Shown here in pieces: positions 1 to 45,679 of a stretch of DNA of 45,679 nucleotides (positions within the stretch are counted from its first letter, which is position 1; each line of letters starts with the position of its first letter). A program made the translations under genes and the position numbers. The stretch covers positions 1 through 45,679 of the forward strand of contig JAAYLU010000018.1 in assembly GCA_012521675.1 (NCBI GenBank), in the 5' to 3' direction. The DNA comes from Synergistaceae bacterium. Lineage in GTDB: Bacteria > Synergistota > Synergistia > Synergistales > Aminobacteriaceae. The notes under the pieces were generated by a model. It did not search any database. It was given only the letters and a program-made list of their open reading frames with translations, and was not told the origin of the DNA.

Positions 1-1
1 C

Positions 2-94
2 CATATAACCCCGTGGAGTAAAGGCGGCAGGACGACCGCCGCAAACTGTCAAATGCTTTGCGCAGATTGTAACAGGCGCAAGAGTGATGTTTAA
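2..94 (+). CDS. HNH endonuclease, C-terminal end (partial)
   Basis: Only the last 30 codons are in the window; the gene enters from the left edge and stops at TAA 92-94. The translation begins [15 protein letters not shown] and continues with [14 protein letters not shown]. This is the core of an HNH nuclease: the second His, the PxxxGG turn, the Asn, and a CxxCN zinc-type pair followed by basic residues. Such domains occur in restriction enzymes, phage enzymes and homing endonucleases, and the remaining gene would be needed to choose. It is followed by a strong terminator (171-214) and then by a headless beta-helix gene, which suggests an insertion or rearrangement. Confidence 0.75.
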
Positions 95-170
95 TGCGAG
101 TATCGCGGCTTATCTTTAAGTATCGTTTAGCAGATTTAAGCGACAAACAAGCGACAAAACGGAAGTCGAA

Positions 171-214
171 CACGGCATAAACCCAGTAATATCAAGGGTT
201 TGTGCCGTGTTTTA
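171..214 (+). terminator. Rho-independent terminator after the HNH gene
   Basis: A 14-bp stem (171-184 with 196-209, one G-T pair) closes an 11-base loop and is followed directly by TTTT and a further T-rich stretch to 226. It ends the transcript of the HNH gene and separates it from the beta-helix fragment. Confidence 0.8.
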
Positions 215-243
215 TATAGTCTTTTTCAAAGGACGGTCCGACG

Positions 244-687
244 GTGACGAACACCATCTTATGGGGGTCGGGTTCCGCCGTGGGACAGGTTTTTGTGGAA
301 CCGGGCCGCACACTGAAAATCATCTATTCCATAGTCGATACCGTCATTTTTCCAGGCGAGGGCAACACAGACGCCGATCCCAAGCTCGGCCCGCTGGCGG
401 ACAACGGCGGCCCGACACAGACCTGCGCCCTGCTCGAGGGCAGCTCCGCCATAGACAGCGGAACTAATACGGGCGCGCCGTCAACCGACCAGCGCGGCGT
501 CTCCCGTCCGCAGGGGTTAGGATACGACATCGGCGCCTACGAGAAAGAGCAGGCCCCCGTTCCCCCGAAGCCCGGCTCATCGGGCGGTGGCGGCTGCGCG
601 GCGGATCCCTTCTCCCCCTGGGCGCTGGCCCTCTTCGCGCCCCTGGCTCCGCTAGCGTGGAGAAGACGGCCAGGCACAGCACTTTGA
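244..687 (+). pseudogene. Truncated Synerg-CTERM beta-helix protein (C-terminal remnant)
   Basis: The 147-codon frame starts with GTG but begins in mid-fold: TNTILWGSG is the last beta-helix rung of this family. A choice-of-anchor-Q-type region (DPKLGPLADNGGPTQT, then SSAIDSG and TDQRG) and a C-terminal signal GSSGGGGCAADPF, hydrophobic segment and RRR follow. The same order is seen in the full-length proteins at 25966-27567 and 42799-44475, which carry a signal peptide and about 350 residues more. The frame is open back only to a TAG at 217-219, and no signal peptide or clear ribosome site is present. It is probably the non-secreted remains of a gene whose 5' part was removed when the HNH-bearing segment arrived. 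A silent recombination cassette is an alternative. Confidence 0.75.
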
Positions 688-909
688 TGACATCCCGTAC
701 GGGTTCCGTCTTCTCGTGGATTGTGGACTGTTGAACCGCACAAGGCACGCGTAAGCGTGATCGTCGTATTTTTGCCTATGTCATAGGGTGCTGATCGGTT
801 CCGTTCTTGTCCAAAGTGGATTTAAGGGGATCCTATTTCCTACCCCCGCTTCCGGTTTTCATGTTATCATACGCATGGAGAGTATGTATGAGGGAGGGAA
901 TCTTTCTCT

Positions 910-1377
910 ATGGGGAGAGTTACAGCCGTCTGCACAAGCTCCGTTCGTCAGGAGCCGAAGGTGGTGGTGGACTCGATTCGCCTGATCGAGGGCGGAGTCG
1001 AGGGTGATTCGCATTTTGGATTGACGGAGAGGGAGGTAAGCCTGCTGCGCGCCGAGGACATACGGGAAGCGGAACTTGAAGCAGGGTTCCCCTTTCCCGC
1101 GGGATCGTTGGCAGAAAACCTGATCGTCGAAGGGCTGCCCCCGGACCTGGCTCCGGGCGCCAGGATCGCGCTGGGCGAGTCCGCGGTTCTTGAGGTTGTG
1201 GAGAAGGGGAAGAAGCCTGGAGAGCCGCATTCATACGATTACCGTGGGTGGTGTCTTCTGCCGACGGTCGGCTTTTTCCTTCGCGTAATTAAAGAGGGTG
1301 GAGTTTCCACCGGAGACGAGGTCGTGCTTCTACGAGGCCGTCATGCCGGTACCGCCGAGAGGCGTCCGACAATATAG
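910..1377 (+). CDS. MOSC-domain protein
   Basis: This 155-residue protein is the length of a stand-alone MOSC domain. MOSC domains are C-terminal in molybdenum-cofactor sulfurases and are thought to handle sulfur or bind molybdopterin compounds through a conserved Cys. Visible features are the opening strand GRVTAVCTSS, the GVEGDSHFG turn near residues 33-41, SLLRAEDI, the NLIVEGL strand and the conserved RGWCLLPTVG motif with its Cys near residue 113. A purine-rich site (GGGAGGGAA, 893-900) precedes the ATG. The gene is followed after 27 bases by a STAS gene on the same strand. Its exact substrate cannot be read from sequence; in anaerobes such proteins often accompany molybdenum or tungsten enzymes, none of which is in view. 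Confidence 0.8.
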   Translation: MGRVTAVCTSSVRQEPKVVVDSIRLIEGGVEGDSHFGLTEREVSLLRAEDIREAELEAGFPFPAGSLAENLIVEGLPPDLAPGARIALGESAVLEVVEKGKKPGEPHSYDYRGWCLLPTVGFFLRVIKEGGVSTGDEVVLLRGRHAGTAERRPTI

Positions 1378-1404
1378 AAACCTAGATCAAAAGGAGGATC
1401 AACC

Positions 1405-1707
1405 ATGAGAATCGATATCAACAAGACTGGGAACAGCGCCAGGGTCGGCGTCAGCGGCAGCATGTACGTCGAGGATTCGGCGGAGGTAAGAGAGAGGCTG
1501 ATCGCCCTTCTCGAAGAGGGAGTGTCGAACCTGACTCTCGACCTGCACAACCTCGATTATATCGACAGCTCCGGGCTCGGAGTCCTTATCTCCATCCACA
1601 AGAGGTGCCTTCAGAAGGGCGGCAAAATGAGCGTGACGGGCCTTCGCGGGATGGTGGAGGAGCTTTTCAAGCTGACAAGGCTGGACCTGGTTTTCGAGGT
1701 TCACTAA
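1405..1707 (+). CDS. STAS-domain anti-sigma factor antagonist (SpoIIAA/RsbV type)
   Basis: The 100-residue protein is a single STAS domain. Family members bind an anti-sigma kinase and release a sigma factor or another partner; a kinase switches them off by phosphorylating a Ser. Here LHNLDYIDSSGLGVLISI (about residues 48-65) holds the DSSGLG site with the target Ser. The start is firm: AAGGAGG at 1391-1397 lies 7 bases before the ATG. No partner anti-sigma kinase or PP2C phosphatase is in the window, so its regulon is unknown. A hairpin terminator follows at 1746. Confidence 0.88.
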   Translation: MRIDINKTGNSARVGVSGSMYVEDSAEVRERLIALLEEGVSNLTLDLHNLDYIDSSGLGVLISIHKRCLQKGGKMSVTGLRGMVEELFKLTRLDLVFEVH

Positions 1708-1745
1708 TCTTATTCTATCTTGAATTCAACTTTCCATGCTGGAGG

Positions 1746-1773
1746 GGCGGCGCCGGTCATGAGCGCCGTCTTT
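1746..1773 (+). terminator. Terminator after the STAS gene
   Basis: An 8-bp stem (1746-1753 with 1763-1770, one G-T pair) is followed by TTT. It sits between two convergent genes, the STAS gene and the HD-GYP gene whose stop is at 1776. Confidence 0.6.
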
Positions 1774-1775
1774 CA

Positions 1776-2846
1776 CTAATCGCCGGGATCGGAGAAGGAG
1801 AACCCTTCGCGCAGCAGGGAGAGACAGATGTCCGTTATCTCCGGGTCGAACAGCTGTCCACGTCCTTCTTCTAACTCCTGCAAGACGCTCTCCCTTGAAA
1901 GCGCGGGGCGGTAGGGGCGATGGTTGAGCATGGCCTCGACTGAGTCGGCCAGCCCGATGATCCGCGCAGCGGGGGGTATGCGGTCACCGGCGAGCCCGTC
2001 CGGATAGCCGCTGCCGTCCATCCGTTCGTGGTGATGCAGTACCGCCGAGGAGATCACGTCGGGGAACCCCTCCTTGACCAGCAGGTCTCCGCCGATGGTG
2101 CAGTGCTCCTGCATGAGCCGCCTGTCGACCGGGCGAAGCGGCCCCGGTATGCTTAAAATCTCCGACGGTATCCCCATCATTCCAACGTCGTGCAACAGCG
2201 AAGCCGTGACAAGCTCGTCCACCTTCGATGGGGGCATGCCCAGCCCGGCGCCGATCTCCGCCGCCAGCTTGGCCGTGCCTCGCTGGTTCTTGCCGGTATA
2301 GGAGTCCTTCATCTCTACGAGTGCGGTGGTCAGGCTTATCGTCCTGATCCTCTCCGCCTCCATCTCGGTCAGGGAGTGCGCCAACAGCTCTTGTACAGAG
2401 ATCTGCTCCTCTTGATCCCTCAGGATAAGTATGCCCGACTCGCGGCCGGCGTCGAGGACCACTTGGAAGGACGCCTCGAAGCGGCGCGGACCGTTTGTGG
2501 AGTTCAGCGAGAGCACGGCGCGGCTCTCATGGTTTCGGGGCTTGGGGAAGAGCTCCTTGAGCGATACAGGCCTGCCGCCTGCGGTCGCGAGGCAGTCGCT
2601 GAGTCTCTCTCCGCCCGGGACGCCGGACTGGGCCATCAGGTTCATCGCCGCCATGTTGCAGAACTCCAGATGCTCCTCCGGCAGGGTCACCAAGATGATG
2701 GCGTCCCCCGCATGGTCCAGAAGCGTCCTCATGCGCTCCAGCTCGGAGAGGCGCCTCTTAAGCTCCGGGTAGTGGCTCTTCTTCCCCGACTTTGCACCCA
2801 GCCCCATCAGGGCGAGGAGCTGCGCGTCATCCCCCTCAATAGGCAT
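1776..2846 (-). CDS. PAS-like/HD-GYP protein, probable cyclic-di-GMP phosphodiesterase
   Basis: The 356-residue soluble protein has an N-terminal PAS-like region (about 35-150) and an HD-GYP domain (about 170-350). HD-GYP enzymes hydrolyse cyclic di-GMP with a bi- or tri-metal centre. Visible ligands are LLHDVG (H219, D220), H248, HHHE (271-274) and ADS (D301), with the GYP signature GSGYPDG at 278-284. The usual His of the early YTxGHSxRV motif is Lys here (YTGKNQRG, K186), so one metal site may be altered. The gene overlaps the end of the ErcA-like gene by 11 bases and is clearly co-transcribed with it. This links the dehydrogenase-like protein to second-messenger signalling. Confidence 0.85.
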   Translation of the reverse strand: MPIEGDDAQLLALMGLGAKSGKKSHYPELKRRLSELERMRTLLDHAGDAIILVTLPEEHLEFCNMAAMNLMAQSGVPGGERLSDCLATAGGRPVSLKELFPKPRNHESRAVLSLNSTNGPRRFEASFQVVLDAGRESGILILRDQEEQISVQELLAHSLTEMEAERIRTISLTTALVEMKDSYTGKNQRGTAKLAAEIGAGLGMPPSKVDELVTASLLHDVGMMGIPSEILSIPGPLRPVDRRLMQEHCTIGGDLLVKEGFPDVISSAVLHHHERMDGSGYPDGLAGDRIPPAARIIGLADSVEAMLNHRPYRPALSRESVLQELEEGRGQLFDPEITDICLSLLREGFSFSDPGD

Positions 2847-3987
2847 TCCGTAAAAGCGACTCCAGATCGTTCTCTGTCAGCGGAAGTGGGTTGGTGACCA
2901 TGCACGGATCTTCCGCGGCGGATTTGGCCAGCAGCGGCAGCTGCTCGAGCGACAGCCCGAGCTCGCGCAGCCTGCCCGGTACGCCTGCGTTCGACCTGAG
3001 GTCGTCGAGTCGATTCAGCAGCTCGTCAAGGGGGTCGGTAGCCGTCTCTCCCCCTCCCAAGGCTCTCAGGATCTCGACGAAGCGCCCGGGGGCGGCGGTG
3101 TAGTTTCTCTCCACCCCGTAGCGGAGCAGGAGGGAATTGCACTCTCCGTGAGGGAGGTCCAGCAGCCCTCCAAGGCTGTGGGAGAGAGCGTGCACCACGC
3201 CGAGTCCCGCGTTTGAGAAGGCCAGCCCCGCATGCATGCTGGCCAAGGTCATGCCGGTCCTGCAGGCCATGTCGGACAGATCGTCGAGTACCCTCGGAAG
3301 ATGCTCGACTACCAGGCGGATAGCGTGCAGCGCGTGCAGGTCGGTCAGATTGGAGGAAGCTCTTGATACGTACGCCTCGACAGCGTGAGTCAGGGCATCC
3401 AGCCCCGTGGCGGCCGTAAGACCCCTGTCCATCGTGACCGTGATCCGGGGGTCGGTAAGAGAGAGGTCGGGGACCATCGACTTGCTGATTATCGCGCACT
3501 TGACCTTGGTGTCGTCGTCCTTGATGATGGAGAACTGCGAGACATCGGCGGCGCTTCCCGAGGTAGACGGGATGCAGATCACCGGGGGAGAGGGATTGGG
3601 AATACGGTCTATCCCGACGAACTCCAGAACGTGGCTGCCGTTTGCGTGCACTGCGGCGATCGCCTTGGCGCAGTCCATCGGGCTGCCGCCGCCGAGCGCC
3701 AGGACCAGGTCGCAATCCTCCTCGTCATAGACCTCCGCCCCGCTCATCACCATGGAGACGGTCGGGTTGGGGCGAATGTCGGAGAAGACCACGCAGTCGA
3801 GCCTTTCCTGGCGCAGGTTTTCCACAACGCGGTCAAGCCACCCGGCCTCGATTAAACCAGGGTCGGTGGCAATGAAGACTCTAGTTCCTCCCAGATTATG
3901 TGCGTACTGCCCCGCATACTCCATGGCACCTTCGCCGAAGAGGATCTCTGGAGCCACGAACTTCCTCAGAGCAAAGCCACCCAACAT
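2836..3987 (-). CDS. ercA: ErcA-like iron-containing alcohol dehydrogenase family protein
   Basis: The 383-residue protein has the family's full length: a nucleotide-binding half with GGGSPMD (99-105) and a metal-binding half with ligands D197, H201, H266 and H280 (GLDALTH, GVVHALSH, DLPHGE). The start (LRKFVAPEILFGEGA) and the PTVSMVMSGAEVY, STSGSAADVSQF and FSNAGLGVVHALSHSLGG segments match the ErcA subgroup. ErcA was described as a regulatory rather than purely metabolic alcohol dehydrogenase in Pseudomonas, as I recall. The 11-base overlap with an HD-GYP gene supports a signalling role. It could still be an ordinary NAD-dependent alcohol dehydrogenase; the subfamily name is less certain than the fold. 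A terminator for the upstream gene lies just before it, so it should have its own promoter. Confidence 0.85.
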   Translation of the reverse strand: MLGGFALRKFVAPEILFGEGAMEYAGQYAHNLGGTRVFIATDPGLIEAGWLDRVVENLRQERLDCVVFSDIRPNPTVSMVMSGAEVYDEEDCDLVLALGGGSPMDCAKAIAAVHANGSHVLEFVGIDRIPNPSPPVICIPSTSGSAADVSQFSIIKDDDTKVKCAIISKSMVPDLSLTDPRITVTMDRGLTAATGLDALTHAVEAYVSRASSNLTDLHALHAIRLVVEHLPRVLDDLSDMACRTGMTLASMHAGLAFSNAGLGVVHALSHSLGGLLDLPHGECNSLLLRYGVERNYTAAPGRFVEILRALGGGETATDPLDELLNRLDDLRSNAGVPGRLRELGLSLEQLPLLAKSAAEDPCMVTNPLPLTENDLESLLRNAY

Positions 3988-4004
3988 ATCACCCCCCAGA
4001 ATTG

Positions 4005-4034
4005 AAAAAAGGTCGGGCGGGGAATCCCCCGCCC
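4005..4034 (-). terminator. Terminator after the FabH-like gene
   Basis: On the minus strand an 8-bp GC stem (4027-4034 with 4015-4022) and tetraloop are followed by GACC and six T (4010-4005). It ends the transcript of the FabH-like gene before the ercA-like gene. Confidence 0.8.
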
Positions 4035-4082
4035 TTCAGTCTAGCATAAATGCATCACAATTGGAAAAGTAGAGTAGATGGG

Positions 4083-5096
4083 TTACCAGCGCAGTATGGT
4101 CGTCCCCCAGGAGAAGCCCACTCCGAAGCCGACGACCATGACCCTGTCCCCCGGGCGCAGCCTGCCCTCGTCCGCGGCGTCGCGAAGTGCTATCGGAATG
4201 GTGGCGCTCACGGTGTTGCCCTTGTTTTCGATGTTGACGTAGAACTTCTCCTCCGGAATGTCGATCTCCTTTCGCAGGTGCTCGAGTATCATCCTGGTCG
4301 CCTGGTGAAACACGAATAGTTCGATGTCCTCCATCCTGAGGGAGTGGATCTCCAGGACCTGCTCCACGGCGGGAGGCACTGTCTCGAGGGTGAACCTCAG
4401 GACCTCCGGCCCGTTCATGTACAGGTTCTCCGCGCTTCTGGTGTTCCCCCACCTGTTGGTGCGCTCGACCGCCGTCTCGGGCGATCGGGGAGCTGCCCAG
4501 GCACCCGCCGGGATGATGAGCTTGTCCATGCCCGAGCCGTCCGTGCCCAGGACGAACTCCCCTATCCTGGCTGTGTCCGACCCTTCGATGAGAGTGGCGG
4601 CGGCCGCGTCGCCGAAGATCGTGCGGGTGCTCTTGTCCATCGGGTGGACTGTTCGGGTCAGAGTGTCCGCCGTGATCAGCATGACCTTCTTGGCGATGCC
4701 GGTCCCGATCAGCCCCTTGGCCAGGGCCAGTCCGTAGACGAAGCCCGAGCAGCCGAGGTTGAAGTCGAGCGCACCGGTGGTCTTCTTCAGCCCCAGCCTG
4801 TCCTGAACGACGCATGCTGTCGCGGGCAGGTAGTAGTCCGGGCACTCGGTGCACAGCAGCAGGAAGTCGATGTCGTTCCTGTCGATCCCATGCTCCTCGA
4901 AGAGCTTTTCGCCCGCCCGGGTCGCAAGATCGGATACCAGCTCTCCGTCGACTACACGTCTCTCTTTTATGCCGGTCTTCTGACTGATCTTGTCCTCGGT
5001 CCAGACTCCGAACTCCTCTACGAGCGCCTTGTTGCTCACTACCTTCGGCGGAAGGTAGTACGATATTGCCCTTATTCCGGCTCCAAAACCCTTCAT
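4083..5096 (-). CDS. Beta-ketoacyl-ACP synthase III-like protein (FabH family)
   Basis: At 337 residues this is the usual length for KAS III, which condenses an acyl-CoA with malonyl-ACP to start fatty-acid synthesis. The complete triad is visible: C116 in FNLGCSGFVYG, H264 in FVFHQATRM and N294 in ENKGNTVSAT. The C-terminal VMVVGFGVGFSWG matches the family's glycine-rich end. It stands alone, away from any fab cluster, and has its own terminator. It may therefore be a second FabH or a relative making another beta-keto product rather than the housekeeping enzyme. The ATG start fits the family N-terminus. Confidence 0.85.
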   Translation of the reverse strand: MKGFGAGIRAISYYLPPKVVSNKALVEEFGVWTEDKISQKTGIKERRVVDGELVSDLATRAGEKLFEEHGIDRNDIDFLLLCTECPDYYLPATACVVQDRLGLKKTTGALDFNLGCSGFVYGLALAKGLIGTGIAKKVMLITADTLTRTVHPMDKSTRTIFGDAAAATLIEGSDTARIGEFVLGTDGSGMDKLIIPAGAWAAPRSPETAVERTNRWGNTRSAENLYMNGPEVLRFTLETVPPAVEQVLEIHSLRMEDIELFVFHQATRMILEHLRKEIDIPEEKFYVNIENKGNTVSATIPIALRDAADEGRLRPGDRVMVVGFGVGFSWGTTILRW

Positions 5097-5344
5097 CTCT
5101 CAAACGCCTCCATGACTGTATGTACGCCGGGTTCGGCGCTGTGCCATTATCCCATTGTGCCCCGCCGGTGACAAGTCCGCCGGGAAGCTCGGTGGATTGC
5201 AATTCCCGGCCATTGTCGCTATTGCAAAGATCATGCGGGTGGAATAAAGTAGATGGCGTCCTGTCGGGAAGGGTTCGGTGCCGATGTCCTTGAATTGTAC
5301 AGACGAACCCGTCCGATTATCGGGGCGAAAGGAGCAAAAATCCT

Positions 5345-6649
5345 GTGACAAACAGCAAGTTGAAGTTCATTCACTGCGCCGACCTTCACCTGGACAGCCC
5401 CTTCAGCGGGGTGTCGGAGGCCTCCCCCGGACTGGCGCGAGTCCTCAGGGAAGCCGCTTTCAACGCCTTTCGCAACTCGGTGGACCTGGCATTGCAGGTG
5501 GGGGCGGACTTCTTTCTCGTGTCCGGAGACGTATATGACAGCGAGGACAGGAGCATAAGGGCGCAGCTGTTCTTCGTCGAGCAGCTTAAGAGGTTGGCCG
5601 ACGCGGGTATCCCGTCGTTCGTCGTCCACGGAAATCACGACCCTCTCTCCGGCTGGGAGCTCGACCGCGAGTTGCCGCCCCTGATTCACCGGTTTGGACG
5701 CGAGGTGGAGTCGGCACCTCTTGTCATCCGGGGAGAGAGGGCCGGCACAGTGCACGGCTGCAGCTTTCCCGTGCGCGACGTGGAAGAAAACCTCGCCTTG
5801 CGCTTCCACGGCAGAAGGACGGACGGGGTGAACATCGCGCTTCTTCACTGCAACGTCGGTGGAAGAAAGGGGCACGAAAACTACGCGCCCTGCTCTCTGG
5901 ACGACCTCAGGGCCTCCGGCATGGACTACTGGGCCCTGGGACATGTGCACGGCGCGGAGGTCCTCTGTCGCTCCCCCCTGATCGTCTATCCGGGCAACAT
6001 CCAGGGGCGGCATATCGGGGAGACGGGCGAGAAGGGGGTCTTCCTGGCGACCCTGGACTCCGGGGGCTCCGGTCCCGCCTCGGGCGATGTGGAGTTCATA
6101 CCCTGCGATGCTGTTCGATGGATCAGGGAGTCTCTCTCCATCGAGGGCATGGAGAGGGACGAGGAGCTGCTGACCGCCTTCGAGAACCTCGTGGAGAGGG
6201 CGAGGCGAGAGTCGGACGGGCGTCCCGCGATCGTCCGCGCGAGAGTGATCGGGCGTGGAAGGTTGAGCGCCCTGATGCGCCGCCCGGGCTTCCTGTCCGG
6301 TCCCGGAGGCCTGGTGGAGACGCTGAACCAAGGCGAGGAGGGGCGGGGTGACTTCGTACACATCGAAGGAGTGACCGACGAGACATCTCCCCCCTTCGAC
6401 CTCGAGGTTCTCTCGGCGGGAAGCCATTTCGTGGGGGATTTTCTGCAGGAGGCCCGATCCTTTGAAGAGGGGGGCGCTTTGAGGGGAAGACTGATGGACC
6501 TTCTCGCAGACCTCGGAGTGAGGGACAAGCTGCACCGAGAGGTCTTCGACCGGGTCGATGGCCTCTCGGACGACGAGATCTCGTCGCTTTTGCGCAGGGG
6601 AACCATATTGGCGCTCGAGGGACTGCTCGAGGGGGAGGACGACGAATGA
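5345..6649 (+). CDS. YhaO/SbcD-like metallophosphoesterase (DNA-repair exonuclease subunit)
   Basis: The 434-residue protein carries the five metallophosphoesterase motifs in order: HCADLHLDSP (D13, H15), SGDVYD, VHGNHDP, LLHCNVGG and GHVHG. These bind the two metal ions used to cut DNA ends in SbcD/Mre11 enzymes. The LHLDSPF start and the long C-terminal part are typical of the YhaO branch. It starts with GTG; the reading frame begins exactly at the conserved first strand KLKFIHCADLH. It overlaps the next gene, its ATPase partner, by four bases (ATGA), so the two are translationally coupled. The pair probably works as a complex on DNA double-strand ends. Confidence 0.9.
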   Translation: MTNSKLKFIHCADLHLDSPFSGVSEASPGLARVLREAAFNAFRNSVDLALQVGADFFLVSGDVYDSEDRSIRAQLFFVEQLKRLADAGIPSFVVHGNHDPLSGWELDRELPPLIHRFGREVESAPLVIRGERAGTVHGCSFPVRDVEENLALRFHGRRTDGVNIALLHCNVGGRKGHENYAPCSLDDLRASGMDYWALGHVHGAEVLCRSPLIVYPGNIQGRHIGETGEKGVFLATLDSGGSGPASGDVEFIPCDAVRWIRESLSIEGMERDEELLTAFENLVERARRESDGRPAIVRARVIGRGRLSALMRRPGFLSGPGGLVETLNQGEEGRGDFVHIEGVTDETSPPFDLEVLSAGSHFVGDFLQEARSFEEGGALRGRLMDLLADLGVRDKLHREVFDRVDGLSDDEISSLLRRGTILALEGLLEGEDDE

Positions 6650-9600
6650 GGATAAGCGAGTTCTTTGTCCGGAATTATGGAATCTTTTCAGGGGCGGGGG
6701 CCGGTCTCTCGGAGGGACTGACGGTCTTTCACGGGGACAACGAGAGCGGTAAGACCACTCTGATGAACTTCTTCCGCCGCGTCCTGTTTCCTCGCGAAAG
6801 ATACGCCCGCAAAAAGGGGAACGTCTACGAGCCGGTCGGCGGCGGACGGCACGCCGGCACAGCCAGGATAGTGATGGAGGACGGCAGGGAGTATGTCCTG
6901 ACCCTGGACGGAAAAAACAACACCATCTCCCCGGCGGGAGAAGGAGAGGCACTGCCGCTCCCGCCCGATTTTTTCTCCATAAGCAAGGACGTCTACGAGA
7001 GCGTGTTCGCGATCGGACTATGGGATATGCAGTCGATGGAGCTGCTGAACAGGTCCGACATAGCGGCCCGGTTCTTCGCTGCCGGCTCGGGACTGGGCTC
7101 CGCTTCACTGCCTGGTCTTCTATCGTCGCTGGAGGCCCGCGCCAACGAGCTGTACCGTCCGGGCGCCTCCAGGAGCGCCTCCGCTGTAAACAGGCTGCTG
7201 GCCTCCATGAGGGAGACGGACGACCAGGTGAGAGGGCTTCGAGACAGGAGTGGATCGTGGAGGGAGAAGCGCGAGGCGATGGATGAAGCCGAGAGGTCGG
7301 CGGCGGCCAGGCGCGAGGAGCTGTCCGGCATGCTGAAGCGTGCTTCGTTTTTAGAGCTGCTGGAGAAGGGGCTCGCCCCCAGGGCGGCCCTTGGGGATAT
7401 AGAGCGTCGACTGGCCGAGTCGGGAGACCTTCCCCCCTTCCCGGAGGGGGGGCTTGACAGGCTGGAGCGCCTTAAAGACGAAAAGAGACGTCTCGATTCC
7501 GCGAAGACGAGGCTCGAGTCGGATATCCGGGCCAAGGAGGAGGAGGCCGGGGAGTTGCTGAGCGACCCGCTCCTTCTGTGCTTTGAAAAAGAGCCGGAGA
7601 TACGCCTGCTCGAGCAGGAGGTCGAGCGACTCCGGACCGCGCTCGCCCGAAAAAATCGTCTTGAACGCGAACTTCCGCCGTCGCGCGACAACTTCCTCCG
7701 AAACATAGCCGACCTCTGCCCCTGGTGGAACGAGGAGCACCTGAACAGCTCCGACGTGTCGGCGGATGCGGTGGCCTTCGCCAGGCGAACAGCCGACAGG
7801 AAGGAGACCCTGGAGCGCAAGAAGGGGGAGGGGGAGAAGTCCCTCGGCCAGTGGAACCGCCTCCGGGAGGACCGTCGCGCCGAGGCCGCCTCCCTGGAGA
7901 GGGAGATGGGAGTGGTCGAGAAGAGGGCGAAGAGGGCCGCGGAGAGGTGGGATCTGATAACTCGCCTCAGGAGCGCCTTCAACGAGCTTCGTGCCCAGGA
8001 GGACGAGCTCGGATCGATGGAGGAGGTCCGATCGGCCCTTCAGGCCGAGAAGGACCGGGCCCTGGAGCAGAAACCGCTGAGGCCGGGGCTGCTTGTCGGC
8101 ATGATCTCCGGATTCCTTCTCCTGGTGGGTATAGGCGCGGCCCTCCAGGCTTTCCTTACCGCCGAATACCTGTGGGCCTTCGGCTCGGCGGCGCTATTCA
8201 CCGCGTCCCTGCTGGCCCTGCTCGCCCACAGGGACCTCTCGAAGAAGTACTCCGCAGGCCTGAAGCAGTGGGAGAGACGCCTCGAGGACCTCGGCTCCAG
8301 GCTGGAGGAGAATGAACTAATGATCGAGAGCAGGATGGAGGGCCTAGAGAGGCTGAAGACCCGGAGGGACGAGCTCTGCCTGGATCTCGGAATAGAGGCC
8401 CCTCGCTCGGAGAGCGCGATGGGGCGCATCGTCGAGGAGGGTGAGGAGGACAGGGGCTCGCAGGAGCGATTCACCCTCCTGGGGGAGAGAAACCGCCAGA
8501 TGACCGCGGTGCTCGCCAGGATGGACGCCGATGGCGTTGCCATGGAAGAGGAGCTTTCTAAGACCGAGAGAGAGCTCGATGAGCTGAACGAGGAGTGGCG
8601 CAAGTGGCTTGAGGAGCGCAAGTTCGACGAAAAACTGGGCCCCAGGGATCTCGAGGGGATAGTGCCCCGCATTCTGCAGCTGCGCTCCGAGGGGGCCATG
8701 CTCTCCTCCCGGGAGGCGGAGGCCGGGGAGCTGAACGAATACGTATCCGAGGTCGCGGACAAGATACGCACACTCTCGGAGCAGCTTGCGGGCTCATTCG
8801 ACTCCATCGGCGAGCCCGCCCCGTCGGCGGCCTCTCCTGAGGCGATACGCGCCTTCTCCTCCCTGCTGAGGCGCGCATCCGAGACGCGAAGCGCAGCCGA
8901 GTCCCTCGGCAGGGAGGCGGAAAACCTGAGGCGTTCGCTCGATGAGATCAAGGAGGAGTTCGACGGCGCGGCCAGGAAGTTAGGCGAGCTCTTCGCCGCC
9001 GCCAGTACGCCGGACGAGGAGGCCTTCGTCGCATTGGCGGAGGAATGGCGCAAGAGGGAGGCGCTTCTTGCGGGCAGGACGCAGGAGAGGAAGGTGCTCC
9101 TCGGCCTGTTCGGCTCCGAGGAGGCGCTTGGATCGGCGGAGGAGGAGTACCTGTTTCGCAGGCCGGAGGAGATCCGGTCACAGGCGGAGGAGATACGCGA
9201 GCGGATTAACAGGCTGCGATCCGAAGTCGACGAGCTAGTGGACTCGCGAGGACGCCTCGCGTCGGAGCTTGAGCGCATGGGTACCGACGAGCGCCAGAGC
9301 GAGCTCCTGTTCGCCAGGAAGGGAATGGAGAGAAAGATCGAGGCTCACCTGGAGGAGTGGCTCTCCTGTGTTTTGGCCCGTCACTTCCTGGAGGTATCGA
9401 AGGCCAGGCACGAGAGGGAGCGCCAGCCGGAGGTGATCAGGGCCGCGGGAGAGTACCTGTCACTGATGACCGACGACAGATATCTCCTCCTGTCCGAGGG
9501 AAGCGAGAAGGGACTTTCAGTCGTGCTGGAGGAGAAGGACCAGGCGCGCGGAAGGAAGGACGAGATGATGTGGAGCTCCGGACTTGCCGACCAGGTATAC

Positions 9601-9888
9601 CTGTCGATGCGCCTCGCCCTGGCCTCTCTCTGGGGGAGAAACTCCGAGCCGTTGCCCCTGATACTCGACGATCTTATGGTCCGCTTCGACGAGGGAAGGC
9701 AGAGGGGCGCAGCAAGGGCGATCTGCAAGGCGGCGAAGGACAACCAGGTGCTGCTCTTCACGTGCCATAAGGGTACTCTCGACATCCTGGCCGATGCTGC
9801 GGCCGACGACGACGCCCCTTCGTTCATCAGGGTGGAGGAGGCCGACTTCGTCCCGGTAAGACGAGAGGGAGATTCGTCCGGTGCATAG
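6646..9888 (+). CDS. YhaN/SbcC-like ATPase with long coiled coil and membrane hairpin
   Basis: This 1080-residue protein is the expected SMC/Rad50-like partner of the preceding nuclease. An N-terminal ATPase half holds Walker A GDNESGKTT (30-38). The C-terminal half holds the signature-like SSGLADQVYLSMRLALA (about 977-993) and Walker B PLILDD (about 1004-1009), followed by the LLFTCHKGTLDIL region. Between them lie about 700 residues of Glu/Arg-rich coiled coil. Two adjacent hydrophobic segments at about 482-527 (GLLVGMISGFLLLVGIG and WAFGSAALFTASLLALLA) look like a membrane hairpin at the tip of the coil, a feature of YhaN rather than SbcC. It overlaps both neighbours by a few bases. Confidence 0.9.
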   Translation: MRISEFFVRNYGIFSGAGAGLSEGLTVFHGDNESGKTTLMNFFRRVLFPRERYARKKGNVYEPVGGGRHAGTARIVMEDGREYVLTLDGKNNTISPAGEGEALPLPPDFFSISKDVYESVFAIGLWDMQSMELLNRSDIAARFFAAGSGLGSASLPGLLSSLEARANELYRPGASRSASAVNRLLASMRETDDQVRGLRDRSGSWREKREAMDEAERSAAARREELSGMLKRASFLELLEKGLAPRAALGDIERRLAESGDLPPFPEGGLDRLERLKDEKRRLDSAKTRLESDIRAKEEEAGELLSDPLLLCFEKEPEIRLLEQEVERLRTALARKNRLERELPPSRDNFLRNIADLCPWWNEEHLNSSDVSADAVAFARRTADRKETLERKKGEGEKSLGQWNRLREDRRAEAASLEREMGVVEKRAKRAAERWDLITRLRSAFNELRAQEDELGSMEEVRSALQAEKDRALEQKPLRPGLLVGMISGFLLLVGIGAALQAFLTAEYLWAFGSAALFTASLLALLAHRDLSKKYSAGLKQWERRLEDLGSRLEENELMIESRMEGLERLKTRRDELCLDLGIEAPRSESAMGRIVEEGEEDRGSQERFTLLGERNRQMTAVLARMDADGVAMEEELSKTERELDELNEEWRKWLEERKFDEKLGPRDLEGIVPRILQLRSEGAMLSSREAEAGELNEYVSEVADKIRTLSEQLAGSFDSIGEPAPSAASPEAIRAFSSLLRRASETRSAAESLGREAENLRRSLDEIKEEFDGAARKLGELFAAASTPDEEAFVALAEEWRKREALLAGRTQERKVLLGLFGSEEALGSAEEEYLFRRPEEIRSQAEEIRERINRLRSEVDELVDSRGRLASELERMGTDERQSELLFARKGMERKIEAHLEEWLSCVLARHFLEVSKARHERERQPEVIRAAGEYLSLMTDDRYLLLSEGSEKGLSVVLEEKDQARGRKDEMMWSSGLADQVYLSMRLALASLWGRNSEPLPLILDDLMVRFDEGRQRGAARAICKAAKDNQVLLFTCHKGTLDILADAAADDDAPSFIRVEEADFVPVRREGDSSGA

Positions 9889-10846
9889 ATTGGCCGTCCG
9901 TCTTCGCTCACTGGACGCTGGGTCCATAACATGCGACGAGTCGTTGAGCGCCCACGGCTCTTGGAGGATCGGCGGCCCGGCGGATATCTTCGTGCAGCCC
10001 TCGGACTGCGACCAAGTGGTTCGGCTGGTTCAATTCACCCGCGAGGAGAATCTTCCCTTAGTCGTCATAGGCAAGGGGACGAACCTGCTCTTTTCCGACG
10101 AGGGCTTCAGGGGCGTGGTAATGAAGCTCGGCAGTCCCTTCTCGGGCCTTTGGATCGAAGGCGAGAGCGTCAGGATCCAGGCCGGCTTGTGGGTGCCTCG
10201 ACTGGTGAGAAACCTCGCGGCAGCAGGTCTTTCCGGCCTTGAGCATGCTGCGGGCATACCAGGCTCGGTTGGCGGGCTCGTCACGATGAACGGAGGAAGC
10301 CTGAGGCGCAGCGTGGGGGAGATCATCATCACGGTCAAGGCGGTCAACCGCGAGGGACGACTGCGCGTCTTCTCGGCGGAGGAGTGCGGTTTCTCGTACA
10401 GGCGCTCTATCTTTCAGGACGAACACGAAGGCGAACGGTGGATTGTCCTGGAGGCGATCCTGAGCCTGGAACGAGCGGAGCGCAGAGATGTCAGGGCGGA
10501 GGCTCTGAGGATAATGGAGGAGAGAAGGCGGAAGTTCCCTCTCAGGCTTCCCAACTGCGGCTCCGTCTTCACCAACTCACCGGAGGTCTACGAGATCGCC
10601 GGCCCTCCAGGCAAGGTCGTGGAGGACACGGGGCTTAAGGGGCTGACCGTCGGCGGGGCCCAGGTGTCGCATCACCACGCGAACTTCATAGTCAACACGG
10701 GTGGCGCGACATCCCGCGATGTCCTTGCCCTGATAGGGGAGGTGCGCAGGCGGGTCCACGATAGGATCGGGGCCTGGCTGGCATGCGAGGTGCGCTACGT
10801 GGACCCGGACGGCAAGGTGGTCCCGGCGTCCGAGGCCTGCGAATAG
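9881..10846 (+). CDS. murB: UDP-N-acetylenolpyruvoylglucosamine reductase
   Basis: MurB reduces UDP-GlcNAc-enolpyruvate to UDP-MurNAc with FAD and NADPH, the second step of peptidoglycan precursor synthesis. The 321-residue protein shows the FAD-binding motifs RIGGPADIFVQP (29-40) and GKGTNLLFSD (64-73), the PGSVGG turn (127-132), SYRRSIF with the catalytic Arg (about 175), the proton-donor Ser in PNCGSVFTN (S228) and the C-terminal Glu in ACEVRYVD (E303). It starts with GTG at 9881, overlapping the end of the YhaN-like gene by eight bases, so it is read from the same message. The 321 residues and layout fit a compact bacterial MurB. Confidence 0.93.
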   Translation: MHRLAVRLRSLDAGSITCDESLSAHGSWRIGGPADIFVQPSDCDQVVRLVQFTREENLPLVVIGKGTNLLFSDEGFRGVVMKLGSPFSGLWIEGESVRIQAGLWVPRLVRNLAAAGLSGLEHAAGIPGSVGGLVTMNGGSLRRSVGEIIITVKAVNREGRLRVFSAEECGFSYRRSIFQDEHEGERWIVLEAILSLERAERRDVRAEALRIMEERRRKFPLRLPNCGSVFTNSPEVYEIAGPPGKVVEDTGLKGLTVGGAQVSHHHANFIVNTGGATSRDVLALIGEVRRRVHDRIGAWLACEVRYVDPDGKVVPASEACE

Positions 10847-10864
10847 CACAAGCAACGACAATTA

Positions 10865-10939
10865 TCATCCCGAACAGCCCTCTCGTCATCCCGAACAGCT
10901 CTCTCGTCATCCCGAACAGCTCTCTCGTCATCCCGAACG
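10865..10939. repeat. Tandem 21-bp repeat, about 3.6 copies
   Basis: Units start at 10865, 10886, 10907 and 10928 (partial). Each begins TCATCCCGAACAGC and is followed by CTCTCG or TCTCTCG; the first unit differs by one base. The array lies in the intergenic space after murB, and its last unit runs into a dispersed repeat (10928-10953). Confidence 0.9.
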
Positions 10940-10953
10940 AATGTGAGGGATCT
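10928..10953 (+). repeat. Dispersed intergenic repeat of the TCATCCCGA type, copy 1
   Basis: The sequence TCATCCCGAACGAATGTGAG followed by GGATCT resembles a short repeat seen between genes in many bacterial genomes. A second copy occurs inverted at 44632-44657. The tandem array beside it seems to have grown from its first 12-14 bases. Confidence 0.6.
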
Positions 10954-11021
10954 GCCTTCAGGACGGCATCGGATGCTCCGCCGAACGGGTGCTTGGCCGT
11001 ACCCCTATGCGCGGAGCCGGG

Positions 11022-12380
11022 TCAGGCCGGTGCCGCCTCCACCATCAGGCTGGTCCGCATCTCCCTCCGGAAGAAGAATAGAGTCACGAGGAAGGATAGA
11101 GAGTCGGCCAGAGGGAAGGCCAGCCACACCCCGTCGGTTGACCTTAAAAGCGCGGGCAGGATCAGGACAAAGGGGATCAGCAGCAGCACCTGGCGCGACA
11201 GCGACAGTATGAAGGCCGGGCGTGCCTTGCCCAGCGCCTGGAACATCGCCGATCCGACCATCTGGAAGCCTATCAGGAAGAGCGCGCCGGTGATTATCCT
11301 CATGGCCCGCGTCCCCTCCGCGATGAGCGTCTTGTCGGTCGTGAATATGGCGAATATCTTCGCGGGAAATGTCTGAGTGGTTAAAAAGGCACAGAACGCG
11401 AGAATGGTCGCGCTTACCAGGGCCAGCCTGACGGCGGTTCGCGCCTGCCTGATCCTGCCCGCACCGTAGTTGTACCCCAGTATAGGCTGGAAGCCCTGCG
11501 CGATCCCCATCATCGGCATGAAGAAGAAGGACAGTCCCCTGTGGATCACTCCGTACACCGCGACGTGCAGATCTCCGCCCCAGCGGATCAGGGCGGCGTT
11601 TATCAGGATCATGGACATGCTTCCCGCCGCCATGCGTGTGAACTCGGACATGCCGATCGCCGTGATCTCCCGCAGAAGCGAAAGGCTTGGCAGAAGGTTG
11701 CGGAGCCTGATCCTCAGGCTGCCCCGTCCGCTGATGAAGTAGCCGAAGATCCAGACGAACATCGTGAACTGGGAGATGACCGTCGCGGCCGCCGCGCCCC
11801 ACACGCCCAGCCCCAGTACGAAGATGAATATGGGGTCGAGGATGATGTTCAAAATCGCCGAGATCATAAGGGAGGCCATGGCTATCCTGGCCCGCCCCTC
11901 CGCTCGCGCCATGTGGTTGCCCGCCATGCCGAACATCTGGAAGGGCATGCCGAATAGGATCACCGACAGGTAGTCCCTCGCGTGGGGCAGGATGTCCGGG
12001 CCTGCGCCGAACAGAGAGAGTATCTCGTCGATGAAGAGCATCGGGAGGACGAGCACGAACACGCCTACGGTCAGCGAGAAGGCCGTGGTCGCCCCCAGGG
12101 CCCGCTCCGCCCTGTCCACGTCCCCCGCCCCGAGGCTTCTGGAGATAATGGACGAACCCCCTATCCCCGCCATTATGGACATCGCCCCTCCTAGGAACTG
12201 GATGGGGAAGCAGATCATCACGGCGGCGAGTCCCATCGGACCCACGCCGTGCCCAATGAAGATCGAGTCGGCGATGTTGTACGACGCCATCACGACCATG
12301 CCTATTATCGACGGCAGAGAGAGCCTCAACAACAGCCCGCCGACCCTCTCCGTGTCGAGTACGTGTCTGTCGGTGTTCAC
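11022..12380 (-). CDS. MATE-family multidrug/cation exporter
   Basis: The 452-residue protein has about twelve hydrophobic segments arranged as two MATE halves. MATE exporters pump drugs or metabolites out of the cell using a Na+ or H+ gradient. Family features are the start (VGGLLLRLSLPSIIGMVV), SYNIADSIFIGHGVG, the GGSSIISRSLGAGD loop near 75-88, and the second-half PILGYNYGAGR. It lies 26 bases after cheD on the same strand, so it may be read through from the chemotaxis genes, but there is no functional link. The substrate cannot be told from sequence. Confidence 0.88.
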   Translation of the reverse strand: MNTDRHVLDTERVGGLLLRLSLPSIIGMVVMASYNIADSIFIGHGVGPMGLAAVMICFPIQFLGGAMSIMAGIGGSSIISRSLGAGDVDRAERALGATTAFSLTVGVFVLVLPMLFIDEILSLFGAGPDILPHARDYLSVILFGMPFQMFGMAGNHMARAEGRARIAMASLMISAILNIILDPIFIFVLGLGVWGAAAATVISQFTMFVWIFGYFISGRGSLRIRLRNLLPSLSLLREITAIGMSEFTRMAAGSMSMILINAALIRWGGDLHVAVYGVIHRGLSFFFMPMMGIAQGFQPILGYNYGAGRIRQARTAVRLALVSATILAFCAFLTTQTFPAKIFAIFTTDKTLIAEGTRAMRIITGALFLIGFQMVGSAMFQALGKARPAFILSLSRQVLLLIPFVLILPALLRSTDGVWLAFPLADSLSFLVTLFFFRREMRTSLMVEAAPA

Positions 12381-12406
12381 AGAATACCTCCGGTTTGATT
12401 TTTATG

Positions 12407-12895
12407 TCAGATTTGGGTTTTTGTCCTTCCGATCGTGCGGACTTCGAGGATGCCTGTATCGGCGAAGAGCACAATCGTGCGCCCCCACGAGCCTCCCGTG
12501 TCCTCCGAAATGATCGGGATGCCGAGGCTCGCCAGCGCTCTCTTGCACGCCTCGGTGTTGCGCGCGCCGATCTTCAGGATGGAGTCGCCCGAGCCGCCGA
12601 TGTTGAACATCTGCGCCCCTCCCGCCAGCTTGGCCACCAGCCTCCTCCTGTCGGCGCCGAAGCGGACCATCCGGTCCACGAGGTCCGGGACTCCCGAGTC
12701 GGCGAACTTGGACTTGTTGAAGTTGTCTCCCTTGGCAAGCTCGGTCGACGGAAGCATCACGTGCACCATGCCTCCGATTTTTCTTCTCTCGTCGTACATG
12801 GTGACCCCCACGCAGGAGCCCAGCCCCAGCGTCGTGATGCTGTCCGGGTTCACGACCACCCCGGCCTCGGCGATCCCCACTCTAACCGTTCGCAT
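12407..12895 (-). CDS. cheD: Chemoreceptor glutamine deamidase CheD
   Basis: CheD deamidates glutamines in chemoreceptors and, with CheC, tunes adaptation. The 162-residue protein from ATG 12895 (MRTVRVGIAEAG) has the catalytic Cys in LGLGSCVGV (C28), the His in GGMVHVMLP (H45), and KFADSGVP near 63-70. A longer frame reaches back to 12994, but those 33 extra residues lie inside cheC and do not resemble CheD, so the inner ATG is used. It overlaps cheC by 14 bases. No cheA, cheW or receptor genes are in the window. Confidence 0.92.
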   Translation of the reverse strand: MRTVRVGIAEAGVVVNPDSITTLGLGSCVGVTMYDERRKIGGMVHVMLPSTELAKGDNFNKSKFADSGVPDLVDRMVRFGADRRRLVAKLAGGAQMFNIGGSGDSILKIGARNTEACKRALASLGIPIISEDTGGSWGRTIVLFADTGILEVRTIGRTKTQI

Positions 12896-13520
12896 CTGAA
12901 GGAACTCCGAGCGCGGTGAACATCTTGTTGTAGGAATCGGGGTCTGGGAGCAGGAATATCCTGCTCGCTCCTTCCTCCGACACCGGCCCTCCATCGATCG
13001 AGAGGGCGCCTTCGATCAATAGAGCCGTGTCGCCGCTTCGCCCTGTCTCGGTGAGGCAGAAGGCCAGGATCGCCCCCGCCATGTCCATCGCGAGCGAGGG
13101 GACCGAAGGGTTGAGCTCGAATCCGAGGAAATCGGACAGGGCCGTGATGTAGGAGCCTATCATGATGTTGCCCACCTCGTTCAGGACCGACAGCCCCATC
13201 TCGGAGAAACCGTCCTCCTCGGACGCCCCGGTCATGTGCCTGACGAGCGACTGCGCGTCCGAGATGTCCATGGTGAACAGCATGTTGCCGGAGACCCCTC
13301 CTTCGATTCGAACGAAGACTGTCAGGATCATCCTCTCCGCCCCGCCGGCGTACTCGATTATCTCGTTGAAGCGCATCGGGAGAACCCTGGAGACGCTCAT
13401 GCCCACCGCCCTGCCCAGCATTGCGGAGAGAGAGGTGGCTGCGTTGCCCGCCCCTATGTTGCCGATCTCCCTGAGCACGTCGAGCCGCATCTCGTCCATC
13501 TTGCCGATAGGGTCGCTCAT
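12882..13520 (-). CDS. cheC: CheY-phosphatase CheC
   Basis: CheC removes phosphate from CheY-P and binds CheD. The 212-residue protein contains both active-site helices with the E-x-x-N pair: LREIGNIGAGNA (E18, N21) and LNEVGNIMIGSY (E115, N118). A double site is typical of CheC, as opposed to single-site proteins. The ATG at 13520 overlaps the stop of the hemerythrin gene (ATGA), giving translational coupling. The longer upstream frame is the shadow of hemerythrin. Confidence 0.93.
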   Translation of the reverse strand: MSDPIGKMDEMRLDVLREIGNIGAGNAATSLSAMLGRAVGMSVSRVLPMRFNEIIEYAGGAERMILTVFVRIEGGVSGNMLFTMDISDAQSLVRHMTGASEEDGFSEMGLSVLNEVGNIMIGSYITALSDFLGFELNPSVPSLAMDMAGAILAFCLTETGRSGDTALLIEGALSIDGGPVSEEGASRIFLLPDPDSYNKMFTALGVPSDANG

Positions 13521-13948
13521 GAGCCTGTGTCCTCCTCTCCCGTGCATCCGGCACCGTCGAGGGCGATCGCGATCCTCTTGTCCTTGACCATGATATGATC
13601 CAGTATCCACTCGAGGAGCATATCCCTGAGCTGCTCGGCCTGCTCCGAAGTGAAGGACTTGTTCCCGGCCAGGTCAACATAGGCGTCGTACACCCGCTTG
13701 ATGAACCAGCTGTGTTCGTCCCGGTGCTCCTTGAACTGGTCGTAGCAGTTGCGGATCATTATCAGCTCCTCGGCGCCGAAGTGCTGTATGGCGTATCCGA
13801 CCAGGTAGTTCACTGTCTCCTCCACCTTGCGCATGTCGCCCTCGTCCACCGCCTTTGAAAAACTGGCGAAGCGCTCGATCAGCTTCCTGTGCTGGTCGTC
13901 TATTATGCCTATGCCGATTGCAAGCTCGTCGCTCCACTGTACGGCCAT
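13517..13948 (-). CDS. Bacteriohemerythrin (oxygen-binding di-iron protein)
   Basis: The 143-residue protein has all seven di-iron ligands in place: H20 (DDQH), H56 and E60 (QHFGAEE), H75 and H79 (EHRDEH), H118 and D123 (DHIMVKD). Such proteins bind O2 reversibly and, in motile anaerobes, serve as oxygen sensors or scavengers. It is the first gene of a tightly overlapped operon with cheC and cheD, which suggests that oxygen level feeds into chemotaxis adaptation. That link is inference; the protein has no receptor or signalling domain of its own. Confidence 0.93.
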   Translation of the reverse strand: MAVQWSDELAIGIGIIDDQHRKLIERFASFSKAVDEGDMRKVEETVNYLVGYAIQHFGAEELIMIRNCYDQFKEHRDEHSWFIKRVYDAYVDLAGNKSFTSEQAEQLRDMLLEWILDHIMVKDKRIAIALDGAGCTGEEDTGS

Positions 13949-14041
13949 GAGCGGATCCTCCCTTCGCGCTGCAGAGTGTGCCTGTAATTTTTCTTCACTG
14001 TTATTGTAACAGAAAACGAGGCGGCAAATGCAGGTAGCGTG

Positions 14042-14047
14042 TATAAT
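14042..14047 (+). promoter_or_regulatory. Probable -10 box before ddl
   Basis: A perfect TATAAT lies 43 bases before the GTG start of ddl. No convincing -35 hexamer is seen at the standard distance. Confidence 0.45.
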
Positions 14048-14090
14048 AATTGATCATCTTTCAAAGGGACAGGGAAGGATTTGATAAACC

Positions 14091-15047
14091 GTGAAAATAA
14101 CAGTGCTTTACGGAGGCGAAGGCCCCGAGAGAGAGGTGTCGCTTAAAAGCGGGGCTGCGGTGACCGCGGCGTTTGCGGAGCGCGGCCTCGAAGTGACGTC
14201 CGTCGATCTCATCCGCAAGGAGGATCTTCCCGCAATAATAAAGCAGGAGTCAATAGAGTTCGCCTTCATCACCCTACATGGCGGCTGGGGCGAGGACGGT
14301 ACCCTGCAGGCGGCCCTCGGGATGAGCCGCACCCCCTTCTCCGGGTCGGGGCACTCGGCCTGCGCCCTCGCAATGGACAAGACCGCCAGCAAGGCGCTTT
14401 TCGGCATGAAGGGCATCCCCACGCCCGAAGGGATCGAGGTGGTGCGAGGTACCGGAGTGCGCGAGGTGATGGGCGATCCGCGCTTTTCTTTACTTCTGGA
14501 GCGGAGCGGCAAACTGGTGGTCAAGCCCTGCTGCTCCGGAAGCACAGTGGGGGTCTCGATACTGGACGGCGCCGATCAGCTTTCGGAGGCCCTCGAGGAC
14601 GCCTTCGCCATCAACTCGAGGGCGCTGGTGGAGGAGTACATCCCCGGCCGGGAGCTGACGGTGACCATATCCGAGAGGGACGGCGTCCCCCGCTGCCTGC
14701 CGGTCATAGAGATCCAGCCCGTCGCTGGTTTCTACGACTACAGCTCCAAGTACACCCCCGGAATGTCGGAATTACTGATCCCCGCGCCTCTCTCGAACGA
14801 TATCGCAGGGGCCGTGGAGCGGGCCTCGATCAACGCCTACACTGCCCTGGGCTGCTCCTCCTTCGGCAGAGTCGACCTCAGGCTGGACGAGGAAGGGCGT
14901 CCTTATGTGCTGGAGGTCAACACAGTCCCCGGCATGACGGCCAACAGCCTTGTTCCGAAGGCCGCCGTCGCGGCCGGCATGTCGTTCGGCGAGCTGCTCG
15001 AGGAGATAGTTCGCTCCTCCCTCGCGATAAACCGCGGCGATCAGTAG
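14091..15047 (+). CDS. ddl: D-alanine--D-alanine ligase
   Basis: Ddl joins two D-alanines with ATP for the end of the peptidoglycan stem peptide. The 318-residue ATP-grasp protein shows GPEREVSLKSG near the start (substrate Glu and Ser), TLHGGWGEDGTLQ, KPCCSGSTVGVS (ATP loop), YDYSSKYTPG (omega loop with the D-Ala Tyr) and the C-terminal EVNTVPGMT that binds Mg2+. The Tyr of the omega loop is the usual mark of a D-Ala-D-Ala rather than a D-lactate ligase. The start is GTG, matching the conserved first strand KITVLYGG. It converges on the phosphofructokinase gene and overlaps its end by seven bases. Confidence 0.93.
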   Translation: MKITVLYGGEGPEREVSLKSGAAVTAAFAERGLEVTSVDLIRKEDLPAIIKQESIEFAFITLHGGWGEDGTLQAALGMSRTPFSGSGHSACALAMDKTASKALFGMKGIPTPEGIEVVRGTGVREVMGDPRFSLLLERSGKLVVKPCCSGSTVGVSILDGADQLSEALEDAFAINSRALVEEYIPGRELTVTISERDGVPRCLPVIEIQPVAGFYDYSSKYTPGMSELLIPAPLSNDIAGAVERASINAYTALGCSSFGRVDLRLDEEGRPYVLEVNTVPGMTANSLVPKAAVAAGMSFGELLEEIVRSSLAINRGDQ

Positions 15048-16309
15048 TCGACCACGTGCTGGAACCTCTCCCGGAAGGCCGCGGGAGGCATGTTCACCAC
15101 GGCGGCGAGGTTTTCCAGCTCTCCGCCCGGGGTCAAGTCTCCCTTTTCCAGCCTGATCATGTACTCGCGCGCGATCCTGTACTGAATCGAACCGGTATTG
15201 ACCCGTCTCACTCGAGTCTTCCCCGTTGCCGGGTCGATGAGCCTGTCGAAGGGTATGGGGACGATCTGGTTGTCCTGGATGGAGATCAGGGCGTTGGTCC
15301 CGCCGCTCTGAAGGAACTCGAAGGCGCCGAACCCCAGGTCCCTGGTGTACTCTATGTCGAAGGCGTTGGGGGGAGCGCAGCGGACCTCGTAGCCCACCTC
15401 CTTGTTGTTGATGGTCATCCTCAGGCCGAGCGCGCGCATAGTGGCCAGCAGCTCCTTTTTCAGCACGTCGGAGAAATTGATCTCTGCGTAGCGAATGTGC
15501 CCGTGATCGTCCCGCTCGATGCAGTCGGCCGCCTCGAGGTCCTCGAGGCTTATCCTCTCGATCAGCCCCTCGGCCGCCACGGCCACCCCGTAATCCCTGC
15601 CCGAGGCCAAGCGCTTGATTATCGCCCCGGCGATAATGTCCACCACCAGCGACAGGGGTATCTTCTCCTTGCCCGGGAACTCCTCCGGAATGACTGTGAG
15701 AGTTGCCCCGGCGCTCTTGCCTATGCCGAGGGCCAGGTGACCCGCGACCCGCCCCATGGCCACCGCCAGGTACCACCGGCCGGTCGTCTTCGCGTCCTCC
15801 ATCAGGTTGGTGACGATCTGCGTGCCGAGGGAGCGAGCGGTTTCGAATCCGAAGGTCGGGATCCCCTCCGGCAGCGGCAGGTCGTTGTCGATCGTCTTCG
15901 GCACGTGAGCGAACTTGATGGACAGGCCCAGGCTGTTCTTGGCGTAGTCCGAGATGCACGACGCGGCGTAGGCAGTATCGTCGCCGCCGATGGTGACAAG
16001 ATGAGTGACCCCCATGCCTGCGAGCGTCTCCACCACGTTTTTCAGGGTCTCATCGCTCTTGGTCGGGTTTGAGCGGGACACCCTCAGTATGCTCCCTCCG
16101 TCGGAGTGTATCCTGCTAACCGTGTCTATGGTGAGAGGGACGACCTTGCTTTTCCCCTTTCCAAGGTGCTCGAATCCGTCGTAGACGCCGTAAACCTCCC
16201 ACCCGCATTTCCTGGCCTCTATGGTTACGGAGCTGATGACGCTGTTGATGCCCGGCGCCGGACCTCCCCCGCATACTATGGCAAGCGTGTTTTTCCCGGA
16301 AACAGTCAT
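15041..16309 (-). CDS. pfp: Phosphofructokinase, probably PPi-dependent
   Basis: The 422-residue protein phosphorylates fructose 6-phosphate in glycolysis. Core motifs are CGGGPAPGINS (13-23), TIGGDDTA (107-113), PKTIDND (137-143) and MGRVAGHLA. In place of the ATP-type GGDGS it has GGDD (D111), and it has Lys at 138 in PKTIDND. These two residues are the recognised signature of pyrophosphate use, which allows a reversible, energy-saving step common in anaerobes. Biochemical proof would still be needed. A clear ribosome site (GGAGG in the 16312-16322 region, minus strand) precedes the ATG. Confidence 0.87.
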   Translation of the reverse strand: MTVSGKNTLAIVCGGGPAPGINSVISSVTIEARKCGWEVYGVYDGFEHLGKGKSKVVPLTIDTVSRIHSDGGSILRVSRSNPTKSDETLKNVVETLAGMGVTHLVTIGGDDTAYAASCISDYAKNSLGLSIKFAHVPKTIDNDLPLPEGIPTFGFETARSLGTQIVTNLMEDAKTTGRWYLAVAMGRVAGHLALGIGKSAGATLTVIPEEFPGKEKIPLSLVVDIIAGAIIKRLASGRDYGVAVAAEGLIERISLEDLEAADCIERDDHGHIRYAEINFSDVLKKELLATMRALGLRMTINNKEVGYEVRCAPPNAFDIEYTRDLGFGAFEFLQSGGTNALISIQDNQIVPIPFDRLIDPATGKTRVRRVNTGSIQYRIAREYMIRLEKGDLTPGGELENLAAVVNMPPAAFRERFQHVVDY

Positions 16310-16538
16310 ATCGGGCCTCCTTTTCAGATCTTCGTGCTTAAAGGGATTTTAGCACATGGCTGAAAAACCGTTGCCGAGGGGCCTGGGAAGCATTCGACAA
16401 AAAGCAGGTCGGAGTATATGAATGCCGTCGAAATCCATGATAGAATCTATCCAATTGGAATTCTTCAAGTGATATTGGCCTTTACTGTACCGCTTCTCCA
16501 CTGACATGGCTCAATGGCGCCGAGAGAGGGATTGCAAG

Positions 16539-18992
16539 ATGAAGAGGATCACCCGCGCTAGTCTGTTTTTCACCAAGGGAACGAACTTGCTGTGCGTACT
16601 GCTGGCGATCGTTGGTTGCTTGCTCGGCCTGGTGGAGGCCAGGCGTGCTCTGGACTTCAAGCGAACCGAGCTGTTGACTGCGGCCAGGACGCTTGGCGAG
16701 ACGATCAATCCATGGCGCGTGAGGGAGCTGCAGGCAACGCCATCCGACGTGGAGGACCCCGCATACACGAGGCTATCCGAGCAGTTTATCTCTATCCTGC
16801 CCGTGCTTGCGCCCGTCCTGTCGGTCTCCCTTATCGCAGAGTCGCAAGACGGAGGAGCGGTCTACCTGGTCGACGCTCGCTCGACAGGGGGGGCGGGGCC
16901 CGGCGAACGCTTCCATCCGCCCTTTGACGAGTTCGTCACAGCGTTTCGCTCCGGCCAGCCGATAGTGAGCTCTCCCTACAGGGCGGGCGACTCGAATCTT
17001 TGGGCCGCTGTCGTGCCCTTGGCGTCAGCGGGGAAGGGCGAGCCCGGGGTCGCCGTCATGCTTCAAGCGGAATACCCGGACTACCGCAGGCTCCTGGGGG
17101 AACGGGCGCTGGTGCCGTTGTGCGGTGGCGTCCTGCTCATTCTCGTCATCCAGGCGGGACGCCGGGCCGTCGCCCGACCGCGAAAGCCCGGCCTCCTGCT
17201 CGCGGAGTCGCTGTGGGCTCTGTCAATCGGACTGGTCCTGACCGGCCTGTTTTCGCGAGGGGCCGACTGGTACGAGTTTCGCACTCAAAGGAGTGCCTAT
17301 TTTACCCTGTCCTACCTCGAGTCCGGCTTTTTCCTCCGGGAGCTCAAAGAACTGAGGGACGGGTACCTCGAGGCGCTCGGGCGTTTCTTCGAGAGCAGCG
17401 ACTATGTCGATCGCGACGAGTTCGGCAGGTACGCCGAGTACCTGGCCCGCGTGCCATACATCGACGCCGTAGCCTGGGCCCCGGCTTCGTACGTCCATGG
17501 CGACGATCGACCCTCCTTCGTCGTTGTCTACTCAACGCCGGAGGACCGACCATTCTTGCCCGAGGGAAAGGATCTCTCCTTCGCGCAGCCCATGGAGGAG
17601 GCCGTAAGAGTCCTGTTGGCCGAGCGGCTTTCCACCCTCTCCGGGGTCCTGCCCGACGGTGACGGCGCGTGCAGGAAGGCGGCGCTCAGAATGGTCGTGG
17701 ACCCCTCGGGCTCGACTGTGGGCATCGTAGCGATAGTGGTGAACCTGGAGGCAATGCTCGGCGGCTCCATGTCCGGCAGCGACGAAGTAGGAGAGGGCGT
17801 GATGGATGTGCGGCTCGCCCGCGTCCTGCCCGACGGGAGCTCTCAGAGCCTGTTCGCCCTGCCCCGCGAGGTCGCCTCGGAAATGGATGGAGAGGCGCTC
17901 TTCCGTTCCGTGCGCCCGCTGTTCATGATGGGGCAGGTCCTCGAGCTGGAGACTCGGCCGGGATCCTTGTTCCACGCCATGCATCCGAGGGTTGCGGGCA
18001 GGGTCGCTATCTACTCGGGGGTTCTTGTGTCATCGCTGGTCGCGCTGCTAACGGGGCTCTTTTTCAACTGGCGCGGTGCTACGCTGCGCTTCGTGGAGAT
18101 CAAGACCGCCTCCCTGGCAGAGAGCGAAATGCAATCGAAAAAACTGGCACATCTCTACCGCTCCATATCCGAGGGGGTGGTGATAGTGGATTCCAAGGGC
18201 TTCATACAGGACTGCAACCCGGCCCTCGAGGAGCTGACAGGCTTTACCCTCGCCGAGATGCGCGGCCATAAACCGTCGCTCTTCGCTGCGAGGGAGGGGC
18301 AGTTCGGCCGGGCCTTCATCGAAGAGCTGAAATGTACCGGCAGTTGGAGCGGCGAGGTGCTGCACAGAAAGAGGGACGGCGAGACGTACCCGGTCTGGCT
18401 CTCCATCTCCGCTGTTTCGGACGGGGACGGCGACCCGGAGCACTATTCCGGGGTCTATCGGCACATAGGAGGTTTAAAAAGGGAGCAGGAGAGGCTGACC
18501 CGGATGGCCTACCACGACTTTCTAACCGGCCTGCCCAACCGGGCGCTGCTTATGGACCGCATCGAGATCGCACTGGCCAGGGCCAGGCGCGAGCGCACCA
18601 TGGCGGTTTTACTCTTTGTGGACCTGGATTTTTTCAAGAGGGTAAACGACACCTTTGGACACGAGACAGGGGATGCCCTGCTTATAGAGGTAGCGAGGAG
18701 AATGAGGGAGACACACCGGGAGCAGGACACGGTCGCTAGGCTGGCGGGAGACGAGTTCGTCATCCTGTTCGAGGCCTTCAGCCAGGAAAAGGGATTTGAG
18801 AGCATCCTGTCGAACATGAGAGGGCTGTTCTCGCAGCCCTTTCGCGTAATGGGTCATGAGATCCGCATAGACGCCAGCATAGGCGTCTCTCTCTACCCGA
18901 GGGACGGTATCGACGCAAAATCTCTGCTTGCCGCCGCCGATAGGGCAATGTACGCCGAGAAGAGAGAGAAAAAGGCGCGGGAGGAGACGTGA
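16539..18992 (+). CDS. Membrane CHASE-PAS-GGDEF diguanylate cyclase
   Basis: From ATG 16539 the protein has 817 residues. It has an N-terminal membrane segment, an outer region, further membrane segments near 190-250, a CHASE-like sensor region (LSYLESGFFLRELKEL to about 420), another membrane segment near 490-510, a PAS domain (about 540-650) and a C-terminal GGDEF domain. The active-site loop reads AGDEF (736-740) in place of GGDEF; several such variants are active cyclases. An inhibitory RxxD site (REQD, 727-730) stands at the correct distance, so cyclic di-GMP feedback is likely. A frame also opens at ATG 16506, but GAGAGAGGG at 16522-16530 fits the inner ATG better. Confidence 0.87.
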   Translation: MKRITRASLFFTKGTNLLCVLLAIVGCLLGLVEARRALDFKRTELLTAARTLGETINPWRVRELQATPSDVEDPAYTRLSEQFISILPVLAPVLSVSLIAESQDGGAVYLVDARSTGGAGPGERFHPPFDEFVTAFRSGQPIVSSPYRAGDSNLWAAVVPLASAGKGEPGVAVMLQAEYPDYRRLLGERALVPLCGGVLLILVIQAGRRAVARPRKPGLLLAESLWALSIGLVLTGLFSRGADWYEFRTQRSAYFTLSYLESGFFLRELKELRDGYLEALGRFFESSDYVDRDEFGRYAEYLARVPYIDAVAWAPASYVHGDDRPSFVVVYSTPEDRPFLPEGKDLSFAQPMEEAVRVLLAERLSTLSGVLPDGDGACRKAALRMVVDPSGSTVGIVAIVVNLEAMLGGSMSGSDEVGEGVMDVRLARVLPDGSSQSLFALPREVASEMDGEALFRSVRPLFMMGQVLELETRPGSLFHAMHPRVAGRVAIYSGVLVSSLVALLTGLFFNWRGATLRFVEIKTASLAESEMQSKKLAHLYRSISEGVVIVDSKGFIQDCNPALEELTGFTLAEMRGHKPSLFAAREGQFGRAFIEELKCTGSWSGEVLHRKRDGETYPVWLSISAVSDGDGDPEHYSGVYRHIGGLKREQERLTRMAYHDFLTGLPNRALLMDRIEIALARARRERTMAVLLFVDLDFFKRVNDTFGHETGDALLIEVARRMRETHREQDTVARLAGDEFVILFEAFSQEKGFESILSNMRGLFSQPFRVMGHEIRIDASIGVSLYPRDGIDAKSLLAAADRAMYAEKREKKAREET

Positions 18993-19017
18993 CCGAGCCC
19001 GCACGGCAATGTATAAT
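18989..19017 (+). promoter_or_regulatory. Promoter of the corrinoid operon
   Basis: GTGACC (18989-18994) and TATAAT (19012-19017) are spaced by 17 bases and lie about 80 bases before the corrinoid gene. The -35 overlaps the stop codon of the diguanylate cyclase gene. Confidence 0.6.
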
Positions 19018-19094
19018 AGCGAGACGAACGAATCCGGCCCCATAGTCGGAGTATATGGACAAACAGTGTTCAAGGCGCTGGCGGAGGTGAAGTG

Positions 19095-19739
19095 ATGAGA
19101 TCAGGAGAGGTGCGTTCGAGCGAGTTTGAGGCGGCGTTGATAGCTCTGAACCGTCTCGAGGTATCGCGGCTTCTCACCGACGAGAGGGACGAGCGTCCGG
19201 TCGCGGTCCGTGTCGAGCAGGACGTGGTGCCGGCGATGGAGAGGCTGGGCAGGCTGTGGGAGGACGGGAAGGTCTCCCTCTCGCAGGTCTACATGAGCGG
19301 AAGGATATGCGAGGAGCTGGTAGGCAGGCTCCTGCCGCAGTGCGCCGAGCCATCGGACGGCGAGGCCAGGATAGGCTTGGCGGTGCTGGAGGACAGGCAC
19401 ATGCTCGGCAAGAGAATGGTTGCGGCCACCCTCACAGCGGCGGGGCATACCTTCTTCGACTACGGAAGCACGAATGCGGACACTCTGGTCGAGCGCGCCG
19501 GGGCCGACGGCGTGGATCTGCTGCTGGTGTCCACCCTGATGCTCAACTCCGCTCTCAGTGTGAGGAGGGTGCGCGACGGGCTGAACCGCCTGGGGCGTCC
19601 GGTAAAGATCGTGGTCGGAGGCGCGCCCTTCCGCCTGGAGCCGGAGCTGTGGCGCGAGACAGGTGCGGACGCGATGTGCAGGAACGCCAGTGAGGTCGTG
19701 TCGATGATTGCTCGGTTTTCCGGGGGTGATCTGCTATGA
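19095..19739 (+). CDS. Corrinoid (B12)-binding methyl-transfer protein
   Basis: The 214-residue protein has a helical N-terminal cap (about 8-85, with PAMERLGRLWEDGKVSLSQ) and a cobalamin-binding domain. The DxHxxG motif is EDRHMLG (D100, H102, G105), where H102 would coordinate cobalt; the VVGGAPF strand follows near 170-176. Proteins of the MtaC/MtbC type carry a methyl group between two methyltransferases. Ribosome site GGAGGTGA (19083-19090) fits ATG 19095, although GTG 19092 is also in frame. It overlaps the next gene by four bases. No substrate-specific MtaB/MttB-type methyltransferase is in view, so the methyl donor is unknown. Confidence 0.88.
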   Translation: MRSGEVRSSEFEAALIALNRLEVSRLLTDERDERPVAVRVEQDVVPAMERLGRLWEDGKVSLSQVYMSGRICEELVGRLLPQCAEPSDGEARIGLAVLEDRHMLGKRMVAATLTAAGHTFFDYGSTNADTLVERAGADGVDLLLVSTLMLNSALSVRRVRDGLNRLGRPVKIVVGGAPFRLEPELWRETGADAMCRNASEVVSMIARFSGGDLL

Positions 19740-20785
19740 AGCGCGAATCAATATCCTCGATGGACAGGGTGCTGACGGCCCTCTCGCTGAAGGAACCGGA
19801 CAGGGTACCGTGGTTCCCCCTGCTGACCATGATCGGTGCAAGGGAGCTTGGGCTCTCGATAAAAGAGTATTTCTCCAAGGGATCCAACGTGGCCGAGGCC
19901 CAGCTCCGGATGAGGGAGAAGTTCGGGCACGACTGCCTCTACTCTTTTCTCCATGCGTCCGCCGAGGTGGAGGCGTGGGGCGGCGAGACCATCTACTACG
20001 ACGAAGGGCCGCCGAACTGTGGGATGCCGCCTCTGACGGACCAGGAGCTGATAATGTCCCTTCGGCCTCCGAGGGTGAAGGACTCCCCGTCCCTGCTGAA
20101 GACCCTCGATGCCATAAGGCTCATGAAGGAGAAGGTCGGAGACGAGGTGCCGATCCTCAGCGTGGTCATATCCCCCTTCTCGCTCCCTGCGATGCAGATG
20201 GGGCTTGAGAACTACTTGATACTGCTCCACGAGAGGCCGGATCTCTTCGCGCGGTTGATGGAGCTCAACGAGGAGTTCACCGTCGAGTGGGGCAGGGCGC
20301 AGGTCGAGGCGGGCTCGACCGCTGTCGTCTATTTCGACCCGATATCGTCGCCCACAATACTGCCGAGCGAGCGGTATCGCGAGACCGGTTTCCACATCGC
20401 CAAGCGCACGATCTCCCGCATCGGAGGTCCTGTGGCCATGCACTTCGCCTCCGGAAGGAGCATCCCCATCCTGGACTACGTGCTGCAGACGGGTGTCGGA
20501 GTGCTCTCCGCCGGCTGCGAGGAGGACCTGGGCGAGCTGAAGCGGCTCACCGAGGGCAGGATCGCCCTGGTTGGAAACCTCAACGGGCTCGAGATGAGGA
20601 GGTGGTCCCCCGCCAAGGCCGAGGAGGAGGTCAAGAGTGCGATAGCCGCCGCCGGTCGGGGAGGGGGCTTCATCCTCTCCGACAGTCACGGCGAGATACC
20701 CTGGCAGGTCTCCGACGATGTGATCCTAGCCATGGGAGAGGCGGTGCGCAGATGGGGAGTGTATCCGCTCGACTGGCTGGACTAG
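19736..20785 (+). CDS. UroD/MtaA-family methyltransferase with altered metal ligands
   Basis: The 349-residue protein is a TIM-barrel member of the uroporphyrinogen decarboxylase/MtaA family, whose corrinoid-linked members move methyl groups between a corrinoid protein and a thiol. Family landmarks are MDRVLTALSLKEPDRVP at the start, VVYFDP near 198-202, and GNLNGLEM near 280-287. The usual zinc set, His-x-Cys plus a later Cys, is changed: MHFAS (H236, A238) and LSDSHGE (H318) where a Cys is expected. It may therefore bind metal differently or have no thiol activation. It is coupled to the corrinoid gene (ATGA overlap), and its stop is directly followed by the kinase ATG, so the three act together. 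Confidence 0.82.
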   Translation: MKRESISSMDRVLTALSLKEPDRVPWFPLLTMIGARELGLSIKEYFSKGSNVAEAQLRMREKFGHDCLYSFLHASAEVEAWGGETIYYDEGPPNCGMPPLTDQELIMSLRPPRVKDSPSLLKTLDAIRLMKEKVGDEVPILSVVISPFSLPAMQMGLENYLILLHERPDLFARLMELNEEFTVEWGRAQVEAGSTAVVYFDPISSPTILPSERYRETGFHIAKRTISRIGGPVAMHFASGRSIPILDYVLQTGVGVLSAGCEEDLGELKRLTEGRIALVGNLNGLEMRRWSPAKAEEEVKSAIAAAGRGGGFILSDSHGEIPWQVSDDVILAMGEAVRRWGVYPLDWLD

Positions 20786-23068
20786 ATGGCTAAGACGACT
20801 CTTATCCTTTCTTGCAGGGCCCTTCGCAGGGAGATGGAGGCGATCGTCGCACGGATGGACTTGGCCTCCTGCGATGTAGCCTCCTTTCCCTGTGACTGCT
20901 CTTATAAGTCGCCCTCCGCTTTGCCTCTCGACGACGTGATAAGGGACGAGGCGAGTCGCTACGACCGTATTCTCGTCGTCGGCAGCCCCTGCTTGGTGGA
21001 GAGGAGTTCGGGTGCTGAATCCCCCCGCAGTGTCTCGGTCATCGGGCGAAGTTTTGATCTCTTTATGCCCGCGCCGCTCGTCGGGCATCTTCAGGCCGAC
21101 GGCGCCTACCTGATCACCCCCGGGTGGCTGGAGCGCTGGAGGGAGAGGATCGGTGAGGGTTGGGGGTTCGACGACGACGGAGCAAGGAGCTTTTTCGCGG
21201 AGTCGTGCGATCGCTTGATCCTGCTCGACACGGAGGTGTACCCCGACTGCGGCCCGAGCATGGCCGAGTTGGCCGCCTACGTGGACCGGCCATTCCAGAT
21301 AATACCGGTCGGACTGGAGATGGCCGAGCTCCTCCTGGGCGATGCCCTCCGAAGGTTCGAGCCGCGCGGAGGAGAAGCGCCCGCGGCCTCGGAACCGGTC
21401 GGCCTCGCCGCCGACTACGCCATGCTGCTGGACATGATGAGCCGGCTGGTGCAGCACACCGCCGAGGAGGAGATGTTGACCGCCCTGTTCGAGGTGATCG
21501 ACATCCTCTGCGCCCCGTCCTTCCAGGCCTATGTCCCGGTCCTCGACGGAGAGCCGGGGGAGCCGGTCCCCTTCCCCGCATACCGCGAACTGCCCGAGGG
21601 GGCGGTCGAAAGGATGCTGTCCACGGAGGAGTCCTGTTCCTGGTGGGGGGACGATGGGGGCTTCCTGCTTCGCATGCACCGCGAGAGGGAGACCATGGGT
21701 TATCTCCTGGTCGACGAGCTGGCCGTACCGAAGTACAGGGAGCGCTACTTCAACAGCGCGGCCGCGGTGCAGCCGATACTCTCCCTCGCCGTTGCGAACG
21801 TCCGCAGCTACCGCAAGCTTGAGCGCACCAACAAATCCCTCGTGGAGACCATGAGACAGGTGAACGAGATGGCATGCCGCGCGGAGGCCGCAAACGTAGC
21901 CAAGAGCGCCTTTCTCGCCAATATGAGCCACGAGATTCGCACCCCCATGAACGGCATAATAGGCATGATAGAGCTGCTGCTCTCCACCGACTTGGACGAC
22001 GAGCAGATCGAGTACGCCGAGACGGTCAGGAACTGCGGCGACTCCCTGCTAACCCTCATCGACGACATCCTCGACCTCTCCAGGATAGAGGCGGGCAAGC
22101 TGAAGCTCGTGACAGAGGAGCTCGACCTTCGCACGCTGGCCGACGACATTAACGCTCTCTTCTCGGTGCGCGCCAGTGAGAAGGGGCTGGGGTTCCGAGT
22201 CGAGGTCGATCCATGCGTCCCGTCTCCCCTGATGGGGGATCTCGACCGACTTCGCCAGATCTTGGCGAACTTCATAGCCAACGCGGTCAAGTTCACGAGC
22301 GAGGGAGGGATCTCCCTGCACGTAAAGACAATCGAGGAGACGGACAGCGATGTCCTCGTCCGCTTCTCAGTGAAGGACTCGGGCATAGGGGTGGCCGAGG
22401 ACTTGAAGGAACAGTTGTTCGAAAAGTTCACCCAAGTCGACCCCTCCAGCACCAGGAAGTTCGGCGGGGTCGGGTTGGGCCTTGCCATCTCCAGAGAGCT
22501 TGCGAGCATGATGGGCGGAAAAGTGGGCGTCGAAAGCCCCGTGCCGGGATCCCATTCCGGCGGCGGGCCGGGATCCGAGTTCTGGTTGGAGGTGCGCCTT
22601 GAAAAGGGCACCGGGGCCAGGGCGGCAAGCCGTTCCCCGGCGATCGTCGAGCCGGTGGATGTCGACTCGGCCGGTGCCAGGGCGCGGGTGCTGGTGGTCG
22701 ACGACTGTCGCGTGAACACCAAGGTCGCCCTGGTCATGCTGAAAAAACTCGGCCTGGAGGCGGACTCCGCGTCCAACGGAGCGGAGGCGCTTGAGGCCCT
22801 GGGGAGGGCCGATTACGACCTGGTGTTGATGGACGTGCAGATGCCGGTCATGGATGGGGCGGAGGCTGTGAGCAGGATCAAAAGCGACCCCGAGTACTCG
22901 GCATACCGACGCATACCGATAATAGCCCTGACCGCCCACGCCATGGAGGGCGACCGGGAGAGGTACATCGGGCTGGGGATGGACGACTACCTGGCAAAGC
23001 CGGCCACGCTGGACGCCCTCCGCTCAATGCTGCAAAAATGGCTTCCCGAGGACCGGGAGAAGGATTAA
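20786..23068 (+). CDS. Hybrid histidine kinase with DUF1638-like sensor region
   Basis: The 760-residue soluble protein has an N-terminal region (1-190) resembling DUF1638, a domain often found beside corrinoid methyltransferases: [24 protein letters not shown] and [17 protein letters not shown]-like stretch (about 210-345) and a short coiled coil follow. Next come HisKA ([16 protein letters not shown]382), an ATPase with [17 protein letters not shown] and GVGLGLAIS, and a receiver domain with D683 (LVLMDVQMP) and K738. No membrane segment or DNA-binding output is seen. The ATG follows the previous stop with no gap. The sensor likely reads the state of the corrinoid or methyltransferase, which is inference from context. 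Confidence 0.85.
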
Positions 23069-23107
23069 AACGGCGGATGCCGATGGTTCATGCCAGGTGC
23101 AGGACTC

Positions 23108-23746
23108 TCAGCCCAACCTGTCCATCAGCCTTTTTTGCTCTCCCAGGAAGTGACGCCTCAGTACGCTCCAGTCGGTCTTCCTCGTCATGACCGGCCAAGG
23201 ATCTCTCTCCGCGTCGTCGAAGAAGGCAAGGCTCTTCACCATATGATACAGGTTCGGCCTGGCACCGGGGTACTTGCGCGGCAGGAGCGGGAACAGGCTC
23301 TCCAGCGATATTCCCTTCAGGGAGAGCTCGTATAGATCCAGAAAGTCCTTTCGCGCGCCCCTGTCGGCCAGGGCGGCCCACTTCATCAGGCCGATGTCCA
23401 GAGGCGAGGCCATCGAAAGCCCGGGCAGTTCGTCCGGGACGACCAGCGGCTCAAGCAGGGGATTGGGGTAGTGGAGCCAGGTGACCCGGACCTCGCCTAT
23501 CCAGCCGTGGAAGGTGCCGGAATGAGTCTCGGCTATCTTTACGGGGCCGAAGCGGCGAAGGACATCCACCAGCAGGCCCGGGTCGAACGAGCCGGGCAGG
23601 AACCAGTCGAAGTCCTCCGACTGGCGGTGCCCGTAAATCAGGGCCAGCGCTGTTCCTCCGGCCAGGTAGGCGTCCGGAAAGGGGGGGGCGGCGCATATCT
23701 CCCTCAGAAGAGATTGTCTGTGTTCATCGAGAACATCCCAAAACAC
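23108..23746 (-). CDS. AbiEii/AbiGii-like nucleotidyltransferase (probable toxin)
   Basis: The 212-residue protein belongs to the nucleotidyltransferase group that includes AbiEii toxins. The core AYLAGGTALALIYGHR followed by QSEDFDWF (about 26-50) has the GG, the Thr and the DxD-like acidic pair. Later segments SPLDIGLMKWAALADRGARK and KDFLDLYEL are typical. AbiEii toxins are thought to add nucleotides to RNA and stop growth unless held by a partner. Its start overlaps the preceding DUF6922 gene by 43 bases, a strong sign of a two-gene unit. A defence role is likely but not proved. Confidence 0.78.
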   Translation of the reverse strand: MFWDVLDEHRQSLLREICAAPPFPDAYLAGGTALALIYGHRQSEDFDWFLPGSFDPGLLVDVLRRFGPVKIAETHSGTFHGWIGEVRVTWLHYPNPLLEPLVVPDELPGLSMASPLDIGLMKWAALADRGARKDFLDLYELSLKGISLESLFPLLPRKYPGARPNLYHMVKSLAFFDDAERDPWPVMTRKTDWSVLRRHFLGEQKRLMDRLG

Positions 23747-24024
23747 CGCATCTCCTCCTCCTTCAGGCCGTAGTAGTTCTGCCAGCAGCGTGCCGTTTTC
23801 CTGCTCAGGCGGCGGCTGGATACTACGACTTCTCGTATCGCCTCGCCCGGCACGTTGCTCTTAAGCCAGGATAGCTGCGCCTCGTCGCCGAGGTTCAGCA
23901 CTCGCTCGATTATCGTCGTGCGGTTGCATTCGATGTCCACGGCCAACCAGTCGGCGTCCCAGAAAAGGGGACGAAGGAAGGCCGGAAGGCCCGAGGGGTT
24001 GCTCCTGCGCTTCTCGCGGATCAT
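23704..24024 (-). CDS. DUF6922-like protein, probable antitoxin partner
   Basis: The 106-residue protein contains AFLRPLFWDADWLAVDIE, a Glu/Arg-rich middle (TTIIERVLNLGDEAQLSWL) and REVVVSSRRLSRKTARCWQNYYG. This matches, as I recall it, the small DUF6922 proteins encoded just before AbiEii-like nucleotidyltransferases. It would be the antitoxin or guide partner. The start is six bases after the ptsI stop, so it may be co-transcribed with ptsI; the ribosome site (GCGGAG) is very close to the ATG. No DNA-binding motif is obvious. Confidence 0.65.
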   Translation of the reverse strand: MIREKRRSNPSGLPAFLRPLFWDADWLAVDIECNRTTIIERVLNLGDEAQLSWLKSNVPGEAIREVVVSSRRLSRKTARCWQNYYGLKEEEMRCFGMFSMNTDNLF

Positions 24025-24030
24025 CTCCGC

Positions 24031-25752
24031 TTACCGGCAGAGGTCGAAGGAGCGCAATAGCGAGTCGCAGAACTCCTCCACCTCGGCGGTCGTCTTCAGC
24101 GATAATGCGTGCTCCGCCGCCCTCTCGAGTTCGGCCTTTTTCAGGCCGCGCAGTATCCACCTGGCGTGCAGTATCGATGCCGGGCTCATGCTGAACTCGG
24201 TCAGCCCCATACCAAGCAGCACCGGAATGAGCTTCGGGTCGCCCGCGGCCTCGCCGCACATGCCGACGGGTATTCCCGCGGCCTTGCCGTTGTCGATGAC
24301 TGTCTTCACCAGGCGCAGCACCGCCGGGTGGTAGGGGGAGTAGAGGGGGGCCAGCTTGTCGTTGCCCCTGTCCACGGCGACCGTGTACTGGATGAGGTCG
24401 TTCGTCCCGATGCTGAAGAAGTCGCACTCCAGGGCGAAGTGGTCGGACAGTATTGCCGCCGACGGCACCTCGACCATTATCCCGGACTTCACTTCCTCGT
24501 CGAACGGTACGGAAGCACGCCTCAGGTCGTCCTTTGCCTGTTCCAGCATGGCCTTCGCCTCTCGCAGCTCCCTCAGGCAGGAGATCATCGGGAAGAGAAT
24601 ACGCACACTCCCGAAGGCGCTGGAGCGAAGCATGGCCCGAAGCTGGACCCTGAAGATCTCCTGCCGGTCGAGGCAGAGCCTTATGGCCCGGTAGCCGAGG
24701 AAGGGGTTCTCCTCCTCGGGGATGGAGAGGTAGTCGAGCTTCTTGTCCCCGCCGATGTCCAGCGTCCTGATGACCACCGGTCGGCCCTGCATCCCTTCCA
24801 CGACCGTCCTGTACGCCTCGAACTGTTCCTCCTCGGTGGGAAGCATGGAGCTCTCCAGGTAGAGGAACTCCGTGCGGTAGAGGCCGATCGCCTCGCCGTC
24901 GTTCTTTATAACCTCGTCGAGGTCGCGCGACGAGCCCACGTTAGCGCCGAGCTCCACCCTGACCCCGTCGAGCGTGACCGTCTCCTTGCCGCGGATCTCG
25001 GAGAGTTTTTCAATGAAGCACTCGTATCTCTCCTTCTTCTCCCTGTATCGGGCCAATGTCTCATCGTCCGGATTGACTATGACCTCCCCGGTCTCGCCGT
25101 CCATGATGAGCAGATCGTCTACATCGACAGCGTCCAAGATGCCCTGCGCGCTCATGACCGCCGGTATCTGCATGGTCCGAGCGATTATAGCGGCGTGGGA
25201 CGTCCTGCCGCCCGTCTCGGAGATCACCCCCAACGTCAGCTCCCGATCCATCTGCGACATGTCGGAGGCGGTGAAGTCGCGCGACACCAGGATGCCCCTC
25301 TCGCTGAGGCGGGTCATTCCCGACCCGCTCACCTGCAGAAGCAGCTTGATCACCCTCTCGGAGATGTCCCTGACGTCGTCCGAGCGGGCCTTCATATAGT
25401 CGTCCTCCATGTCCTCGAAGATCTGTACCAGGCTGTCCGCCACCTGCTTCACGGCCCACTCCGCGTTAGCGTTCTCGTCCATTATCAGCCCTTCGATACG
25501 TCCCGTGAAGTCAGGATCCTGCAGCATCAGCCCGTGGGCCTCGAAGATGGCCGCCTCGTTGGGCCCGACGTTCTTAAGCACCCTGGAGTAGGACTTGCGG
25601 ATCTGCTCCCCGGCGAACTCCAGGGCGTTGCGGAATCGCCTGACCTCGCGCTCCGGGTAGTCGACGTACTCCTTCACAATATCGATCCGCTCTTTCCAGT
25701 GAATGACCGCCCTGCCTATTGCAATTCCCGGAGAAACGCCGATTCCCTTCAT
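24031..25752 (-). CDS. ptsI: PTS phosphoenolpyruvate-protein phosphotransferase (Enzyme I)
   Basis: Enzyme I takes phosphate from PEP and passes it to HPr, feeding all PTS sugars. From ATG 25752 the protein has 573 residues, the normal length. It shows the MKGIGVSPGIAIG start, the phospho-His in ETGGRTSHAAII (H186), the PEP-site Arg in GLYRTEFL, IGTNDLIQYTVAVDR, and the catalytic Cys in GMCGEAAGD (C499). A frame also opens at 25776, but the eight extra residues are outside the family start. It serves the GlcNAc permease at 38040-39422; HPr is not in the window. Confidence 0.94.
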   Translation of the reverse strand: MKGIGVSPGIAIGRAVIHWKERIDIVKEYVDYPEREVRRFRNALEFAGEQIRKSYSRVLKNVGPNEAAIFEAHGLMLQDPDFTGRIEGLIMDENANAEWAVKQVADSLVQIFEDMEDDYMKARSDDVRDISERVIKLLLQVSGSGMTRLSERGILVSRDFTASDMSQMDRELTLGVISETGGRTSHAAIIARTMQIPAVMSAQGILDAVDVDDLLIMDGETGEVIVNPDDETLARYREKKERYECFIEKLSEIRGKETVTLDGVRVELGANVGSSRDLDEVIKNDGEAIGLYRTEFLYLESSMLPTEEEQFEAYRTVVEGMQGRPVVIRTLDIGGDKKLDYLSIPEEENPFLGYRAIRLCLDRQEIFRVQLRAMLRSSAFGSVRILFPMISCLRELREAKAMLEQAKDDLRRASVPFDEEVKSGIMVEVPSAAILSDHFALECDFFSIGTNDLIQYTVAVDRGNDKLAPLYSPYHPAVLRLVKTVIDNGKAAGIPVGMCGEAAGDPKLIPVLLGMGLTEFSMSPASILHARWILRGLKKAELERAAEHALSLKTTAEVEEFCDSLLRSFDLCR

Positions 25753-25782
25753 CGTGTTTTCGCACCTGCCTGTCAAAAATGT

Positions 25783-25796
25783 ATTATATTATTATA
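25783..25796 (-). promoter_or_regulatory. AT-rich -10 region before ptsI
   Basis: Two overlapping minus-strand TATAAT boxes (25791-25796 and 25783-25788) lie 31-44 bases before the ptsI ATG. No clear -35 is present upstream. Confidence 0.4.
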
Positions 25797-25922
25797 CACG
25801 CTGTCGCAGGTTTAGGGGGGAAACTTGATGTCCCTCATCGGGAGGAATGGAGAAAGGAAAAGAGGATTCGTCGTCACGTCAAGGGGGCGGCGAGGTTCGC
25901 CGGGGAGGCGAAAGGGTAGGGG

Positions 25923-25951
25923 CCGGGGCCTCTCGAAAAGGGAGGCCCCGG
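25923..25951 (-). terminator. GC-rich hairpin after the beta-helix gene
   Basis: A perfect 10-bp stem (25923-25932 with 25942-25951) and nine-base loop stand 15 bases beyond the stop of the gene at 25966-27567. There is no good T-run on either side, so termination may be weak or Rho-assisted. Confidence 0.5.
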
Positions 25952-25965
25952 GCAGAATGGTGCCG

Positions 25966-27567
25966 TCAGTGAGACTTGAGCAGCAGGAGGGGCAGTGCCA
26001 GCAGCAGGGCGAAGGGCGAGTCTCCGACTAAACAGCCGCCGCCTCCGCCCGCGCCCGGGGGCGTCGGTGCGGGGGACTGGCCTCCGCTCTCGTAAGAACC
26101 CATGTCGACCGCTTGCCCCTGCGGTCGGGGCACGCCTCGCTGGTCCACGGGCGGCGCATCCTGGTTGATCCCCGCGTCGATCGCGGAGCTGCCTTCGAGC
26201 AGCGCGTGAGTAGGGGTGGGCCCGCCGTTGTCCGCAAGGGAGCCGAGCATCGGGTCGTCCTGCGTGTTGCCCGCGCCCGGCTGATCAGTGACGGAGAAGG
26301 ACACTTCGACGGTGGAGGAGGAGTCGGCGGTCAGCTGTCCGGTGGAGGCGCCGCCCGACCAGAAGATGCAGTTGGTCGCGGTCGTCTTTGTCATGTTGTG
26401 GCTGTGTATCGCCCCTCCCTGGACGGAGGCGGTGTTCTCGGCAAAAGTGCAGTTGAGGATGACCGGCCTGCTGCTGTTGACGAGCATCATGCCGCCCCCC
26501 GTCTTGGCCGAGTTGGCCGAGAAGGTGCAGTTCACTACCGGGGAGTTGATGTCCGCCCAGAGGCCGCCTCCAATTTCGGCGTTGTTACCGAAAAAGGTGC
26601 ACCCGGCGATCTCCATCTTGGTGAATCCATAATTCACGTACATGCCTCCGCCATCCTCGGCCGCCGTGTTAAGGGAGAAGACGGATTCCTCGATTCTGTT
26701 GTCTGAGTTTTGGAAGCCCGAGTTGTACATGCCTCCCCCGTTTTTTCCCGAGCTGTTGCCGAAGAAACCGCACCCGGACACCTCCAGCGAAGAGCAGGAT
26801 TCATTCGACATCCCGCCACCCATCTGGCCGACGTGATTGTTGCGGAACAGGCATCCCGTGTAGGTGGTCGAGCTGGTGAACTGGTTCGCGACACCTCCTC
26901 CCCGCCATGCTGTGTTGTCGGAGAAGAGGCAGTCCCTGATCTCTACCGGGAGCTTGTTGTGGTAGAGGACGATGCCGCCTCCCAGGTTATCCGCCCGGTT
27001 CCCGGTGAAGTGACAGTTGGCTATCGTCGGGCTTCCATTTACGATGATCATCCCGCCTCCGTGTTCGCCCAGATTTTCCAGCGGGCCGGAGTAGTTCGCA
27101 TTTCCGCCCGTCACGGTGAATCCGTCCAGCGTCGCGCCCGCGCCGACTTTTTCGCATCGCACCACGTGTATGCTGTTGTCGGCGTGGTCCTCCGGGTCGC
27201 CGATGTTTCCGGAGAGCACCGTCTCGTTACTCTCCCAATCTCGCTGCTCCCTCGACGTCTCGCTCCCGGAGAAGCCGCCGAAAATCGCAACGCCCGTCTT
27301 CATAGCGAAGGACTTGTACCGGTCCGTGCCGGTCGTCGGTTTGTATACGCCGGCGGCCACCCAGACCTCGTCGCCGTTGCTTGCGGCCGCAAGCCCGTCC
27401 TGAAGCCTGACGAAGGCATCGGCCCAAGAGGTACCGTCGTTTGTGCCGCTCGCGACCGAGTTGACGTAGACAACCGCCCCCTCCGAGACCTCCGCACCGA
27501 GCAGGAGCAGCGACAGAACGAACGCCCAAAGAATAGTCCGCTTATTGCAGGCAAACCAGTGGCACAT
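25966..27567 (-). CDS. Secreted Synerg-CTERM beta-helix protein
   Basis: The 533-residue protein begins with a signal peptide (RTILWAFVLSLLLLGAEVSEG) and a YVNSVASGTNDGTSWADAF strand. It continues as a right-handed beta-helix with repeats of the GGGM or GGGL plus CxFxxN pattern (about 100-430). Next come a choice-of-anchor-Q-like region (LADNGGPTPT, SSAIDAG, DQRGVPRP) and a C-terminal sorting tail: AGGGGGC, hydrophobic FALLLALPLLLLK, and a short end. The tail marks it for cleavage and surface attachment in Synergistota. Such proteins resemble surface adhesins or carbohydrate-binding proteins; the ligand is unknown. Ribosome site AAGGAGATG fits ATG 27567. Confidence 0.87.
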   Translation of the reverse strand: MCHWFACNKRTILWAFVLSLLLLGAEVSEGAVVYVNSVASGTNDGTSWADAFVRLQDGLAAASNGDEVWVAAGVYKPTTGTDRYKSFAMKTGVAIFGGFSGSETSREQRDWESNETVLSGNIGDPEDHADNSIHVVRCEKVGAGATLDGFTVTGGNANYSGPLENLGEHGGGMIIVNGSPTIANCHFTGNRADNLGGGIVLYHNKLPVEIRDCLFSDNTAWRGGGVANQFTSSTTYTGCLFRNNHVGQMGGGMSNESCSSLEVSGCGFFGNSSGKNGGGMYNSGFQNSDNRIEESVFSLNTAAEDGGGMYVNYGFTKMEIAGCTFFGNNAEIGGGLWADINSPVVNCTFSANSAKTGGGMMLVNSSRPVILNCTFAENTASVQGGAIHSHNMTKTTATNCIFWSGGASTGQLTADSSSTVEVSFSVTDQPGAGNTQDDPMLGSLADNGGPTPTHALLEGSSAIDAGINQDAPPVDQRGVPRPQGQAVDMGSYESGGQSPAPTPPGAGGGGGCLVGDSPFALLLALPLLLLKSH

Positions 27568-27755
27568 GGTATCATCTCCTTCGACTCCGTTTTTAAGGAA
27601 TTCGGTCCCCGAGTCCGTCTTGGAATTTTACCATAACGACAGGGCAGTGTGTAAAAGTCACCGCGTCCAAAGGCTCCTTCCGAGGAACGCAAGGCGGGCG
27701 AAAGAGCGTATAATAAATAAGTTGCGATGGAAGCAAACACTTTCGGAGGTGCCGA

Positions 27756-30650
27756 ATGAAAAGGTACGAGGGATTGACCTCGCGAGAGGTCCTTGAAAGC
27801 AGGGAGATTCACGGCGAGAACACTCTGACCCCGCCCGCCCGGGCGCCGTGGTGGAGGCTCTACCTGGAGAAGTACGACGACCCGGTCATACGAATACTGC
27901 TCATCGCGGCGTGCATAGCCTTCCTGGCCGGGCTGGCGCGCGGGGAATACCTGGAGGCTGTCGGCATAGTGGTCGCGATCTTTCTGGCCACGACCATGGC
28001 CTTCATCAACGAGTACAAGGCGGGAAAGGAGTTCGACATACTCAACAGGGTGAGCGACGACGTGGGCTTCGAGGTGATCCGCGACGGCGAGTACCGCAGC
28101 GTGCCGAGGAGGGACCTGGTCGTGGGGGACATCCTGCTGCTGGAGACCGGCGAGGAGGTTCCGGCCGACGCGTCCGTGCTGGAGGCCGTGTCGCTGCAGG
28201 TGGACGAGTCGACTCTGACCGGCGAGTCCGCGGCCGTCACCAAGCTTCCGGAGGACGACCCCCGGAGCGCGGGGATTCAAAGCAATACAGCCTACCCGTC
28301 GCACCTCGTCTACAGGGGCACGATGGTCCAGGACGGGCACGGGGTCTTCCGCATCGATTCGGTAGGGGACGCCACGGAGATCGGCAGGACCGCGAAAGAG
28401 GCATACGAGACCCCGGACGAGCGCACCCCGTTGAGCCGTCGGCTCGACGGGCTGAGCAAGGTCATAGGGGTCGTCGGATTCGGCGTCGCGGCCGTGCTCT
28501 TCGTATCTCTGAGCCTTCACGCGAAGGTGTCGGGGGAGCTGGAGATGGATCGGGGACAGTGGATCTTCTCGCTCGTGCTGGCCGCGACCTTCCTGGTGGC
28601 CTCGGTGCGCGTGTGGTTGCCGATAGTCTACGACGCGATCGACCTGCTGGGAAGGGAACGCAGGCGACCGGAGTGGCTCGAGAAGGAGGGAGTCTGGCAG
28701 TGGGTCAAGCCGTTGCTCTTCGGGGCTGCCTTCTTCGTAGTTGCCTCCCTCGCGTCCTACCTTGCCGGGGTCCTGCCGTCGTCGCTCGGCGAGTACCTTA
28801 ACGTCGACGCGGGCAGGAAGTTCCTCCAGTTCTTCATGATCTCCATCACCCTCATAGTGGTTGCGGTGCCGGAGGGGCTGGCAATGAGCGTGACCCTCTC
28901 GCTGGCCTACAGCATGAGGAAGATGACCGCGTCCAACAACCTGGTGCGCAAGCTGCACGCGTGCGAGACGATCGGTGCGGCCACCGTGATCTGCACGGAC
29001 AAGACAGGCACCCTGACTCAGAACAGGATGAGGGTGCACGAGCTGAGCGTGCCCGCCTACTCGACGTCGACCGATCTTCTCTACGAGGCTATGGCGGCGA
29101 ACTCGACCGCCAACCTGTCCAAGTCATCGGGCGAGACGGAGGTGCTGGGCAACCCGACCGAGGGCGCTCTGCTGATGTGGCTCTACGAGCGTGGGGAGGA
29201 CTACAGGAGGATAAGGGGTTCCTTCGACGTGATCGACCAGCTCCCCTTCTCGACCGAGAGGAAGTTCATGGCGACGCTGGGCCGGGGGCGCGACGGGCTG
29301 ACGACCCTGCACGCCAAGGGTGCGCCTGAGATCCTTATGGAGAGATGCTCGCGGATCCTGCTCTTCGAGGGCAGCGAGCTGTTCACCGACGATCACAAGG
29401 AGGAGATAATGGCCTCGGTGCGCTCCTTCCAGAGGAGGGGGATGAGAGTGATAGGCCTGGCCTCCCGCCGAATTCCCGAGGGGACGGAAGGGGACGCTTC
29501 GGAGCTGTCCGGCGATCTGACCTGGCTCGGCTTCGCGGCGATCTCCGACCCGGTGCGAGACGACGTGCCCGCTGCGATACGCTCGTGCGCGGAGGCGGGG
29601 ATCGAGGTGAAGATAGTCACCGGCGACAACCGGGAGACCGCGCGGGAGATAGCGAGGCAGATCGGCCTGATCGAGGATGGCGTGGAGGCCGAGCACTCTC
29701 TGCTCACCGGGGACGAGTTCGAGGAGCTGGTCGACAGGCCGGAGTCCCGCGGGAGGATGCTTGACGAGCTGAAGGTGATGTCCAGGGCCAGGCCGTCGCA
29801 CAAGCTGAAGCTGGTCAAGGCCTTGCAGGAGAGGGGAGAGGTGGTGGCTGTCACGGGCGATGGGACCAACGACGCCCCGGCCCTGAACCATGCGAACGTC
29901 GGTCTGTCGATGGGCAAGAGAGGGACGGCCGTGGCCAAGGAGGCCAGCGATATAATACTGCTCGACGACTCGTTCACCAGCATAGTCAACGCGATAATGT
30001 GGGGCAGGGGGCTCTACCAGAACATACAGCGCTTCATCCTCTTCCAGCTGACGGTGAACGTGTCGGCGATGGCGATAGTCCTGCTGGGGCCGGTGATCGG
30101 GATAGAGCTGCCGCTAACTGTCATCCAGATGCTCTGGGTGAACCTGATCATGGATACCTTTGCGGCCCTGGCGCTGGCCACGGAGCCGCCCCATCCAGAG
30201 GTGATGCGCGCAGGGCCGAGGAACCCGGACTCGTTCATAGTCACTCCGGAGATGGCGAGGGGCATATTCGGCTACGGGGCGCTGTTCGTCGTCGCGATGG
30301 CATCGATGTTGCTCTTCATCAGGGGAGGCGGAGTGTCGTCGCGCGAGCTGACGGTCTTCTTCAGCGTATTCGTCATGCTGCAGGTGTGGAACCTGTTCAA
30401 CGCGCGCAGGATGGGGCTGAGCAGCTCTTCGTTCAGCGGACTGAGGGACAACCGTTGGTTCATCGGCATAGTCGTCCTGATAGTCGCCGGACAGGTGCTG
30501 ATGGTGCAGTTAGGCGGCGGTGTCTTCCGCACTGTGCCCCTGTCCGTCCTGGACTGGGTTCTCATAATAATTGCCACGTCGCCCGTGATACTGATAGGGG
30601 AGGCGCTTCGCTTCCTCGCACGTCGCGGAGAGACCGCTCGGGCGACGTAA
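27756..30650 (+). CDS. P-type ATPase, plasma-membrane calcium (P2B) type
   Basis: The 964-residue pump has the phosphorylated Asp in CTDKTGTLT (D415), the actuator motif DESTLTGES, the KGAPE nucleotide loop and the hinge VTGDGTNDAPAL. Membrane segment 4 reads VVAVPEGLAMSVTLSLAYSM, the PEGL form typical of Ca2+ pumps; ACETIGAATVI follows. The residues AVPEGL with NNLVRKLHACET place it nearest the plasma-membrane calcium pump group. An unusual basic stretch (LLGRERRRPEWLEKEGVW) separates two membrane segments before M4. It probably exports Ca2+, although other cations cannot be excluded. Ribosome site GGAGG lies at 27746-27750, before ATG 27756. Confidence 0.88.
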   Translation: MKRYEGLTSREVLESREIHGENTLTPPARAPWWRLYLEKYDDPVIRILLIAACIAFLAGLARGEYLEAVGIVVAIFLATTMAFINEYKAGKEFDILNRVSDDVGFEVIRDGEYRSVPRRDLVVGDILLLETGEEVPADASVLEAVSLQVDESTLTGESAAVTKLPEDDPRSAGIQSNTAYPSHLVYRGTMVQDGHGVFRIDSVGDATEIGRTAKEAYETPDERTPLSRRLDGLSKVIGVVGFGVAAVLFVSLSLHAKVSGELEMDRGQWIFSLVLAATFLVASVRVWLPIVYDAIDLLGRERRRPEWLEKEGVWQWVKPLLFGAAFFVVASLASYLAGVLPSSLGEYLNVDAGRKFLQFFMISITLIVVAVPEGLAMSVTLSLAYSMRKMTASNNLVRKLHACETIGAATVICTDKTGTLTQNRMRVHELSVPAYSTSTDLLYEAMAANSTANLSKSSGETEVLGNPTEGALLMWLYERGEDYRRIRGSFDVIDQLPFSTERKFMATLGRGRDGLTTLHAKGAPEILMERCSRILLFEGSELFTDDHKEEIMASVRSFQRRGMRVIGLASRRIPEGTEGDASELSGDLTWLGFAAISDPVRDDVPAAIRSCAEAGIEVKIVTGDNRETAREIARQIGLIEDGVEAEHSLLTGDEFEELVDRPESRGRMLDELKVMSRARPSHKLKLVKALQERGEVVAVTGDGTNDAPALNHANVGLSMGKRGTAVAKEASDIILLDDSFTSIVNAIMWGRGLYQNIQRFILFQLTVNVSAMAIVLLGPVIGIELPLTVIQMLWVNLIMDTFAALALATEPPHPEVMRAGPRNPDSFIVTPEMARGIFGYGALFVVAMASMLLFIRGGGVSSRELTVFFSVFVMLQVWNLFNARRMGLSSSSFSGLRDNRWFIGIVVLIVAGQVLMVQLGGGVFRTVPLSVLDWVLIIIATSPVILIGEALRFLARRGETARAT

Positions 30651-30671
30651 CTGCCGCGACGAAAGCAAGAA

Positions 30672-30695
30672 AGGGGCGGCCTCGAGGCCGCCCCT
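30672..30695. terminator. Bidirectional hairpin between convergent genes
   Basis: A perfect 24-base palindrome, GC-rich and centred at 30683/30684, separates the calcium pump gene (+) from the DUF3754 gene (-). It has only weak T content on either flank. Confidence 0.65.
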
Positions 30696-30700
30696 GGTCT

Positions 30701-32077
30701 TTAGTTGCTGTAGGTGAATATGTTGTCCCAGAGCTCGTCCAGCCTGAAGAGGGTATCGTCAAGCGACGGGACGACAAGTCTTTCGCCCTCCTCCTTGGTC
30801 AGAAGCCCCTTGTCCTCCAGCTTGCGCAGAGCGTCGTCGACCTCGAAGTCCAGCTCCACTCCGAACCTGTCCTTCAGCCATTCCTCGATTCGGTCGTCCA
30901 GCTCCTCCTCAGTGAAGCTCGTTCCGTTCCGGTTGCGCTCTGTCAGAAGGAACCAGTAGGCCAGCAGCGCCTCCTTGCACTCCTCCTCCTCGGCCTCGTG
31001 AACCAGGAAGTCGAATACGCCGGCGTTGTTGTCAAGGTTGTGAAAGTAGAGGGTCTTCATCAGCTTGGCCTGGTGCCTGTCCTTGGTTATCCTGTACTTG
31101 GAGAAGACCTTGAAGGAGATGGTGCCGACTATCACTAATGCCGCTAGTATCGGGAAGAGCTGCTCTTTGAAGTGAGCCCAGTCGATCGCCCTTCCCGCTA
31201 CGACGGCGGTTACCAGGGTGCCTATCACCAGTATGGCGGGTATGACGCGGTTCACCACTCCGAGGATGCCCGCCGCCAGTGGGAGCAGTATCTTGCCCTT
31301 GTCCACCAGTGTCATCTGTATCGTGATGTCGGGGAAGAGGGTCTGCAGGGTTGAGACAGGGACGTTCTTGAAGGCCTTCAGGAAGATGGTGGGAGTCTCG
31401 TCCGTATCGGCGGGGGCCTTCTTCTCCGGCTTTTTCCCCTGGACGGCCTCCCTGGCCATGCGTTTTTCCCTCTCTCGCTCGGTCTCCGCGGCTGTCTTGA
31501 CGTAGGTTTCGTAGAACTCCTCCACGTCCTCGCTGCTCTTCAACCTGATGAGAATCATAAGCCGCTGGATGACCTCCTCGAGCTCCGGCTCGACCGACTC
31601 CTTCTTTCCACGGAGGGAGCTCCACCAGGAGAGAGGCGTCCTCGGCTTGGGGGCGAACATGCTTCCCCTGCGGAAGATGAGCACCTCGTCGTACTTGTCG
31701 AGGTTGACCTTTATATTCAACCCCCGGGGGGCTGCCTTGGTCATTATCTCGTTGAGTTCCTCTACTGGGAACTCCCGGTAGTTGGCGGCCAGAAGGAGCT
31801 CCTTCAACGCCTCCACCATTTTTGCGAACCGGAGGTCGTGCGACTCGTTGTCGAGGCCGAACTTCAGAGTATCGGCGTCCGGGTTGAATATGTGATACGC
31901 CCTGCGCGCCCTCTTAAGTGTGTCGTGAAAGTCATAGTGGTAGGTAGCCTCCACCAGCTCCGCCACCCTTCGGAACTTCTCGGCGTCCGCCTCTGTCCGC
32001 GACTCCTCGCACAGGGCGTCGACCAGGTCGTCGGTCCTCAGGGGAATGAACTTGTCAAGCTCGGGGTTGATCGCCAT
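30701..32077 (-). CDS. DUF3754 membrane protein
   Basis: The 458-residue protein has a hydrophilic N-terminal half (1-240) with RGSMFAPKPRTPLSWW near 136, then two hydrophobic segments near 270-330 (PLAAGILGVVNRVIPAILVIG and FPILAALVIVGTISFKVF). A C-terminal soluble part contains the conserved LYFHNLDNNAGVFDFLVHEA and EALLAYWFLL of DUF3754, the family that includes eukaryotic TMEM143-like proteins. No enzyme motif is visible and its role is unknown. It lies 79 bases downstream of the CASTOR/POLLUX-like channel on the same strand, which may point to a joint role in ion balance. It ends at the palindromic hairpin. Confidence 0.8.
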   Translation of the reverse strand: MAINPELDKFIPLRTDDLVDALCEESRTEADAEKFRRVAELVEATYHYDFHDTLKRARRAYHIFNPDADTLKFGLDNESHDLRFAKMVEALKELLLAANYREFPVEELNEIMTKAAPRGLNIKVNLDKYDEVLIFRRGSMFAPKPRTPLSWWSSLRGKKESVEPELEEVIQRLMILIRLKSSEDVEEFYETYVKTAAETEREREKRMAREAVQGKKPEKKAPADTDETPTIFLKAFKNVPVSTLQTLFPDITIQMTLVDKGKILLPLAAGILGVVNRVIPAILVIGTLVTAVVAGRAIDWAHFKEQLFPILAALVIVGTISFKVFSKYRITKDRHQAKLMKTLYFHNLDNNAGVFDFLVHEAEEEECKEALLAYWFLLTERNRNGTSFTEEELDDRIEEWLKDRFGVELDFEVDDALRKLEDKGLLTKEEGERLVVPSLDDTLFRLDELWDNIFTYSN

Positions 32078-32156
32078 CTATCTCCCTCCCGCATGCGATC
32101 TTGCGCGCCGGCTGCGCGCTCTTCCAAATGTGTAGTATAGCACGGAGCGCACCTCT

Positions 32157-34496
32157 CTATGCTCGGTCGCACTCCTGCCTGCGCAGAAAAACAATGTCCG
32201 CTCCGCACGGGACCCTGCTCTTCTTGGAGGGGTTGAGAACGACCTTTCGGGCACTGCGCTCTATATGAGCGCCCGTCTCCGGCGGCTCCGGCTCCACCCA
32301 GCCCAGGGGGATGCAGCCGTTGTGAGAACCCCCGAGCAGTTCGGCGAAGGTGGTCCTGTCCGATTCGAACCCGGGGACCGAGTCCTCGACGGGGCTGCAG
32401 GCGATATCCACGTCTCCGTACTGGATGATGGTTCTGAAGAGCTCCTCGAACTCCGGCTGAAGCGCGAAGGTCGTCAGAAGCCTCGCCGTCGTCAGAGGGG
32501 CTATGACGTTCGAGCAGCTCCTTATGTTGCGCACGACGGCCTCCGAGTCCACGGTCAGGGTCTCCACGATAAGGCGGACGTCCTTCTCGACGGCCTCCTC
32601 TATCATGTGGCTCAACATCAGCAGCTTGGAGGTCGTCTCCGCGTCGATCTGGTCGGGCGTGGCGGAGTCAAGCAGGTAGCCGTCCGCCAGCAGCACGATC
32701 ATGTCGAAGGAGGGCAGGTCCAGCGCGGAATTAATCTCCTCCTCGTTGCGGAAGCGGCACTCGGTGAAAGCCACCCCGCCCGGCAGGGGCGAGTTCGAGT
32801 ACTCGTCGTACCAAGCCCTGAACTCCTCGTCGGTCTGGTTGTCCGCGATCGTGACGGACACATCCACCGACGACATCTCGTCGATGATGAAGGGCAGCCT
32901 CGGGTTGACTCCGACTATAAGCAGATCTCCGGAGGGTGGGACGTCCGGGCACCAGGGCGACGGGCCCTCTCCGTCGGCATAGGGCTTCGTCCTGGACTCG
33001 AAGAACGACGCGTCGTAGGAGTCCTCGCTCAGGACGATGACGTCCGTGCCGCCCGGCAGCTCGTCGTCGGGCGGAGGCACCATGACGAACTCGTTGTCCC
33101 GACCCCTGTAGCCCACCGGGACCGACCTCGGGAAGGCATTCATCAGGTCGCGCCACTTCCACGGCGTCCCGTCGGGGAGGGCGACTATGTGAAACTCGTT
33201 CCCTTCAGGGGTGAGGAGCTCGTTGTATATGTCCTCGGCGAAGGGGTTTACGCACATGGCGGCGATCAGCTTTCCCGTGAAAAAGACCGGGTTGAAGAAG
33301 ACCTTCACGCTCCTGTTGCCGAACGGCCGCAGGAACTCCGTGACATGGTAGCTCCTGCTCAGGTCCAGGTAGTTGAGCACTATCACCGGCTCGTGCCTGC
33401 CGCCCTGCTTGCTGTCGAGCAGAGTCTCCAGCGCGACGAGCGTGCGTGTTACCACCGGGTCGTTCAGTCGCTCCGAGAGCCTGCTGTTCGCCGCCCTCTC
33501 GCCCAGCACTATCACGGCCCGGGCCTTGTGTGCCGATATCCTCTCGAGCGCCTCGGCGTTGTGAAAACTGCCGATCCTGGTTATGACCTCCACGTGAGGC
33601 CGGGACTCTATCATCTGGTCGGACGACTCGGGCGGGCGCTCCCTTGCGACCACCACCCTTATAAGCCTCTTCCTCTCGTTGATGCAGTAGCTCTCCAGCT
33701 CATCTATTATGTGAGGGACGCACTCGTTGAAGCCGAGCAGCACGATGTGCCCCTTCTCGCGGACCTCGCCCCGGCCGCTCTTCAGGTCGTCGAGGCGCTC
33801 CATCAGCTTTCCGATGATGATGGCTATCAGCACGCCGTTGAACAGAACTATGCCGATAAAGGAAAGGACCAGGATCGCGACCTTGACCGCGGTCTCCTGC
33901 CCGCTTACCTCGAAGATGCTGTCCGAGCTGATCATCGTTATCAGGGAGAACCAGAGATTGTCGCCGTGCTCGAAGCCGGCCCCGAGGGCGTTCAGTATGG
34001 CAGTGAAGACCCATACGAAGCCGAGCGAGACCAGGATCATGGTCATCACCTGCCGGAGCATCGAGACCTCCAGCAGCCGCTTGAACCGATAGGAGAGGCT
34101 GCGAGCCGCCTCGGAGCTCTTCATGCTGTGGAAGCGAAGCAGCCTGAATATGCGGGGCAGGCGAAGCAGTCGCAGCATGGATGCGCCTCCGCCGGGGAAA
34201 AGGAAGAATAGAAACTCGTCCCACGGGATGGTGGCCACCCAGTCCATCCACCAGTCGGGCAGGTACTCTCGTTTATCCGTCGAATAAGTGAAGAATCGGG
34301 CGGAGAGCTCGACGGCGAATATCGCCGAGAAAAAGAGGTTGCACGTTTCCAACGAATCACTGTCGATAAAGAGCGAGAGCACCGCCGTGACCACCGAGGC
34401 GGAGATAAGCAACAGAAGCACGGCGTCGACAGCCGTGTGTTTGAAGAAGGCGTCGAGCCTCCTGGAGTAGCCCATCTTCTTTGATAGCGACGGCAT
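32157..34496 (-). CDS. CASTOR/POLLUX-like ion channel with two RCK-type domains
   Basis: The 779-residue protein has a voltage-sensor-like membrane part (about 20-125) with a basic segment LRLLRLPRIFRLLRF, then an S5-pore-S6 unit (about 145-230). The pore loop reads SLITMISSDSIF (184-195) where K+ channels have TVGYG, so ion selectivity is likely different. Two cytoplasmic nucleotide-binding-fold domains follow, HIVLLGFNECVPHIIDE at about 250 and DLLIVGVNPRLPFIIDE at about 510, as in CASTOR/POLLUX nuclear channels, which conduct K+ or Ca2+. It heads the pair with the DUF3754 gene. Its ligand is unknown. Confidence 0.8.
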   Translation of the reverse strand: MPSLSKKMGYSRRLDAFFKHTAVDAVLLLLISASVVTAVLSLFIDSDSLETCNLFFSAIFAVELSARFFTYSTDKREYLPDWWMDWVATIPWDEFLFFLFPGGGASMLRLLRLPRIFRLLRFHSMKSSEAARSLSYRFKRLLEVSMLRQVMTMILVSLGFVWVFTAILNALGAGFEHGDNLWFSLITMISSDSIFEVSGQETAVKVAILVLSFIGIVLFNGVLIAIIIGKLMERLDDLKSGRGEVREKGHIVLLGFNECVPHIIDELESYCINERKRLIRVVVARERPPESSDQMIESRPHVEVITRIGSFHNAEALERISAHKARAVIVLGERAANSRLSERLNDPVVTRTLVALETLLDSKQGGRHEPVIVLNYLDLSRSYHVTEFLRPFGNRSVKVFFNPVFFTGKLIAAMCVNPFAEDIYNELLTPEGNEFHIVALPDGTPWKWRDLMNAFPRSVPVGYRGRDNEFVMVPPPDDELPGGTDVIVLSEDSYDASFFESRTKPYADGEGPSPWCPDVPPSGDLLIVGVNPRLPFIIDEMSSVDVSVTIADNQTDEEFRAWYDEYSNSPLPGGVAFTECRFRNEEEINSALDLPSFDMIVLLADGYLLDSATPDQIDAETTSKLLMLSHMIEEAVEKDVRLIVETLTVDSEAVVRNIRSCSNVIAPLTTARLLTTFALQPEFEELFRTIIQYGDVDIACSPVEDSVPGFESDRTTFAELLGGSHNGCIPLGWVEPEPPETGAHIERSARKVVLNPSKKSRVPCGADIVFLRRQECDRA

Positions 34497-34551
34497 CTAC
34501 CGTCCTCCCTTCTTATCTTATCGTCCTGCGGCGTGCCTCTCTACCGTGTCC

Positions 34552-35040
34552 TCACTTGGCCTCCACCGTCAGCAGGACGTCCACTCCCGCGCGCACCCTG
34601 CCGAATGCCGCGCTGAGCGACTTCACCAATTCGCCGGTTGTGATGATCACCGGCGTGAGCAGGGAGGGGGCCTTCGAGGCGACAAGTGCGAGATCGAAGC
34701 GGACTATAGGCTCGCCAGCCTTTACAGTGTCCCCCGCGGAGGCCAGCAGGGCGAAGCCCTCGCCTTCGAGGGAGACAGTGTCTATCCCCACGTGCACAAG
34801 TATCTCCAGGCCGTGCGCCCCCCTGATACCGAAGGCATGCCCGGTTGGGAAGAGGGCCGCCAGCTCGCCGTCGCAAGGGGCGAGCACGTTCCCCCCCTCG
34901 TCCGGCATAAGAGCGACCCCGTCGCCCATCATCCTCTCTGCGAAGACCGGGTCGGGAACCAGCTCCAGCGGCACGACCTTCCCGCTGAGGGGAGCCAGCA
35001 GTTCGAGTCGCTTTCCTTCCAGCCCGAACAAGTCCGTCAC
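34552..35040 (-). CDS. PTS glucose-type Enzyme IIA
   Basis: This 162-residue protein is a stand-alone EIIA of the glucose/GlcNAc family. It has the phosphorylated His in LEILVHVGIDTV (H83) and the partner His in PTGHAFGI (H68), with the usual LLAPLSGKVVPL start and KAGEPIVRFD near 125. It passes phosphate from HPr to the EIIB of the GlcNAc permease at 38040-39422, which lacks a fused EIIA. It is the last gene of the nag operon and overlaps the preceding gene by four bases. It could also serve other glucose-family permeases. Confidence 0.92.
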   Translation of the reverse strand: MTDLFGLEGKRLELLAPLSGKVVPLELVPDPVFAERMMGDGVALMPDEGGNVLAPCDGELAALFPTGHAFGIRGAHGLEILVHVGIDTVSLEGEGFALLASAGDTVKAGEPIVRFDLALVASKAPSLLTPVIITTGELVKSLSAAFGRVRAGVDVLLTVEAK

Positions 35041-36041
35041 CTCGCTATCGAGGCCGCCATCCTGCGCCAGGCGTGGCGCCTGCCGCGGATCGCGATGGAG
35101 TAGGCGAGGATATTCTCCGGCACTGCCACGCCCGGGCTGTAGCCCGAGTCACCGATGTGGTGGATATCCGCCCCGCTGCACTTGCACCAGAGGGCGATAC
35201 GCCTGATGGTGCTCTCGTCCGCTCCCTCCTGCGACGTGCCGATGGAGGTCATCGCCATGGCGCCCTTCGAGTGTATCATCTCGACGAGCGAACGCGCCAG
35301 CTCGGGCGTGATGCCCGGCACTGTGCCGGGGGCGGGGATGAGGACTATGTCCGCGCCGTCATCAATCCAGCGTTCTATGATAGACTCGTCCACCAGGTCC
35401 GCACCCGCGTCCGCGAGCGACCCGGCCGCGTGCATCTTTCCCGCCGCGATGATCGGGTCTGCCCCCACCGCCTCTCGTATGCCCCTGATGGACTCGGCTA
35501 TCGAGGATGTCGTCACGCCGGTGGCCGGGTTCCCGGTTATCAGGAGCATGTCCACTCCCTGCTCTATAGCGAGTTTGGCGATCCCGGGCGTCGCCCTGCG
35601 TCCCTCCGGAAGTGCGACCTGCGGCCCGGAGAGGCGCTCCGCCGTGTCCACCGGCTCCAGGTTTATCGCTATCGGCCGTCCGACGAGCCGCTTCAGGGCC
35701 GATATGGCCGAGGGAGCGCCGTCGCCCCGGACGCTCGCCGCACGCCCCTGCCCGTAGGTCCTCAGGAAGAACTCCTCGTCGCTGCCTATCTCCAGGCCCT
35801 CGATATTCGGGGCGAGCACGTCGTACATGTTCAGCAGGATGATGTCCGCGCCGAAGGCCCTCGCCACCTCGGCGTTGGTCACGTCGCCCAGCAGCGCCGC
35901 CGCCGGGGCTATCACCTCCGCGGCGAGGGTGCGCCCCTCGGCGGACCTTATGCTGGTCAGAAGCTCGCGCCCGCTCATGGCGAGCAGGTCGGACGCGTTC
36001 GCGTCCAGAATGCGTCTTGTCACCTGTTTCTCCTTTCTCAT
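35037..36041 (-). CDS. Uncharacterised TIM-barrel protein of the nag operon (DUF7916-like)
   Basis: The 334-residue protein has the strand and loop pattern of a TIM barrel with several conserved patches: SAEGRTLAAEV, GDVTNAEVARAFGADIILLN, INLEPVD, ITGNPATGVT, IIAAGKMHAAG, IVLIPAPGTVPG, TSIGTSQEGAD, and HHIGDSGY. It recalls the PEP phosphonomutase-like DUF7916 family, which I remember from Firmicute sugar operons. The reaction is not known. It overlaps nagB (four bases) and the EIIA gene (four bases), so it is made together with GlcNAc catabolism proteins. It may act on a GlcNAc- or MurNAc-derived phosphate, but that is a guess. Confidence 0.7.
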   Translation of the reverse strand: MRKEKQVTRRILDANASDLLAMSGRELLTSIRSAEGRTLAAEVIAPAAALLGDVTNAEVARAFGADIILLNMYDVLAPNIEGLEIGSDEEFFLRTYGQGRAASVRGDGAPSAISALKRLVGRPIAINLEPVDTAERLSGPQVALPEGRRATPGIAKLAIEQGVDMLLITGNPATGVTTSSIAESIRGIREAVGADPIIAAGKMHAAGSLADAGADLVDESIIERWIDDGADIVLIPAPGTVPGITPELARSLVEMIHSKGAMAMTSIGTSQEGADESTIRRIALWCKCSGADIHHIGDSGYSPGVAVPENILAYSIAIRGRRHAWRRMAASIAR

Positions 36042-36763
36042 CCCAGGAGGGCGGCCGCGGCCTCGTCCAGAATGACAGTCGTGTCCGGGTGGAGCTGAAG
36101 CAGGGATGCGGGAAGCTCCGGCGTTATCGGCCCGCGCGTCATTCCAAGGACAGGCTCGGCCTTCGACTGGCCAGACGCGAGGAGGAGTATGCGGCGCGCG
36201 TTCATTATCGTCCCTACCCCCATCGTGATCGCGGTCGTCGGCACCTCCCCGTCGGCGAAAAAGTGCGAGTTCGCCTCGATAGTGCTGTCGCTTAGCCGGG
36301 CCAGGTGCGTGTGGACGCTAAGCTCGCTCCCCGGCTCGTTGAAGCCTATGTGTCCGTCGCGCCCCAGTCCGAGCACCAGGATATCGATTCCGCCCGCCTT
36401 GCGGATGGCCTCCTCGTAGCGCAGGCTCTCCGCCTCCAGGTCGCTCGCGGTGCCGTCGGGGATGTGGGTGCTCTCCGGCCTGATGTTTACGTGGGAGAAG
36501 AGGTGTTCCTGCATGAAGAAGCGGTAGCTCTGAGGGTCGTCGGGCCTCAGGCCGACGTACTCGTCCAGGTTGAACGAGATCGCGTGCGAGAAATCCGCGA
36601 CCCCCTCCCCGTGCAGCCGTACAAGCTCCCTGTAGAGTCCCTTGGGCGTCTCTCCGGTCGGCAGCCCGAGCACGCTCTCCGGCCTTTGAATTAGTTGAGA
36701 GACCAGTATGCAGGCCGCCATGCGGCTCATCCGGTCATAGTCCTTTGCGATTACAATGCGCAT
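36038..36763 (-). CDS. nagB: Glucosamine-6-phosphate deaminase
   Basis: NagB turns glucosamine 6-phosphate into fructose 6-phosphate and ammonia. The 241-residue protein shows LGLPTGETPKGLY, the catalytic Asp in FNLDEYVGL (D67), and GLGRDGHIGFNEPG (D136, H138). It is close to the short monomeric form and lacks the C-terminal allosteric extension of E. coli NagB. AAGGAGGTC before the ATG is a strong ribosome site. The start overlaps the end of nagA by 29 bases. The product enters glycolysis at the phosphofructokinase step, for which an enzyme is encoded at 15041-16309. Confidence 0.94.
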   Translation of the reverse strand: MRIVIAKDYDRMSRMAACILVSQLIQRPESVLGLPTGETPKGLYRELVRLHGEGVADFSHAISFNLDEYVGLRPDDPQSYRFFMQEHLFSHVNIRPESTHIPDGTASDLEAESLRYEEAIRKAGGIDILVLGLGRDGHIGFNEPGSELSVHTHLARLSDSTIEANSHFFADGEVPTTAITMGVGTIMNARRILLLASGQSKAEPVLGMTRGPITPELPASLLQLHPDTTVILDEAAAALLG

Positions 36764-37892
36764 TTCGGTTGAAGACCTCCTTGCCTCCGATATAAGTCCC
36801 TATAACGCTCCAGTCGTCGTCGAGCAGCGCGAAGTCGGCGTAATAGCCGGGCTCTAGCCTGCCCCTGTGCCTCTCCCCGATAAGCTTCGCGGGGTTGGCC
36901 GAAACGAGTCTGACCGCCTCCCAAAGGGGCAGCCCGACCGAGCAGGCGTAATTCTTCATGGCGACGTCGAGAGTCAGCACGCTTCCGGCGATCGTCCCGT
37001 CCGCCAGCAACGCCCTCCTTCCTCGCACCATCACCCTCTGCCCTCCAAGGTCCCGCTCCCCGTCGCCCAGCCCTGCGCCGCGCATGGCGTCCGACACCAG
37101 CACGACCCTGTCAAGGCCCTTTATCTTGTGCAACAGGCGGAAGACCGCCGTGTGAGAGTGGACTCCGTCGGCGATAAGCTCGCAGAAGACGTCGGCGTCG
37201 AGGGCCGCTCCCACCAGTCCCGGCTCCCTGTGGTGGAATGGTGGCATGCCGTTGAACAGGTGGGTCACGCTGCTCGCTCCCCGGTCGAATGCCTGCATGG
37301 CCTGTTCGTAGGTCGCCTGCGAATGCCCTATAGATGGAACTATGCCCTCCTCCCGCAGGGCCTTGAGGAGGGAGAAAGCCTCATCTTCCTCGGGGGCGAA
37401 TGTCACCAGTCGAAGGACATCGCTCCACCTCCGGACGAACCCCGGATCGGGCCGTCGAACATGGGTGCCGTCCTGGGCACCGACGCGACCGGGGCTGATG
37501 AACGGTCCCTCGAGGTGGGCCCCCAGCACTGTCGCGCCGTTCCATACCGCCCCCTTAGCAACCTTCACCGCGTCGAGAGCGGCCTCGATACGCTCCGAGG
37601 ACATCGTCATCGTGGTGGGGCAGAAGGCCGTGACACCATGAGCCGCCAGGCCCGCCGCGATGGTCTCGAGCGAGCCGGCCTCCGCGTCCATCGCGTCCGA
37701 TCCGAGCCCCCCGTGGACGTGGACGTCTATGAAGCCGGGGACGATCCATGCACCGCCTGCGTCCAGCAGCTCCGCCCCGGACGGGATCTCCGCCTCCGGG
37801 ACGAAGTCGATCACTCGTTCGTCGAACAGCAGCGCCAGACCGTCAAACCAGGATCTGCCGGCGACTATTCTACTCCCTGCAAGCGCCTTCAT
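36735..37892 (-). CDS. nagA: N-acetylglucosamine-6-phosphate deacetylase
   Basis: NagA removes the acetyl group from GlcNAc 6-phosphate. The 385-residue amidohydrolase has DVHVHGG, the metal Glu in GAHLEGPFIS, SIGHSQA, THLFNGMPPFHHREPG and the catalytic Asp in VLVSDAMRGAG. The C-terminal LEPGYYADFALLD closes the composite barrel. It lies 147 bases after nagE, and two hairpins in that gap may tune expression. It overlaps nagB. Confidence 0.94.
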   Translation of the reverse strand: MKALAGSRIVAGRSWFDGLALLFDERVIDFVPEAEIPSGAELLDAGGAWIVPGFIDVHVHGGLGSDAMDAEAGSLETIAAGLAAHGVTAFCPTTMTMSSERIEAALDAVKVAKGAVWNGATVLGAHLEGPFISPGRVGAQDGTHVRRPDPGFVRRWSDVLRLVTFAPEEDEAFSLLKALREEGIVPSIGHSQATYEQAMQAFDRGASSVTHLFNGMPPFHHREPGLVGAALDADVFCELIADGVHSHTAVFRLLHKIKGLDRVVLVSDAMRGAGLGDGERDLGGQRVMVRGRRALLADGTIAGSVLTLDVAMKNYACSVGLPLWEAVRLVSANPAKLIGERHRGRLEPGYYADFALLDDDWSVIGTYIGGKEVFNRNAHCNRKGL

Positions 37893-37912
37893 TCCACCAC
37901 CTCCGCGCCAAA

Positions 37913-37977
37913 GAGCCCTCCCTCCGGCTCGCGAAGGGAGGGCTCGTCATAGCGACCGGTTTGGGCGGTCCGCCCAA
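37913..37977 (-). promoter_or_regulatory. Two tandem hairpins between nagE and nagA
   Basis: One stem is 11 perfect base pairs (37913-37923 with 37935-37945, loop of 11); the other is seven base pairs (37961-37967 with 37971-37977, loop of three). Neither has a T-run on the minus strand. They could slow the message decay of nagE or reduce read-through into nagA. Confidence 0.6.
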
Positions 37978-38039
37978 GTTCCGGCATTTTACCGGTCCGC
38001 GCGGTGGTCGCCGCGCCATCCGGTACGGGCGAAGCCTCC

Positions 38040-39397
<1,358 letters not shown>

Positions 39398-39422
<25 letters not shown>

Positions 39423-39670
39423 CTGCAACACCTTCCCTGTATTGTTATCGAGGGCGACGCCCCCTTGAAACACTGGATGCCGAACAAGATCTCGTACTTG
39501 AATCTCTTTTCCCTGTAGATGCACTTGGAGTACTCTACCGTTATCCGAGGCTCCACGAACGCCGGGCGGCGCTTGGGCGTCCGGACGTTCTCGGGAGAGA
39601 AGGGCTCGCCTTTTCCAACAGGCAACAGGCGAATCTGCGGACTCCCTCCACGACACATAGTCATATACAT
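39398..39670 (-). CDS. Possible small leader ORF before nagE (90 codons)
   Basis: I do not recognise it. The frame runs from 39670 to 39398 and overlaps the nagE start by 25 bases. Its middle has many G- or C-ending codons and a basic composition (RTPKRRPAFVEPRITVEYSK, then CIYREKRFKYEILFG), as a real gene would. It starts within a few bases of the predicted nagE transcript start, with no proper ribosome site. A plus-strand frame (39519-39749) covers much of the same region. It may be a leader peptide, a decayed gene or chance. Confidence 0.25.
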
Positions 39671-39679
39671 GTCATGCGG

Positions 39680-39708
39680 ACTATACTACTTGGCCGGGGT
39701 CGCGTCAA
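39680..39708 (-). promoter_or_regulatory. Promoter of the nag operon
   Basis: On the minus strand TTGACG (39708-39703) and TATAGT (39685-39680) are 17 bases apart. Transcription would start near 39673, giving a leader of about 250 bases before nagE. A long leader is a usual place for antitermination control of glucose-type PTS genes. One small hairpin (39450-39464) precedes the ribosome site. Confidence 0.7.
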
Positions 39709-39755
39709 TCAGATACGACCGGTACTTTGAATATGGAGCAAAAAACTAAAATGCC

Positions 39756-39783
39756 TTGACTTTTAAATGAATTATCATATACT
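39756..39783 (+). promoter_or_regulatory. Promoter of the peroxiredoxin gene
   Basis: TTGACT (39756-39761) and TATACT (39778-39783) are 16 bases apart within an AT-rich stretch, about 90 bases before the GTG start. The stretch 39423-39872 contains this promoter, the divergent nag promoter and the doubtful leader ORF; I see nothing else in it. Confidence 0.7.
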
Positions 39784-39872
39784 AACCATCGTAAATACGT
39801 GCGCATGGACTTTCAATGTGGTATCTTTAGTGCAGGCACAAGTATTGCATTCAAAAGAAAGGGGGATTAGTC

Positions 39873-40595
39873 GTGAGCGAGGCTAAGGCAGGTTGCACTG
39901 TTCCCGCCCCTGAGGTGGAGGGCGTCGGAAAGGACGCCGCCCATGGCGAGACTATCAAGAAGGAGGTCGTTCGGATGGGAGTAACAGTCGGGATGAAGGC
40001 GCCTGATTTCACCGCGCCTGCGTTTTACAAGGGTGGTTTCACGACCGTAAAGCTGTCGCAGTTCGCGGGGAAGTGGGTGTCGCTCTGCTTCTACCCGGGC
40101 GATTTCACTTTCGTATGAGCGACGGAGGTGTCGGCGGTCGCCGACCGTTACGCGGAGTTTCAGGCTCTTGGAACCGAGGTTATATCCATGAGCGTCGACA
40201 GCCAGTTCGTCCACAAGGTGTGGAACGACGTGGAGCTCTCCAAGATGATAGAGGCCGGGGGAGTTCCCTTCCACATGGGTTCGGACGGCGGCGGGGCGAT
40301 AGGGACGATCTACGGGGTGTACGATGCTGCGCACGGAGTGGACGTTCGCGGGCGCTTCATAATCGACCCGGACGGAGTGATCCAGGCGATGGAGGTGCTT
40401 ACCCCTCCGGTCGGGCGCAACGTGGACGAGACCCTGCGCCAGATCCAGGCGTTCCAGCTTGTGCGCAAGACTGGCGGGGGAGAGGTCACCCCGTCGGGCT
40501 GGACTCCGGGAGGAAAGGTTCTCAAGCCGGGGCCGGAGCTTGTCGGCAACGTCTGGAAGGAGTGGACCCCGAAGGACGTCTACAAAAAGAAGTAG
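39873..40595 (+). CDS. prxU: Selenocysteine-containing peroxiredoxin (in-frame TGA = Sec82)
   Basis: Reading through the TGA at 40116-40118 joins two frames into one 240-residue AhpC/TSA-type peroxiredoxin. The family reads [10 protein letters not shown] with the peroxidatic Cys, then ATE or PTE; here it is [16 protein letters not shown], so selenocysteine replaces that Cys exactly. Peroxiredoxins reduce peroxides using thiols. Other landmarks are [12 protein letters not shown] (about 37-48), [25 protein letters not shown], and [10 protein letters not shown]. The late VCP resolving Cys is replaced (GGEVTPSGW), so it is a 1-Cys/1-Sec type. The GTG start (AAGGGGG site) is kept because the N-terminal [16 protein letters not shown] stretch resembles relatives; ATG 39975 after AAGGAGGTC is an alternative. 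A hairpin follows the TGA. Confidence 0.9.
40119..40153 (+). promoter_or_regulatory. Bacterial SECIS element in prxU
   Basis: A perfect 6-bp stem GTCGGC/GCCGAC (40130-40135 with 40140-40145) closes a four-base GGTC loop, whose first base is 18 nucleotides after the TGA. A GGUC apical loop is the known SelB-binding loop of E. coli fdhF. Flanking GCG (40119-40121) and CGC (40151-40153) could extend the lower stem. Confidence 0.85.
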
Positions 40596-40605
40596 AGACG
40601 GCACG

Positions 40606-40642
40606 AAAAAAAAGACGCCCCTTTGCAAAGGGGCGTCTTTTT
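40606..40642. terminator. Bidirectional Rho-independent terminator
   Basis: A perfect stem (40614-40624 with 40627-40637) is flanked by an A-run and a T-run, so it works both for prxU (+) and for the convergent gene ending at 40645 (-). Confidence 0.9.
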
Positions 40643-40644
40643 CA

Positions 40645-42720
40645 TCAAGGTCGGCGGAGCACGACGATCAGGAGGGGCAGAAGCAGCAAAAGCGTCCCCG
40701 TGCCCGTGCCCCCGGGCAGGAGCTGGCATCCGTTGGTATTCTCCTCCGGGTCGGAATTCGGGGAGGGGACGGCGAGGATTATCGGATCCGAGAAGATCCC
40801 GTCCTTGAGGCCGTCCAGGAATATGAACCATCCCTCTTGGAACGGCTGTACCGCTTTATCCGGGTTGCGCGCCGCGCCGTCGAAGAGGAGTGCACGGAAG
40901 TTGATCACGTAGGCGGAGTCTCTCTCCCTCGCGTCGAAGAAGCCCTCGACCCCGGGGCCGCTCGTGTGCGAGGTGAAAAACGCCCCCAAGGGATGCCCGG
41001 ATCTCGTTGCGCACTTGACCAAGTCGAACAGGCGAATGTTCTCTCCCTCGCCCACGGCCTTGAATATCCTGATCTCACGCAGCAGAACCTCGTTCATGGG
41101 CTCTCCGGACTCTATCGCCTCTTTGATTCTTTCTGCCAGCTTCGGGTCGGCGGCCGAAAGAGAGGAGTGGTACACCGTCAATGTGTAGCTGACGGTCAGG
41201 AATCTGCCTGCAAGGTCTTCCTCTACGGGCTGGAACTTGAAGCTGTCCGCGATGAGAGTCAGAGGCGACGCCTCGTTGCCCTCCGCGTCTCTTGTGATAA
41301 GGGACGCAAGCTTGCCGGACAAGACAAGCAATTCCTCGTCCGTGATGCCTCTGGATTCAAGAGCAGGTATGGGATCAGCCGTGAGTACTCGTATCTGGGA
41401 GCGCTGGCCCGGTCCGAGATCGAGGATTCTTCGTCTATTGGATATCAAGCTTGCAAGCCTGGCATTTTCTGTCTTGTTGAAGTCGAGCAAAGAGAAGACC
41501 GGCTCCGCCGCCTCGCCGGGGGCCGGGTCCTCGTCGTCCTCTTGAGGTTCCGGCTCCTGTATGGGCCCGATGCCCGGATTTCCGACCAGTCGGTCCTCGA
41601 TCTTACCGGGGTCGTCAACTTCTGCTTCGTCATCGACGATCACCTGGTCTTCTTCGGTCTCGACGGGTTCGGGGACGTCCGGGTCCTCGTCCGTCTCTTG
41701 TATGAATGGATCGGGAGGCGTGGGCATGGCAGGCCCATCGTCGGGAGGCATGTGAGCAGTATGAGGCGAAGAGGCGTAAAGATCCGGGACGACCACATAT
41801 CCACCAGACGGCCCGGGAGGAGTCTGTTCTTCCGGCGTCTCGATCCTTGTGCTGGTGCCGGCCCTGGCGGCCCCGCCGATGCGGGCATAGAAGGCCGATA
41901 TGAAGATGCCCTCTCCGGCGTCGATTACGACTGTCTCCGCGTTGGGGGTGTTCCATCCGCTGGTCGCCCGGAAGGAGACAGTGTACTCGCCCGGGGCCAG
42001 CCCGTCAAGGGATGCGCCGCTTTTCAGCCACGGTCCGTCCAGCCTCCACCCGGCCTCCTCGGGACCGTCGATCTCGATGGTGATCGATCCGGTGGGAATG
42101 TACGCCGCATACAGCTCTTCAGTGCCGCCGGGGGCAAGGGAGACCATCATGTCGGAGGGTTTCAGCCATCCGACGACCTCGGTGAACGATACTACGTAAT
42201 CGCCCGGAAGAAGTCCCTCCAAAAGCCCGTCCGACTTGGTGTACCCGCCCGGTTTTCCCGGGTTCAGGCTCCATTCGGCCTCCGCCGGCCCGTCTATCGC
42301 GATTTTGACGGATGCGGTCAGAGGAGCGTAGACCCCCGCGGCCCTGGCTTCGCTGTCCCCGGAGATAGTCACCTGCATGGGGTCGGGAGTCTTCCAGCCG
42401 ATTATTCCGCTGAAGGTGATGTTTACATCTCCCTCCTCAAGGACTAGCGTATCCTCCGGGCGCCTCCACGTCTTTCCTCCATCGATGCTCCACCTGGCTC
42501 CCGCGGACTCGGCGTCTTCGGGAAGGAGTGCGACGGACAGGCTGCCCCAGCTGGTCGCGGGTGTCTCGTCCGAAGAGGGGGGATCCGGTGTCTCTGCCGT
42601 ATCAAGCGCCATTTCCACTCCCTCAAGGAGGATATCAGCGGTCGCGGGTACACAGCCCATCGGCAGCAGAAAGACGGCCGCGATTATTACGATGCAGATT
42701 CTAGTCACTGTACGAAACAC
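40645..42720 (-). CDS. Secreted Synerg-CTERM protein with three PEGA-like repeats
   Basis: The 691-residue protein has a signal peptide (RICIVIIAAVFLLPMGCVPATA). Three related beta-rich repeats of about 70 residues follow (about 58-285), each with a W-S-x-D/N-G or GWR/GWK pattern, GDYVVSF or GEYTVSF, and GW(K/L/N)(T/K)P. A Pro/Glu/Asp-rich linker (about 290-405, VPEPVETEEDQVIVDDEAEV) precedes a C-terminal domain with LTADPIPALESRGITDEEL and FKFQPVEEDLAGRF. The end has NTNGCQLLPGGTGTGT, a hydrophobic LLLLLPLLIVVL and RRP, a weaker form of the sorting tail. It may be anchored to the outer surface; the ligand is unknown. A Cys near 23 could make it a lipoprotein instead. Confidence 0.78.
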   Translation of the reverse strand: MFRTVTRICIVIIAAVFLLPMGCVPATADILLEGVEMALDTAETPDPPSSDETPATSWGSLSVALLPEDAESAGARWSIDGGKTWRRPEDTLVLEEGDVNITFSGIIGWKTPDPMQVTISGDSEARAAGVYAPLTASVKIAIDGPAEAEWSLNPGKPGGYTKSDGLLEGLLPGDYVVSFTEVVGWLKPSDMMVSLAPGGTEELYAAYIPTGSITIEIDGPEEAGWRLDGPWLKSGASLDGLAPGEYTVSFRATSGWNTPNAETVVIDAGEGIFISAFYARIGGAARAGTSTRIETPEEQTPPGPSGGYVVVPDLYASSPHTAHMPPDDGPAMPTPPDPFIQETDEDPDVPEPVETEEDQVIVDDEAEVDDPGKIEDRLVGNPGIGPIQEPEPQEDDEDPAPGEAAEPVFSLLDFNKTENARLASLISNRRRILDLGPGQRSQIRVLTADPIPALESRGITDEELLVLSGKLASLITRDAEGNEASPLTLIADSFKFQPVEEDLAGRFLTVSYTLTVYHSSLSAADPKLAERIKEAIESGEPMNEVLLREIRIFKAVGEGENIRLFDLVKCATRSGHPLGAFFTSHTSGPGVEGFFDARERDSAYVINFRALLFDGAARNPDKAVQPFQEGWFIFLDGLKDGIFSDPIILAVPSPNSDPEENTNGCQLLPGGTGTGTLLLLLPLLIVVLRRP

Positions 42721-42798
42721 CTGTCCGCACCCCCTTTTTTCTTTTCACAAGTGTAGGTTGCAAGAGTCGATATGTCAACGATTTACTGGTTTTAAGCG

Positions 42799-44475
42799 CT
42801 ATTTTCTGCCAGTCAGTCCGAAAGCCAAGGGCAGGAGGAAGAACAAGACTGACGCGCCTCCGCCAAGGGCGTTGCAACCGCCACCGCCGTCCCCTCCGGG
42901 TCTTGGGTCGGGGCCGGGAGGCTCGTCGGAGTACTCGCAGGCACCGATGTCGACGCCTTCTCCCCTGGGCCTCGCCATTCCGCGCTGGTCAGTGGCCGGG
43001 ATCGCCACATTGCCCGAGATCCTTGTTCCAACGGCAAGGCCCGAGTCGATGGCGGGGCTCTCGGGGTCGGGCAGGCAGGTATCTGTATGACCTCCGTTGT
43101 TGAGCAGAGCGCCGAGTCTTGGATCCTCGTCTATGTTGCCGTCGCCTCCGAAACCGCCCTCGACGATGCTGTAGGAGACGGTCATGGTCCCGCCCTCGGA
43201 GCGAATCTCGCTGCTGTCCCTCCACAGTATGGAGTTTGCCACTACGGGGCTGCACTGGAAGTTGAACATCCCCCCTCCAACGGCCGCCCTGTTGAGGGTA
43301 AATGTGGAGTTGACGATTATAACGCTGCTCTTGTCGTTCAGAATCGCTCCTCCGTTTGCAGCGGCGCTGTTCGAGTAGAAAGTGCAGTTGATTATGACCG
43401 GGTCGCTGTCAAAGCTGGTGATAGCTCCCCCGTTCTCGGATCTGTTGGAGTCGAATGTGGAGGCGGTTATCCTGGGAGAACACTCCGAATTGAACAGCCC
43501 TCCTCCCTCGATCATGGACCTGTTGGCTGAAAAGGAGACATCTTTGATCACGGGGCTGCTCTTCCAGTTTGCCATCCCACCGCCGGACTCCAGCGCGACG
43601 TTTCCGTAGAAAGCCGATTTTTCTATGGACGGGGCAGCGGTTTGAGCGGCACTCTCGTCCTCCTTGGCACAGTAGGTTAGAAGCCCTCCCCCCGACCTCG
43701 CCCTGTTGTTAGCGAAGGAGCAGTCCGATATCGAAAGGCTGCTGTCCTCGACATAAACGCCGCCTCCAAAGTTCCCCTCGTTGTCCGAGAAGAGAGTGTC
43801 CCTTATCATCGGGGCGCCGTCTTTTACATAAAGCCCGCCTCCGTGATCGCCTCGGTTGTCATGAAAATGGCAGTTCGTTATCCTTGTGTAGCCGCTGTTT
43901 ATCCTCATCCCTCCGCCGCAGCCCAGATCGCCCTCGTCGTTTGCCCTGCCGCCCGTTATGGTTAGGCCGTCCATTGTGGAGGGGATGCCGAAGTCGTCGC
44001 TGACCACCACCACGCTGTAGCTGTTGGATAAAGTGCCTTCGGGCAGTTCGATGACTCCGCTCAAGATCGTGGGGTTTCTCTCCCAGTCACGTTGGCTGCG
44101 CGCCGTCTCGTTCCCCGCGAAGCCTCCGAAAAGCGCTACACCGGGGTTCAAGAAGAAAGAGTGTTCCCTGGGCGTCTTTTCGGGCGTATCGTCGTCCTTC
44201 GCTCTTTGATCCTCGGAGGAGTCGGGAACCGAGTAGGGGCGGTAGCTCCCAGCTGCGAGCCAGAACTCGTGCCCGTTTCCGGATTTTTCCAGGGTCTCGA
44301 TGAATCCGCGCTCTCCCAGTGCCTTCTCCCAGGAGGAGCCATCGCCCGTCCCTCCGGGTTTGACTTTGTAAACGTAGGCCTGCACCGCAGAAGCGGAGAA
44401 TAGGCAGAGCAAGACTGCCAGAAGCGGCGCTATCAGAGTTGCGCGTTTATGGGTTCCGATCGACGACCTCATCAT
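42799..44475 (-). CDS. Secreted Synerg-CTERM beta-helix protein
   Basis: From ATG 44475 the 558-residue protein has a signal peptide (KRATLIAPLLAVLLCLFSAS, ending AVQA) and then YVYKVKPGGTGDGSSWEKAL. Beta-helix repeats with GGGM, GGGL or GGGV every 22-26 residues run from about 95 to 440, followed by NSILWRDSSEI, GALLNNGGHTDTC, SPAIDSG and DQRGMARPRGEG. The tail is GGDGGGGC, a hydrophobic VLFFLLPLAFGL, and GRK. It is a paralogue of the protein at 25966-27567. GGAAGGTGG before 44475 fixes the start; a longer frame to 44610 has no ribosome site. The family probably binds surfaces or glycans. Confidence 0.85.
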   Translation of the reverse strand: MMRSSIGTHKRATLIAPLLAVLLCLFSASAVQAYVYKVKPGGTGDGSSWEKALGERGFIETLEKSGNGHEFWLAAGSYRPYSVPDSSEDQRAKDDDTPEKTPREHSFFLNPGVALFGGFAGNETARSQRDWERNPTILSGVIELPEGTLSNSYSVVVVSDDFGIPSTMDGLTITGGRANDEGDLGCGGGMRINSGYTRITNCHFHDNRGDHGGGLYVKDGAPMIRDTLFSDNEGNFGGGVYVEDSSLSISDCSFANNRARSGGGLLTYCAKEDESAAQTAAPSIEKSAFYGNVALESGGGMANWKSSPVIKDVSFSANRSMIEGGGLFNSECSPRITASTFDSNRSENGGAITSFDSDPVIINCTFYSNSAAANGGAILNDKSSVIIVNSTFTLNRAAVGGGMFNFQCSPVVANSILWRDSSEIRSEGGTMTVSYSIVEGGFGGDGNIDEDPRLGALLNNGGHTDTCLPDPESPAIDSGLAVGTRISGNVAIPATDQRGMARPRGEGVDIGACEYSDEPPGPDPRPGGDGGGGCNALGGGASVLFFLLPLAFGLTGRK

Positions 44476-44560
44476 GCCAAGACCACCTTCCAAAAGAGAG
44501 TAACGGACAACCGACAGGAGTCCAACCCCCTGTGATGGTCCGATTTTTCCTATGCATACG

Positions 44561-44566
44561 ATTATA
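44561..44566 (-). promoter_or_regulatory. Probable -10 box before the beta-helix gene
   Basis: A minus-strand TATAAT lies 86 bases before ATG 44475. No clear -35 hexamer is seen. The remaining part of the 44476-44807 stretch holds a dispersed repeat and the terminator of the lyase gene. Confidence 0.4.
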
Positions 44567-44631
44567 CTACAAAGCCGATATCTCAAGGAGCTTGCGACCA
44601 GGGAACCCATTAGCGGACCGCCTTCGGCGGG

Positions 44632-44657
44632 AGATTCCTCGCTGCGCTCGGGATGAC
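44632..44657 (-). repeat. Dispersed intergenic repeat of the TCATCCCGA type, copy 2
   Basis: On the minus strand the core reads GTCATCCCGAGCGCAGCGAG followed by GAATCT. It matches the copy at 10928-10953 in the first ten bases and in the GAG(G)x(A)TCT end. Another GTCGTCCCGAACG stands at 44665-44677. Confidence 0.6.
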
Positions 44658-44753
44658 AAATACCCGTCGTCCCGAACGACCAACGGGAGGTAAGCAGGCG
44701 ACAGGCGACGCGAAGCGAGGCTAGTCGATCGATATCCCGATGGTATTTGTCGG

Positions 44754-44791
44754 AAAAAAACAGCCCCCGAGACTGAGAGGTCCGGGGGCTG
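44754..44791 (-). terminator. Terminator after the lyase gene
   Basis: On the minus strand a 9-bp GC stem (44783-44791 with 44761-44769) is followed by seven T (44760-44754). It lies 17 bases beyond the stop of the lyase gene. Confidence 0.9.
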
Positions 44792-44807
44792 TTTCGGATT
44801 ACCGTTC

Positions 44808-45679
44808 CTACAGGTCCTTTGGCTTCAGGTGGGCCAGGAAGTGCTTAAGCCCCTGCACCGGCGGCTCGTAGACCATCTCCAGTCTCCATCGTATGGAGTC
44901 GCGGCGCTTGAAGACGTTGACTATACTCTCCGCCGTGTACTCCATGTGGCCGTTGGTGTAGGTGCGTCTATTGATCGCCAATCGGTAGAGCTCCAGTTTC
45001 GGGAAGATCCTCTCGCCGGTCTTCTCGTCCTTGCTCTCGAAGGCCAGGGCGCCAAGCCCAACGCCCCGTATCGCTCCCTCTCGATAGATCTCCACCGACA
45101 GCACGTCGGCGGGGTAGGAGGCCTGCGGTATGTGCGGCAGGAATGCGGCGGCGTCGATGAACACCGCATGTCCGCCGATCGGCTGGATGCAGGGGACCCC
45201 GCCTTCCTCCAGAAGCTCGCCGAGGTAGCGCACCTGGGCTATCCTGTGGGTCAGGTGCTGTTCGTCGGTCATCTCGCGCAGTCCGACCGCCAGCGCTTCG
45301 AGGTCTCGTCCGGCCAGGCCGCCGTACGTCGCGAAGCCTTCGAACAGGATGACCCTGGGGGCTAGCTTGTAGTACATCTCTTCGGTGCGGCAGGCGACGA
45401 GCCCGCCGATGTTCACAAGCGGGTCCTTCTTGCAGGAGACCGTTATGGCGTCGGCGTTCTCCATCATGGCGAGCAGGATCTCCGCTATGGACATGTTCGC
45501 GCACTCGCTCTCGCGGCTCTTGATGAACCAGGCGTTCTCCGCCATGCGGGCCGCGTCGAATAGCAGCGGTATGCCGTGCTTCTTAGCGACCGCCCCGACC
45601 TCCCTGATGTTGGCCAGGCTTACCGGCTGTCCGTCGCCGGAGTTGTTCGTGACGGTTATCATTATGAACGGAATACGGC
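44808..45679 (-). CDS. Tyrosine phenol-lyase/tryptophanase-family enzyme (partial, C-terminal)
   Basis: The gene runs off the right edge, leaving about 290 codons of a protein normally near 460. These PLP enzymes split tyrosine or tryptophan into phenol or indole, pyruvate and ammonia. Visible motifs are RIPFIMITVTNNSGDGQPVS, LLFDAARMAENAWFI, the PLP-lysine motif SCKKDPLVNIGG, FATYGGLAGRDLEAL, QPIGGHAVFIDA and RLAINRRTYTNGHMEY. The NIGG after the lysine and the second Arg in NRRTYT (matching Arg381 of tyrosine phenol-lyase) favour the tyrosine enzyme, while the end LKHFLAHLK is more like tryptophanase. The class is firm, the substrate is not. Confidence 0.85.
   Translation of the reverse strand, partial: RIPFIMITVTNNSGDGQPVSLANIREVGAVAKKHGIPLLFDAARMAENAWFIKSRESECANMSIAEILLAMMENADAITVSCKKDPLVNIGGLVACRTEEMYYKLAPRVILFEGFATYGGLAGRDLEALAVGLREMTDEQHLTHRIAQVRYLGELLEEGGVPCIQPIGGHAVFIDAAAFLPHIPQASYPADVLSVEIYREGAIRGVGLGALAFESKDEKTGERIFPKLELYRLAINRRTYTNGHMEYTAESIVNVFKRRDSIRWRLEMVYEPPVQGLKHFLAHLKPKDL

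Follow-up and report, generated by a model that had tools for sequence, protein, structure and literature searches.

A URO-D barrel protein without thiol-type zinc ligands is encoded between a corrinoid protein and a DUF1638 receptor and may be part of a corrinoid sensor

Results

Genes for a corrinoid (B12-binding) protein, an MtaA-fold URO-D barrel protein (P0001) and a DUF1638 receptor form a three-gene module in the window, i.e., the 45,679-nucleotide stretch of Synergistaceae bacterium DNA (contig JAAYLU010000018.1) that was analyzed (Table 1). This corrinoid-barrel-DUF1638 module and its signalling role are well supported. On balance, P0001 is probably the barrel subunit of a corrinoid sensor, in which the donor or ligand state on the corrinoid would be read by DUF1638, switching a kinase or cyclase. 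A sequence-only reading of the same DNA had centred on the zinc ligands of P0001; the most telling facts beyond it are that the corrinoid-protein gene overlaps P0001 upstream and that the kinase carries a DUF1638 domain.

Table 1. Features of the module and its surroundings in the window
Feature	Position	Strand	Basis
PAS-GGDEF protein	16506..18992	+	profiles
Corrinoid (B12-binding) protein, 215 aa	19092..19739	+	PF02310, PF02607
P0001, MtaA-fold URO-D protein without His-Cys-Cys zinc ligands, 349 aa	19736..20785	+	ORF, profiles, alignment, structure model
First ligand region, H236-F-A238-S239-G240 (zinc enzymes: HxC-G)	20441..20455	+	alignments
Second ligand region, D316-S-H318-G-E320 (family DNHGEIPWQV; zinc enzymes: GC)	20681..20695	+	alignments
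Hybrid histidine kinase: N-terminal DUF1638, unnamed middle domain, HisKA, HATPase, receiver	20786..23068	+	profiles
DUF1638 domain, aa 1-195 of kinase	20786..21370	+	PF07796; model pLDDT 89.6
Conserved middle domain, aa about 201-350 of kinase	21386..21835	+	no Pfam family

The barrel protein and its zinc-ligand region

P0001 matched the URO-D profile PF01208 at 179.1 bits (cut-off 23.9, E 1.6e-52), which places it in the superfamily, and scored 117.4 bits against TIGR01463 (mtaA_cmuA), below the cut-off of 235.4 for membership of MtaA/CmuA. Its AlphaFold model (pLDDT 94.6) aligned with MtaA of Methanosarcina mazei (4ay8) over 333 residues (Z 41.0, rmsd 2.2, 20% identity; VIA-align), and as modelled this is its closest solved fold; the remainder of the barrel is thus intact, as had been proposed. 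The source genome contains one URO-D protein and one DUF1638 in total.

The S-methyltransferases of the superfamily bind zinc through His-Cys-Cys, as stated in the available part of PMC10418091. P0001 has H236-F-A238 and H318 where zinc enzymes carry His-x-Cys and a later Cys, residue for residue what the sequence-only reading had described. In a pairwise alignment the Cys of the HIC-G motif of MtaA (4ay7) lay opposite A238 and that of PGCG opposite H318; in a multiple alignment the same two cysteines lay opposite S239 and G319, with the family having one extra residue at each place. The ligand register of P0001 is uncertain by one residue, and neither place holds a cysteine in whichever register. 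P0001 contains three cysteines in total (67, 95 and 261), and the His-Cys-Cys ligands of MtaA and CmuA are missing from it and its relatives alike.

A genome scan yielded 190 relatives, and the analysis continued with the 80 best loci (52-84% identity); these were gathered by barrel similarity and the counts given here describe its close family only. The aligned set of 84 rows comprised 83 relatives, some loci having two copies, and the window, with L001-L003 removed as duplicates. Across these rows the altered pocket reads H-x-A-S-G-R and D-N-H-G-E-I-P-W-Q, with A238 in 81/84, S239 in 82/84, D316 in 83/84, H318 in 83/84 and E320 in 84/84; H236 is replaced by Ser or Leu in 6/84. Among 41 aligned members 49 positions of the barrel are invariant. 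Because it is retained family-wide, the altered motif is far beyond chance, and the conclusion that P0001 is without a thiol-type zinc site is supported. C67 is present in 78 of the 84 rows and possibly forms part of some other site. C261, which had been named as a residue that might supply the cysteine ligand from elsewhere in the same pocket, occurs in just 8 rows and is no general ligand. A decayed pseudogene was ruled out, as the gene is intact and overlaps its neighbor and the pocket is conserved.

The family formed a clade with 100/100 support in an unrooted tree built on 19 selected family rows and 53 further rows (72 in all). With two more Cys-less lineages (L161 and L150) it made up a larger clade (100/99) that excluded MtaA, CmuA, HemE and the His-Cys-Cys proteins; it grouped with neither MtaA_4ay7 nor CmuA, the latter on a long branch. 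The sequence-only reading had spoken of cysteines that were lost. Both are indeed absent, but because the tree is unrooted and HemE is also without them, loss cannot be separated from original absence.

The family is widespread and patchy. The 80 loci come from Synergistetes, Desulfobulbaceae and other sulfate reducers, Beggiatoa kin, Allochromatium, methanotrophs, beta-proteobacteria, Chloroflexi, Nitrospirae, Bacteroidetes, SAR324, Riflebacteria, Kiritimatiellia, Spirochaetales, Syntrophomonadaceae and cable bacteria, and members were present in 6/274 genomes of one class and 3/297 of one phylum. In the searched genomes around the window, its own included, 4 of 59 had a family member at at least 49% identity.

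Linkage of the three genes

The three genes of the window overlap or abut in the order corrinoid protein, barrel, receptor: P0001 starts with a 4-base overlap with the stop of the corrinoid-protein gene, and the kinase gene begins on the base right after the URO-D stop. The corrinoid-protein gene starts with GTG, with an ATG 3 bases downstream, and its product has both the cobamide motif (D101-x-H103-x-x-G106, S147-x-L149, G176-G177) and the cap domain. In its relatives H103, the cobalt-binding His, and G106 were each present in 81/81 (residue counts omit corrinoid domains shorter than 160 residues and receptor domains shorter than 140).

In the 80 loci a corrinoid gene lies directly upstream of the barrel in 79/84 copies, and a DUF1638 domain directly downstream in 75/82 assessable copies, which bears out the suggested tie to the neighboring kinase. 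Five copies had no upstream corrinoid gene (L085, L092, L093, L096 and the second half of a broken gene in L101), and seven had no downstream DUF1638 (L037, L045, L091, L092, L093, L094 and L096), the last four of these being followed by another corrinoid or barrel gene. These four loci, from cable bacteria and others, carry doubled or reordered corrinoid and barrel genes before a single receptor.

In control loci, DUF1638 was found downstream of 7/7 family URO-Ds versus 1/48 non-family URO-Ds. The sole exception, L161 (in L167) of Geomesophilobacter, is a Cys-less sister barrel in the order corrinoid protein, barrel, separate DUF1638, kinase, and this arrangement is a split-gene form of the module. 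DUF1638 was also seen upstream of a URO-D of His-Cys-Cys type (L119/L016, one genome) and downstream of a distant URO-D keeping one Cys (L118), cases that either surfaced in searching for DUF1638 or fall beyond the control's downstream count. Because it also stands beside URO-Ds that keep cysteines, DUF1638 accompanies corrinoid systems in general and does not mark Cys-less barrels.

Mean identity over 67 loci was 61% for the barrel, the best conserved of the three, 48% for the corrinoid protein and 33% for DUF1638; the 61% of the barrel as against the 33% of DUF1638 suggests one common ligand and exchangeable outputs. Mirror-tree correlations were 0.74-0.82, with 0/500 shuffles as high, a result that is expected anyway of linked genes and is no proof of contact.

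No widely recurring non-signalling gene family was found near the module in 83 neighborhoods (the 80 loci, L163, L170 and part of the window; ORFs of at least 100 aa, single-linkage clusters, those of 5-7 loci identified in part), hence no metabolic gene that would name a substrate, and no methyl-acceptor gene linked to the module was found. In the plasmid pAZKH of Azoarcus sp. KH32C (L163) the module lies between fae and formylmethanofuran genes and quinoprotein dehydrogenase accessory genes, a neighborhood that hints at methanol or C1 sensing. The PAS-GGDEF protein upstream of the module clustered only with one from a genus-mate (L031) and is probably a local addition. A cobalamin riboswitch was looked for with Rfam, which gave no match of any kind in the window; in the 9 of the 80 related loci that were searched, the only matches were a HEARO RNA and a tRNA, which lie a short way upstream of the Allochromatium palmeri module (L050, 4793-5182, minus strand).

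The corrinoid reductive activase RACo was present in 12 of the 19 module genomes searched, and with RACo in just these genomes continuous Co(I) chemistry is not assured. In-frame stops flagged in RACo genes were absent from the alignment. On the Thiodictyon plasmid pTs417 (L165, 4338-9326) a corrinoid protein, a URO-D, a RACo-type activase and a GAF-GGDEF cyclase are encoded in succession, and the URO-D keeps one of the two cysteines (HTAG / GCEIP). That this sensor-like operon includes RACo speaks for genuine redox chemistry of the corrinoid in sensors of this kind.

The DUF1638 receptor

The presence of HisKA, HATPase and receiver domains identifies the downstream gene product as a hybrid histidine kinase. 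Its N-terminus matched PF07796 at 29.2 bits as a domain alone (cut-off 27) and at 25.3 bits, just under the cut-off, within the whole protein; DUF1638 was matched in 41/41 aligned receptor N-termini at E 0.01 or better. The output in the DUF1638 ORF was a kinase in 48/75, GGDEF in 11/75 and neither in 16/75, the last partly due to contig ends or broken frames. The middle domain between DUF1638 and the kinase or GGDEF part, of about 135 aa, gave no Pfam match over the cut-off in 8 members (one with two weak hits). In another Synergistota family a DUF1638-GGDEF receptor (L169, 5931-7463, minus strand) had no barrel or corrinoid gene by profiles within the 14 kb around it.

Four cysteines recur in the 75 receptor DUF1638 domains, at positions 10 (72/75), 38 (71/75), 69 (73/75) and 89 (70/75). 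The window keeps C10, C38 and C69 and has Ser at position 89; L031 and L032, its close kin, have likewise lost the fourth Cys. Free DUF1638 proteins of the same phylum have Cys, His, Cys and Cys at these positions. Such an exchange of Cys and His is typical of metal sites, and the Cys-[His/Cys]-Cys-Cys pattern of L116-L131 and the window domain looks like a putative metal site. In the model the four cysteines follow the ends of successive strands, which is suggestive only, and fold comparison gave only weak matches of two-lobed Rossmann type (best Z 7.7; PrpR Z 7.1).

Discussion

In the corrinoid-sensor reading that we favor, the barrel would bind a small non-thiol methyl donor or related ligand and present it to the partner's corrinoid, loading or reading the corrinoid protein in the manner of zinc-free methyltransferase I proteins that share the fold. 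The corrinoid would then change state, among Co(I), Co(II) and methyl-Co(III) or between bound and unbound, and DUF1638 would read that state and switch the histidine kinase or diguanylate cyclase. CdmB, a zinc-free enzyme of URO-D fold, is described in PMC13222342 as methylating its corrinoid protein from chloromethane; because CdmB is active without zinc, loss of zinc is not loss of function, and this argues against a thiol partner. In O-methyltransferases of the superfamily the Cys ligands are replaced (PMC10418091). In Phaeobacter, according to mutant fitness, B12-dependent methionine synthesis requires a free DUF1638 whose gene adjoins that of a corrinoid protein (PMC5764234). That methyl transfer occurs, its direction, the ligand and the contact of DUF1638 with the corrinoid protein are matters that we infer. 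The proposal starts from the gene linkage, the cobamide motif, the Cys-less pocket, the identity of DUF1638, the signalling fusions and the split-gene version, all of which were observed.

Membership of the same superfamily and a HemE-like His-Gly near position 318 might suggest that P0001 acts on tetrapyrroles, as an enzyme of the uroporphyrinogen decarboxylase type or of another. We reject HemE identity and regard this explanation as having next to no likelihood, since the hemE model scored 46.9 bits against a cut-off of 303 and the HemE pocket has changed: Leu and other hydrophobics stand in for the second Arg of RQAGRY (0/86 Arg), Tyr, His, Phe or Ala for the Asp (0/86 Asp), and Met, Ile or Leu for the Tyr (0/86 Tyr), positions that we take to be catalytic in HemE. 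A stronger competitor, though still unlikely in our estimate, is that the barrel is a non-catalytic ligand binder that would dock on the corrinoid protein or the receptor as a pseudo-enzyme co-sensor, without methyl transfer. The family-wide absence of both zinc-site cysteines, the replacement of H236 itself in some rows and the near-constant position beside a receptor are in keeping with such a role, but the invariant positions of the barrel and the intact neighboring cobamide motif look like a kept chemical site, and zinc is dispensable in CdmB (PMC13222342, in the part available).

The sequence-only reading had also raised a different metal site (D316/H318/E320, or C67) or a non-thiol substrate, each of which is possible for P0001. 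As a full explanation, a site made of D316, H318 and E320, perhaps joined by H236 or C67, at which an oxygen-type methyl donor (methanol or a methoxy compound, for example) would react is quite improbable. It would account for the near-invariance of these three residues, carboxylate ligands favor oxygen substrates in the superfamily (PMC10418091), and the Azoarcus copy has fae, formylmethanofuran and quinoprotein genes nearby; against this, methylotrophy surroundings occur at that one locus and no metabolic neighbor recurs. We are very doubtful of a variant in which the barrel would methylate the corrinoid protein, whose methyl (or redox) state would then pass to the four-Cys site of DUF1638, turning on the kinase or c-di-GMP synthesis. 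The Ada protein undergoes methylation of a cysteine, and perhaps one DUF1638 cysteine would be methylated in an Ada-like manner. If this variant were true, the receptor would hold the thiol site that the barrel lacks, and metabolic corrinoid systems would use the same adaptor in the form of free DUF1638 proteins.

RdmS, the methyltransferase-associated sensor kinase of Methanosarcina, is reportedly a heme/thiol redox sensor associated with corrinoid methyltransferase genes, and is said to differ from the module in receiving its input without a barrel or corrinoid protein. The coenzyme M methyltransferases MtaA, MtbA and MtsA share the closest fold and a corrinoid-protein partner with P0001, which differs in having no His-Cys-Cys site, a clade separate from MtaA and a signalling operon. 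CdmB of Acetobacterium, compared by description and not by sequence, has the URO-D fold, zinc-free function and a corrinoid partner in common with it, whereas its operon is catabolic and includes MTII (PMC13222342, available part). In the type 1 mlp clusters MtaA-like proteins also accompany a corrinoid protein in non-methanogens, but with His-Cys-Cys, RACE and several Mlps, and the terms histidine kinase and sensor are absent from the available text (PMC10418091). The split methionine synthase of Phaeobacter resembles the module in that a DUF1638 gene adjoins the corrinoid-protein gene and both are needed; it differs in that DUF1638 is a free protein, given no defined function in the sections available, and there is no signalling part (PMC5764234). 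The Mec cassette of dichloromethane fermenters likewise has a kinase gene beside a corrinoid protein and URO-D methyltransferases, although that kinase has a PocR domain, controls a catabolic cassette and carries no DUF1638 mentioned in the available part of the source (PMC9768040). A search of the open-licence PMC literature, outside which subscription journals mostly lie, returned no published description of the corrinoid-barrel-DUF1638 module; its parts are known, and their combination as a receptor appears to be new.

If the corrinoid-sensor reading is true, corrinoid methyl transfer would here serve signalling rather than metabolism, and the strong selection on a zinc-less MtaA-fold protein would be explained. 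DUF1638, known mainly from mutant fitness, would gain a role as a reader of corrinoid proteins. Sulfur oxidizers, cable bacteria, sulfate reducers, methanotrophs and Chloroflexi would then have in common, across many phyla, a B12-based input that senses one-carbon or methyl compounds on behalf of kinases and c-di-GMP.
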